Origin: Rhizophagus irregularis
Lineage: Eukaryota > Glomeromycota > Glomeromycetes > Glomerales > Glomeraceae
Direction: 5' to 3'
Length of the DNA stretch: 64,000 bases
NCBI RefSeq assembly: GCF_026210795.1
Contig: NC_089445.1
Location: 868,001 to 932,000 of the forward strand
The notes beneath the pieces are model-generated. The model saw only the letters and a list, made by a program, of their open reading frames with translations. It made no database searches and had not been told where the DNA came from. Within the stretch, counting starts at the first letter, position 1; each line of letters begins with the position of its first letter. Below, piece after piece: positions 1 through 64,000 of this stretch. Position numbers and translations under genes: made by a program.

Positions 1-899
1 AATGAAAATTAATATTTATTAATTATAAATAATTCGATATAATATATTTGTTATTATGTTTACTGTTTCAAAATCAAAAGTTTAGACCAAAACGGAACCT
101 TATCCATAAAATATTATCTATTATTTTTTTTTGGCAATTCATGTAAATAAACTTAATTTAATATGATAAATCACTATTACTTATTTATGTATGAGATACC
201 GTATATCATGCTATGATTTCTCGAATGTCATTTTCTCGAATATATGGTTTTCCAAAAGTCATTTTCTCCGATTAATCATATCCCGGACATTTTACCGAAT
301 TAATAAATGATGTATAGGATTTGAAAATGATTGACTGTCAAAAGATCATTTGATCAGTTGATTAGGATTTTAATGACCGATATTTTTTATGAGACTTCCA
401 ATATTGAAAGTAGCATTAATTCTTATTGTTCACCGCAGTATTCCTTCCTAATGACCGAATTATAACTCAGTTATAGATATCAGTCTTTGACCGATATCTC
501 TTTTCCCCCATCCAATAACTATTTAATATATATAATAAAATAATAATGCAATATGTACAATATGTACATAAATTTTTTTACGTGAGAACCATAAAAAAAA
601 TCACCTAATAATTATCGTTCTTGACGCAATAATTCATTAATCCTTGTTTAATATTATTTATTGTCAATAAATACATATATTATGGAAATTGGCATTCGGG
701 GATTTCGGAAAATGATCCAGTTCAGGAAATGAGCATCCAGAAGATTGACTTCAGGAAATGATACATTTGGGAAAATGGGAAAATGGCATTCATGAAAAGA
801 TCCGACAATAGTACCCCGAGTATCTTGCAAATTCGGGTATATTACATGGGTGGTTACTATACTTGGGGAATAAATACTTGTTATCTCATTGTGTATGAA
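1..899. other. AT-rich intergenic sequence, no gene seen
   Basis: No convincing reading frame on either strand. Scattered words such as cattttctcgaa (about 230-270) and ggaaaatgatcc (about 705-800) recur in opposite orientations, which suggests degenerate repeat remnants. Confidence 0.5.
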
Positions 900-981
900 G
901 TATATACCGATGGATTTTATACTTTTTTATACTTTTTTATACCGGTGGAGTAATTTACAAAAAAAATCCATCGGTGTATAC
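900..981. repeat. Inverted repeat (hairpin) around ATCCATCGGTGTATAC
   Basis: An arm at 900-917 (gtatataccgatggattt) is repeated in inverted form at 962-981 (aatccatcggtgtatac). The spacer of about 45 nt contains a duplicated tatactttttt word. It could be a small MITE or a fragment of one. No coding potential is seen. Confidence 0.55.
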
Positions 982-1247
982 ATAATACCGATTGGATAAA
1001 AGAATTTATATTGCGTAATAAATTTTACATAGTTCTCGGATATTTTACAAATTTTAAAATTTAAAATCGAAAATTACCGTATATAGATAGTATCCGGGTA
1101 TTTTAAAATTCAGGAAAATTTTTTGAGGGGTACTATACATACATAGACGGGGTACTATGGCCCGTGATATATAGTAATTATTAAAAAAATTTGAGATTTG
1201 TACCGTAATGATTTCGATTGGATTAAGTTTTTTATTCAACCCAAAAC

Positions 1248-1248
<1 letters not shown>

Positions 1249-1279
<31 letters not shown>

Positions 1280-1325
1280 TGATAATAATAATAATAATAA
1301 CTGATAATAATAATAATAATAATGG
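1249..1325. repeat. (AAT)n microsatellite
   Basis: Three runs of the trinucleotide aat/ata are interrupted by two ctg interruptions (aactgat). This is a simple sequence repeat in non-coding DNA. Confidence 0.9.
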
Positions 1326-1989
1326 TTTTAATATTACCGTATAACCCTGACTAAAATGCTCGGTCTAAATCAAATTTATCCGATTTAAAACGACCAAGGT
1401 ATAACTTCCATCCCGTCAATATTAATAATATATGCATGAAATTCGATTTATTTAAATATGACGATTTTTTAAGGAAATTCTTCCAATAGATCCTACGTAT
1501 TACATTTTAATGTTTATACAAGAGGGAAAGGTATGCTAAGTAATTTTTGGTATACATAATAAATGCATTTAACACGTGAATCTTCTTGTTACATAATACA
1601 ATAATAGGAGCCATATTGGATGTAGGACGGACCGATTAATGTTGATCACCCGATATTATTATAGGTATACACAGTTATGATTACAAAGATTACTACCAAA
1701 AATCGTCTTACCGACAATGGCATGGTAATTTCGCTGAATAAATAACATTTTGAATCATTGACTTTTTTATTAATTTTTTCATTAAAAAAATTTGATGTAT
1801 TTAATGTATACAAATAATGTCAAAGTAATTTCGTAGCAGGTAGTTTCACAAATATCCATTAGAAAAATTTAAGATAGAATAAGGATACAAATAACGTTTT
1901 ATACATAATAAATGTGTTCACTTTAATAAGTTATTTCAAAATAAATAGTAAGAAAGTAAAAAAAATGTTTGATCATTAGAATAAAATTC

Positions 1990-2480
1990 GGGGAAATGAC
2001 TATCGGTGAAATAATTGTCGGTGAAACGATCCTATCGATAAAGATGGTCAATGGTCCTACTCGGTCCGGTCTAAGCAAGTCTGCAGCAAGACTGATCCTA
2101 AAAAAGACTGTGGTCTTGTTGATTTATTACGTGATCGATAAGGACCATAAGAGACTGCGTCCAATGTGGTCCGGTCTTTTTGCCACGTAGGACCGGAGAG
2201 GACCATGGTCCTTAGGATCATTGACCATCTTTACCTATCGGGTGAAAATGATTTTCGGCGAACTCACATTGACTATCGGCGAAATAATTGTTGACGAAAC
2301 GATCCCGTCAATGAAATGGTTTTCGGTAAACTCACTGTTGATAAGTTGACTATCAGTGAAATAATTGTCATCCCGTCAGTGAAATAATTTTTGGTAAACT
2401 CACTGTTGGTAAGTTGACTATCAATGAACAATTGTCGATGAAACGGTCCCGTCGGTGAAATGGTTTTCGGTAATCTCGCT
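1990..2480. repeat. Degenerate tandem repeat of about 70-80 bp (TGACTATCGGTGAAATAATT)
   Basis: The word tgactatcggtgaaataatt, followed by gtcggtgaaacgatcc and ggttttcggtaaactcac, occurs at about 1997, 2270, 2348 and 2417 with drift. The array is interrupted by the MITE at 2039-2233. Open frames across it are repeat-derived and not credible genes. Confidence 0.6.
2039..2233. mobile_element. hAT-like MITE, 195 bp, with 8-bp target duplication
   Basis: The ends are inverted copies of TAAAGATGGTCAATG(G/A)TCCTA, at 2039-2059 and 2213-2233. They are flanked by cctatcga (2031-2038) and cctatcgg (2234-2241), a 7/8 match as expected for an 8-bp hAT duplication. The terminal TAAAG fits the YARNG rule of hAT ends. 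It has no coding capacity and sits inside the tandem repeat around it. The hAT assignment is inferred from end structure only. Confidence 0.7.
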
Positions 2481-2509
2481 ATTGGTCGATGCAATTTGAT
2501 GTAGCACAC

Positions 2510-3045
2510 TTTGAATTATTACAATTATTAATCAAATTAAAAAATGATGCGATGCAATTTGGTGTAGCACACTTTCAATTAGTAATCAAAAAGAAAAAAA
2601 AAAATGACGCGATGCAATTATTTTGGTGTAGCAATTTCGGATTCATCTTTATGCAACCTTTTTTTATTCGCCTATTTTTAAATTACCGTATAGCACTGAT
2701 TAAAAGACCTCGCATAAAATACCGTCTCAATATATTGAATATGTACATTTAAAATCATATCCGACAACATAATAAAATTTTGATTGGTATAAATCAATGT
2801 TATATCAGTTTTAAAATTGATTTTAGATCAGGATATTATAGTCAATGCTATATGATATTCATATAGGTTCTCGAATATATTTTGGCAAGTCATCGATCAT
2901 TTGCAAATCTTGTTTCAGCTAGGGTCTCAATTTTACGTTTATGACGAGCAAGTCGAGCATATTAGTAATCATAAAGCTCGCATGATTTGTAATTATTAAT
3001 GAGATATTAGTAATTCTGTCCTTAAGCCATCCGTAAAAATATAAA
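2510..3045. other. Intergenic region upstream of the NmrA-like gene
   Basis: Contains a short direct repeat (gatgcaatttggtgtagcacactttcaatta and variants at about 2488, 2550 and 2610). Beyond that only AT-rich sequence is seen. A TATA-like stretch, aaaatataaataagag, lies at about 3036-3051, 65-80 nt before the ATG of the next gene. Confidence 0.45.
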
Positions 3046-3115
3046 TAAGAGAGTATTGGCAGAATGTCCAAGCAATAATAAAATCATCTAAACTCTTAAA
3101 AAATTTAAATTTACA

Positions 3116-4120
3116 ATGCAATCTTTCAAAACCATAGCTATTGCTGGAGGCACAGGAACTTTGGGTTATTATGTTTCTGAGGCCTTTTTGAGCGACGGAT
3201 CTTATAAAGTGAAAATTCTTCGTAAAAAACCGGAAACAGTAAATGAGAAAGCTAATTTGTTGGTTTCTAAAGGCGCAGAGATCGTATATGTGGATTACAA
3301 TCAAAAAGATGACCTCGTAAACGCTCTTAAAGGAACTGATGTTCTTGTTAGCATTTTGAGTGGCTTTGACACTTACAATATTCAATCCAAAATGTTGACC
3401 GTTGCTAAAGAAGTTGATGTAAAGAGATTTATCCCAACCGAATTTGGTGGCGAATACAAGTGCGTTTTTTCATTTTTTTTTTTGTTAATATAATATGAAA
3501 TAAATCTAAAACTTTTTTTTAAAAAAAAAATGAAGGCTTGGGGATCATATTTGTACGGATACCAAAGCCAAATTTCGAGAAGATTTGAAAAAAAGTGGAC
3601 TTGAGTACACGTTCATTTACAATGGGGCATTTCAGGAATTTCTCGGCTGGGTGGGATTTGATGTTAAAAAGAAGGAAGCTACGTTTTTTGTGGATGAAAA
3701 TAAAATTATATCAACCACTTCTCTGTCTGACATTGCCAAATATACTGTTGAGTCACTTAAAGTACCAGAAGCTCGTAACGGTGCTATCAGGGTTGCTGGC
3801 GCGGCTTTAACATTGAAAGAGTATCTTCAAAAATTTGAAGAAGCTACTGGTGAGTTTTTATCTTCGTTCTAAACACAGTCTTTTAATACAGTAACTAATC
3901 GTGATACGTACATTAAGGCTCGAAATGGAAAGTTATTGAAGATAAAGAAGTACGATATCGATACCTAAACAAGATCGACCCGGTTCCTTCAGATGCAGAT
4001 GATTTCAAAGTCATGGCTCTTAATCATACATCGTTCGAAAAGCTTGACAACGATAAATTCAGCTTCACCCCGCGTCCTGTCACTGAAACTATCAACGAGC
4101 TTATTTCACAAGCGCAATAA
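3116..4120 (+). CDS. NmrA-like / isoflavone-reductase-like NAD(P)-binding oxidoreductase, three exons
   Basis: Reconstructed as exons 3116-3459, 3536-3849 and 3918-4120, with introns of 76 and 68 nt (donors GTGCGT and GTGAGT, acceptors TGAAG and TTAAG). All phases agree and give 286 residues, the usual size for this family. The N-terminus carries the dinucleotide-binding motif GGTGTLG at residues 11-17. The core reads RFIPTEFGGEYK, then DTKAKFREDLKKSGLEYT after the first junction, which is the typical NmrA/isoflavone-reductase layout with a lysine-rich helix and the substrate loop. The protein is probably a cytosolic Rossmann-fold reductase or an NADP-sensing regulator; its substrate cannot be told. 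Exon and intron edges come from reading-frame continuity. An AATAAA-type signal lies at about 4219. No damage is seen. Confidence 0.9.
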
Positions 4121-5330
4121 GATCATCTTTCACAAATTCTGTCACATCTTACGTTTTAGTATTAATTCTAACGTATTTTAGTCAGTTCATTATAATGTAA
4201 TTGTAACTTTTTTTTTATAAATAAAAAGCGATTTGGAATACAAAAATTTAATTTATTGTTATTATGAATAATTTTCAAACAATAACTATATTAAATTGTA
4301 CGAATGTAAATGTATTAATGAATTTGTTTGCTCGAGCATGTTTACTTAAACCCGATTTTTTGATTTTCGTTATAAAATAATTTTAAGATTTTGAGCATAA
4401 TAAGTTATAATGAGTTTATTTATCTTTACAGTATAATCGACACTTTTTAGCTACCCATCAAAAAAATTTTTGGTAAAGTAAAAACTTCTAACCGAGCATC
4501 CTTATCCTGATCCATAGATCAGATTCTTATCCTGATCCAGTGAATTTAATTGGATAAAATTGTTTTATGTAACTACAACAATATTAATTTCAAATAAAAA
4601 TAAAAAAATTCGAAAATGTATTTACTAAAACTCTGAATTATATATTTTTATTGGCATTAATATAAAATCAAAAGAACAAGAAGTATTATCATTTTACCAT
4701 TTTCAAAATATTATACAGAAGTTCTAATATTATACAATATATTTACTAAACTCAACCAAATACAATAACTAACAGTTTATTCCTGGCCCATCCGATAGAC
4801 CCCAATGTGGGAAGTTCAAAATTATTTTTCTGCATACCTTTAATAAGGCCAACTAATGAGATATATTTTAATTCTAAAATAACGTTATTTTCTCCTTTAC
4901 TACTTAAAATGAAAATGTCTGAAAAACCAAACCGGCCAAAATTCTAAATTCCCATTGAAAAAATAAATGAGTTAGCTAAGATGATAATGATATTTTTTTT
5001 AAAAATGTACGTTCTTGAAATATTGTAAAAAATGAGAGAAATAGGAAAGAACATACCAACAATCATCTTTCTTTTTGGCGAAAAATTTGATATCCATCAA
5101 TAAATGCCATTAAAGCTATATCCCGAAAGTCTGAAAAGAAACCAGATGTACAGTATATAACACTAAACAGCTATCTATCATTTTGTTGACCAATCAAATT
5201 TGACTTGGCCAGGAGGATCAGTAAATAGTCCAGGTTAAGAAGTCTCGGAGCTACCCAATTAATAAAAAAACATGCGAAGATAACCTTTTTTTTATTTTTT
5301 GGCGGTACCTTTATATATAGCTTTCAAGTC
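4121..5330. other. Intergenic region, no gene seen
   Basis: AT-rich sequence downstream of the NmrA-like gene. The word ctgatccatagatcagattcttatcctgatcc (about 4507-4540) is a local inverted and direct repeat. No convincing coding region was found. Confidence 0.5.
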
Positions 5331-5446
5331 CTTTTTAAACCATTGTTTTTCTTGATCTGACCACTCCACCATAGTCGAGGTGTTGGGAAAGGGCCTCCAC
5401 GGATATACATACGCAGTGTAACGCTCAACCCTGTAGTAACGAAGCC

Positions 5447-5674
5447 ATGTGTTGCGAGTATATTTCAACCATTCTTCACGCTTCGCTCTATATTGTCAAA
5501 AGAATAACAGATAAAGAGCTTACCTTAGCTCCTCAGCTCAAAATTGTTGGCGAAGAAAGTACCGGCCAAGTTGATTACGTAATCAAAGCCCTCGAGGAAC
5601 TTCTTTGCATCACAGAAGGGAAGCTACATCAAGTGGTTATGGGTTTCGTTCAAAATTTGATTCAATGTGAATAG
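5447..5674 (+). pseudogene. Gene fragment containing an IVGEESTGQVDYVIKALEEL block
   Basis: About 60 residues of protein-like sequence begin near LAPQLKIVGEESTG and end at LIQCE, followed at once by a stop. From memory, this block resembles the nuclease-like central part of large Crinkler-associated Rhizophagus proteins (inference). Here it has no catalytic core, no supported start and no continuation. It reads as a truncated copy, and its position 800 nt upstream of a full Crinkler-like gene may reflect local duplication. Confidence 0.5.
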
Positions 5675-5960
5675 CATGGAATTGAGATAACTGCATAGTC
5701 TCATTACTCCTCCCTGGTCCTTTGGAACGCGAGAAATGATTTAACTAAATATGATAAGAAATATTAAACAGCTTTCTATCTGGAAATTTTAATCTTTTTC
5801 TTCAAATGAATAGGTCTATATGAGAAAAAAGGGATTTAATTTGACTCGCAATCATATAAAATTAAGATATGTTCAAGACTGATAAAATACTACCCTCCGA
5901 ATATCTTCAGAAGTACATGCATACAGAAAACAAAGTATCTGATTTATCTTTTTCTGAACA

Positions 5961-6240
5961 ATGAAGAAAAGTGTCTATCACTTTCGAAGCCAAACCCGAT
6001 CCAGAATTAATTATCAAATCCGTCTTAGAGCACTTTCCATACTTGAAATTCCGAAATAGTTTTAGAGGGATTGATAATTATAATTTTGCATTTGCTCAGC
6101 CGTGGGACTCACCATGTCCAATTTGTTACGGAAAACAGGGAATTATGGATTACATGGCGAATGGTATAGAAATGAAAAGGAAATCTTGTCTCACCTGCAA
6201 CAGTTCAAGCAATAAACTCAAATTCGCAATTGTAACATAG
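5961..6240 (+). pseudogene. Zinc-ribbon repeat-family fragment, copy A
   Basis: Frame from about 5971 reads ITFEAKPDPELIIKSVLEHF, then SPCPICYGKQG and ends SCLTCNSSSNKLKF. The paired CPIC and CLTC motifs make a zinc-ribbon-like module. Copies lie at 23732-24200 and 43960-44085. Compared with the second copy, the segment after the first Cys pair is frame-shifted, and no ATG or splice context supports expression. It is probably debris of an amplified, possibly transposon-linked family. Function unknown. Confidence 0.5.
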
Positions 6241-6488
6241 AAGCCTCATCATTTAGAATGGACAATTGTATTTATTTTTTTATCGTTCGCTTATCACCTG
6301 ATATGTAAATGTCAGAGACTGTGACCACGGATCACGGTCTCAAAATTTTGGCACTTTTTTTATATGAAGTATTGTAAAGTCGTGTAACTTATCAATTGAT
6401 GAGTCAGATCAATCTGTGCGACATCGATTTCTCATATATATCCAGCCTGTGAAAAAAATTTTACCTATCTTTCTTATCTCTCCCTACG

Positions 6489-8679
6489 ATGCCTGTCGTA
6501 ATTCTTGGTACACAAATTACACTTTGGTGCTTTGATTTACGAAATGATTCTAAATTCAAAGTCATTATCGGAGATGGTAATGACATTGACGACTTCAAGG
6601 AAGCTATTAAGGAAAAATGCAAACCGTTTTTTGATGGTTTTGGTTCTTACGCGCTTATATTGTGGAGAGTTAATGCAACTAATGCAACTCAAGTTACTCC
6701 TGATATACTAAATGATAAATTAGTGGATACAGCAAAAACAATTGAAGAGACTTTTAGTAATATCCAAGGAAGTAACATTCGAGTTGTAGTTAGAGCTCCT
6801 GAGAGTCACAACAAGTTTAGTCAACGTGATATAGTGTATTTTTTTTCGTCTTCTCTCGACCACACCGTGTTATATTCGCCAATAATACCGAATACTTACT
6901 TATTCTTGTGCTTTTCTTTCCTGCTTCTTATCGTCAAACCCGCCAAAAAAAAAAATTCGTGTTATCGTAGAGCAACCTGGTGTTGGTAAGTGAGCCATAA
7001 TAAATTAAAACACGAGTGAACACGATATGGCTTGATTTGTTTTCCACAATAATAATGAATATTCTACTATATAATGTTAATTCTTTTCTGAACAGGTCAA
7101 GGAAATTTTCCTGATATAGCGTCTCTGGAGAAAAAATTTGAGAAAGTCGTAAATGAAGTAGGCAGTCTTAGACTTGAAGTGGAACGTGATTTTAGGAAAA
7201 TGCGTAATGTTATAAAGGCATCACTATATTCACCAGGTATTTTATTCATCCAGTCCATCAACCATTTCTGCAACCGCCATTAACGATTTGTTTTTAGGTA
7301 CTTTTACGGAAACTGAGAAGGGTAAATTGGTGAATAAAGGAGATGAAATAGGGTTTCCACTCAACTTGACTACGAGTTCCAAACAAAGAGCGCCTGGAAG
7401 GTTTACCGAATCACCTAACAAGGTCCCAACAGCAAATCCAAAAGAAGAAAAAATACGAGATTACTTTATGAGCGAATGCTTGGCACTAGAAAATAGTTCT
7501 TCAATAAATAACAAGCTTGTTATTAAAGATACACGTTCTTCACCATTGCTAGAAACTCGGAAGCCAGATTTTGTATTCATTCCAAATGATTCACATTTAG
7601 ATCAATTAAATGTTGTTGCCGTTGGTGAGGTAAAGAAGCGAACCGGTGGAGGTTTTAGCAACGCACATATAGGACAAGCGATATCATATGGAGAAAAAAC
7701 ACTCCTACTTCAGCCACGCCGAAACTCCATATTTGTTGTGTTAACTGACTGTCTTATAATTAATGTCTATAGGGTGACTAGGATTAATAATACTAACTTA
7801 CCAAATCCAGTCACCCAATTCAAGTATGAACGTATAGCACCCCAGAATTTAATATTCAAAAACGGTTCTGAAAATACAGGATGGAAATACTTGGTAACAA
7901 TCATGGAAAGCTCTCCGGATGTGTTAGGATGGGTCAAACCATCATTGACATTTGGCAATGAAACTGTAAGCCTGGTTCGATCTATTGGTGTGGGCAGAAC
8001 CAGTGTTGTATATGAAGGAAAACACAATGAAGTATCTATGGCCGTGAAAATGGCAAAGAAGATAGATTATTTGCCTTGTTTTACTAAAGAAAGAATAGTA
8101 TTGGAGAAACTGTCGGAATTGGAATCACCCCATATTCCAAAGATCCTATTTTACAATGATGACGTACTTGTTTTGACTCCACTTGGTGAGAAGATTAATA
8201 ATTTGCGAAAGAAAGATATCAAAGATATCATTACCACCCTCCAAAATGCTCATTCACTTGGAATCATACATAGAGATCTTAGGAAATTTAACCTTTATCG
8301 TAATTTGGATGATTTATGTGAAAATATTCTTATTGTCGATTGGGGTTACAGCGTAAACAACTCTGAAAGCGCCATATTTGCAGGGGCATTGGAATGTATG
8401 CCAGACTATGTCCTGCAATCATTAATCAACGGAGAACAGATTGCTTATGGACCACAAGTTGATTTGACCTGTTTTGTTCGTTCATTCTATTTAATGCTCC
8501 ATAGACCAACGTTAGATAGAGTTCCCTTCGGCAAAGATGATAATATCGAAGAACGAGCACATATGTTATTAAATTTCTGGAAAGATTGTAGACAATCAGA
8601 TGTATGGAATAATATCTATGAGGCGATAGATAACTTACGCTATGATCAGTTAATTCAAGAGCTTGAAAAGTTATTTTAG
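6489..8679 (+). CDS. Crinkler (CRN)-like protein with PD-(D/E)XK nuclease-like and kinase domains
   Basis: Reconstructed as exons 6489-6825, 6971-6985, 7096-7236 and 7298-8679. Phases are consistent and give 624 residues. Residues 9-60 (ITLWCFDL onward, ending LILWRVN) look like the ubiquitin-like CRN header. Residues 250-295 hold RKPDFVFI, GEVKK and a QAISYG helix, matching a PD-(D/E)XK fold (D255, E275, K277, Q291). From about residue 390 there is a protein kinase: glycine loop GVGRTSVVYEG (395-405), K415, HRD (489-491), N496 and DWG in place of DFG (512-514). CRN effectors with nuclease-kinase cores are known in oomycetes, chytrids and Rhizophagus. In known family members the C-terminus acts in a nucleus. 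No secretion signal is seen. The 15-nt second exon and its 145-nt intron (donor GTGATA) are the least certain part. Confidence 0.85.
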
Positions 8680-9440
8680 ATAGCTAGTTTTAGGTGTATC
8701 TCTTTTAATGGCTTTGATATAAACAAAAAATATAAATGTAATATTATAGCTCATTGTTTTCCATCACGTATTAAACACTGATAAAGCATTGTTCACCCTT
8801 GAATTTTTTTATCTTACATGTGTAGATGTGTAACTGTGCATTGTATGTTCTTGCAAGTGTTCCGAAACTGAATGTGCATGTGATTATTAATGATTTGTTT
8901 GATAGGATCAAGCGAATGGTCATTCATATATTATCTTTGATGCATTGGATAATGATGATTCTCTTATGTGTAAACCTTTTCTTAACCGCCCTTTACTCTT
9001 CTCAGATCATGCCCACTGAAAGAGCGAAATCATTGAAGGTCCTGAAATAGTGTTCTCATTCTGACATAAAAGATGATTTATTTTATGCTTTTAGTTGGCA
9101 GTAAATCAATGAAAATAAAGATATCGTGTATATGTTTTTTTCGTCACGAAAAGTGACAATGGAAAATTCTGAACAAAACCGTTCCCTCAGGGAACGATCA
9201 GAGTCATGTGGCTTCGGAAATAATTTCATCAATCATTGAGATTATGTTCAAAATAGGGTCAAGCGAAGGCTGATCCAGCCAAGATAACCTTAAATTTAAG
9301 ATCGCGTGAAATCGATCACCTGAAATGCGCAGAAAGATATTCGGAAAAATTCTTGCCGAAAGAATAGAGGATGTGCGACATGTAAGGTGCATATATATAT
9401 ATATATATATTCTCATTATTTTTTTTCGCTTGTATAAAAA
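8680..9440. other. Downstream region with degenerate coding-like traces
   Basis: Short open frames at 8826-9050 (plus) and 9204-9416 (minus) lack recognisable motifs. A (TA)n run lies at about 9391-9409. I see no supportable gene. Confidence 0.35.
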
Positions 9441-9623
9441 GTGTTATGGAATTCGAGCTTGCCTTACTTAGACAGACTTATGGCAAAGATAACTGGGCTC
9501 GAGTTTGAGAAAGCTGATCTTATTGAAAGAGTCGCGAAACTGGAAGAGAAGCAGTTGGAGAACGTAGTAATAAAAAACTTATTACATGCGTCACAAGTAT
9601 CGCGAAAAACATCATATTGTTAG
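9441..9623 (+). pseudogene. Coiled-coil fragment (LEFEKADLIERVAKLEEKQLE)
   Basis: A 60-residue frame has a heptad-like pattern rich in Leu, Glu and Lys (AKITGLEFEKADLIERVAKLE). It ends at a stop with no domain attached. It resembles the coiled-coil tails of large repetitive Rhizophagus proteins (inference). No start context; most likely a truncated gene remnant. Confidence 0.35.
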
Positions 9624-11375
9624 CAAAGCTAACCGGGTATGGATATTTTTTCCGGCAATCAATATTTCGCAAATGGGTTTGGGGATGTATGAATGATTCA
9701 CAATCAATGTAAATTTACCAAATTTAAATTTATGATTTAAATTTATTTTTATTAGTTATAATGTATAAAATATATTTTGGCAATAAATAAAATCAATAAA
9801 CGAAATCTCATTTTAGTAAAAATTTAAAAATTCAAAAGAATCCTTCTGCGCTTATAACTAATCTACCTCCTATTTATAATAAATCATAATTCTATTTACT
9901 TTCCTAATATATTTTTTTCCTAAAATATTATTTTAATTAACTTTCCTAATTGACGATCATTTCATAGATTCATTACCCATTGCCGGATTTTCTTGGATAT
10001 GCGGGCTACCTAAGAAATTGCCGGCTGTCTAATGACAATTTCTTATAGAATTGAGGGCCATAGTGGAAAACCAAGAGGATGACGATACGCACTGTATTGG
10101 ATCCTTACAAATCCAAATTGTGTTGATATATCAATGACGTCTTGGTAGGCACCAGCGTGAGAGCCGTATGGTTTTTATCGCCATCGCCAAGATCATACAT
10201 TATGATCGATTTTCATGTTGCATAAAAAATTTTTTTATTTAATCAATTATATCAATAAAAGGAATATTCAAGCAAATAATTATATGTTTATATATTATAA
10301 ACGATTATTAAGGAAAGTAAAAAAATTAAGTAAATCTAGAGTGGGTAGTAAAGAAGGTGATTGAAGAAGTAATTGTAGAGAAGGAAGAGGTAATCGTAAT
10401 GAAGGAGGAGGCAGTTACCGTCGTGTTCTGTGAAATAATGATTTTTAATGAAACAGTCATAAAACTAAATCAACAAGATTCTTCATATAAAAAAAATTAT
10501 ACCATGATTTGCGTGAAAATTTATTTTATTTTATGAATCAACCAAAGACAATAGCGTAAAACGCAAAAATATTTTTTTTTTTTAATAAAAAAAAATCTTA
10601 TTTTAAAAGATGAACTCTTTAAATAAAAATCATTTAGTAGATATCATTTTAATATCATTTAATAATTAATATTGATACGATATTGTTCCTATTGTTTATT
10701 GTTTAGAGTATATAATAAATAGTTTAAAAGTTTTAAAAATAGTTTTAATATTCTGGGTATGAATATTATTCCAATAATGATTTCTCCAATTTTTTTACTT
10801 TTTTTACCAAATTCATGTAAACAAATATAATTGTACAGTAATATAAATTTTATTATTGAAATATACTTGGGGATATAAGTTTTCTAAGGGCAAACCCTAC
10901 CAAGAAAGACTCCTTACAAAAATAGCGTTAAATATATTTTTTTTATTGCATCAACATAATCATGTTAGATTTTTTAAGCGTACCTGATAATTATACATAA
11001 TATCGTAATGTAATGGATACATATTAACAATAATTAACTTAATCTTTTATAGTCTATAATGTTAGAATAGAAAGTCTATCGTTAAAAAAGTATATTAAAA
11101 AAGTTTAATGGCCAGAACTGTGATATGACTGATATGTGTAATAGTTATTTCACGGCCACTGTGGGATATCATGATTTCCGTGAATCCCAAAGTTTTCCGT
11201 AAAATAGCTATTGCATAATTAATTGCGAAACTGCACAAATAAAACACATACGTGTAAGAAAAATCCATCTTTTTTTTATTAATTATTTTGTCATAGATGC
11301 ATTATATATTTTAGTTTATCCAACATGATAATAAGCATAGATAATTACTGTAGAAATAAAACCATTCACAAGGAA
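9624..11375. other. Intergenic region, no gene seen
   Basis: AT-rich throughout. A purine-rich run is present at about 10360-10410. No open frame with protein-like composition was found on either strand before the minus-strand gene remnant ending at 11376. Confidence 0.45.
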
Positions 11376-12266
11376 CTACATCTCAATTCTATATTGAATC
11401 AATTCTCCCCCCAGATCATCTTCTACGCCTAAAAAAATACTATCGTCTCTAGTCGCATAAATGCCAATAACCTCAACATCGTTACCGTAAAGTAGTTTGA
11501 TTTTTTGGTCAATTAGTTCATACGCATTGTTATATGAAGAAAGGTTTGGCTGTAAAATTGCAAAAGAATTAAAAATGTTTCTATCACTTCAAGAAAGTAA
11601 TTTAAATAAATACTTTTCTTGATCTCTTCTCAATACTCCCGGAACTGCTTTATGCATCACGTTCAATGATTTTACTAAGCCTAAAATATAATCCATTTTA
11701 AGAATTTAAAATTATCATAATTCATACATGACACGTCAAAAATTGGTTTCTCTAACACTACCTTCAAAAATAATACTCCACTATTCGGGCTTGGAATTTT
11801 ACCTTCGCTTCGGAGTGACTCCATACATAAGTATCACATGAACCTATGATTTCACTTCGTAAATAATATGCAACCATACAAATCATTATGATATTTTGCA
11901 GCAGTAAACGCTTCTTTCAACGCAGCACGATGTCCTTTCCTTTTGTGAGTTTGTCCATCATTTCCGAAGTCAACAAGATCCTTTCTAACTGCTCTTAATT
12001 TGCTCTACATAAAAAGGATGATGTTAGTAAAGTGACTTGAACAGGAAGTGTCGATAAATTACTTACTTTCTTGGATCAAAGTTATTAGCCTTGCACTTCA
12101 CTGGATCGAGATAGTCAACAGGTATAATAGGCTTCACATGCCTCAAGAGTGCCTTTGGGCGAGGCTTTAAGTCTTTCGTAGAGCAAATACAACATGGTTG
12201 GTATATTGTTAGTCACTGAAATGACCCGTGCTTATCAGGAAATTCTTTTTCTAAAGCGTGCGACAT
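11376..12266 (-). pseudogene. Decayed multi-exon gene of unknown function
   Basis: Read on the minus strand from an ATG at 12266 (MSHALEKEFPDKHG), one frame continues through an in-frame TGA near 12218 to CCICSTKDLKPRPKALL and ends NNFDPR at a GTAAGT donor (about 12064). The next exon resumes KLRAVRKDLVDFGNDG. Frame changes occur near 11870 and 11770. A 51-nt intron (GTATGA to TTTTAG) is followed by LVKSLNVMHKAVPG. The last exon, 11376-11549, begins after TTTTACAG and runs PNLSSYNNAYELIDQK to ELIQYRIEM and stop. The protein character is clear but stops and frameshifts show decay. The part around RSEIIGSCDTYVWSHSEAK weakly recalls the C-terminal region of the CACTA transposase at 41.9-42.1 kb, so transposon origin is possible. 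Confidence 0.55.
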
Positions 12267-14318
12267 GATTTTTTCTCTAATCTCTTGATATTCAAATTTG
12301 ATATTGAAACAAAATCAGATATAGAAAAATAGGATCTGTAAAATTTGACCTCACGTGTATGCCGGGTGGGACACGTGGTGAAAGTGGTGAAAGATCAAAC
12401 TCATTTAAAGAATTGAAACTTTTTGTGGGTAACGTTTTTGCAGCAATAGTTAATGAATGACAACTTGAGAAGGCTGAATTTACGTTTATGTGTAAATTTA
12501 AGCAAGGAAATCACGTCTTTCCATATTCTAATGCTTTAATAATTAATATGATCTAGGTTTTTTTAGATAATATTTTCTACTTGCTTTTCTTGAAGCTTTT
12601 AAAATATAAAAAAATTTTTTCCAGATGATTTGAAATTTGAATCAATGCAAAAACTCTCCTTGTTTGAAATAAGTAGTAACCGGTCACAATTAAAGGTGAA
12701 ATTGAGCCTTCTCATTTCTATGTTAAATAAAATTTATAAATTAACTTGATATATAATTTTCTCTATGTAAATCTTTTCCTTGAAGAACAGAGATAGTAAA
12801 CTTATTCATTCAAGAAGTATCCATATAAATTTCCAAGGTATAATTAGTTAGGTGGGTAGTCTGCTACTTTGGCACACCCATTTATCACTTTGCTTTGGTG
12901 GGAAGAGTATCTGAATGATTAACACGCATGGTACTAAATACTAATATGCAATTTTGGTGGAACGTCAATATCGTGTGATGAATTGATAATCTGCCTTTAA
13001 AACAAGGTATGCTGTAAAAATACAATGTGGTGAACAACTACAACGGACTTTCGAGCTGTCGGAAGCTAAAACCAGAGAATTATTTTTTTAATGGTCGCCT
13101 TGAAGTGACACTTACCAGTTTCGGTGTTGTCCGTATGAAATTTTATTAAATTACGTTTGCCCCAGTTCGTAATTTTTTCATTGAAAAAAGGTTTTTACAA
13201 TGAAGCTAGAATATAGTAAGCAGAAATCATATAAACTGGGGCTGTTGTTAAGACGTAAGATCATAAAGTTGTGGATAATATCGCAGTTTAATACCGGGAT
13301 AAAAAAGATATTATCCAAGGAATTACACGAAATATGGCATTCAATACAGCATCACTAAAAGAGACAAGTACGCTCGACCAGTTGTTACGCTTCAATCGCT
13401 TCAATGCTAGCTGCACTTTATTTTACATCACGGAATACACGCATACATTAATTTAAAAGATAAACCCCGAAGTATGAGCAAAATCTTTATTAATTTTCAG
13501 ATAAAGAAGAATAAAATTGGAAGAGAAGCGAAATATTTGACATGCTTTAAAGAAAAGGAATATATGGATCCTAGGCCATATTATGTGAGTCCCGTATCAT
13601 ATTATCTCTCTCGTTTCTGGTAAATTTCTATATCTAATTATTTTATCTTTTAATTATCATAACTAACTATAAGATTCTTACACCTCCATAGTCTTACTAT
13701 AAATACTAGATTTCAATCATCTATTTTACTTTGTAAAACAAAGTCTCGTATCTCACCTAACCCACATAAATGATTGTTCCAAAGCAGAAAGTTCATCAGA
13801 ATTGTTTGATCTTGTCAATTAACTTATCAGATCTGTTTCAATTAAATTTAGTAATAATAAAATAACATTTGAAATGGGGAGTTTTATTTTTGTTATTTGG
13901 TGTTGAGATTATTGAAAAATATATTCTGATAATATTAGCAATAACTTAGGTGTGATTAGATTTATGAATTAGAAGCATCTTAATAATATTAATCCTAATC
14001 ATAAAATAAAGTATAAAAAATATATTTTTCTATATTAACAAAATCCAAATCAAAATCTTTTTTTTGAAAAGCAATAAAGCTCACAAAAAGGCTAAATAAC
14101 TTATTTAAAAATCAGCTATAGATCCTTACTATTTAATTTAGCAATTAAAAGGATTTTCAATAGTTACATTAATACCTTAGAAAAAATAAGTTAAATTAAG
14201 AAAACGTAAAAAGTTTATTAACCTTTGACATATAATGTGACACATAAAAATACATGATTATTGTCCCACAAAATAAATGAAGGAAGAATTGGTTTTTAAA
14301 TAAATTAAAATCTATAAT
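12267..14318. other. Intergenic region, no gene seen
   Basis: AT-rich sequence between the decayed gene and the 3' end of the RBR gene. No supportable coding frame or RNA gene was found. Confidence 0.45.
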
Positions 14319-15676
14319 CTATCCATATAATTGACAAGTTCTTTCATGAAAATGATTTCCATGTCTTCTAATTTGATCAAAATCAGCCAAGCACCTGTAA
14401 TGTAAAAAAAAACACAATGTGAATTCCGTGAAGTAATAACGAAAAAAAAAAATTATTTTCTAAAAAAATATATATATAAATATAAATTACTTACAACCAA
14501 CAAAATTCATGCCTACAACTTTGAACTCTACAAGTCATATGATTACAACCACCATTTTTAGTAATTCTAACGCCGCATTTTGGACATTTTTTAGTTTCAC
14601 GATTAAGTAAATCTTGAGTAGCCATATCTTCACCTTGTTTTGCATCATTATATTGTTCACAAGTAAGATTATCATGCCATGGAATGTCGTGAGTATAACA
14701 TGATTTTTCACCACATGCTTTACAAGTCATTATAGGTTCCTTATCTAATATTGAGAAGAAAAGGTAGGGAAGTTAAAACCATAAAAAAAAAAACTTTTAA
14801 AGGAGAACAAGCTATAAATACTTACCGCTACCGGAATGAATTTGACCGGAACCGCAACCAGCATTTTTACACCACCTGAAATCCGGCATATTACTCAAAG
14901 TTTGTTTTAATGACAAACTGTCAAATCTATAAAAATTTAAAAAAAAAATTAATGTTTTTCCGAAAAAAAAAAAATTGTATATCGCTAAATAATAAATTCC
15001 TTTCTAAAGTAGAAACTAACTTACCGTTCGAATAGATCACCACCAGCAATTCTTTGAACATCATCATATTCAATCAGAAAACCACAATCATTACCAAAAG
15101 GACAAAGAATACCTTCAACATCACCTTTGGTATTTAATTGAGTTTCAATGTGTCGAGAAACACAACTTTTACAAATATCATTTGAATGTATACAATTATT
15201 TGTTATTTTTTCAAATTGATTTAAATCATAAGTTTCTACGCAAATACTACAATCTTTGGTGGTTTTAGAAGTAGAAGAATGAGTGGAATTGGTAGATCTC
15301 TTAGAAGTAACTTTTAACGAAGAAATAAATTCATTAGATTCATTGGTTTTCATAATAGTTTTCATAATCACATAGGAATATATTCCTTACTTTCATTTTC
15401 GCTGTTATCATTTTCGCTATCATCATTTTCGCTGTCATCATTTTCGCTGTCATAATATTCGGTTACTTTACGTTTAACATAATCAGAAGTAACAGAGAAG
15501 CGATATTTCTCATTATTATTTAGGGAAAGATTTGAAGAGGTTGAAGTAGTTGTGTAAGTAAATGGAGAGGAAGTTGAAGTAGTTGTATAAGTATATGGAG
15601 AAGAAGTTGAAGTAGAAGAAGAGCCTTCATTTTTATAAGCAGGATGAGAATTTGATGTAGTTGTATAAGTATACAT
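14319..15676 (-). CDS. RBR-type (RING1-IBR-RING2) E3 ubiquitin ligase, five exons
   Basis: Minus-strand exons 15676-15391, 15310-15025, 14926-14826, 14744-14495 and 14394-14319 join in consistent phase to give 332 residues. Donors GTAAGG, GTAAGT, GTAAGT and GTAAGT are clear. Residues 1-95 are low complexity: Ser/Thr/Tyr repeats (YTTTSTSSP) and an acidic SEND repeat. RING1 begins CSIC (116-119) and ends near CPFGNDCGF. The IBR spans RWCKNAGCGSG to SCYTHD. RING2 carries CPKCG (278-282) and GGCNHMTC, whose first Cys (about residue 291) is the predicted thioester cysteine of RBR ligases. The C-terminus (CLADFDQIRRHGNHFHERTC) supplies the last zinc ligands. RBR enzymes take ubiquitin from an E2 onto this cysteine before the substrate. 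It looks intact; substrate unknown. The first intron has a poor acceptor. Confidence 0.88.
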
Positions 15677-15918
15677 TATGAATAAGATTTACTCTTTAAA
15701 AATTTCAACCGTAGCTACGATTTTTAGAAGAGATAAATTGAAATTAAAAACAAAAAAAAAAGAAAAAAAAAATCAGCAGTCATTTTTGTATTCATTCGGT
15801 ATTTTGGTTTTGTTTGTAAAACAATGGTATATTGTGTAAGGTTATTTTTATTATAAAATTTCTGCGCACAATAACACTATGAAAATCACTAACGGATATT
15901 AATTATTTAGGTTATCAT

Positions 15919-16881
15919 TTAATAACTTTTAGCAAATACATAAGATTTCTCCTCAATTTCGGATACAAATAGTACATCATAACCATTTATCCAATTACCA
16001 TTTACGGGTTTTTTACCCATACGACCACCCGGTAGTAATTCTTGAATATACCAAAATTTAGTATCCAAATTTTGAGTATAATAATATAATTTCGAATTAA
16101 CTTCAAAAGGGGCAGCAACATGAAATGGTTGCCTTAAATGACCATGAGCAGTTTCAGGACCCATTTTACCACCTTCATATAATTCTCTTATAAACCAATA
16201 TCTACGTTCAACATTATGACCATAATAATAAGTTCTATCATCTATATTAAAAGAGAAAGCTACGTGATGAGGTTGAGAACATGTACCACGAGAGGTTTCT
16301 TTGCCCATTTTACCCCCTGGTAATAATTCATGAATTACCCAATTATTTGTTCTGGTATTATGACCATAATGATATATTCTACCATCAACAGTACGAAATG
16401 AGATTGATATATGATAAGTTGATTTCCATGTCCCACTTGAAGTTTCTTTACCTAATATACCACCATCTAATAATTCTTGAATATACCAATAATTTGAATT
16501 TAAATTTTGTGCGTATAAATAACATTTATTATAAATTGTGAATGTGAATAAAATATGATATGGATTTTCTAATGTACCACTTGAAAGTTCTTTACCAAAT
16601 TTTCCTCCTTTTAATAATTCTTGAACATACCATGTATGGTCATTTGTATTATGAGAATAATAATATGTTTTTTCATTAATTTGATATGAAACCGCTACTT
16701 TATCATTAAACTTTTTCGTAGAAGAATAAGAATTTCTTTTATTAGATTTGATTGATAAGGATAATGTTTTTGTGAGTGATTGTCGATTTATACTCTTATT
16801 ATTAGAAGAGGTTGTAGTGGATCCTCTTGTTCTCTCTGTTCCTGCTTTACCGTCTACTAATAATGCCCAATATCCTACCAT
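15919..16881 (-). CDS. Five-repeat, beta-propeller- or lectin-like protein
   Basis: Single open frame of 320 residues. Residues 1-60 are a polar, Ser/Thr/Asn-rich leader (MVGYWALLVDGKAG at the start, not a signal peptide). From residue 62 there are five tandem units of about 48 residues with consensus TYYYGHNTxTxxWYIQELLPGGKMGKETSxGT, followed by a partial sixth unit (EKSYVFAKSY). Each unit would form four short beta strands. The partial last unit could close a ring, as in five-bladed propeller lectins of the tachylectin-2 type (structural inference). No catalytic motif is seen. It lies 240 nt upstream of the RBR gene on the same strand. Function unknown; glycan or protein binding is possible. 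Confidence 0.75.
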   Translation of the reverse strand: MVGYWALLVDGKAGTERTRGSTTTSSNNKSINRQSLTKTLSLSIKSNKRNSYSSTKKFNDKVAVSYQINEKTYYYSHNTNDHTWYVQELLKGGKFGKELSSGTLENPYHILFTFTIYNKCYLYAQNLNSNYWYIQELLDGGILGKETSSGTWKSTYHISISFRTVDGRIYHYGHNTRTNNWVIHELLPGGKMGKETSRGTCSQPHHVAFSFNIDDRTYYYGHNVERRYWFIRELYEGGKMGPETAHGHLRQPFHVAAPFEVNSKLYYYTQNLDTKFWYIQELLPGGRMGKKPVNGNWINGYDVLFVSEIEEKSYVFAKSY

Positions 16882-18656
16882 CTTTTCTTATGAGGAAGTA
16901 ATAGATTGTTTTTTTAAAGATGATAAATATAATATTGTTCAAAAAAAAAAATATGTAAATAAAATTTTCAAATAATGCCTGTATGACTTGAATGATGAAA
17001 ATAAATAGAATTTTTTTCTCTCTCTTGAATTTTACAAAAAAAAAATCTCTCAACTCGCGTCCCATATATATATATTTAAATAAATTAATCTATTATTAGT
17101 AAAAAATGTACAAAAAATATTAATACATAAATCTGCATTAAAACAAACAAACAATTTACACAATAATATTTACATAATTCTGTTTTAAAAAAACGAGCAC
17201 GAATCAGATTAATTATATTAATTACACATGGATCTCACTTAAACAAATTTGGATCACATGAACTCTTTTCATTGGTCCTTATAAGTAAAAGAAATATAAG
17301 AAATTTCTAAAAGAAAGATAGACTTTTATTGTCTGATTTAAGCAAAGAACTTTATTTACGTAAAATAAAGAAAAATATTAACTGTTGAAAAAACATTTCT
17401 CCGTAAATACTTAATATTATCGATGAACAATAAATTCAATTTCATGTTTCAAATATGTAAAACCTTTACAAAATTTAATTTTTAACAAAAAAAAAAATAT
17501 TAGTAAAACAAGGAGGAATTCAGTATTAAGAATAAGGAAAATAATTATATCCAAAAATATCAAAAAAAAAATCCGATTTCTTGTGAGTTTCAATTTTTCA
17601 ATTAAAGCTGTTGCCATGTCCCCTAATTAGTATATTTTTGGTCTTGTGCACATATTTTTCTGACAACTGACAATTCAAAAAAAAAAAATAAAACCTTAAT
17701 ATTCTTAATATTCTTAACGTCAAAAATAAAGGGGTGTTTTGTGAAAATGCTTAATAAAGATTAGCCCTAAAATTTCCTTTTTCTGTGGTCACCGAAATAT
17801 TGTCTAAATTAAGTCCGAAGTTCGTTAAACTAAAATAAGTTATTATTCCATGGTTATGATTATTCATAAAATTAAACAATTTAGGGGGTAATAAAGCTAA
17901 ATAATATGTACACTTTTGTAATATTATGCATTTATGCCCATTATACCCCAAGCTGGAATTTAAAGAAATGATGATGTTTCACTGATTAATAAGTATTATG
18001 TTTTATTATCCCATTTATGGTCCTGTGAACCCTCGTGCATACTTGGCATTATGTCTAGATTCTTAGTCAGAATTATTCTTTCGTGCTTAAAAAATTTGAA
18101 ATTTTTCAGACTTTCCTGTTTTTGATTTCAAATTTTATGATATTTTATGCTGAAACCTATTTTTTGAATTTTATTTATTATAGATCCCCATACCCTTTTT
18201 TGTTACAGAATAATCTACATTATCAAACATTAAAATAATGCTAATTGTTTATATTTAATAATTTCTATGGAATTTACGCATTTAAGAGAATTAATATTAT
18301 TTTAAATCAATTTCTTAAAAGTCATTGTGTCATAAAAAAAAAAAAATTCTATTGAAACTTGAGATTATACTAACTCAAAAAATTAAGATGATTGAGCTAA
18401 GTTCAACAATATAATGAACCACTAGTTTTTATTTATTTATTTATTTATTTTATTACTAAAAGAGAAATGAACCACTAGTTTACTACCATCACCACTTTTA
18501 CTTTTTCTTTCCAAAATCACCACGTGATTTTTGTGGCAATTTTTTCACGTTCAAATTTTAAATAATTATCCCACTTTTCACGTGCCAACTATTAATAAAT
18601 TAAAGATTATCAATCAAACGCGAAAATTTTAATTTCCGCGTACAAAAAATTTTACA
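16882..18656. other. Intergenic region with a (TTTA)n run and CACGTG sites
   Basis: No gene is seen. A tetranucleotide run (attt)n lies at about 18428-18452. Two CACGTG boxes (about 18519 and 18578) lie 80-140 nt upstream of the SAM-domain pseudogene start and could be relics of its promoter. Confidence 0.4.
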
Positions 18657-20057
18657 ATGTACGATTGCAAAGACTATAAAGTTTACAGTATAAAAAAACA
18701 GAACCCTTTAGTATTAAAGAACGAGAATATCAAATAGGAACCTGTTATTCATGTCAAAAGTGCCTTTACTAAATACTAACTAGAGATCAAAATACTTATA
18801 ATAAAAGTGAGAAAAATAAAGATCAAACGCAAGAAAATAATCAGATTTTGATAAATTAAAAAGTGAAACAACTATAAAGCAATCTGATGAAATTTCTAAA
18901 GTAGATAACATGCTTAATTCAGATTCATCTTTTCGCTTTAAACTAGTAATTAAACACCTGATTTAATAAGGCAATACTTTAGAAACAAACCAGTTGATTA
19001 TTATGAATTTGAAGAACTAATACTACAAAGGGTTTGTGAAACAGTTGGTTTATTAGTTCATACTGATTATGAATTATCATATAAATCAAGAAAAAGGAAT
19101 AGGAGCTGGTACTATTTAGAAGAGGAAGATTTTGAAGAATTTATAAAAGAATATTATAGGTTAACTAGCTCTAATAAGGTTTTGTTTATTACCGTGGTTA
19201 TTCAAAAAAAAAAGAAACGTCGAAAAGAAAAAAGGTATTTATATTTCTTAAAAAATTTATTTGTTTAATATTATTATTAATTTATTTATATTTTTCAATT
19301 AGAAACATTTAATATTAGATGATGGTGAAGAATCTATAAGTGAAGAAAATAAGATTACGCCACCTTCAAAACAAAAAAAGAAAACTTCCGTTCCTAAAGA
19401 ATCAAATTTGGATGAGATCGATCTTATGAAGGGGGAAATTCACAAGAAACTCAAAGAAAAGCATGGATGTGATATCCCATAAAACAGGATATTGTTACAT
19501 CAAAGATGATAGATATTTACCACTCACAACATTACATTTATCTATGTGGACTGATGAAATTGTAACTATGTTAATTTAAACAATTATTTATTTTTTTATT
19601 TTCACATTTTTATTACAGTATAAGAATCATTGTGATTACGAAACTCCACTACCACATCCTAATTTTGGAATTGGAAACTCTCTAAAGGTTCCATCATCAA
19701 ATCAATCATCAACAGCATCAGCAAGTAATGAATTTATAAACTGTTATTCACATTATAATATTTTACAACCGAATGCTTATCCTTATATTATGGATGGCCG
19801 CCATATCCATCACCACATCCACTATCACATCACAACTTTTACCATCATATTCATTACCATTTACATTATCACATCCATCAAATATTTCATCTATGAAGGA
19901 GTTTTTGGAAGAACTTGATAAACAATATGGTGAAAGTAAATATACAAATTTTTTACAAAAATTTGAAGAGGAGGAGATTACTGTATCACAAATTGCAGAG
20001 ATGAGTCCTGAAATTTTATTAAATGAATTTGGTATAGAGATAATGGGACGTAGATAA
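18657..20057 (+). pseudogene. SAM-domain protein pseudogene
   Basis: From an ATG at 18657 the frame reads MYDCKDYKVYSIKKQNP. After a frameshift it runs EREYQIGTCYSCQKCLY to a stop. Later blocks are VDYYEFEELILQRVCETVG to about 19236, then after an intron EESISEENKITPPSKQKKK, a frameshift at about 19480, HKTGYCYIKDDRYLPLTTLH, another intron ending TTACAG at 19619, a Ser/Pro/His-rich linker with frameshifts near 19780, and finally MKEFLEELDKQYGESKYTNF to GIEIMGRR (19893-20057). The last block resembles a SAM domain. The order (N-terminal DNA-associated-looking region, basic linker, SAM) suggests a member of an amplified family. At least four disabling changes make it non-functional. Confidence 0.6.
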
Positions 20058-20096
20058 AAATTTATATCATCACATTTTTTTGTTATATTCTTTTGT

Positions 20097-21297
20097 TCAA
20101 TTAATAAAATTATCTGGCAATTTATAAAATGATTTTGGTCTACAAATGCATAAATTGAGTTTATTAATATGAATAAATTGATTCGTTAAAATAACCTTCG
20201 CCATATCAGGTGTTACGTGAGGAAATGCTAATATAAATGGATATTTGGGATCAGTGCAGCTTTCTACAAATATTCTATATCTTTTTAACCATGATTTAAT
20301 TCCAGAAAAAGTTGTTTCGATGGGATTATAATCTGGAGAGTATGGAGGCAAATAAAGTACTTTACATCCCATTTGTTCAATTGATTCTGTCAATTTTTCA
20401 TCGTGATGAAAAATTTGCGTTGTCCATAACAATTACACTATTTTTATTCGGATATTCATTCATTTGAGGTAACTAAAAAAACAAATATAAAATATATCTG
20501 ATATATTTATTTTAAATAAATAAAATAAGTAAATAGATAAGCAACATACCACTTGTGTAAGAATAAATGTCTGAAATCTTTCTTTATTACAACTTCCTTC
20601 TATGAAATCAGCAGCTATAAATCCATCTAATGTCAATGCTGGTAAAATAGTATACTGTTTGCCTCTCACAAAAACAATACTTTTTTCAACCTTTACATTT
20701 TTCATGCTATATCCATAGGCTCTCCATCAATAAAAACAAGCTGTTCTGGTTGAATTCACTTCCTATTTTATACATAAAATGCTATGTAAAAGCTCACTCC
20801 TTTCTTTTGCAGCTTTTGTAACTAGAATAGAAATATTTAATTTAATAATTAAATAATCAAATAAAAATGAATTAAAATCTTATAGAACCTTTTTTCTTGT
20901 TATTCCAAGATGTTTGAGTGTTCTTCATAAAGTAGGTATCGATATGAGCTTGCCAGTTAACCTTTCCATCTCATCATCCATTTCATCAAGATGCCAATCT
21001 TTCTTATCTTTTACAAGTGAAACTAAAATCTGTAATATAAAATGTTCAATCAATAAAATAAATTTGCAATAATGATAAATTAATAATTAAAGAAATTCAT
21101 TTAAATCAACAAGATTTAAAGTTTTTCTTCTTCCTTGACGACCTTTAAATGGATGAGTTACATAACCCCAATGATCGTAAATTCTTCTAATTTTATATAC
21201 AGTAGTAAAGTCTAAGAGCAGTTTCTTTTGCTGAAAATCCATCGAATTGATGGTAAATGATACGCCATCTTATATCATTACTTAAAATCTTTATCAT
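20097..21297 (-). pseudogene. Tc1/mariner (IS630-like) transposase pseudogene
   Basis: On the minus strand from an ATG at 21297: MIKILSNDIRWRIIYHQFDG, then after a frameshift IRRIYDHWGYVTHPFKGRQG (helix-turn-helix region). A segment near 20930-21020 (WHLDEMDDEMERL to RTLKHLGITRKK) follows, and then a deletion with frame change at about 20705-20740. The catalytic part follows: KQYTILPALTLDGFIAADF, an intron 20461-20550 (donor GTATGT), VIVMDNA (second Asp), a frameshift at about 20412, then HHDEKLTESIEQMGCKV and LPPYSPDYNPIETTFSGIK with the third acidic residue. Order and motifs match the DDE_3 superfamily. Several frameshifts mean it is dead. It lies tail to tail with the SAM pseudogene. No clear terminal inverted repeats were found. 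Confidence 0.75.
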
Positions 21298-21539
21298 TTT
21301 TTGTTATCACGAAACTCACAATATGAAGTATTTTCTGAAAAATTGAAGCTATATTATGGTTCAATTTTGTTTTAATTTTATTATTATTTAGTATTATTTA
21401 ACAACTAATTATATATTATAAACTTTATATTAGTCTTATATAAAGCAATATATTTATATAGAAAAAAAAATCGCGTATTTTTATGTCAGTAAAATATAAA
21501 GGTTACAAAATCCAAGTGATCGACATGTGGCTTGGAATT

Positions 21540-21848
21540 TCACATATTTCTGAAAACGTCGATAATTCGCCTAGTAGTTACCATTTTTCTTTTTTCACTA
21601 CGTGGCAGACTTTTCTGATTAACTGGAAGTTGTATGACACCAGACATCTTTTCGAAAATTTGGATCAATTCATCATCGCTATACTCTTTCCCATATTCTA
21701 TTATTTTCTGGTTGTATACCGTCACCCAATCATTTTCGTGTCCTAAAAATTCCCCTATATCAAGTGCGTTGTAAAAAAATATGATGTTGTGAACATCATC
21801 AATATTAGACTCGTTATCAGTGATCCGGAAGAAACAATGTCTTCTCAT
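21540..21848 (-). pseudogene. Protein fragment, unknown family
   Basis: A 102-residue frame is protein-like in composition (ALDIGEFLGHENDWVTVYNQ, EYGKEYSDDELIQIFEKM) and starts at an ATG. I do not recognise a domain with confidence. It may be the C-terminal part of a transposon-derived gene, since the neighbourhood is transposon debris. No intron or regulatory context is visible. Confidence 0.35.
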
Positions 21849-21907
21849 ATATTACGGCATTGAGGAGGGCCAGTTGAAGTTATTATCCGTACGAACTATA
21901 AATAGAT

Positions 21908-22019
21908 CAAGAAAATAAACACCAAGACACTACTATATGTATTGCCACTATGCTATTCAAGAAAATAAACACCAAGATACTACTATATGTATTGCCACTA
22001 TGCTATTCAAGAAAATAAA
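21908..22019. repeat. 50-bp tandem duplication
   Basis: A 50-bp unit starting caagaaaataaacaccaaga at 21908 is repeated at 21958 with one mismatch and followed by a 12-nt partial third copy at 22008. The near identity indicates a recent slippage event. Confidence 0.9.
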
Positions 22020-23400
22020 AGCTTTATTACCAAGAAACGTTCACTTGACCAGGCTTTTTCTCATATTTTAAGAGAGTTTGAGACGTTTCAGGTAGATTTT
22101 GAACTGGCTGAAGAGATCCCATTACTCGAGATAAAATAAAAAATCTAAAGAGACATCTTTTGATAGTACGTGTTTATTATATATTTATTTGGAAAAGATT
22201 CTTGTTGTAGGATCAATGGGAACAGGCATGACGAATTTTGTATATAGCGAAAAAAACAATTAGTAATTCACCAATTTATTTATACAAAATCTATTGTCAC
22301 ACAGATTAATGAAAAATATAATGATTAAAATCCGTAGCAAAATCTACACGTTGAAAATTTAATGCGAGATAAAAATTCATGTTAAAGGCCTGGAAAAGTA
22401 TCCGCCTTGATCTTTAAGAAATTTGACGCTTAATTTTTTAGTACGATATTGCGTCAAACATTAAGATGCTTATATGAATTTTCTGATGTACTGCGCCAGA
22501 CTTTTGCTGTGCATCTATTATACGCGTGATAATTGTCAAAAGATTTTCTTAGCGAAGATCAAAATGCCGATATAGTAAGAAGAGTAATATATCCGAAAAT
22601 TTTATGGACGTTTAATATAACAAAGATTTGATTAAATGATCTCAAATAGCCAGTGCGAATAATCAAGCATACCATTAATTTTATTTGCGGAGTTATTTCC
22701 AATGATTTCATGATGTTTTTGATTGATGATTGATAAAGCGGTAAGATTTAGTATATTTTATTAATTTCGCTTGATTTTTGCTTTATTTGTATAGTACAAG
22801 GCAGATAAAAAGAACCACTAACCAGCGCCTCACTCTATTTTATAGGATTTGTAATAAGACTTTACCTGACAATACTTTTTTTTTCTATTTAACAGATCAA
22901 ACTCAAACGGAAAGTTGATTTATGTTCGGTTGAAATTCTTGATAAGTCAACTACCCAACAAGGTGGCGAAATTCTGGATCTCTATAGACCTTCACAAAAA
23001 AAAATAATGTATTGATAATGAACCTAGTGAAGTTAATAATTATGATGAAAGTGAAGATGTGTCAGGTAATTATTTTTATTCCGGATCATTTCGTATGGTG
23101 GCCTAGTAAGAAAGCATAACTCAATAAAAATTATTTTCAAACTAGATACACTTCTCCAAAGGACCATAAGTTCTACAATACCAGAACAACAATTTGACCT
23201 AGAGAAACTTCGTGAGGAGATCTGCGAGGAGATCCGTGAAGAGATTCGTGAATAAATCCGTCAATTCCGTGATAAAATCCGTGAAGAAATGTATGAAATG
23301 TGCAAATATTTCGTAAAGAAATTTGTAAAGAAGTCCGTAAAGAAATTTGTGATGCAGTAAAAGAAATAAATGGCCAGCGAAGTACCAATTATAGAAGTTA
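22020..23400 (+). pseudogene. Decayed coding fragments with a coiled-coil REEI repeat
   Basis: Scattered plus-strand blocks look like protein: KKRSLDQAFSHILREFETF (about 22030-22130), DLCSVEILDKSTTQQGG (about 22918-22980), DNEPSEVNNYDESEDVSG (about 23015-23065, ending at a possible GTAATT donor) and LREEICEEIREEIRE (about 23205-23254). The last has an approximate 12-nt tandem repeat encoding R-E-E-I and then a stop. No block has an intact start or domain. They may be parts of one dead gene or of several. Confidence 0.35.
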
Positions 23401-23731
23401 AAAGTGTTTGATGAATATTAATGATTATTTTGTTGAGTGAGATGATTGATCTTGAATAATACACTTTCTAGTTATTATCGTCAAAATTTCTGTATCGCAA
23501 GTTCGCAACTTAATTTATAGTAAATAAAGTTAGCTTTATTTTTATTAACTATATATTTACATATATGCATACGATGTCATGATATGATGTTTGTTCTTTA
23601 AGACAAAAGAAAGGTCCCAAAAGATTATGATTTCTTTAGCGAGATGAGGTCTGGGATCAAGCAAATTCACTTACATTAGCTTCCTACTGCAATTTAACCA
23701 AGTCCAATAAAGTATTAAGTATAACCCCGAA

Positions 23732-24200
23732 TATCTGGATTGGCATGCCAAATTAAGTGGGTTACCGACAGATAAGATTCGTTCTAATTTATACAAAAGA
23801 TATAAAAAAGAAACTGGGCATGAGCCATCAGAAGCTGTGATAAATATGTCAGCAAAACCTCAGATCTCTGATTTCAAGCCTATCACTTTCGAAGCCAAAT
23901 CTGATCCAGAATTAATTATCAAATCCGTGTTAGAGCATTTTTCATACTGAAATAGTTTCAGAGGGATTGACAATTATAATTTTGCATTTGCTCAGCCATG
24001 GGACTCGCCATGCCCTATTTGTGATGGAAAACATGGGAATTATGGATTACATGGTGAATGGTATAGAAATGGAACAGAATATTGTCTTACCTACAACAGT
24101 TCAAGCGATAAATTCAAGTTCGCGTTCGTAGCATATGAGACCGATCACCTGAAAAAAATGGTGTATTTATTTTTTTGTGTAATGAAAATTGTCAGCTGGT
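23732..24200 (+). pseudogene. Zinc-ribbon repeat-family fragment, copy B
   Basis: Reads YLDWHAKLSGLPTDKIRSNL, then ITFEAKSDPELIIKSVLEHF, a stop/frame change at about 23948, FRGIDNYNFAFAQPWDSPCP, and after another frame change a block with the second Cys region. This is the longest of the three copies and shows what precedes the zinc ribbon. Copy A is 5961-6240; the short copy C is 43960-44085. The gaps and stops mark it as dead. The family could be transposon-encoded. Confidence 0.5.
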
Positions 24201-24320
24201 CGATTTAAATTACTATATTAAACCCCTTGTCAATCTTTACATAAGGATAGTGTCTATTGTAATTTTAAGGAGTGCGACCTCTAGAGGTGCGATTCTTCAA
24301 ATAAAACAACCAATTCTTAC

Positions 24321-24401
24321 CTGTCTTTCTCGTAACAATTCTAATTTTTGCGTATCCTCGATATATTGCCAAAAGCTCTTATCCGTTTTTTCATCTTTAA
24401 T
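24321..24401 (-). other. Isolated exon-like segment, 27 codons
   Basis: On the minus strand an open 81-nt block (IKDEKTDKSFWQYIEDTQKL onward to RERQ) is flanked by a TTACAG acceptor and a GTAAGA donor, in phase 0 at both ends. No adjoining exon could be joined with confidence, so it may be a relic exon. Confidence 0.35.
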
Positions 24402-25249
24402 CTGTAATAAAGGTAAATACTGTAAGAACAACATCTAATAAAAGGTAGGGTGACGGAAAGCGAGGACAACACCTGTATTCCGTGTATTACCACGGGATGA
24501 CACCCACTCGGAGCACTTTCAAAATCACTCTACGAAGGCCAGGAATAACACCTATACTCTCCTGTGTTCGGCAAATGACTTGAAATGATGAATTAAATGA
24601 CAAGCCATAACATAAAGTAAAAAAACAAAATATAAAAAAAAATCTTGTTTTATCTATATAACAAAAAATTTTTTCATAGTGGAAAAAGATTTTCATATCA
24701 CGTGATTTATATAATCAACTCAAATTTATATTGAGGCTTCTAAGTTCTAACATTCTGCATAATTAGCAGTCTTAAATCAAAATTTTCCATATCAGATATA
24801 AATTTTATTTAACATTTTAAAATTCATTAATTTTCATATTACTTGATTTATTTTTATTTTTATTTTTTTTTTCTGCAGCGCATTTGCAGTTTTATTAAAG
24901 TAAAAAAATAAAGAAAATATATACAAAGTAAAATTCCCTAATAACTACTCTAATATAATTAAACTACAAACCACTTGTCATACCGGTAGTACCCCACATG
25001 TGCACTATCGAATGATCGTTTGACTCTGTAGGTAGATTTCATTTAGTAACAGGTCATCTTAGCCATAAAGGCCCTATCTTCAATGTCTGATGATCATGGG
25101 ACCCAATTACTTGATTTATTTTAGCATTATAATTTAAAGTAAATAAATTATGCAATTATTTATATAATGAAAACTAAGTATAATTATTATTATTTTTTTT
25201 TTTTCCATAATGCAAAGTATAATTATAAACATTAGTCGAACGATGTCAA

Positions 25250-25640
25250 ATCGGGGACTAATCAGGTGACTGAATTCCACCTGATTGGTCCCTATTTTTT
25301 TAAAATTTTCATCAATCGGTAAACCTAATTGCTGCCAAAAGATGGCGCAAAAGGAGGATACTCAGGTACCAATCAGGATATTCAATAAAGTACAATCAGG
25401 TATTAATAGTTACCAATAAGATATTTACTATTTGACATATCAGTATACCGATTGATAACTTTTTGATTAAATGTCAGTATACTGATTGTTACTTTTTGAT
25501 TAATTTATAATAATGCATTTTTATTATTTTTATTTAAAATTTACATTAAAATTACAAAAATCAGAAATACTAATTACTAAATTATTTACATTATTTAATA
25601 ATTCTACTTATATATATTTACTAATATTATCATATTCTTC
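25250..25640. repeat. Subterminal-repeat-like region (CAATCAGGTA / ACCGATTG words)
   Basis: The words aatcaggtgac, caatcaggta and accgattg recur here and again in mirror form at 28140-28310. A perfect-looking inverted pair (ggactaatcaggtg / cacctgattggtcc) lies at about 25255-25305. Together they could mark the ends of a DNA element enclosing 25.25-28.32 kb. Confidence 0.4.
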
Positions 25641-28045
25641 AAAACTTTACTGATCCAAATCCAAGTCTAAGATCAGAGCTAATAGTAACCTAAAAAATAA
25701 AGAAAAAAAAATCAAATATCTTTTTAAGTATTAAATAAAAGTAAAAAAAGTTTCAAAATGAAACTCTTCAAAATTTACCATTACCGATCCAAATCCAAGT
25801 GCTGATAGTAACCTAAAAAATAAAGAAAAAAATAAATATTTTTTTAATTATTAAATAAAAGTAAATAAAGTTTCAAAATGAAACTTTTTGAAACTTACCG
25901 ATACAAATCCAAAGGAAGGATCTGAAAGAGTTCTTACAAAAAAAAGAAACATTAAAAACGTTTCTAAAAAATACAACAAAAAACCAAAATTTTCCTCTAT
26001 TTACCTTCTCCAAAGTCTGGTTCGTAACTTTTGTTTAGCAATTCCTATAAGAAAATAAAAAAAAGAAAGGTTTAAAAATAATTGAAACATCAAAAAAAAT
26101 GAATCCCCTGAAACAATTCTAAACAACTCATAATCAAGATTACTTTGCCCATTTCGACCCTTGATAAGTTTTTCAATTCTGGGGTTCAGATCATTGCCAA
26201 TGACATAAAACTGACACACTCTTGGGAATGCCACTCTGAGAAAGCTTTCGATAGGTCCCTATGATCCCCAATTTAAAAATATTTCCCCTACCTTTTTAAA
26301 TACCTTCCTCAGTTTTGGGACGTCTAAAGGATTCTATAATAAAAAAAAAATATTAAAAATAGGACGATAGCAATATTTCTAACGTTCTCAATTTAAAAAC
26401 ATTCTCTTCTCACCTTTTTAAATACGTTTCAGAGCATTTTGCCAATTCTGGGACATCATAAGGGTTTTATAATTGAAAATAGAATGTTAGTAATGTTTAC
26501 TAACATTTTAAGATTAAAAAAAAAAATTTCTTCAGCACCTTCCCTGTCAGTTCTGTGTCCAGAAGGTTACTATGAAGAATAAAATAAATTTTTTTTTTAA
26601 AAAATTTTTTTTTTATAAAAAAGAGATCATGATCCGATAATCTATTATTCATCAAACTTATCAGATCCTGTGATTTATCCGATTAGTGTCAGAATGACAG
26701 AATCGAACAATTCCGATAGAATATTCAATGGGATTCGGTATCCAATTTCAAAACTGATTCTTTATAATAGAATAATAAAAAAAACGTTTAAAAAAAATGT
26801 TTTTTTTTAAATTTCAAAGTTACAGTATCTTTGAAACATTGGGATTCTGGTATCCAAGTCAGAACCATTTTCCTACATAAAAAAAAAATTAAATAAATTT
26901 TGTTACTTCGAAATATTGGGATTCCGGTATCCAAATCGAAACCAATTTCCCTACAAAAAGAGAGAAAAAACATTAAAAAAACATTTTTTTTTTAAATTTT
27001 GAAGTTTCAAAACTTTGAAACATTGGGATTCTGGTATCCAAATCGGAACCAATTTCCCTAAAAAAAAAGAAGAAAAAAACGTTATTTAAAGTGTTAAAAT
27101 AATGTTTTTTTTTAAAAAAAAAGTTTCAAGTTTTGAAGTTTCATAACGTAATGAAACTTCAAAATATTGGGATTCTGGTATCCAAGTCGGAACCATTTCC
27201 CTACAAAAAAGAAAAAAAAAAATTTAAATAAATGTTTTTTTTAAAAAATTTTGAAGTTTCGTATATTACTTTAAAATATTGGAATTCCGGTATTCAAATC
27301 AGAACTGATTTCCCTAAAAAAAAGAATTTAAAGCATTAAAATAACGTTTTTTTTTAAAGTTTCAAGTTTCGAAGTTTAAGTTGCATAACATTATAAAACT
27401 TTGAAACTTTGGGATTCCGGTATCCAAATCGGAACTGTTTCCTTACAAAAAAAGAAAAAAAAGTTAAAAAAAACATTTTTTTTGACTTTTTTTTTGTTTT
27501 TTTTTGAAGTTTTGTCATGAAACTTTCGGATCCAGTATCCAATTTTGGACTATTTCCCTATAATAAAATAAAAAAAGAAAGTTTCGATTTGAAACTTTCT
27601 TTTTGGGATTCAGTATTCAACTTGGAGCCGATTTCCTATAATTGAATAATTAAAAAAAGAGTTTCAAAAAATTATTTTTCGAAACTCACCTATGGGATTC
27701 ATTATAACTGATTTTCTATAATTGAATAATTAAAAAAAAGTGAGTTTTGAAAAATTATTTTTCAAAACTCACCTATGGGATTCGTTATAACCGATTCCCT
27801 ATAATTGAATAATTAAAAAAAAGGAATTTCAAAAAATTATTTTTTAAAACTCACCTATGGGATTCATTATAGCTGATTCCCTACAATAAAATGTTAAAAA
27901 AAATGTTAAAAATCATTTTTAATATCTTCAAATAAATGGTTTTTTTAGTTTAATAAAGTTTCAAAAGTAAAATGTTTGAAACTTTTGTGGGATTCTGGTA
28001 TCCAAATTGGAACCAATTTCCTAAAAAAAAAAAAGTTTCAAAAGT
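25641..28045 (-). repeat. Tandem array of short exon-like units with splice-site edges
   Basis: About fifteen to twenty related units of 27-40 nt, separated by A/T-rich spacers, recur every 80-140 nt. On the minus strand many are flanked by acceptors (TTTTTAG, TTATAG, TTGTAG) and donors (GTAAG, GTGAG, GTAAAG). Examples: 25651-25689 reads VTISSDLRLGFGS; three neighbouring 26-27-nt units at about 27690, 27772 and 27855 read (K/E)S(V/A)I(M/T)NPI between TATAG/TGTAG and GTGAGT. Many units in 26.7-27.5 kb keep the core gggattc(t/c)ggtatccaa but have poor donors. A longer block on the minus strand (26003-26234) reads MAFPRVCQFYVIGNDLNP. This looks like an exon-plus-intron unit amplified in tandem; expression is unproven. 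Confidence 0.5.
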
Positions 28046-28139
28046 AAATGTTTGAAAAAAATGTTAGTGTAAATTTCAATAGTATAAAATAGTTTAATTT
28101 TAGTTAAAGAAAAATAGTTTATCAATAGTTTAATTAAAA

Positions 28140-28315
28140 CAATAGAAATCAATCAGTAAATTTAAACTAAATGATAGTTATCAATCGGGTATTAACCTGA
28201 TTGATATCTGATTGAAGTGTACACCAATTTCTAACTATTGAATAAATCAGGTGACCGATTAAAAAAAAAGTTACCAATTGGGTAGGTACCCGATTGGTCA
28301 GCGTTTTACCTGTGA
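28140..28315. repeat. Right-hand counterpart of the CAATCAGG / ACCGATT repeats
   Basis: The words aatcaggtgaccgatt, acccgattggt and caatcgggta mirror those at 25250-25500. They fit a second end of the presumed element enclosing the exon-like array. Exact ends and target duplication could not be fixed by eye. Confidence 0.35.
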
Positions 28316-28666
28316 AACTAAAATTAAAAAATTATTCTATAAAGAAAAAATGCAAAATACAAGTCAAAATTTGGATTATTTAGCTGAAATTACTTTTTAA
28401 AATTTGATATTTTAATGTAATTTTTTTATTGACTTATCTCTAAATTTGTATGGAGTGGTGAAGAATAATACTGTAACAACAAATTTAAATCAATCTAATG
28501 ATATTATATATAATAGTTATGCAAAAATGACTTATGAAAAAAACATTTAAAGAACTGTTTACTTAGTATTTTTCACAAATTACATAATTCCGTGATTAGG
28601 AATTGTCCAATAATCTTTCAGTATTATAATGACAAATGATCAAATGACAAATGATTGGGATCATTT

Positions 28667-28747
28667 GTCATAATCATAAATTATTTGGCATTTGTCATTT
28701 CACAAATAACTCAAATGACAAATTCCAAATGATTTATGATTATGACA
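28667..28747. repeat. Palindromic MITE-like hairpin
   Basis: Left arm 28667-28700 (tgtcataatcataaattatt onward) and right arm 28713-28747 (ending gatttatgattatgaca) are inverted copies with few mismatches, joined by a 12-nt loop. The flanking words atgacaaatgat recur, so the element may extend to about 28629. No coding content. Confidence 0.65.
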
Positions 28748-29877
28748 AAGGATTAGGCAAATCCTTTGAATGGTCAAATAACTTGGTCATTTCTAAACAC
28801 TGGTCTCACATAACGAAGTTTTTGTCTTTGCTATTATGAGCATTTCTGGGAAGCTGTTCAAAATTCTGATAATCAGTATCCCGCTACAATATAAACCTGT
28901 CACAATTCTGATAAATTATAATCCTGAAACTTTAGAATCCCATAACCACATTATTTCTGACATTCATTATCCTGTCACTTACTTAGGAATTGGAATCGAT
29001 TTGACTAAAATCAATTTAATCAAAAATCAAATAATATCTAATAGAATTAATTAATTGAATCTTAAAATCAAATTCCCAATAAATCAAATTTTTTTATATT
29101 TTGGCATAGCAAATATGATCTTGCTGTTTCTATAACCATGCTATAATGAAAAAAAAATCCCAGAATTAACAAAAAAATTGAAAAAGTTTAACAATTGTGA
29201 TGGCTTTTTGACCAATAATAATTGGATATTGGACAATTAGACAATTGAGTATTTAATCAAATATTATCCAATCAAGTTAAAAAATTTTTTATTATAAAGT
29301 GATAATTTCGAGTTCAGGGGCCTGGATCATCTTTTGGCCAGAATTAAATATAATTCTATAATGCGGGCCAAAAATGTCTTTATGCATATATTTTTTATTA
29401 TTATGATAACAAATTTTGACTTTTATATAATAATTACTTTAGCTAATAAATTTTCAGGGTTTTTATTCAGTGCAAAAATAAATCATTTTACTTTTTAATC
29501 AAAAATTTTCAAATTTTACAATAAAGATTATTTTAGTATTTAGTTAAAATCCACCTAAAATTTTGTGCCGCCAGGATCATCGAAAGCGTTGCATCACGAA
29601 AATGTTTAAAAAATGATTTTTTTGTAAAATTACTGAGAAACGATTAATCGATTCTTAAATCGATTCTCGGGTTTCGATTTTCGATTGAATCGATTCCAAT
29701 CCTTACACTTACTATCCTGATTCCTGATACGATATTTTTTTTCTTATTACTTATTTTATAGATGTAATAAATATGTAATAATTTTTAAAATATCGCAAAT
29801 TATAATTTCTATTGTAAGAAATTGTAATAAGTCTTTTTTAGTAGTGTATTTAAAAAAAAAATCTTTTTGTTGGTCAT
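28748..29877. other. Intergenic region, no gene seen
   Basis: AT-rich sequence leading to the left edge of the palindrome. Open frames at 28651-29054 overlap the hairpin and have no recognisable domains. Confidence 0.4.
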
Positions 29878-30234
29878 CGCTAATTTATCACATAACTAAT
29901 TATCACATTTTGGGTCAAAAAAATGTAATTTTGTCACACATAAACTTGCATATTTTGATCGGGTCAAAAAAGTAGCACGAGAAGGGTCAAAAAGGTAAAT
30001 TTTTGCCTCTGGAACATGCGAAAACTAATAACAACATTGTTACATCCAAAAAAAGGTTTTATTAAATTGAAGGTTGAACTAAAATACTGTAAATATATAA
30101 CTGATAATATATAAAAGTATCATTTTATTAAATTATTTTATTAAATTATACTAAAGGTTGAACTAAAATACTGTAAATATATAACTGATAATATATAAAA
30201 AATACAAATGAATAGGCTAGTAGTATGATATATA

Positions 30235-30681
30235 TTATATATTGATTTTTCTTCCGTTTACCGGTGGCTTAACCATATTCCCACTAGAAGGATCCATGGA
30301 ACCTAAATGTTTACCCTTATTATCATAAACTTCAATATCATTATGAGTAAAATCCCATTCAAGATATTGTTTATTTTTTCCTGTTCCTCTAGTTTTAGTT
30401 TGACCACGAAAAGAATTCAAACCTTTCCATACTGGACTTGAACCAGGTCCTTTAATTGTTGGTTCTTTAAGTATTGGATTTTTAAGTATTGGACCTAATT
30501 TAGGCAATTTTATTTTTGGAAATCGTCTTGAAAGTGCGTCATTTTCCGTAGGAGCCCTACCATCTATGCATCGACCAAATCCAATTGGACAAGCTTCTTG
30601 ATCATAATTTAGAGGAACGGCGAAGGTTATGGTGGTAAAAACAAGTATTAAGATAAGAATCTTTTCGATAAAATTATTCAT
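30235..30681 (-). CDS. Secreted colicin E3-type ribonuclease-domain protein, left copy
   Basis: Single-exon, 148 residues. Residues 1-21 form a classical signal peptide (MNNFIEK, then a hydrophobic ILILILVFTTITFA core; cleavage likely after A21). Residues 22-90 are a Pro/Lys-rich linker with two Cys (31, 38). Residues 90-148 resemble the C-terminal ribonuclease domain of colicin E3/cloacin DF13: YLEWDFTHNDIEVYD with D110, H113 and E117 in the spacing of the colicin E3 catalytic Asp-His-Glu, then HLGSMDPSSG and a late Arg (R144) at nearly the expected distance. That family cuts 16S rRNA at the decoding site. No translocation or receptor domain and no neighbouring immunity gene are seen. Secretion suggests action outside the hypha. 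Identical at protein level to the copy at 33956-34402. Family assignment is by motif recognition; function is inferred. Confidence 0.85.
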   Translation of the reverse strand: MNNFIEKILILILVFTTITFAVPLNYDQEACPIGFGRCIDGRAPTENDALSRRFPKIKLPKLGPILKNPILKEPTIKGPGSSPVWKGLNSFRGQTKTRGTGKNKQYLEWDFTHNDIEVYDNKGKHLGSMDPSSGNMVKPPVNGRKINI

Positions 30682-30727
30682 CTTTAATTTCAGTTGTTAA
30701 AAAGTAAATTTTATAAGAATAAAATTA

Positions 30728-31045
30728 TACAGCTTTTGAGAATTAGAAATGTGTATTTATTAAAAAACGCAAATAAAAGTATACAGCTTTTGAGAATTAG
30801 AATGTGTATTTATTAAAAAACGCAAATAAAAGTATACAACTTTTAAGAATTAGAATGTGTATTTATTAAAAAACGCAAATAAAAGTATACAACTTTTAAG
30901 AATTAGAATATGTATTTATTAGAAAACGCAAATAAAAGTATACAACTTTTGAGGATTAGAACAATGTGTATTTTTTAAAAAACAAATAAAATTATATAAA
31001 TTTTGAGAATTAGAACAACGTGTATTTATTAAAAAACGCAAGATT
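30728..31045. repeat. Six ~53-bp tandem repeats upstream of the left ribonuclease-like gene
   Basis: Unit: atacarcttttgagaattagaatgtg, then tatttattaaaaaacgcaaataaaag; copies begin about 30730, 30781, 30835, 30888, 30941 and 30996, the last two diverged. They start about 50 nt before the ATG of the minus-strand gene, so they cover its promoter region and could hold repeated regulatory sites. Confidence 0.85.
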
Positions 31046-31359
31046 GATGAACAGTTTCAAAATTGCAAATAAAAATTATTGTCCAATTATTTTAGTCTTT
31101 AAAAGTAATAAAATCAATCTTGTGCAAAATTTGATTTTAAATTTGAAACGCCGTTCTGATCAAAAATTCAGGGTAATTTGCCGATCTAAATTTTCTAACT
31201 ATAGATCAACTGCAGATGCGCTAAAAAAAAAATCTTTAATTACCGTAATTCCTTATTAGGATAGAGCGTTTATATCTATCTTTAAGCATAATTTTTCATG
31301 ATGAATTTCTAAATCAATGTCTCGGTACGACTTCTTTATTAAGCCAAATTTTTAACGGA

Positions 31360-31566
31360 GTTACAATATATGCATTTTTATTTGATACGGATATTATTTA
31401 TAGTGACAGTATTAATCTTAATAGTTCGGCACTCTGTCCTTTATGCAATAGAGATCATAAAGAAAAATCTATATGGAATAACATAAATGATGAATGGGGT
31501 TCTGGTGAATACTATAGAGAACGAACTTATCGTCTCAAGTATACATGTGACCCTAAACTATTTTAA
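31360..31566 (+). pseudogene. Zinc-ribbon fragment with CPLC motif, left arm
   Basis: A frame without an ATG reads VTIYAFLFDTDIIYSDSINL, then SSALCPLCNRDHKEKSIWNN, and ends YRLKYTCDPKLF before a stop. The CPLC pair plus WGSGEYYRERTYRLKYTC resembles the C-terminal half of the window's other zinc-ribbon debris in layout. A truncated copy carried in the palindrome arm; a mirror copy lies at 33073-33279. Confidence 0.45.
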
Positions 31567-33072
31567 AAAAAGTAGTTTCGGAAATAATTTCGGTTTCAAA
31601 AATTTTTAATATAAAAAATATATAAAAATAATTATATTATTTAAGCCCCGGCAGTGATGAGTTTTGGACACAATTTTTAAATTTAAGGTTTTGAACAAGG
31701 TTTTTGGACATAAGAGAATTGTCCAAAACCCTGTCCAATTGCCCAACACTGAATTTTTAAGGGATAGATCGGCACTCAATCGGAAAAATGATCGGCAAGT
31801 TATAATTAATTTTACGGCGGGCTTTATAATTAAGAGATAGATCGGCACTCAATCGGTAAATTATAATTAATTTTACGGGCTTTATAATTAATAAAAAATT
31901 TTTTTTTAGAATCTCTCGTTCCTCACTAACAAACTTTCCCAATAAACAAAAAAAACAGCATACAATAACTTTTTTGACCAAGGAAGGTATTTACTAAACT
32001 CATATTATAGCATATATGCGTGACAAAATATAAGAAAATACAAGAATGTAAACTCTAAAAAACAAAATAAAGTCTTAAAAAATTAAATAAAAACTAAATA
32101 CAACTTAGTTTGGGTCAAAATCGTTTAAAAAAATTTTGTTTAATATTCAAATTTTTGGAAATTTATGGTCGGAATTAGAGATGTGACCCGAAACTACCTC
32201 TCTTAATGGCCCGAAACCGAAACTCCTGAAACCGAAACTGTTTTTATAAAATCCGAAATTAATTTAATAGTACCCGAAATTATATTTGAAGTTATTTGAA
32301 TTTTTCAAGCCAAAATACATTGAAATTTAATAATGCCAATCATCGCAAATTATCGGTAAAAATCTGAATATAGCAATGAATAGTGTCAATCCTAGCCAAA
32401 GTTTGAAGTCGCTAAAGTTTCATGTTACTGACTTTACTATAGAAGAACGCCAGATTCCGGCCAAAAAGTTCCAAATTTTTGAGTATTAAACAAAATTTTT
32501 TTAAACGATTTTGACCCAAACTAAGTTGTATTTAGTTTTTATTTAATTTTTTAAGACTTTATTTTGTTTTTTAGAGTTTACATTCTTGTATTTTCTTATA
32601 TTTTGTCACGCATATATGCTATAATATGAGTTTAGTAAATACCTTCCTTGGTCAAAAAAGTTATTGTATGCTGTTTTTTTTGTTTATTGGGAAAGTTTGT
32701 TAGTGAGGAACGAGAGATTCTAAAAAAAATTTTTTTATTAATTATAAAGCCCGTAAAATTAATTATAATTTACCGATTGAGTGCCGATCTATCCCTTAAT
32801 TATAAAGCCCGCCGTAAAATTAATTATAACTTGCCGATCATTTTTCCGATTGAGTGCCGATCTATCCCTTAAAAATTCAGTGTTGGGCAATTGGACAGTT
32901 TTGGACAGGGTTTTGGACAATTCTCTTATGTCCAAAAACCTTGTTCAAAACCTTAAATTTAAAAATTGTGTCCAAAACTCATCACTGCCGGGGCTTAAAT
33001 AATATAATTATTTTTATATATTTTTTATATTAAAAATTTTTGAAACCGAAATTATTTCCGAAACTACTTTTT

Positions 33073-33279
33073 TTAAAATAGTTTAGGGTCACATGTATAC
33101 TTGAGACGATAAGTTCGTTCTCTATAGTATTCACCAGAACCCCATTCATCATTTATGTTATTCCATATAGATTTTTCTTTATGATCTCTATTGCATAAAG
33201 GACAGAGTGCCGAACTATTAAGATTAATACTGTCACTATAAATAATATCCGTATCAAATAAAAATGCATATATTGTAAC
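33073..33279 (-). pseudogene. Zinc-ribbon fragment with CPLC motif, right arm
   Basis: Mirror copy of the fragment at 31360-31566, same translation in the part checked. No start codon. It is present because the arm was duplicated. Confidence 0.45.
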
Positions 33280-33599
33280 TCCGTTAAAAATTTGGCTTAA
33301 TAAAGAAGTCGTACCGAGACATTGATTTAGAAATTCATCATGAAAAATTATGCTTAAAGATAGATATAAACGCTCTATCCTAATAAGGAATTACGGTAAT
33401 TAAAGATTTTTTTTTAGCGCATCTGCAGTTGATCTATAGTTAGAAAATTTAGATCGGCAAATTACCCTGAATTTTTGATCAGAACGGCGTTTCAAATTTA
33501 AAATCAAATTTTGCACAAGATTGATTTTATTACTTTTAAAGACTAAAATAATTGGACAATAATTTTTATTTGCAATTTTGAAACTGTTCATCAATCTTG

Positions 33600-33920
33600 C
33601 GTTTTTTAATAAATACACGTTGTTCTAATTCTCAAAATTTATATAATTTTATTTGTTTTTTAAAAAATACACATTGTTCTAATCCTCAAAAGTTGTATAC
33701 TTTTATTTGCGTTTTCTAATAAATACATATTCTAATTCTTAAAAGTTGTATACTTTTATTTGCGTTTTTTAATAAATACACATTCTAATTCTTAAAAGTT
33801 GTATACTTTTATTTGCGTTTTTTAATAAATACACATTCTAATTCTCAAAAGCTGTATACTTTTATTTGCGTTTTTTAATAAATACACATTCTAATTCTCA
33901 AAAGCTGTATAATTTTATTC
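33600..33920. repeat. Six ~53-bp tandem repeats upstream of the right ribonuclease-like gene
   Basis: Reverse-complement of the array at 30728-31045, with the same order of diverged and conserved units, ending about 40 nt before the ATG at 33956. Confidence 0.85.
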
Positions 33921-33955
33921 TTATAAAATTTACTTTTTAACAACTGAAATTAAAG

Positions 33956-34402
33956 ATGAATAATTTTATCGAAAAGATTCTTATCTTAATACTTGTTTTT
34001 ACCACCATAACCTTCGCCGTTCCTCTAAATTATGATCAAGAAGCTTGTCCAATTGGATTTGGTCGATGCATAGATGGTAGGGCTCCTACGGAAAATGACG
34101 CACTTTCAAGACGATTTCCAAAAATAAAATTGCCTAAATTAGGTCCAATACTTAAAAATCCAATACTTAAAGAACCAACAATTAAAGGACCTGGTTCAAG
34201 TCCAGTATGGAAAGGTTTGAATTCTTTTCGTGGTCAAACTAAAACTAGAGGAACAGGAAAAAATAAACAATATCTTGAATGGGATTTTACTCATAATGAT
34301 ATTGAAGTTTATGATAATAAGGGTAAACATTTAGGTTCCATGGATCCTTCTAGTGGGAATATGGTTAAGCCACCGGTAAACGGAAGAAAAATCAATATAT
34401 AA
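33956..34402 (+). CDS. Secreted colicin E3-type ribonuclease-domain protein, right copy
   Basis: Same 148-residue protein as the copy at 30235-30681, read rightward, so the two genes diverge from the palindrome centre. Signal peptide 1-21, Pro/Lys-rich linker, then the EWDFTHNDIEVYD active-site segment and HLGSMDPSSG. Mature protein about 127 residues and strongly basic, as expected for an rRNA-binding nuclease. The 3' flank is duplicated as well, so both copies probably share promoter and terminator. Retention of an identical product in both arms fits selection, gene conversion or recency; the sequence alone cannot decide. Confidence 0.85.
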   Translation: MNNFIEKILILILVFTTITFAVPLNYDQEACPIGFGRCIDGRAPTENDALSRRFPKIKLPKLGPILKNPILKEPTIKGPGSSPVWKGLNSFRGQTKTRGTGKNKQYLEWDFTHNDIEVYDNKGKHLGSMDPSSGNMVKPPVNGRKINI

Positions 34403-34763
34403 TATATATCATACTACTAGCCTATTCATTTATTGTATTTTTTTATATATTATCAGTTATATATTTACAGTATTTTAGTTCAACCTTTAGTATAATTTAA
34501 TAAAATAATTTAATAAAATGATACTTTTATATATTATCAGTTATATATTTACAGTATTTTAGTTCAACCTTCAATTTAATAAAACCTTTTTTTGGATGTA
34601 ACAATGTTGTTATTAGTTTTCGCATGTTCCAGAGGCAAAAATTTACCTTTTTGACCCTTCTCGTGCTACTTTTTTGACCCGATCAAAATATGCAAGTTTA
34701 TGTGTGACAAAATTACATTTTTTTGACCCAAAATGTGATAATTAGTTATGTGATAAATTAGCG

Positions 34764-35303
34764 CCCAGTAAATAGTTTTTGTACCGAATATATATTAAAA
34801 TATACAATATACTTTGGCACGAAATTTGAATTGATTTGTTCTAATTTTAACTATATTTATGCCAAATACTTTATAAAACCATTCTGATGTTGAGCCATCT
34901 GCCCATCTATAAGCCAAATATTTGTCAATAAATGTACCAAATTTATTTATATTTGCATATCGGCGGATTTGTCTATCCTGAAATTATTAGGTTAAAATAA
35001 AGATTTTCCTGAACAGATCGTGCTCAGAATTGTACTGTAACACTAGAAAATCAGATGATGCTGACTAAATGACCAACTGAAGTTTGTCACAAACCAAAAT
35101 TATTAGACAAAACATAGTCGTGTAAAAAAACCCATTTCTCCTACAAAAAACCCATTTCTCATATTTCACCAAAATATTTATCTTCCAGATTAACAAGTAG
35201 GTTTTTTTTTGAATATATGCATATCAATAAAAAAAGAAAGAACTCGTTAAAAAATTTTATATAATTTATTTTATTTGGGTTAATATTGAATTTTTCAGGT
35301 ACA
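34764..35303. other. Intergenic region, no gene seen
   Basis: AT-rich; a short direct repeat (aacccatttctcctacaaaa) lies at about 35129-35160. A TTTTTCAG acceptor-like site at 35291-35298 precedes the next fragment. Confidence 0.4.
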
Positions 35304-35830
35304 ATGGCTTATATATTACCTCCTACTCCAATTTCGCCATAAGTTTTACCAAAGATACAATGCTCTATATGTAAAAAGACATTTAAATCTAAGTGAGGTT
35401 TAAGTCAGTATAAAGCAATTATACGCTGATATAATTCTTCTCGCATAGGCTTTTACAAGCTTCCAAAATTTTTATAAATGAATTTAACTAGTTTTTTAAT
35501 TCATTGCCAACTTCCTTGTCACTTTACCAAAATTGGATTAAAGGTCACTGTGGTCTGCACTGAAAGTCAGTTTTTTGCTACATTTGGTGGGAATATTCAT
35601 CACTATTCTAACAAATCTCATGTTTATAAGTGCATCTTTGGGGGCCAGATGCATCAAGTAAGCTAGCGCAGGTCTTCAGTGATACAAATTGGGGAACCAA
35701 ATTCTATCATGGAAATAAAGTAACTTCAGTGGTGACCAATCTTGATAATATAGATACAGAAGAAGAAAATCCTCTTTATCGGAAGGAAAATTTTAAAATT
35801 TATTCACAAAGAAACTCGCAATATAAATGA
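35304..35830 (+). pseudogene. C2H2 zinc-finger transposon-gene remnant
   Basis: From ATG 35304: MAYILPPTPISP, stop, then IQCSICKKTFKSK (half of a C2H2 finger), stop, and GLSQYKAI. Later blocks read LPCHFTKIGLKVTVVCTES, NIHHYSNKSHVYKCIFGG and NWGTKFYHGNKVTSV in shifted frames. From memory, this layout (one finger followed by an NWGTKFY-type block) matches a repeated Rhizophagus gene family, probably transposon-derived. Several stops and frameshifts mean it is dead. Confidence 0.45.
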
Positions 35831-36119
35831 AACAAGTAATTATTGAATGGAAACCCTGATAAGAAAAGAATGTAAAGAGTAATAAATATGAGGGTGGATT
35901 TTTACATATCCATTTCTGGATTACAAAAAAAGAATAATAGATCATTAAGTAAATAAAATAAAAAAAAAGAAATGTAAAGAAATATTTTTTTTTCTGAGTA
36001 AAAATAAAAGAAAAACTTTTTTTTGCATGAGTAATAGGTTCAATTATAAAGAAAGCCAATAAATTACATCAGGAGATTATATGAGGCGAATATTAGCGTA
36101 AAGTTGTCAAATATGTATA

Positions 36120-36390
36120 ATCTCTGGAAATTTACACCCCGTAAAAATCTATAAATATACGGTTTTGCATAAATTACACTTGAAACATAGTTATTTAATA
36201 AGGCATATCTTAAAAAGTGCCATAAATTATTCATGAATAAGTAGTTTCGAAGTTTTACATTCTGAAATAATTTCTTAAATATTCGATTTTAAGTAATCTA
36301 CACATAAAAATAATTTGAAAAATACTTTATTGATTTTGTATCTTAAAAAGTTTCGTAAATTCTACGCAAGTAGGTAGTTTCAGTAATTTA
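36120..36390. repeat. AT-rich minisatellite, left part (interrupted by the CACTA element)
   Basis: Units of about 110-120 bp carry words such as tttgtatcttaaaaagttt, gtaggtagtttcagtaattta and ttttgcataaattacac. The array continues at 42834-43140 on the other side of the transposon with matching phase (gtagtttcagtaattta then cactttagaaatttgcataaat). Confidence 0.6.
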
Positions 36391-37012
36391 CACTGGTCGA
36401 ATGACAACATATCAGAGAAAATTCAGGTACCCGATTCTTCACTAATTCTTCACAGATATATATATTATACAATCCCGATACTTATTCCCGATTGGGCTCA
36501 GGTTCTTGTTGCATTTCTGGATACAACCGGGCATAAATACTTCATAAGTATTGGATTTCTATTGGTGAAGAATCGGGTTTCTGTTATTTTACAAATAAAC
36601 GCCCAATATTTACCAAATTAATAACTGAATCTTTTGAAGTTTTAATAAACTATAAGGTGCAAATCGGATAAATATTATGTTAATATCGGATTTCTGATAT
36701 TTTACTTATATTTATATAATATTTAAGTATTTATTTGGGTTATCATAAAGTATCGTTAAACGATACAATACACGCCGGGCAGTAATTGAAATCACGATAT
36801 TTCAAATTGTTTTAATCAATTTATTACTATTCGTTGCAATATATTATATAGCAATATACTAATCAATTTTACAGTAATACATTTGCTTGCTATATTTAAT
36901 CGTTGTTATATAGAAATAAACTACAAATCATTCTTGCGTAATAAAAATATAAACTACAAATTATTATTAATATACGTGCTTTTTTAAATCTAACATTGCA
37001 TTAATGCATTAA

Positions 37013-38632
37013 TTAAACCTGTTCATCAAGTTCGTTAGGTTCATCATTAATATTATCGATATTATCGATCTCATCTTGTGGTTGTACGTCGGATCCGTAC
37101 GACTGTGATATCGACCAATCAGGGGCACCTTCAGGCGGTTTTGACTCGTCGATCCACGTTTTATCATCATACCAACGATGTCGTGAAAGTTTTACATGAC
37201 TTATTTTCTCACCAACTCGGTCAGCCAAGCGAAGTAATTTACGTCCCTATAAAAATGAAAAAGAGATAATAAGCAAATGTATACAATAACTATACAATTG
37301 TTTTATTTGATACTTACACGACGTGACCTCCAGGGCTTGTCATAAACATGAAGAACATGTTTATCCGTTTCAATTTTATTCTTAGGACGAACATGATCTT
37401 CGATTTCTTTTTTGGTGAGCTCTTCATCAGTTTCAGAAACTTCATCACTGTGGAATCCTCCTTCATTAAATATGGTTTCACAGTCTTCCTTGAATTCTTC
37501 CCAAGATAATGATGACGGTTGAAATTCTTTAAGCGAGGCATCATTAATATTGAACATATGCTCGATGCCTTTCTGACGTCGCTCTTTTTTCTATTGCAAT
37601 CAGATATTAGTGATTAGGATAGAAAGGAACAAGATCAAGGATTTTAATTTCATATTTCGGATGTCTTCAGTACTTACATCTTTTCTTCGAAGAATTCGTT
37701 CCTTTTCTCTTCTTTTCAAATCTAGTCTTATCCGGATCAAGGCTAACCATCCAGCTTTCTCTACGATGGCGGTGTAGATTCTGTAAGACCCATTTCAATT
37801 CTATATCTTTGTATTGAAACCTTCCGGTCAAGACTCTAGCGATCTCCTTCATGATGTGTTTTGAAACGTGTGGTGCAATTTCTACCCATTTTTTGGTATG
37901 ATCCAATTGCAATGAATCATCGAGACCGCTAAGTATCTGCACGACCTCATCCTTAATTTTATAAAAAAATATCGATTAAAAAATTTTGCTGAATAACCAA
38001 TAGTTACTTGATACTCACATGGAACAACTTATATTGATCTTCGTCCATATCTTCAAGCAAAACCCGAGCACGTCGACGATATCCAGTTTCTGGTTCTGGC
38101 GTGAGTGATGTATTTTGTCTACTCCTTGGAACTGGTGTTGTCTGAGGGGTTGATGGCCATTCAGCTTGTAGGTCGTTCCTTGTTTGAGATTTCTTGAGGG
38201 TCCGAACTTCTTCCGTAAGTGCAGTGATAGCTCTGCTTAGGGCTTCGATATCTGTAAATTGAAATCATGACATTATATTCAAAATATGTAAAATAAAAAA
38301 CATAATTATTATATTATAACCATACCATCATTCCTATTATATCTTGTAGTTGAACACCCTCCTTGTTGACTTGGTGAACGACTATCTGAATAATTAGTCC
38401 TATTATGTCTTGTAGTCGAACGTCCTCTTTGTTGACTTGGTGAACGACTATCTGAATAATTAGAATAAGAAGAACGTCTAGACTTGTTCCTTCTTGAACG
38501 ATAACGGTGACGACGATGTGGTGACATTGAGTTTGTTTGATGATGGTTGTAAGAGGTTAAATTTGTTGTAGATAAGCGTCTTAAGCTTATTTTCTTAATT
38601 TTGAAAGGTCTTCTTCCACGCATTTTTACCAA
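37013..38632 (-). CDS. CACTA element second gene (TNPA-like, probable DNA-binding partner)
   Basis: Minus-strand exons 38632-38326, 38251-38019, 37951-37678, about 37570-37317 and 37246-37013. Donors GTATGG, GTGAGT, GTAAGT, GTAAGT. Exon 1 is highly basic and Arg/Ser-rich (RHRYRSRRNKSRRSS, plus a duplicated YSDSRSPSQQRG block). Exon 2 starts DIEALSRAITALTEEVRTLK, a coiled coil. Exon 3 has VEIAPHVSKHIMKEIARVLT and a basic end. Exon 4 is acidic (EEFKEDCETIFNEGGF). The last exon ends DEIDNIDNINDEPNELDEQV. About 545 residues. Its place beside a Transposase_21-type gene inside the same element makes a TNPA-like role in binding the subterminal repeats likely (inference). The exon 3/4 junction is not clean: the best acceptor (CAATAG at about 37594) is out of phase, so a small indel or weak acceptor is possible. 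Confidence 0.7.
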
Positions 38633-39184
38633 AATTTGTTAAAGGATAAAAAAAAAACAATACAATAAGGTAAAAGACGTTCTTTTATACCTTTATTTAT
38701 TTCCACAATTAAAATATTATGATTATTAATAATATTTTTTTTTTCCTATAATTAGATTAAATGTAATGATTACGATTTTTTTTTAATGATTTAGATCAAA
38801 GTATAATGATATGGCAGAGAAAAAAAAATCAGTTCGTGGGAAGAAAGGGGTCTTTATATATATTTTTTTTTTGTCATATGAGGACCGATAGGTCTGTCGA
38901 AAGTAACGAAATAGTCTATTAAATAAGCTTTTTTTGATTGAATTTTTTTTTCCTTTTTTTTCATGCCGATAAGTCTATTGAAAATAACGAAATAGTCTAT
39001 TGAAGTATAAGCTTTTTTTTGATTCAAATAAAGGAACTTATATTGATTTAAATACAATAAATACAATAAATTGATAGTAACCTAATATGGTCAACAATGT
39101 CAATTATCAATCATACTAATATATCCGTTCATCGAAGAACCGGAAATTCATTTTTAATAAAATTTTTTTATATTATTATTTACA

Positions 39185-42100
39185 ATGACGAGAAAATACC
39201 GAAGAACAAAAGCTGTCTTTGTAAAGAAATCCTATAATTTTAAACAGAAAACATCAAATAAAGTTCCGTGTCATTGCAATAAATGTAAAGGTAACATGGT
39301 TGATCCACGTACAAAAAATAGTCATAGTTTAAAAAGGGATATTAGACCAAGAGGAGTTATTGAAGAAATTATAGATTTAAATCAAGTTTCATCTGATGAC
39401 CTAAACCAAGATACATCGGTAGACCTCTTGAATGATCCAATGGAAATAGAATCACATAATTCAGATGATGGTCATCATGAACCTATTGTTGATGAGGAAA
39501 ATTATTCGTTTCTTCCCAAAAAATCGAAATCATCAAAAGCCAAATCGAAAGATAAACGAAAACATATCGGTAGTGGAAATTCCAAGAATGTATCATACCC
39601 TATTGTTGTTATTGAACAAAGTATTTCAGATGATGATACTAGTGATGCTGATGATGAAGAAAACGATCAAGTTGATAATGACTTTGATCCTATCGAAGAA
39701 ATACCAAATGAATCTTCATCCGGCTGGTTTGACGCACCGGAAAATACATACGGTGATGATCCAGAAGCCTCCTTCATTGATTTTACTGAAGACTTTCATT
39801 GGATTGTTTTATGGATCTTATTATATCAAGAGAGATATAAGTTATCCGATGTCACTACCGATTCTTTAGTCAAATTTTTTAGATATCTTTTGGTTCTTTT
39901 GGATGCAAACACGTACAATTCTTTTCCTACATCTTTGTATATGGCACGTAAAAAACTTGGCGTCTGTGCTCATATTGTCAAATTCGCATCGTGTGAAAAG
40001 TGTTGCAAATTGTATAATGTAACAGAAGTATCAACTAACGACCCTTACCAAGTTCCAGCCACAATTCATTGTACCTATGTAGATTTTCCGGATCATCCGA
40101 TGGCAAATCAAAGAAAAAAGTGCAATGCTACACTTGCTAAGAAAGTTCCGGTTACTAACGGAACAATCTATCGACCTTCTTTAACGTTCCCTACTGTTAG
40201 TTTAAAACACCAATTACAATTAATGTATAATCGAAAAGGATTTGAGAAATTATGTAGAAAATGGGCGGACCGTAACGATTCTCAATTTTTGAATGATATT
40301 TATGACGGAAAGATCTGGAAAACCTTTCAGGATCATCGTCAAAATATACCATTTTTCCGGAAAGATGTCTCAGACCGCCACTTAGGCATCATGTTAAATA
40401 TCGACTGGTTCCAACCATTCGATAATTCAACTTATAGTATAGGAGCTCTATATGGTGTAATATGTAACCTGCCTCGAAATGAAAGATTCAAGCCATCAAA
40501 TATTTTGACAATGGCTTTAATTCCGGGGCCAAATGAGCCTAGTTTACATCAACTAAACCATTATATAGCTCCCATCATCGATCAATTAATCGAGTTATGG
40601 AATGGGATTGAACTATCGAAAACATACGAAAGCTCTACCGGAAAATCTATTCGAGCCGCAGTAATATGCTGCTCATGTGATATTCCAGCCGCGAGAAAAC
40701 TCTGCGGTCATATCTCTGCGCGAGTGGCTTGTCATAGATGCTTAAAAAAGGCTCAATATGATGATCGAAATCAACCGAATTTTGGCGGATTTGATGATAT
40801 TGATGAATGGTTTGTCGAAAGAGATATCAACCAGGTTCGAAGGGATGCGCGAGAATGGTTGAATTGCAATACTAAAGATGCTAGAAATAGTCACGTCCAT
40901 AATACTTTAGTACGGTGGTCAGAAATGTATCGACTTCCGTACTTTGATTCAGTGCGATTTCTCACGTGGATCCAATGCATTGTTTGTTCTTGGGTATTGC
41001 TAAGTGGATCGTGACCAGACTGTGGATCGAGGAGGGCCGATTGACACAAAAAGATTTAGAAACAATGCAAAAAAGGGCAAATGCAATAAAAGTTCCAGCA
41101 GATATCGGTAGAATTCCCTACAAAATTGCTACAGGTGAAGGCTTTTCAAGGTTCGCCGCTGATCAATGGAAGACTTTTATCTTAATTTATGCCACTTCCA
41201 TAACATGGGATCTGCTTCAAGAATCGGATAAATTGATACTCGCCAATTTTGTCCGTGCATGCAATATTCTTGTATGCAGATCTATAACAACGAATGGGTT
41301 AGAAGAAGCTCATAAAAATCTTCTAGAAGTGGCAAAGCTCATTGAAGAAAATTACGGCGCAGAAAAAATTACGCCGAATTTACATTTATGCTTACATATT
41401 TGCCATTGTGCGTTAGACTATGGACCATTATACGCGTTCTGGTGTTTCAGTTACGAACGCATGAACGGTCTATTAGGTAATTCCAGATTTCCGAACTTAT
41501 CAATATAATTAAATCAATTTATTAAATAGTCTATATTTATAGGATCGTATCATAGCAGTAATAGAAGAATCGAACCAGAATTATTAAAAACCATTCAATT
41601 CAACTCTCTTCTTGATCAGTTTTCTTCATGCGCCCAAGACCATCAACATTTATCGACTTGTATCACACTAATTACACCGAAAGAAACTACCGGCAGTCTT
41701 GTAATTCATGATGAAATTAATGGAATAGATTACCGGGAATTTTTATCAATGTCTAGAAACGTGGAAGAAATGGCCGGAACAGGTTCGGAACCTTTTCCAG
41801 GTACTTTTCTTAATCCTAAAAGGATAGACACCAACCTTTCAAAAGAAGTATTAGATTTGTTGGTTGAATATTACCGCAATGCCTATGGAAAAGATTTCGC
41901 AGCACTATCAGATATCCATGCTGCTCCTTCTGCTATACCGGTATTACCAAAAGTGAACACTTATGGACGACTAAAAATTGGATCCGAAGTTTTTGGGTCA
42001 ATGTATTCTAAAAGGCACGTCACATCGGCCAAAATATTATCCCAATTTCTCCATGATAATACTAAAGATACTTATCCCGGTATTGTTCAATTTTATTTTG

Positions 42101-42390
42101 AACATATTATACATTTTCCGGAAGGTTCTGTAAATCATTCCCTAGCATTTGTAAAGTGGTACCTTCCGGCAGAAAATCACAAGACTAGATTTCATTGCAC
42201 AATTAATGGCGATGAAAATTTGTGCAATATAGAACTATGGAAAAAAGAATTTTATGATCTTAGCAGGGATTGTATTATCCCTGTACATAGTATACTGGGT
42301 CGGTTTGTTGAAGGTTCTTTTTCAATAGGACGAAAAGAAACCCGGAAATATGTGTCAGTAATACCGATCAATAGAAAGTTTCATATTTAA
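39185..42390 (+). CDS. CACTA transposase (Transposase_21/Tnp2-like), one frameshift
   Basis: Exon 39185-41476, a 66-nt intron 41477-41542 (GTAATT to TTATAG), exon 41543-42390; about 1,046 residues if the frameshift is bridged. N-terminus: CHCNKCKG zinc motif (residues 29-36) and an acidic stretch. The core DDE region has NIDWFQPFDN (Asp at about 407), YSIGALYGVICNLPRNERFK, LIPGPNEPS, LIELWNGIEL and CDIPAARKLCGH with CHRCLK, the arrangement of plant Tnp2 proteins. A 1-nt deletion near 40955-40963 splits the frame (FLT- / VDPMHCLFLG); with one base restored all phases close, so decay is recent. The C-terminal part includes a LKIGSEVFGS block and a PEGSVNHSLAFVKWY block. Confidence 0.85.
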
Positions 42391-42833
42391 AATTTATAAT
42401 AATACTGTAATATCAATCATGTTTTATATTATGAATATTATAAATATACAAATAAATAAATATATAATAATTATTATTAAACCTTTAAATTTCTCACCGT
42501 CTAATATCAATGTTCTATCAGTATTATTATCGGACATGTGATGTTTTACCGATGCTTATTTATAAATTAATGACAGATCATGACAGATCGGGTGTTTATT
42601 TATTAGTCATCGGGTAAATCCGGAAGGTAATCAATTTGTTACTTATTATCAGCTGATCAAATTTGATATACGTTTAGAATCTATCGGCTTCTTATATAAT
42701 AGAATCAATAGGCCTATCGGGATACTGATTATTTAATGATAAAAAAAATAAGAGCCGGTTAAGAACCGAAACCTGATTGGTCCCGATTCTTAACTGGCTC
42801 TTAATACACCGATTCTTCATCATTTGACCAGTG

Positions 42834-43140
42834 TTACGCTTTAGAAATTTGCATAAATACATGATTTTGTATAACCCACACATGAAAATGTAGCTTAAAA
42901 TATTTTGAATAAGTTTGTATCTAAAAAAGTTGTGTAAAATTTACATAAATAGTTAGCTTCAGTATTATACACTTTAAAAATTTGCCTAAATATGTAATTT
43001 AAATAAACTGCATGTTAAAATACAGTTTAAAAATATTTTAAAAACTTTGTATCTGAAGAAAGTTGTGTAAAAATTTGCACAAATAGGTAATTTGGTAATA
43101 CACTTTAAAAATTTGCACAAATACACGATACTAAAATCAT
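42834..43140. repeat. AT-rich minisatellite, right part
   Basis: Continuation of the array at 36120-36390. Words cactttaaaaatttgc, tttgtatctaaaaaagttgt and aaataggtaatttggtaat recur about every 110-120 bp. Confidence 0.65.
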
Positions 43141-43221
43141 ATAAAATAAATACGAAGGTTTAAGCATGTCTTTATTCTAAGATAAATATGAAATATAATG
43201 TTAATAATTAAAATAAAAAAT

Positions 43222-43320
43222 AAATAGTGTAGTGGTTAGGTAACGAGACTTAATATATTAATAATTTATCTTGAGGTATTCAGTTCGACTCTTAGTGTAG
43301 GCAAAAAAAAAATAAATAAA
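43222..43320 (+). mobile_element. tRNA-derived SINE-like sequence with A-rich tail
   Basis: tagtgtagtggttaggtaac resembles a tRNA A box region and cagttcgactctta a B box, about 60 nt apart, followed by an A-rich tail. A second partial copy of the B-box half (attcagtacgacttttagtg) lies at 43343-43365. The T-stem pairing is imperfect, so a true tRNA gene is unlikely. Confidence 0.5.
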
Positions 43321-43379
43321 AATATGATTAATATCGAAGGTATTCAGTACGACTTTTAGTGTAAGTAAAAAAAACAACA

Positions 43380-43959
43380 AAATTGTAAGAAAATATCAGA
43401 AAAATACACGAGGTGTTATAAAGAGGAAAATTTTATGTTAAGGTAACTACATTATTTTTTACTACTAAAAAACTACGTCATTTTCAAAAATACACTATTT
43501 TATACTATTGAAAATTTCTCTAAAATTTTCACACTCGTATATCATCGCGAGTGGTGTAGATTTGCGTAGTTTTTCACATGTGTATTATTTTGTAGATCTA
43601 CGCTTATTTTATCCTCCTGATGTAGGTATCTTCTTTCACCAGATTGTGTTAACATCTTCAGTTGATCAATATGAAAAGAACATATAATTCCTATTTCTTC
43701 AATTGGTTACAACTTTAAAATAATTAAATATAGAAAACTTTAATAGAACAAATTATTTATATTTTTTTTTTCCAGCTAATACATATAATTTTTAGAAAGT
43801 ACTTATACATTACATGAATTGCATGTAAAAACTAGATTTGTATAAAATAAAAATGTACATATTAAAATGACTTAGTTGTACAGTTACCTAAATTAACGAG
43901 CTACATTTTGAATATACTAAAAGATTTTATTCGTGAACAATTTTGCATCATCTCAACTG
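43380..43959. other. Intergenic region, no gene seen
   Basis: AT-rich, no supportable open frame or structured repeat. Confidence 0.4.
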
Positions 43960-44085
43960 TAGAGCTCACCATGTCCTATTTGTGATGAAAAACATGGGAA
44001 TTATGGATTACATGGCAAATGGTATAAAAATGAAACAGAATATTGTCTTATTAGCTTACTTTAAGCAATAAATTAAAATTCACGA
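43960..44085 (+). pseudogene. Zinc-ribbon repeat-family fragment, copy C
   Basis: The region agctcaccatgtcctatttg onward translates in part as SPCPICDEKHGNYGLHGKWYK followed by a Cys-poor end; closest to copy B at about 24000-24100. Only the zinc-ribbon stretch remains. Confidence 0.45.
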
Positions 44086-44089
44086 TCAT

Positions 44090-45460
44090 AGTATAGTTCG
44101 ATACTATTCACCCGGCGCAGTATATATCAGAAAAAATTTTTTTCCTTCTTATTAGTTCTGCAGTGGTGAAGATACAAAAGAGGGAAACACATAAATTTGT
44201 CTAGAAATTAGCCCCTTTGGCTGATAAATTTAACCAGATGTTGATCCTGCTTCTGCGCAATTTTGACATAGGATCCACCAGTATTTTAGTAGATCATGTT
44301 TCTATTAGTTGGAAGTATAAAGAGTTTTCACGATTATCATATAATATAGGAAGACTTTATAATCACATCTGTATTGCAAAAGATAAGAAGGTAGCAAAAG
44401 GAATATATAAAATGTGAATGCTATTCCTGAAAAAATATGCTTTCAAGTACAATTCGTGTCTATCGTGTCTAATTAACGCTCTTGTGATTTGATGGTATAG
44501 GTTCTATACTCTTAGGGAGCTTACACATATTATGTAATTATTATAGGGGGGGAGGGGGGTAGTTAAAATTTTACGTTACACTTATTTAAATCATATGATT
44601 TATAAATATTATAATTTGATTGGTTATGAAATCTAACAGGGGGGGGGGTAAGGTTTATAATAAAATGAATATTACGTGATATGTGTAACTCCCCTTACAC
44701 CAATATTATTAACTTCAAAATTATATAATTCTAAAAGGTATCATTAGTAAACTATCTTGTAAAAGGAGAATAAACTGAATAAATTAGTTTAGGATAGCGT
44801 CATCATATGATTAATAAAGCATGCTTAATGAAAAACGTTTATGTGCAACGTTTTACTCACACGTGATTAAGAATTATTCAGATATCTATTGTTTATATAA
44901 ATAAAAAAGTTTTTTGTTCTTCTGATCTGCTGTGCTTTAAATACCAAGTTTATATTTAAAGAAGAATAAGAATACACCTGTTATCTGAATGCTTAAACAA
45001 TTTTAGATACCATGGTAAGATAAACTGTAAAAGTGTTTTCTTATGAAATGTAGTATCCTAGCTATGGCGAAAAAAAAGTTACTGATATATGACTTTTGGC
45101 CTGCATTATGGCGTTATGCACTAACACGTGAAAATAACTGGTGACGAATAAAAGATAACGAATAAGTTTTTACCTACTAGAAAAAAAATAAATCCCTCAG
45201 ATAAATATAAAAAGTGAAAACGCAGTAGGATGTGATAGTTGCCCTGTAAAAAATCTGATCCGTGTTTTATCTTTCCATGTTTTTTCCATAAATGTATCAT
45301 TTTCATGGAATTTATAGCCTTAAATCATGGAAATTTTTATTTTGCTAACACAGATATCCGTGAATATATCATTTACACAGAATTTTACAAAAGACACGGA
45401 GAAATAATGGAAATATTTGGATAAAAATTTTTTATAGAGTTGTGATGAATAAAATGCAGT
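44090..45460. other. Intergenic region with two G-runs, no gene seen
   Basis: Short G tracts at 44547-44559 and 44639-44648 are exceptional in this AT-rich setting, both followed by similar wording (ggggggtagttaaaat / ggggggtaaggtttat). The open frame at 44217-44417 has no recognisable motif. Confidence 0.4.
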
Positions 45461-45468
45461 CACATGTC

Positions 45469-46640
45469 TAAAGCTCTAATCGGTCCAATCCTAATCTGGA
45501 AATCCAGACCGAAAATTCGGATTGGTCAGGGCTGGGTTGATGTTTCAACCTGGACTAAAATATTCAGTCCAGTCTGGTCCAATTTTGGATTATAAATCTA
45601 ATCCAGACCAAATTTTATGGATTGGACTGGACCAGACCGAATAAACATTTTCGCAATAGTTTTATATTAAAACCGTTGCTATTGTAATTATTTAATAAAA
45701 AAAATGTTGCGAAACGTTTTTTTTAATATATTATTATAAAAAAATGTTTACACAACATTTTTTTAAAAATATTATTATAGAAAAAACATTTTCACAACGT
45801 TTCTATAATAATTTAACAAAAAAATGTTGCAAAACGTTTTTCTATAATTATATATTAAAAAAACGTTTTCGCAACATTTTTTGATTAATTTAATGAAAAA
45901 ACGTTGCAAAAACATTTTTTTTAATATATTATTATAGAAAAAACATTTTCGTAACGTTTCTATAATAATTTAATGAAAAAATGTTGCAAAACGTTTTTTC
46001 AAAGTAATTTTAATTAGAAAAACATTTTCACAACGTTTCTATAATAATTTAATGAAAAAATGTTGTAAAACGTTTTTTCAAAGTAATTTTAATTAGAAAA
46101 ACATTTTTGCAACGTTTTTTTAATTAATTTAATGAAAAAACATTGCGAAAATATTTTTTAATATATTATTATAGAAAAAACGTTGCAAAAACGTTTTTTT
46201 AATATATTATTATAGAAAAAATGTTGCAAAAACGTTTTTTTTAATATATTATTATAGAAAAAATGTTTTCGCAACGTTTCTATAATAATTTAATGAAAAA
46301 ATATTGCGAAACATTTTTTTAAAGTAATTTTAATTAGAAAAACATTTTTGCAATGTTTTTTTAATTAATTTAATGAAAAAACATTGCGAAAATGTTTTTT
46401 TAATTAATTTAATGAAAAAACATTGCGAAAATGTTTTTTTTAATATATTATTATAAAAAAACGCGCAACGTTTTTTTATTATAGGACCGGACCAGACCAG
46501 ACCAAAATAACTGGTCTGGTTTGGTCTAGTCTCAGATTCTCTTTTTAATGTAAACCGGACTGGACCAAAATGAACTAATTTTTCAGTCCAGTCCCAGATT
46601 ACTTCCCAACCCAGACCAATCCGGACCATTTAGAGCTTTA
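45469..46640. mobile_element. Non-autonomous hAT-like element, 1,172 bp, with internal minisatellite
   Basis: Ends TAAAGCTCTAATCGGTCC (45469) and its inverted partner GG(A)CCATTTAGAGCTTTA (ending 46640) are flanked by a perfect 8-bp duplication cacatgtc (45461-45468 and 46641-46648). TAAAG fits the hAT YARNG end rule. Next to each end are blocks of ggtccagtc/gaccagaccg words in inverted order. The centre (about 45650-46480) is an array of self-complementary units (see separate entry). No transposase is present. Confidence 0.85.
45650..46480. repeat. Alternating-orientation minisatellite of AAAACGTTTTGCAACGTTTT type
   Basis: Roughly twenty copies of a self-complementary core (aaaaacgttgcaaaacgtttttt with drift) are joined by taatatattattatag or taataatttaatg spacers. 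Each core can fold on itself and pair with its neighbours, so the array would form a long branched hairpin. Confidence 0.8.
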
Positions 46641-46650
46641 CACATGTCAG

Positions 46651-46871
46651 TAAGGTTGCTTGCCGAAATCTTATTAATAACTGCCGAAACCTATACGGAA
46701 AATGCCAAAACTATATTAAATCATATTAAAAATCCTGCCAAAACTTTGCCGAAATGCCGAAACCCCATTTGCCGAAACTGCCAAAACCCTGCCGAAACTA
46801 TAGTAAACATATAGTAAAATCTTGCCGAAATTTATTGCAGGATTTTAGAGAGGTTTTGGCAAGCAACCTTA
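46651..46871. mobile_element. hAT-like MITE, 221 bp, next to the previous element
   Basis: Inverted ends TAAGGTTGCTTGCCGAAA (46651) and the complement of TTTTGGCAAGCAACCTTA (ending 46871), flanked by catgtcag (46643-46650) and catgtcat (46872-46879), a 7/8 target duplication. The interior is built of tgccgaaac words. It landed on the target duplication of the element at 45469-46640. Confidence 0.8.
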
Positions 46872-46879
46872 CATGTCAT

Positions 46880-47382
46880 CACTTTTTTTTTACCATGGCT
46901 AGAGTTGTATATGAAACGCCTATGACGTAATCTAATGCTTATTAAATATAGCTTTTTGGAAGAGCATGGATGAGCCATCATTTGATAACTTTACTGGACA
47001 GGATAATTTTTCAAAATATCATATAATGCTTTTATGATATCATAAATATACTTAAAACTCGTATTTTAATAATGTCATAAAACATTTTATATAATAAAAA
47101 ATAATTCCAACAAGCACGTTAAACTTCCATTTCTAATGTTTATTAAGATATCATAAAAAATGGCATTATAATTATCAGTCAGTGGTCATTTCAGATCACT
47201 TGCTGATCATTAATTAAAATAATTTTATGTAATCATAATTGAATATTCCATCATGTAGCTAAAAAAAGAAATTCTTAATACAACGCTTATACAAATTAAG
47301 TAAATTAATAGTTCGTCATGTGTATTATAAATTTTCATCATCATTTCCTCTTTAGTAATAATAATTTTTTTTTTTGCATATA
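46880..47382. other. Intergenic region, no gene seen
   Basis: AT-rich sequence up to the left end of the nested element stack; no coding frame supported. Confidence 0.4.
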
Positions 47383-47678
47383 CAGTCAACTCCCTCTATA
47401 GTCACTCCCGTTATAGTCACATTCTACTATATAGTCACACCAGTTGAATGTTCAAAACACTTTATTATTAAAATCTATCCTATATAGTCACAATCTATCT
47501 ATAGTCACTATCACACCTATCCTCAAAAATCTTATATTAAAAAGAACCGTTTATAATCACAGTTATATAAAGAATATATTAAATAACTTGGCATCTAATA
47601 ATCGTACAAAGATGTATCATAGCTTGTTAGAATCGTCTCACTGAGGCGAATCGAATGGTGGTAGTTTTATCCTTTTCC

Positions 47679-48653
47679 TTTGCAAGTGTTTACGGCCAGA
47701 CCACCCATTGCCTCTTATGAGACTAATCTCGGGTCTGTGTCCTATCATCTTCAATGGGCAACCATTATACCGAGTACTTAATTCCTCAGGTAACAGCACC
47801 ACTATAGAAGACATCCTCCATCGGGCCATTTTAGGCTGATCTGAAGCTAGGTACACGCCGCCTACTCATCCTATACCCATTGCATAATACTGATACTCAA
47901 TTTATTTAACGACCTTTAGAGAGCATCTACTTTCATGGAGGACTTTCGACAGGTAACATCAACCGTCTAGTACCCTTCCATACCACCATTTTAGGTACTA
48001 AGTCTCACTCAAAGGCCACTACAGCCCGCGATTACCTAGCACCGATAGTACAGTTGTTTACCCCAAGTGGTATACTTTTGTAGTGACCACTCGGACAGGA
48101 AGTAGCATGCATCTGTCCAGGATCACCCCTTATGGTGGGTATCGAACCACAGGGATCGCCAACTTCCGGGACGGAGTAGGGAATCGAACCCCGCTATGCC
48201 ATGCTACCTGTTCTGTGCACGAACACCTTGGTTGGTCTAAGACCTAACAGAAGGTCTAACTACCACTAAGACATTGCACCCTCAGCTTTACCATCTAGGA
48301 CGACCATCTAGCCATTACTGACCCCAAGCGGTATCGTAGAGTGACCACCCAGACAGGAAGTCCCCCCAAGGTATAGTAGTGACCTCAAGGACAGGACTGC
48401 GCACATGCCAATGGCCTCATAGGGAACGTTAGAAGGACACCATGATCCTTAGTTGAAATGTGCGGCCTAACCGTACACACTAATTCACCATGATGCAGTC
48501 CAACTACACTAATCCCTGTACCTTCACGCTATTGGTTGTAGCGTCCGCAGTAAAATTCTTTTTATTTCCGTGGTCATGGGAATCGAACCTGCGACCTCAC
48601 CATACTCAGGCTTAATGAGGGTCTCAGTGACTAACCACCGAGATAGGGTGACC
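47679..48653 (-). mobile_element. SINE-like tRNA-headed element, copy 1
   Basis: Minus-strand element of 975 bp flanked by a perfect 16-bp duplication, agttttatccttttcc (47663-47678 and 48654-48669). Its 5' end reads ggtcaccctatctcggtgg with a perfect B box ggttcgattcc about 60 nt later. A second tRNA-like module (cttagtggtagttagacc and a later gggttcgattccc) follows. It is the inverted relative of 57317-58316. Open frames through it are incidental. Polymerase III transcription is inferred from the boxes. Confidence 0.8.
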
Positions 48654-48669
48654 AGTTTTATCCTTTTCC

Positions 48670-49280
48670 GATCACTGGCTGACGAGTTATTCAACAAAAT
48701 GTTAAACATCGGCATTATAATATTTCTTGATTTACGTTTACTGCGCCATTTAACATTTTGCTAGATTTCTCGGTATCTAGTGATTGTAAAAAGACGATTT
48801 ATAGCTCGTTGGAATCGCCTCATCGAGACGAATCGAATGGTGGTAAGCTCATATCTCTGTGATCAATATTGACGGAGTTATTACTTAAAAACCATTTAAT
48901 ATTTTTTAATTTCGGAAATTGATCTAGTGATTGGATTTCGGTGTATCTTATACCATTAGATTCGTCTCATCAAGACGAATCGAATGGTAGTAAGATCGTC
49001 TTTCTAGGATCAATATTGGCAGAGTTATTACACAAAAACCATTAATATTTTTTTAATTTCGGAAATTAATCTAGTGATTGGATTTCGACGTATTTTATAC
49101 CATTAGAACCGTCTCATCAAGACGAATCGAATGGCGGTAAGATCATCTCTCTACGATTAATATTGGCGAAGTTACGATACAATAAAGTTTTAAGTATAAT
49201 TCTGGCTAAAATTATGTTAATTTTTGGCCGGAATTATGATATACAAATATAAGAAATTTTTTATATAGTCACATCTCTTT
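48670..49280. repeat. ~147-bp tandem repeats in the host element
   Basis: Three adjacent units share tcgtctcatcaagacgaatc, itself partly self-complementary, then gaatggtggtaagatc and a gatcaatattgg segment. A fourth, at 47625-47663, is separated by the SINE insertion. Confidence 0.7.
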
Positions 49281-49440
49281 ATAATCACCAAATATGAGAG
49301 GATCATCGCAACTCTTTCCTGAATTTTTGAAAATACTAATAAAAAATTTATTTTTGAAATTTTCGTTCGAAAATTTCTAAGTGCTCGTTCTAAATACTAA
49401 TATTTTCCCAGTTGCTTTCCTCTTTACTGAGCTCTAAACT

Positions 49441-51561
49441 ATGACTACACCTCCAGCTCCTTCTGTTATTAACCCGGATATTCCGCCGCCACCACGTCCT
49501 ATTACTTCTACTCCCTCTGGAGACCGACCTTTGTCTCCCACGACTACCGCTGGCGCGCCTAACAAACGTTCACGCGTTGTCTCTGATGACGCTATGAATG
49601 TTGATATAACTTCACCTTCTGCTTCGGCTCCCAACCTTATTTCTACCGCTCCCTCAGGTCTTCCTATCAACAAAGTCCAAGTGCTTACATCTCCTCAAAA
49701 TACTACCACTCCTGTTGAAACTGTTGACGCTTCTATCCACGCTCCCTCTTACACCAGTGGTAAAGGCAAAGCTGTCGCCTTTGATGTCCCTGAACGGCGA
49801 CCATCTCCCGATGGTAATGCTGCCGCTATTAAGTCTGCTCCTTCTCGTTATTATGCTGCGGCATATTTACGCGACGCGCCTGACGCGTTCACAACTAAAT
49901 TCACTACCAATCGCTCCATGTGTGACGAAGTGGATTGCTCACTCTCCCGCTATTCCTCTTATGGCGCCCGTGCACGCTGCGATGGATCAGGCGATAATAA
50001 AAAAATCCTTGTCTTCTTTAATGATCAACACGATTATACCGATTGTGTCAGTTCACCACGTGTAGATCTTCTCAATTTAGCCTTTATTCATTATTCCCCT
50101 GCAGATGCCAAACTCAATGACGAAGCGAAGTCTTTGTTTGTTACTGATATCCCACTTTTCCTTACCGAGACTCAAGTCCGTCAGGCCTTTTCCCGATATG
50201 GCACTGTAATCAAGTGCAAACTTACTCCTCGTAAGCATTACTACAATGGACATATCCAGTTTTCCTCCGCGGACGCAATTACCCAATTTCATGATATTTG
50301 GGCGATCATCTGCCTTGGTAATTCTTTACGCGTCTGCCCGGCGTCTTATTCGAAATCCCAACGCGATAGCCGCAGAGAACATGTTGCTATCCTTGCCGGC
50401 ATCCCCAAAAATATTAAAGAAGCTGATCTGATAGAAATTGCTACTCAAGTTAACGCTAAGGCTCTTAACGTTCCTTTGTCTATCAGCTCATACAAGCCTA
50501 AACCCTATGTGTATTTGAATTTCTCCTCGTTCGAATCTCTTGAAGCTGCCAAAGAAATGACCGTGGCTTTCTGCGGCAAAGGATTAACATGGCATCCTCC
50601 CAATGAAGCACAAACTTTATGCCATGTTTGTGGGCGTCCTGGATGTTCTCCCTCTGTATGCAATCCTCGTCCCACACGGAAAGTGGACGATCGCCTCAAC
50701 AAGCTTTATTCTCGTTTCAATGCTGGACCTAGACGTGGTCGTCAAGATTCGCGCCAATCACGTGACAATTCCAATTCCCGTTCAAGATCGCGTTCCAACT
50801 CTAGATCCCGCAATATTAATTCCTCTTCATTCCGTTCCAACAACAACAACAATATTAATAACACTTCTCGTTCCAACACTTCACGAAGTAATAACAGAAC
50901 CAACAATAATAATAATAATTCCAGGGACAATGATAATTCTTCTGGTTCTGCCCAACCTCCACACAGACCTCATCCTATCAGTTCTATACACCCTACTTCT
51001 TCATCTAACAATCCTGCCCCTACGCTTCCTCAACATGTTGTTGATGAATTAAAGGCACAAATCAAAGAGATCGCTACTACCCTCCACACTCTAGAGGAAA
51101 CAGTCTCTTGGATGAATGACACTATTACGGCTCATGAATATAGACTCTCTGAGCTGGAATCAATGATGAATTATGACGCCCCTGGCGACTCTGAATTGCA
51201 TTCGCCTCAGGATGATCATGAAAATTATACTCATTCTTATAATAATGGATGGGATGATGCTCCAACCCGAGACATGAATTCTGGATTCAATCTTCCTCCC
51301 AATACCTCTTCTTCTCTTATGGACGTTTCCCCTGATGCTTCCTTCTCAGCTCTGGATCCTAACTCTGTTCTATCAAGAAGACACGTCCCTTTACCTATCT
51401 CCCGACCTACTAATGTTGCCCCCGGTGCTGACACTTCTCGTTTGCAATCGGAAATTTTTAATGTCACCAATACACAAAAGAATCTTTCTGCCCAACTTGG
51501 TTCGATTATGGAAAAATTGGACTCCTTCTCTCCCTCAAAACCCTCCCCTTCCAATGATTGA
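49441..51561 (+). CDS. LINE ORF1: RRM-like and zinc-knuckle nucleic-acid-binding protein
   Basis: 706 residues. The first 140 are Pro/Ser/Thr-rich and disordered. An RRM-like fold starts near residue 228 (LFVTDIPLFLTETQVRQAF, then GHIQF), with a second related segment from about 320 (VAILAGIPKNIKEADLIEIA, PYVYLNFSSF). A zinc knuckle, CHVCGRPGCSPSVC (C-x2-C-x4-C-x4-C), lies at about 393-406. An Arg/Ser- and Asn-rich tract (about 420-510) follows, then a helix likely to be a coiled coil (ELKAQIKEIATTLHTLEETV). Such ORF1 proteins bind LINE RNA and assemble the ribonucleoprotein. The stop codon overlaps the ORF2 start. Looks intact. Confidence 0.88.
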   Translation: MTTPPAPSVINPDIPPPPRPITSTPSGDRPLSPTTTAGAPNKRSRVVSDDAMNVDITSPSASAPNLISTAPSGLPINKVQVLTSPQNTTTPVETVDASIHAPSYTSGKGKAVAFDVPERRPSPDGNAAAIKSAPSRYYAAAYLRDAPDAFTTKFTTNRSMCDEVDCSLSRYSSYGARARCDGSGDNKKILVFFNDQHDYTDCVSSPRVDLLNLAFIHYSPADAKLNDEAKSLFVTDIPLFLTETQVRQAFSRYGTVIKCKLTPRKHYYNGHIQFSSADAITQFHDIWAIICLGNSLRVCPASYSKSQRDSRREHVAILAGIPKNIKEADLIEIATQVNAKALNVPLSISSYKPKPYVYLNFSSFESLEAAKEMTVAFCGKGLTWHPPNEAQTLCHVCGRPGCSPSVCNPRPTRKVDDRLNKLYSRFNAGPRRGRQDSRQSRDNSNSRSRSRSNSRSRNINSSSFRSNNNNNINNTSRSNTSRSNNRTNNNNNNSRDNDNSSGSAQPPHRPHPISSIHPTSSSNNPAPTLPQHVVDELKAQIKEIATTLHTLEETVSWMNDTITAHEYRLSELESMMNYDAPGDSELHSPQDDHENYTHSYNNGWDDAPTRDMNSGFNLPPNTSSSLMDVSPDASFSALDPNSVLSRRHVPLPISRPTNVAPGADTSRLQSEIFNVTNTQKNLSAQLGSIMEKLDSFSPSKPSPSND

Positions 51562-54500
51562 ACACCAATCTGTATCGGGTGTATTACAGGGATTTCACCC
51601 TCCTAATAGTGCGATACTTAATAATAATAGTTCTAATAAATTTTCTTCTCCTTCTTTTTCTTCTCCTCTTATTAACTTTGGACAAATCAATGTTAATGGT
51701 TTGTGTTCCCCCGTCCGACAATTGCATTTGTTAAATTATTTTTTGCATTCTTCCTTTGGCGTTTTATCTTTAAACGATACTCGCCTTACTTCTTCTGGTG
51801 CTAAATTTATTTATCAAATTGAACATCCCTTATATAATTTTAAGTCCTATTGGGCTCCTTCCCCTTCTAATTCACGACCACATGATGGTGTTGGTCTTTT
51901 ACTTCGTCATCCTTTACATAAACATGTTCAGAAGATTGATCCCTGGAAAGGTCGTCTTTTAAAATTAGATCTTTTTTTCATCAGACAAAAATTTCTATTA
52001 TCTCTGTTTATATTCCTCCCTATCATTCTATTCATTATAAAGAACGAGATGCTATTTTTGCACAACTTAATTTATGGCTTGATAAAGCCCGTTCTAATAA
52101 CTATCACGTAGTCGTCCTTGGTGATTTTAATGCAGATGAAATTTCACATTCACATCTTCCTCAACATCATTTGAAAATTTTACGATCACTCTCTTCTCGA
52201 TATTTTACGGATCACCAATCCCATATTTCATCAACTTCAGGTCCTAGTCCTACCTTTTATCACCAGAATGGTTCTTTAAGACTTGATTATATCTGGTCAT
52301 CCCCTGGATTCCCTGCTCCTGGTCTTTTTTCTCAAGTTGAAACTTGTCCTAAGCTGAATGATAATCAATTTACTGATCACCGTGTACTTTTAACGGCCTT
52401 TGATTTTAGCTCATGTTTCGCTATTTTATCCAAAGCTCGATTAAAGCAGAAAAGCGAACAACGCACCATCTTTCGTTACAAAAATTTGAAAGATGACACT
52501 TGGGACAAATTTTCCAATGAAGTAAACTCACGTCTTGAGTTATACTTGACCACACATCATCCTTCAGTATCTTCACTTTCAGTTCTTTCATTGGACAAAC
52601 TTTGGCACGCTCTTAAACGTTCTATTCTTGGTGGTGCCATTGATTCTCTACCATTCCAACATGTATCCAATACTCATCACCATAAATATCCTCCTGAACT
52701 TACCATGCTTATTGCTGTCAACAAATTCTTGGATAGATTATTGTTTAAATTGACCACATCTAGGCCTAGTCGTCCTGCTCAAATTTCACAAATGATTAAT
52801 TCCTTACCAACCCAATTAATCCTCCTTAAGTCTCTTTTAACAGATTATACTATACCTTCTTATAGTACAACACCGCTTCCTACTTTTGTTAAATTTTTAC
52901 GTTCACAAAAAGCTTTGGTCTCAGCTTATCTTTCCACACAATTTCATCAGCATCGTGTAGATTCCATTGAATATTATACTGCTCTTAGAGATGAGCATTT
53001 TTCTACATCCCCGGGCTCTTTTATTTCTTCAGCCCTATCAGTGGAACATCGTTCTATTGTCCTTGATAGAGTTTTGGTTGTTATTGACTCCAAACCCACA
53101 TTACTTACTGATCCTTCAGATATCAAACAAGCTGCTATTAAACACTTCCAATCGGTTGTCACTCCTCCTTTGGTCCAGTATTCTTCTACGGATTCATTTC
53201 CTCCACGATGGCAACGAGCTTATACTCCTCTTCCAGATATTGATTCGTCCTTATATAACTTGGTTATGTCTCCTATTCTGGCCGATGAATGGAAAAACAC
53301 TCTCAATTCTATGCCTAATAATAAAGCCTCTGGTCCTTCCAAGATCTCTTATGAGATGCTCAAACATTTAACTGGAGAAACTTTCAATTTGTCCCTTATA
53401 TTAGCCAATGCTTGTCTCATTCATGGAGATATTCCTGCCGATTGGCGTGAAGCGCTTGTTTATCCCATTCCAAAGCCTCATGAATTTGACGCCCAATTGA
53501 AGAATACGCGACCTATCACTCTATTGGAAACAGTACGCAAATGTGTGGTTAAGGTCGTTACAACTCGACTATCAAAAATCCTGGCTGACAATCAAGTGCT
53601 CCAAGGTGGTAACTTTGCCGGATTACCAGGCGGCTCCACCGACATTCCTATTAAGATGCTTGATGCTATTATTCATCAACGACGCTTTGATAAAAGCGAT
53701 GACCAAGAACTATGGGTTGTTTCTCAGGACATTTCTAAGGCCTTTGACTCAATTGATTTGAACATGCTTAGACTGGCTTTAATCCGTCTGCATATTCCGT
53801 CTTTATTGATCAAATTTATCATTAACCTTTTTACAAGGCGTAATAATAAAATTATTACACATCATGGTGATACTTCTGGATATAGAGTTAGAATTGGTAT
53901 TGACCAAGGTGAAATCATCTCTCCACTATTATGGGTTATATACTTGGATCCATTACTTACCACACTTAATCGAGAAGCCTGTGATCCCTTTATTTTGAAA
54001 TCTTCTGCATTATTGGATTATTCTCCAATTGAATATGAACAACATAATCTTCTTATTTCACATATTACATTTATGGATGACTCTACTTTGATTGCCTCAT
54101 CTAAACAAGGAATTGAAGATCGCCTTTCCATTACTGCTGAATTTTACACTTTAAATAATACTCAAGCAAATTCAGCAAAATATATCCTTCTTTCTTCTGA
54201 ACAATTTTCTCAAACTATTGTATTTGATCTATTCCCATCTTCTTTAAATACGATTCATACCCTTACTTTAAAGGCGTTAGCCTTATCTGCATCTTTTCGG
54301 TTTTTAGGTGTTTGGTTTAACCTTTCGGCTTCTTCTCGTTTCGTTCATAACCAAACTGTTTCCATGGTCAAAGACATGGCCGCTCTACTCAGTCCTAAAA
54401 AACTTTTAGCACAACATATAGCTTATCTTTATAATGTTGTCCTACTTCCGCGGCTAGAATTTCGCCTACAAACCACATTATTTGCAGAATCCACCATTAA

Positions 54501-55590
54501 TCGCATGGTTTCTCCAATGCTTTCTCTTATTCGTCAGAAGGCTGGTTTGGCCTCAGTCACTCCTCTTTCCACACTCTTCACACTGTTGCCTTTCTCTCTT
54601 CAACATGCGTTTGGTCGATTTCTGTCATCTCATGTGGCTTCATGGCAGAAAATTTTTTCTCACCCTTCATATAAGCTCTTTGCTAATTATATGATTACTT
54701 ATCTCCAAGGTTTTTTGGACTGTGATGTCTGCCCCTCTATTATTGACCTGGAACCATGGTCCCACACCTTTTCTTTGCGAACACATTCTTTATTTAATTC
54801 TTTATTGTTCTCTTCTCGTTTAAATATCACGTGGTCTTTACTGTTCCGACCTCCGAGGAAAGATTTACGTCCGGCGATTCCACTCCGGTCTATTTTACCA
54901 AAAGATTTATATACTTCCATGAAAAATGTTCGGATAAATTTCTGCACTCATTTTCTTGCTCAATTGATTACACCGTGTGGCTCTCGACTTCTCTCATGGA
55001 AAGATTTACACTTTCTTAAACGAGTATCGAACAAAGGATCTGTGCCTGCTTGGTTTAATTATTTGTTCAATCTTATTGTTATTCCTAATTCGCCTTCTTT
55101 TTTTATTTTACAACGATTTAGAATTCCTAATTCTCATACTTTAGCTTCTATTTCTTTTATAGATATTAGTCGAAATTATTGGTTTAACCCTCAATGGGCT
55201 ATTTCTTTTAATCGCAATACTAACTCTTTCCTCGTTGGCCGTGTGATTACTACCTATCCTGCTCCACGTAATGAAGCTCTTATTTCACATTGGATTGCAT
55301 CATCGGTTGATGATTTACTTTCTGAATTTACTGCATGCCAAGGCTGTGCCTCTGCTCTCCCGCGATCCTCTACCTCTAAGACTTTGATCAAACGATGTCC
55401 CTCTGAAGGATGTTTCTCTTATGTTCCGTTATCAAGTTTGATCCGTTATCCTACGAAACCTCGTACTTATATACATGTGGATACTCGTTCAGTTTCACTT
55501 TCTGCCTCGTTAGGCTATGCCAAATCTCTTTTACTATTTCATCTTTTTGCTCCGATTCGCTTACCTTCTACGAATGAACTAGTCGCTTAG
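51554..55590 (+). CDS. LINE ORF2: APE-type endonuclease and reverse transcriptase, one frameshift
   Basis: ATG 51554 overlaps the ORF1 stop by 8 nt (atgattga), which suggests reinitiation after ORF1. The endonuclease begins near FGQINVNGL (about 51680). A 1-nt shift in a T run at about 51970-51977 moves translation into the frame with SVYIPPYHS, GDFNADE (about 52120) and TDHRVLL (about 52375), the C-terminal endonuclease motifs. The reverse transcriptase spans about 53270-54330: NKASGPSKIS, RPITLLETVRK, QDISKAFDSID, GIDQGEIISPLLW, and the catalytic box FMDDST (about 54070), where FMDD replaces the usual YADD or FADD. A conserved LGVWF follows. The frame ends 28 nt before the RNase H frame. 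Confidence 0.85.
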
Positions 55591-55618
55591 GATCTCTGAT
55601 ATCCAACTTCCCTCTTCG

Positions 55619-57034
55619 GTGTCTACACTTTATATTGATGGTTCCTTCCTTTCTCCTCCTAGTCATCCGGCATCCTTGATGGCTTATGCATGGACTGCTA
55701 TAGATCCTGATGGATTTATTTTGGAATCCCATTATAATATCGTCTCTTCCATTTTTCCTTCTGCTTTACGTTCAGAAGTTTTTGCTTTATTGCACGGATT
55801 GGACTCCCTTCCTCGGAATTCAAAGATTACTGTCGCCACTGATTGTGCTCAATTACTTTCTTTATGGTCTTTATATGTAGATGCTCCTTTTATTCCCAGA
55901 ATGCTTAAAGAATCCAACCACCTTTTGTGGTCCTCCATACGCACTATTATGTTGCAAAAGAATCTGGATGTTACCTTGATCAAGGTTCCTGCTCATGCTG
56001 ACGACCCTTTGAATAATCATGTGGATGCATTAGCCAAAGCCGCTCATACTGACTCACTTCTTTCTTTTTGTCCACCACCGGAATTGATGGCTCCTTGCAT
56101 TTTACAATTTAATTCCTTACCTGTGGATATGAATATCCGGAAATTTATTAGAGATATTTTTGACGCCAAAAGTCTTTTAACTCTTGCTGTATTACCAAGA
56201 TTTAATTCCTACTCTTCAACTTCTGATATTGATTGGACTTGCACCATATTTTGTCTCAATAACAATAAGCATTTTGTCTCTCATCGGAATGGCCGCTCCG
56301 AGTTTTGTGGTTTCCGTATCAAGCTACTTTTAGATATGCTTCCAACGCTTACAACTCTTCAGAGACGAAAGCCTCATCTTTATAATCCAAGTTGGCTTTG
56401 TCCTCAATGTAATTCCTTCCCTGAGACTTTAGACCACTTGTGGACTTGTCCTTATATTTTACCTGAATTTAGCCCTTTGCAATCTTTTAAAACATTACTA
56501 TTGGCTCTTCGGACTACTTATCTTGATAATTTCCTTTCCGCGTCATCTTTAATCTCTTTACCGGACTCTTTTGCTGCTGAATTTATGGCTCTTAATTGTT
56601 GGGATTGTGACCCTCCTTCAATTTCCTGCCTGCGACTCACAAGAGGACTTATACCGAAATTTTTGACAGAATTTCTTGGAACTTATTTTTCTTCACCTAC
56701 CATATGGTCTATCTTGGATACACCTTTGCACGACTTTCATTTTGACCTTTATGTTCAAATCTGGTTGTGCCGATCCATTTTCTTTCATCATTGGGAATTA
56801 GCTCAAGGCATTACAAAAAAAATGAAATCGTCAGCTCTTGGGCCTTCTTCTACTCTTCGACCTTCCTCTAACATTCCTCTTGACTCTTCGACACCTTCCT
56901 TGGCGACAGCTTCCTTGGATTCCTGGGTTTCTTGGGTTTCCTCTTCTATAATCCGTGGGGGATCTTGGATTTCGCATTTGGATTTTTGGCGCCGCTTAAC
57001 AGTTCAGCCTCTACTTAGGATCTCTTTTTGGTAA
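55619..57034 (+). CDS. LINE RNase H and C-terminal zinc motif
   Basis: About 471 residues. RNase H signature: YIDGS (Asp near the start), SALRSEVFALLHGL (Glu), VATDCAQLL (Asp) and HADDPLNNHVDALAKAA (last Asp). A later CPQCNSFPETLDHLWTC is the usual zinc motif at LINE ORF2 C-termini. The frame is open upstream to about 55578 and overlaps the ORF2 end in another phase, so it was probably joined to ORF2 before a 1-nt indel near 55560-55590. The GTG at 55619 is only the first possible start after that shift. Confidence 0.85.
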   Translation: MSTLYIDGSFLSPPSHPASLMAYAWTAIDPDGFILESHYNIVSSIFPSALRSEVFALLHGLDSLPRNSKITVATDCAQLLSLWSLYVDAPFIPRMLKESNHLLWSSIRTIMLQKNLDVTLIKVPAHADDPLNNHVDALAKAAHTDSLLSFCPPPELMAPCILQFNSLPVDMNIRKFIRDIFDAKSLLTLAVLPRFNSYSSTSDIDWTCTIFCLNNNKHFVSHRNGRSEFCGFRIKLLLDMLPTLTTLQRRKPHLYNPSWLCPQCNSFPETLDHLWTCPYILPEFSPLQSFKTLLLALRTTYLDNFLSASSLISLPDSFAAEFMALNCWDCDPPSISCLRLTRGLIPKFLTEFLGTYFSSPTIWSILDTPLHDFHFDLYVQIWLCRSIFFHHWELAQGITKKMKSSALGPSSTLRPSSNIPLDSSTPSLATASLDSWVSWVSSSIIRGGSWISHLDFWRRLTVQPLLRISFW

Positions 57035-57316
57035 CGGTTTGGATCTTAGGACATGCTGGATAGTTGACTCACACTGGCCTTCGGGTAAAGATGGGGTATG
57101 CGTTTCTGTAATAGTTTAGTTTTTCTTTACTTAATTTTATTTTGTTTAGATTTCTTTACTTGTATGAATCGTGAAGCTAGTTCTTTTTATTTTTTATGTT
57201 TATTTTCTATATTTGATATTTGTAATATTGTTCGATCTGTTTATTGTACTTTTCGTTTAAATTTAATAATAAAAGATAAAGTCATAAGACTGTTTGCTCA
57301 TAATCACCAAATATGG

Positions 57317-58316
57317 GTTGGTCACCCTATCTCAGTGGTTAGTCACTGAGACCCTCATTAAGCCTGAGTATGGTGAGGTCGCAGGTTCGATTCCCATAAC
57401 CACGGAAATAAAAAGAATATTACTGCGGACGCTACAACCAATAGCGTGAAGGTACAGGGATTAGTGTAGTTGGACTGCATCATGGTGAATTAGTGTGTAC
57501 GGTTAGGCCGCACATTTCAACTAAGGGTCATGGTGTCCTTCTAACGTTCCCTATGAGGCCATTGGTATGTGCGCAGTCCTGTCCTTGAGGTCACTACTAT
57601 ACCTTGGGGGGGACTTCCTGTCCGGGTGGTCACTCCACGATACCACTTGGGGTCAGTAATGGCTAGATGGTTGTCCTAGATGGTAAAGCTGAGGGTGCAA
57701 TGTCTTAGTGGTAGTTTGACCTTCTGTTAGGTCTTAGACCAACCAAGGTGTTCGTGCACAGACAGATAGCTTGGTGATTGGGTTCGATTCCCTTCTCTGA
57801 TGGGCCCTGGTTGGTGATTCCTGGTGGTTGATACCCACCATAAGGGATGATCCTGGGTAACGCCTACAAGCTTACTGTCCAGGTGGTCACTACAAAGTAT
57901 ACCACTTGGGGATTACAACTGTACTATCAGTGGTGGGTAATCGCGGGCTGTAATGGCCTTTGAGTGAGACCTAGTACCTAATATGGTGGTATGGAAGGGG
58001 TCTAGATGTTTGAAGGTTATCTGACGAAAGTCCTCCGTGACAGTAGTAGTGGTGAGGGGTTTATAATAGTAGCCATTACAGTATCGTACAACGGATTAAA
58101 GGACGAGTAGGGTAGTGTTCTTCCGATCCAAAGGCCTTCAGGTCCCTGGGGTATGCCTGATTAATGAACGTGCTGGATAAGTTGTCTTGGTTAAAAAGGT
58201 GGCCTTGATGACATCTGGTGGTTCAAGGATGGCGAGGATACGAACGACCTACCTCCATAACCTTCAATAGAGGGTGCGGAAAGTAGTGGCCACTAAACGT
58301 ACAATACACTTGTAAA
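57317..58316 (+). mobile_element. SINE-like tRNA-headed element, copy 2
   Basis: 1,000-bp plus-strand relative of 47679-48653, flanked by a 17-bp duplication ataatcaccaaatatgg (57300-57316 and 58317-58333). A- and B-box-like sequences lie at about 57326-57342 (ctatctcagtggttag) and 57385-57395 (ggttcgattcc). A second module has cttagtggtag at about 57704 and gggttcgattccc at about 57780. The 3' end is cacttgtaaa, matching cacttgcaaa in copy 1. It uses the same target sequence as the LINE. Confidence 0.82.
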
Positions 58317-58372
58317 ATAATCACCAAATATGGACTGTCCCAAATGTGTGACTATAAAGAGAGTTGACTGTA

Positions 58373-60700
58373 CAAGAAAGTTCGTCTCAAAAATGAAGTT
58401 TTCCTCCAGATGCAACTTAAAAGTAGATGTAAAATACAGTTTAAATGATAAAAATATATGTAATTTTACGAAAAGAAAAAGATTTACTAAGTTGAAAAAG
58501 GTAGTTATTTAGGTAGTTTTTGTGTAAACCACAAAAAGTCAATTTTTATAATAAAAAAAAATTTTTTTGATTTCAATAAAACTTTTAGCAAAAGCTTTTT
58601 TTTAACCATTAATTATTTTATTTCTAGCTATAATTTGGCAAAACAAACAACTTTTGTTAAGCTTAAAAGGGTGATTATTATATCAGATTTTTTGTATGTT
58701 ATTTATAAATTTTGTTAAAATTTTTTAATTAGGACGCTAATAAGAATTTTTTTTTTATTAAAATAATATTATTAGGTCTATTTGAGTGTTATAAATAATT
58801 TTAAATCACAAAGCTAGTCAAAATATAATGCTTTTTTGTTTATCTATATTAGACCTTTAATGCTTAAATCTTGGTATTGTAGTAATTATGTAAATTTTTA
58901 TAATTTATTAAAAAAAAACTTTAAAATTTTTAAATTTTAATTCATTTAACAAAAAAATAAAGCAAAAATTATTTATTTATAGAAAAATTCATATTGGATA
59001 TTAGGTTTGCTTACCTTGTTAAACCATAAATACAAATAGTATAATATGAATAAGTAAAATGTTTTTTTTATGTTTAAAGTAACGTTAAAATAAAAGATAA
59101 TTATAATATATTTAAAAAAAATAAGCAAAAAAAAAAGTTAAAAAAGTTTTCTTAATACTTTATTAGTTTGCTATATCAAAATAACCATATAATTGACAAC
59201 CTTCACTGGCCAAATGCAACTGAATAAAGTGAAGTTTTTGACTTTTAAAAGGTTTAAAAATATTTTTCAAACCTTGAACGAACATGTTTACTATTGTTGG
59301 AAAAAGTGTTACATTACATAAATATGGTGTTACTTTTGACTTGAAAATTCCAATTTTAATGAAATTTAGGCCAGCATTATGAATCTGGCCAGAATTAAGA
59401 AAATTTTGGCCAGAATTATAATTTAAAAATTAATGAATTTTAACTAATTAAACTAATTTAGCCAAATTTAAATATTATATATATATTATATACCTAAAGA
59501 CTGTATCATATTAAGAATTTTTATTATAATATCATAGTACAAAAAATCTCACCACTAATTTTGCTGAAATAACCAGTGACTGTTATGTTTTTAAAACCAT
59601 TTTATGATATTTTTAAAATATTGTCAAAACACTTTACTAACATTTAAAATATTAATTATAAAATGTATTATGTACAGTAATTTATTGTTAAAAATATTAT
59701 AATATACAATAATATATTATAAAAATAAATATTAATCTATCTATATTTCATTGTAATTAATGTTAAGTTCAAACCATACTAACACCACACCTGCCATCAA
59801 TTCTTTCAATAAAAATTCTCTTTGATTATAATCCACAGATACTTTAACAAGGACCCCAAACAATATATATATAGGTCAGATAAAAAATTCAAAATTTACT
59901 AAAGTCAATAAGCAAATATTTTTCATGTCTGCTAAGCAAATTTTTATCTAATCCATAAATTTTTTACACTGCTAAGCAATTTATTTTATGATATATATAT
60001 ATTTATATATAATTTTTTTTATAAAATATGTATATAAAAAAAACTAAAAAAACAAAAATTTTTGAAATAATGTATGGATAAAGCTATTATTATTTTTTTG
60101 TAATATTGCAACTTATAAATGTTTCTTATTAATATTTTGTATATCTGTTCTGTGACTTTAGAGCGTAATTTAGGCACTTTAGTCAAAGAAAACATCCAAA
60201 ACCTTCTTAAGTAAAGTTGTTCAGCAGGTTCGAATCTACTTACATATAAATTTTTATCATGATTGAATAGATATTTATGGATTTATTCATGTTTTTTTAA
60301 CACTACCAATACGCGGAATTTTTATTTTTAAAATTTACTGTAAAATTTGTCAAAAAAAATATTTTTAAAAAATTTTCTAAGTAAAAATGAAATAACTTTT
60401 ATTGATTATTACAAAAATTATAGTGTAAAATTATAAAAAAACAGAAAAACACTTATTTTTCCCTTCCCATCCACCCGTTGCTCTTATTTTCAATATATAT
60501 TTTATGCGGACGCATATTTGTTTTATCAAAAACACATTACACGATCACGTCTAAAAATGATTCCTGTATTACGTATACAATTAACTTATTCTTTGTATTA
60601 AAAATAGTAAATTTTTTTTACACAAACATGTTTATAACTTTGTTTACATATTTTATTAAATTTTTTTAATGTGAAAAATGTAAATATATATTATATTATA
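58373..60700. other. AT-rich intergenic region, no gene seen
   Basis: No supportable coding region. The segment at 59370-59425 (ggccagcattatgaatctggccagaatt) shares wording with repeats at 49200-49250 and 61340-61520, suggesting dispersed MITE fragments. A B-box-like ggttcgaatct at 60228 lacks a convincing tRNA fold. Confidence 0.45.
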
Positions 60701-60706
60701 TATATA

Positions 60707-60865
60707 CAGTCTACCTTGATATAGCGAAGAAACCGTTCTGCACCTCAAATTCATTATAGCAAGTTAACGAAGAATTTGAAGAATTTGATTGGTTACTTCG
60801 TTATAGCGAGGGAAAATTGACACGTGATTCGTTATATAAAAATTCGCTATAGGAAGGGTAAACTG
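60707..60865. mobile_element. pogo-like MITE, 159 bp
   Basis: The ends CAGTCTACCTTGATATAGCGAA and the complement of a closely related sequence (cagtttaccc..tatagcgaa) face each other and are flanked by TA on both sides. The interior repeats gttatagcga. It is distinct in sequence from the element at 47383-58370 but has the same CAGTYWAC-type start. Confidence 0.75.
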
Positions 60866-61144
60866 TATATTAAAAAAATCTATCCTGCTACGCAAATATA
60901 TATCTGACTATTAATAATTTAATACTCTGCTACGCATAATCATATCTGACTATTTAAAAATTATGTTATCAAATAAGCAATAATAAATCTCACATAGGAA
61001 AAATTTTTATATATTGGTTAAGCAAACTCAAAACCTACCTTTATATATATTGTTCGGGGTCCTCTTTAACAGGTCTTTTATTATTCAAAATTTAAGTCTA
61101 AAAGAGAAATATGAAACTTTAGTAACCGTTTTATTATAAAACAG

Positions 61145-62400
61145 TTTGAAGAAAAACAAAGAAAAAACTCACCTAAATTCATGTCCAAATAAACTGAAAA
61201 ACCAACTACCTAAAAAGAAAGAAAAAAAAAACAGTTTGTTAAATTATATAAAATGTGGAAAAAAACTGAAATTGGAAAACTTACGTGACCAAAGGGATCC
61301 AAAGAGATCTGATGAGCAGTGAATTCCATTAAGATTACTTGCTGAAATTAGGTAATTTAGGCCAAGGCCAAAACTTTTTTGTAGCCGAAAGTTTAGGCAA
61401 TCAAAAATAAATTTGCCAAAATTTATAATGCCGAAATTATTGCCAAAAGTCCAAAATTTGACAGAAATTATTGTTATAATTCTGGCCATTTTTAGGACGT
61501 AATTCTGGTCAGAAAATGATTGACATTTTAAATTTCCTTTTTTGGAAGTTTGTGTAACCTTTATGAAACCGATTTCACCAATTTTACTGGAAAATAAAAT
61601 TTCTTTTTTTTGGAAATTAGTGTAATGTCACGTGACACAATGTCGTAATTTCGGCCAAATTTTAATTTTAGCCAAAATTAAGACCGAGTTTCGGCCTAAT
61701 TTCAGCATTTTTGGCATTTGATTTAATTGGCCGAAATCTTTTGAAATTTCCTTTTTAGTTTTGGAAGGCAATCTTAAATCCCATATCAAAAGTGACTTTC
61801 ACAGCCTGTCTAAATAAAAGAAAATGAAATATTAGAGAACATTTCATTAAAGAAATTAAATTCGAAAAAGAAATATTTTACCAAAATCTGAAATCTGAAA
61901 TCCATGTGTCCATTCTAAAAAAAAATAAACAAAATTCAAAACATTAATATTTGTTTCATTTAAATTAATAACCTAGTAAAATAGAGAAAAAAAAACCTAC
62001 CAAAAATGAAATTCTGTATGTTCAAAGAGGCCTTAACCAGTCACCTAAAAAAAGAAACAAAATAACGAAATCGTAAGTATAGTTTTGTTAAATATAAAAT
62101 TCATGTATTGGATTGGATTAAGTTTTGGGTTGTTATGTGAAAATATCCTTGAATTCATCCATTATTATCAAAGGTTTGAGGGAAATTATCCAAAGAACTG
62201 ATCACTTAAAAAAAGGGAAAAAATAACAAAATGTACAATAAGTAAAGTTTTGTTAAATATGAAATCTAAAATATTATAAACATACCGAATCTAAGATCTG
62301 TCACCTAAAAAAAAAAAGAAAATAATGAATGTCAGTAATATTTCATTAAAATAAAAAATTTAAAGAAAATATTGTAAACTTACCAAAATACTACACTACT
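61145..62400 (-). repeat. Second region of short exon-like minus-strand segments
   Basis: Segments of 19-60 nt lie between donor-like (GTAAG, GTAGG, GTATG, GTGAG) and acceptor-like (TTTTTTAG) sites on the minus strand at about 61170-61210, 61280, 61880-61915, 62000-62045 and 62285-62305. They differ from those at 25.6-28 kb, but the architecture of tiny exons in A/T-rich spacers is the same. A hAT-like MITE (61330-61776) sits inside. Whether they form a gene cannot be decided by eye. Confidence 0.35.
61330..61776. mobile_element. hAT-like MITE, 447 bp, related to 46651-46871
   Basis: Ends TAAGATTACTTGCTGAAA and the complement of TTTTGGAAGGCAATCTTA, flanked by aattccat (61322-61329) and aatcccat (61777-61784), a 7/8 duplication. 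The end sequences are close to those of the 221-bp element at 46651. The interior is built of gccgaaatt and ggccaaaatt words. Confidence 0.7.
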
Positions 62401-63240
62401 TGGACAAAAGTAGGCAGAAGCCTATTTTTGCTAATTACTCAAAATTGCATATATTAACAATACTTGAAATTTTAATATGTGTTAACATAAGTTTTTAAGA
62501 ATATAATACCAAATTTTCATGCTTCTAACCTTCATACAACTGTATTAATTAAAAAAAGAACTTTGATAATTGTTATACTAGTTGGATAAAAGTAGCAGTC
62601 TCTTTATGTTTATTAATTGCTCAAAATTGCACATATTAACAGTGCTTGAAATTTTAATATTTAATAACATAGATCTTGAATAACATAATATCAAAATTTC
62701 ATGCTTCTAACTTTCATACAGCTGTATTGATGAAAAAAATTTAAAAATTTCTGATTGATTGTTAAATTAAAAAAAATGGGCACTTTTAATGATATTGTTA
62801 ATTTGTTATTTTTTAGAAAAGACAAAAATATAAAAATTCATATATTTATTTTCTAAACTATATTCTTTACAATACAAAAAAAATATATATATTTTCAGTT
62901 ATTATGCATAATTTTGAGAAAATGTGAAAGTACAGCACTGTTGTTTTTAAAATTAATTTTCTTTTAATTTTTTCATAATTCGTATAAAAATAAAAGCTAA
63001 AAAAAAGAAATTTTGTGTATATACATTAACCAGGACTCTGTACTGCTACATATTAAAATTTCAGGTATCATTGCTATGTATAATTCTAAATAAACTGACA
63101 GTATTGGACTATTTGCTCACTTTACTTACTTTTATATATAGTTAATTATCAAATTTTTGTTTTAAGTTCTTTCTAATTAAGAAAGTTGTATGAAGGCTAG
63201 AAATCTAAAATTTTGATATTATGTTTTTCAAAATCTATGT
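62388..63240. repeat. Direct and inverted copies of a CTTCTAACCTTCATACAACTGTATT unit
   Basis: A ~190-bp segment (ggacaaaagtag to catacaactgtatt) at 62400-62550 is repeated at 62582-62730. Part of it occurs inverted at 63180-63225 (agttgtatgaaggctagaaa). Probably fragments of one or two DNA elements; precise ends not determined. Confidence 0.5.
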
Positions 63241-63309
63241 TATTACTATACTTCTCCGCGAATTGAATTCTTAGAATGCCGAAATATACGGCAGCTGTGC
63301 TGAATCTGA

Positions 63310-63425
63310 ATTGACGTAACCGTAATTATTTTAACAGACGTAACGCATTTTGACAGATGTAACACATTTTGACGGATGAAATGCATTTTAACAGACGTAA
63401 TAAATTTTGACAGACATAATAGAAT
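63310..63425. repeat. ~21-bp tandem repeat (ACAGACGTAACGCATTTTG)
   Basis: Five to six units of about 20-21 bp with consensus ttttgacagaygtaaygca. No frame function; the open frame on the minus strand through it is repeat-derived. Confidence 0.8.
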
Positions 63426-63768
63426 ATATTGTAATATCGTATACAAAGAGCAAAAGTTAATTATAATTTATAAAATTTTTTTATTAAAAACTTTCAAGTA
63501 TCGATTTAGTTTTAAAAATTTAATATAATATATATAATACAATTTCTATTATAATAAAAAATATATATATAATGATAAAATAATAAAAAAAATCATCTAT
63601 TTGAACGAGACCGACAACGATTTCTTGTCATAAAAAAAAATATTAGAGGTAATACAATTTTTTATAATTAACATCTTAGTTCAACACGTTGGGTGAATTC
63701 ACAAAGTTAGTCATATGGTACTAATATAATTTATGGATTTAAAATAGTTATTTGATAAATTAATTTCA

Positions 63769-63895
63769 TTAAAATGTATTAGAAAGTTTCTGTTGCACAT
63801 TAAATATTGTACTTTCAATTACTCTTTCGTTTACCACTGGAACTTCTGAGCCTGGTATTTTTGGTCTCGACTTCGGAGGAGCTAGTTCGCGCTCT
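63769..63895 (-). CDS. Probable terminal exon of a gene extending beyond the right edge
   Basis: On the minus strand an open stretch reads ERELAPPKSRPKIPGSEVPV, then NERVIESTIFNVQQKLSNTF and a TAA at 63771-63769. It is preceded by a pyrimidine-poor acceptor-like TTTTATGAG. A possible short upstream exon follows an ATTACAG near 63986. The composition is protein-like but the family is not recognised. Partial. Confidence 0.35.
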
Positions 63896-64000
63896 CATAA
63901 AATAAAATATACTATGTTAATATAAGCTTGGCAACTCAAAAAATTAACAATAAGTATTGTCATATTTAATATTCACCGAGTGACTGTAATATATGATACA

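What the first reader, a model, noticed from the sequence alone, without database searches (positions are those of the whole stretch)
30235..34402. Colicin E3-type ribonuclease domain in a secreted fungal protein, present twice
Seen: a signal peptide, a Pro/Lys-rich linker and a C-terminal segment EWDFTHNDIEVYD...HLGSMDP, with D110, H113, E117 and R144. Known: colicin E3/cloacin DF13 nucleases use an Asp-His-Glu set with the same spacing, plus a late Arg, to cut 16S rRNA at the decoding site. Inference: an arbuscular-mycorrhizal-type fungus has acquired this antibacterial toxin domain and secretes it without the colicin import domains. It could act on hyphosphere bacteria, on endobacteria, or in a plant cell. 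How the fungus protects its own mitochondrial ribosomes is unknown; no immunity gene is nearby.
Basis: partly seen in the sequence, partly recalled or inferred. Interest (0 to 1): 0.93.

Follow-up and report, generated by a model that had tools for sequence, protein, structure and literature searches.

The report
Bacterial ribosome-cutting toxin in mycorrhizal fungus
A root-symbiont fungus carries, behind a probable export signal, a small protein ending in the ribosome-cutting domain of the bacterial toxin colicin E3, almost certainly taken from bacteria; what it cuts and whether it is used are untested.

The parts
33956..34402 (+). ORF of 148 aa plus stop: probable signal peptide (about 1-22), short Cys-containing region, dibasic RR at 52-53, Pro/Lys linker 54-79, Cytotoxic domain about 80-148
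30235..30681 (-). Second copy of the same ORF, identical at DNA level
34193..34399 (+). Colicin E3-type ribonuclease domain (residues 80-148) with D110, H113, E117, H125, R144
29878..32175 (+). Left arm of the inverted repeat (2298 bp)
32454..34763 (-). Right arm of the inverted repeat (2310 bp); 10 substitutions and 16 gap columns against the left arm
32176..32453 (.). 278-bp spacer between the arms
34376..34470 (+). Possible intron (GTAAAC...ACAG, 95 bp; or 34376-34456, 81 bp) that would replace the last 8 residues, R144 included; the two reproduce the tails of public gene models P0002 and P0006

Best explanation
The ORF encodes a secreted ribosome-inactivating ribonuclease of colicin E3 type. 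An ancestor of Rhizophagus took the 70-residue toxin tip from a bacterium, without its immunity gene and without colicin import domains, and it came to lie behind a fungal signal peptide and Cys-rich region. The protein enters the ER during synthesis, which keeps it off the fungus's own ribosomes (inferred). A dibasic site at residues 52-53 may let a Kex2-type protease release a basic 95-residue toxin (inferred). Outside, if it reaches a foreign cytoplasm, it would cut small-subunit rRNA at the decoding site. Bacteria around or inside the hyphae are the leading target (about 0.4); plant, other eukaryotic or fungal ribosomes are possible. Shown by computation: family, fold, active-site residues, bacterial kinship, no DUF6980 detected. 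Inferred: secretion, processing, activity, target.
Against: No expression data. The two intact gene types differ by 21 nonsynonymous and 2 synonymous changes, so no purifying selection is seen. Of five genomic copies found (a lower bound), two are broken. Four public models (P0002, P0006, P0007, P0009) carry altered tails without R144. No import module is recognisable. The Pfam match starts at profile position 26 of 80. R98 (colicin E3 R42, important there) is kept in 1 of 8 relatives. The dibasic site is absent in 4 of 15 fungal models and is followed by Pro in 3, which should hinder Kex2.
Confidence: 0.62

Rival explanations
1. Host-cell effector: the protein is delivered to the plant cell and cuts or binds host 18S rRNA at the decoding site to adjust translation or cell death during colonisation.
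For: The review PMC4639596 (passage) says that few reports show colicin E3 cleaving 18S rRNA of isolated eukaryotic ribosomes. RNase-like effectors of other folds act in plants (search listing and start of abstract of PMC6464244). The genus is an obligate root symbiont (general knowledge).
Against: No plant-entry signal known to me; an active general ribotoxin would harm a living host; no expression data.
Confidence: 0.17
2. Decaying transfer: an acquired toxin fragment that copies and drifts with repeats, now without function.
For: 2 of 5 genomic copies found are broken; no purifying signal between intact types; inverted repeat with a dispersed repeat at its outer ends; R144-less gene models.
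Against: Open frames and all named active-site residues in R. irregularis, R. diaphanus and Gigaspora; D110, H113, E117, H125 and R144 are all among the 33 of 70 domain positions invariant in eight fungal sequences (P 0.02, not corrected for shared ancestry).
Confidence: 0.15
3. Catalytically altered secreted protein: splicing removes R144, leaving an RNA or ribosome binder rather than a killer.
For: P0002, P0006, P0007 and P0009 carry other tails; two introns with GT..AG ends starting at 34376 reproduce the first two.
Against: P0001, P0003, P0004 and P0005 are models with the full tail; no transcript seen; the arginine is conserved, Gigaspora included.
Confidence: 0.06

Closest known systems
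Colicin E3 ribonuclease domain (PF09000; PDB 1e44, 2b5u); pyocin S6 and cloacin DF13 are of the same kind (the last from PMC5536347 passages)
   Different: Eukaryotic chromosome, probable fungal signal peptide and dibasic site, no receptor-binding or translocation domain recognised, no immunity gene found
SAR2788-family and other PF09000 toxins of Bacillus, Nocardia, Microcoleus and others
   Same: Closest bacterial sequences: up to 71% identity over about 70 residues
   Different: Bacterial, different N-termini, an ORF directly downstream that looks like an immunity gene
CdiA-CT of Enterobacter cloacae (PDB 4ntq)
   Different: Not among the sequence matches; delivered by contact-dependent inhibition (recalled)
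Secreted fungal RNase effectors (Zt6, CfRibo1/2, RALPHs)
   Same: Small secreted fungal ribonuclease or ribonuclease-like protein; some are antimicrobial
   Different: Other RNase families (recalled); the only Pfam match here is PF09000

Membership tests
Colicin E3-type ribonuclease (PF09000) | Profile match above the curated cut-off | tested here: met
   45.5 bits against 22
Colicin E3-type ribonuclease (PF09000) | Colicin E3 fold | tested here: met
   predicted model
Colicin E3-type ribonuclease (PF09000) | Asp, His, Glu essential in colicin E3 (D510, H513, E517) | tested here: met
   D110, H113, E117 aligned; essential according to a passage of PMC4905994; geometry not measured
Colicin E3-type ribonuclease (PF09000) | C-terminal Arg (R545) | tested here: inconclusive
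   R144 is in the ORF, but four public gene models lack it
Colicin E3-type ribonuclease (PF09000) | Cuts small-subunit rRNA at the decoding site | not testable with these tools
   needs an in vitro assay
Nuclease bacteriocin or polymorphic toxin system | Cognate immunity gene next to the toxin | tested here: not met
   the 105-aa ORF of the arms has no DUF6980 match; PF22400 not found genome-wide (control 3 of 3); Cloacin_immun also empty, but its control was empty too; two other partner types tried with one sequence each and no control
Nuclease bacteriocin or polymorphic toxin system | Receptor-binding, translocation or secretion-system domains | tested here: not met
   no other Pfam match up to E 10
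Fungal T1-type secreted RNase effectors | Microbial RNase (T1/F1-like) sequence family | tested here: not met
   only PF09000 matched up to E 10; by fold not excluded
Secreted fungal protein | N-terminal signal peptide | tested here: inconclusive
   hydrophobic helix 2-20; no predictor or assay

The most novel reading that the evidence does not exclude
Arbuscular mycorrhizal fungi of two lineages (Rhizophagus, Gigaspora) have weaponised a bacterial decoding-site ribonuclease: the toxin tip sits behind a fungal export region, is freed from a pro-form by a dibasic protease, needs no immunity gene because it is made into the ER, and is used against bacteria of the hyphosphere or against endobacteria. 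It would be the first eukaryotic colicin E3-type ribosome cleaver that I know of.
Probability: 0.33. Interest if true: 0.86.

Novelty: new variant of a known kind. Interest (0 to 1): 0.66.

Why it matters
How mycorrhizal fungi shape the bacteria on and in their hyphae is poorly understood at protein level. A secreted bacterial-type ribosome cleaver would be a concrete candidate that can be tested with a short protein and a known cleavage site. It also asks how a eukaryote can hold a ribotoxin whose bacterial owners keep a neighbouring immunity gene.

Tried and rejected
Immunity by Cloacin_immun (PF03513): no match, but the control was empty as well, so uninformative. The 105-aa ORF of the arms (31249-31566 and 33073-33390) as immunity gene: its CPLC motif recalls the CPWC of DUF6980, but Pfam gives only zf-Di19 at E 0.13 and part of it is a dispersed repeat. 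Target site in the fungus's own 18S rRNA: the pattern gave 0 matches, which may mean that rDNA is missing or withheld; the Rfam search for it did not complete. So the fungus's own site was not tested.

N-terminal Cys-rich region of the long form: no Pfam match above its cut-off (P0013 reaches Conotoxin at E 7.8e-4 and P0014 the CC domain at E 0.03, both below cut-off); the model of P0014 is weak (mean pLDDT 70.7, pTM 0.33) and its Foldseek list has colicin E3 in ranks 1-5 and nothing else below E 1.7. Viral library: two phage proteins lead, E 8.8e-6 (named colicin E3-like) and 0.045; viral contigs gave only six weak matches; I see no evidence for a viral route. Bacterial contamination: rejected, as the copies lie in contigs of 4.3 and 4.5 Mb and relatives are filed under other Rhizophagus records and Gigaspora. 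Sequencing fold-back artefact of the palindrome: judged unlikely, since the arms differ by 10 substitutions and 16 gap columns around a 278-bp spacer, but reads were not available. Selection: one pair of gene types only. RNase folds not listed are not excluded by it.

Full report
What is there. The window lies in contig C17 (868001-932000) of an unnamed 146.7-Mb, 32-contig genome. Two 148-codon ORFs, identical over 447 bases, lie at 30235-30681 (minus) and 33956-34402 (plus). They sit on an inverted repeat with arms 29878-32175 and 32454-34763 and a 278-bp spacer. The arms differ by 10 substitutions and 16 gap columns. The outer 129 bp of the arm is a dispersed repeat (95-96% identical at two places on C4 and one on C16). 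A 3275-bp stretch around the related locus on C18 holds no inverted repeat of 60 bases or more, so the pair looks like one local inverted duplication.

Other copies (lower bound, as the search scores only its best candidates). C18:2980910-2981338 is intact, 87% identical. C18:1712981-1713408 is broken. C18:3127705-3128207 is a broken copy of a longer Cys-rich form. By eye, the intact C18 protein equals P0003, filed as R. irregularis RhiirA1_534761, and P0002 (R. irregularis, UniProt) equals the window protein up to residue 140. The genome is therefore R. irregularis or very near kin.

Active site. D110, H113, E117, H125, R144 pair with colicin E3 D55, H58, E62, H71, R90. PMC4905994 (passages) quotes Walker 2004: D510, H513, E517 essential; significant loss of activity when R495, R497, E515 or R545 are mutated. 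The offset of 455 between the two numberings is my inference. By my reading of the printed alignment R495 and R497 fall on K96 and R98. K96, D110, H113, D115, E117, H125, R144 are kept in 8 of 8 relatives compared; R98 in 1 of 8. Zhang et al. 2012 (PMC3482391, passages) find the first histidine not conserved in all members and point to a second one, which they number H72; by my count it is H71, our H125.

Relatives. Of 25 proteins, P0001-P0014 share the fungal N-terminus (by eye); 8 of these 14 are filed under R. irregularis or R. diaphanus, and 6 come from unnamed sources. The other 11 are bacterial or from unnamed sources without that N-terminus. A profile search found 279 and listed 120, including P0103, filed as Cytotoxic of Gigaspora margarita. 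P0103 has a hydrophobic N-terminus, a KR site and the domain (PF09000 E 2.5e-10). A pattern-based scan of the genome collection (84,980 prokaryote species) gave 28 loci, from Bacillus, Nocardia, Microcoleus, Shewanella, Paraburkholderia, a Rickettsia endosymbiont and others.

Trees (72 columns, poorly resolved). 42 rows, bootstrap not settled: the 9 fungal rows are one side of a branch, but at 45/0 support; a set of 13 (these 9 plus 2 Nocardia, Desulfovibrio, Microcoleus) has 98/85. 137 rows, quick: 10 Rhizophagus-type rows together at SH-aLRT 98, not beside Nocardia; Gigaspora apart, in an open set of 7 (85) with Nocardia and Microcoleus., 55 chosen rows: Rhizophagus-type 85/81; joining Gigaspora to them is not rejected (AU 0.273). 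So: transfer from bacteria, one or two events, donor unresolved. The direction rests on the breadth of bacterial hosts.

Immunity. In 26 bacterial loci read I saw, by eye, a downstream ORF of one of three types: CPWC type in 14, GWP type in 8, Bacillus type in 4 (one of these only loosely alike). Two CPWC proteins were run and both are DUF6980, PF22400 (E 1.2e-19 and 2.1e-26); one of the GWP type had no family and one of the Bacillus type none above cut-off. PF22400 was not found in this genome and was found in 3 of 3 bacterial genomes carrying the toxin; an intron-split fungal gene could still escape. One protein each of the other two types found nothing (no control). Zhang et al. list Imm45, with C-terminal W, for this toxin; whether that is DUF6980 was not tested.

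Fungal part. The first 50 residues are 46-48 of 50 identical to the C18 copy (P0003) and to R. diaphanus P0004 and P0005; the domain is 46-56 of 69. A K/R-R pair between signal and domain occurs in 11 of 15 fungal models: at 52-53 in P0001-P0005 and P0009, elsewhere in P0008, P0010, P0012, P0013 and P0103; not in P0006, P0007, P0011, P0014. P0006 and P0007 are models that skip that stretch; in P0008, P0010 and P0012 a Pro follows. After it the window protein would be 95 residues, pI 10.1, without Cys. The long form P0014 has 18 Cys before its last 70 residues. The Cys-rich region of P0014 is also matched at five places on C17, C24 and C27 of this genome without the toxin domain (E 4.8e-12 to 0.006, 34-40% identity), and P0027, from an unnamed source, has it without the toxin. 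I read this as a bacterial tip on a fungal secreted scaffold; inference.

Doubts. The two intact types differ by 21 nonsynonymous and 2 synonymous changes; dN 0.065, dS 0.022, ratio 2.98, bootstrap 95% range 1.01-7.76 (resamples without synonymous change not counted). Other tests are weaker: Fisher P 0.19, binomial 0.10; domain alone 14 to 0, P 0.047 (no correction for transition bias). The 100-base bins touching the ORF are 91-99% identical; bins upstream range from 73 to 100%, and beyond 34500 the global alignment falls to 48-65%, although the local search aligns further. This is no purifying signal and at most a hint of diversifying change, as toxins may show. Four public models (P0002, P0006, P0007, P0009) have other tails without R144; introns from 34376 reproduce two of them. 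No transcript data were available.

Mechanism. Most likely a secreted decoding-site ribonuclease aimed at non-self ribosomes. Colicin E3 cuts 16S between A1493 and G1494 (PMC9223846, passage) and, by the review PMC4639596 (passage), 18S of isolated eukaryotic ribosomes. Hence both bacterial and eukaryotic targets are open, and the fungus must keep the enzyme out of its cytosol. Entry into the ER during translation would do so (inference). Secreted antimicrobial RNases exist in fungi (PMC11323725 abstract; PMC9438471 passage).

Print. [quoted passage not shown] In the survey of 44 early fungi (PMC11291939, word search and passages) the words colicin, cytotoxic and ribonuclease do not occur; in PMC5536347 the word beginning fung does not. 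My ten searches (several lists capped, most of all) listed no paper that I recognised as dealing with a colicin E3-type domain in a fungus; only open-licence PMC papers are held. Databases already name the domain.

Verdict. Real, well identified, interesting, function untested. New variant of a known kind.

Noticed in passing
6453-8679 (+): Crinkler N-terminal domain (PF20147, E 2.1e-9) followed by DUF6826 and a kinase-like domain: a Crinkler-type effector gene in the same window as the toxin.
   Followed up: partly
29878-34763: Large inverted repeat with nearly identical arms; its outer 129 bp is a dispersed repeat found on other contigs.
   Followed up: partly
31249-31566 (+) and 33073-33390 (-): 105-aa ORF with a CPLC motif in both arms; part of it recurs as a dispersed repeat on several contigs.
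   Followed up: partly
51940-57034 (+): LINE-type element: endonuclease, reverse transcriptase and RNase H ORFs, in a stretch GC-richer than the surroundings.
   Followed up: no
39161-41014 (+) and 20097-20432 (-): tnp2-type transposase (PF02992) and a DDE_3 transposase fragment.
   Followed up: no
L057, G000:C18:3127705-3128207: Broken copy of a longer, Cys-rich form; the public R. irregularis model P0026 looks like a prediction made around the stops of such a copy.
   Followed up: partly
L023, L025, L026: Bacillus-type toxins have a downstream protein of about 190 aa; the one of the three that was scanned has no Pfam family above its cut-off: candidate immunity protein.
   Followed up: partly
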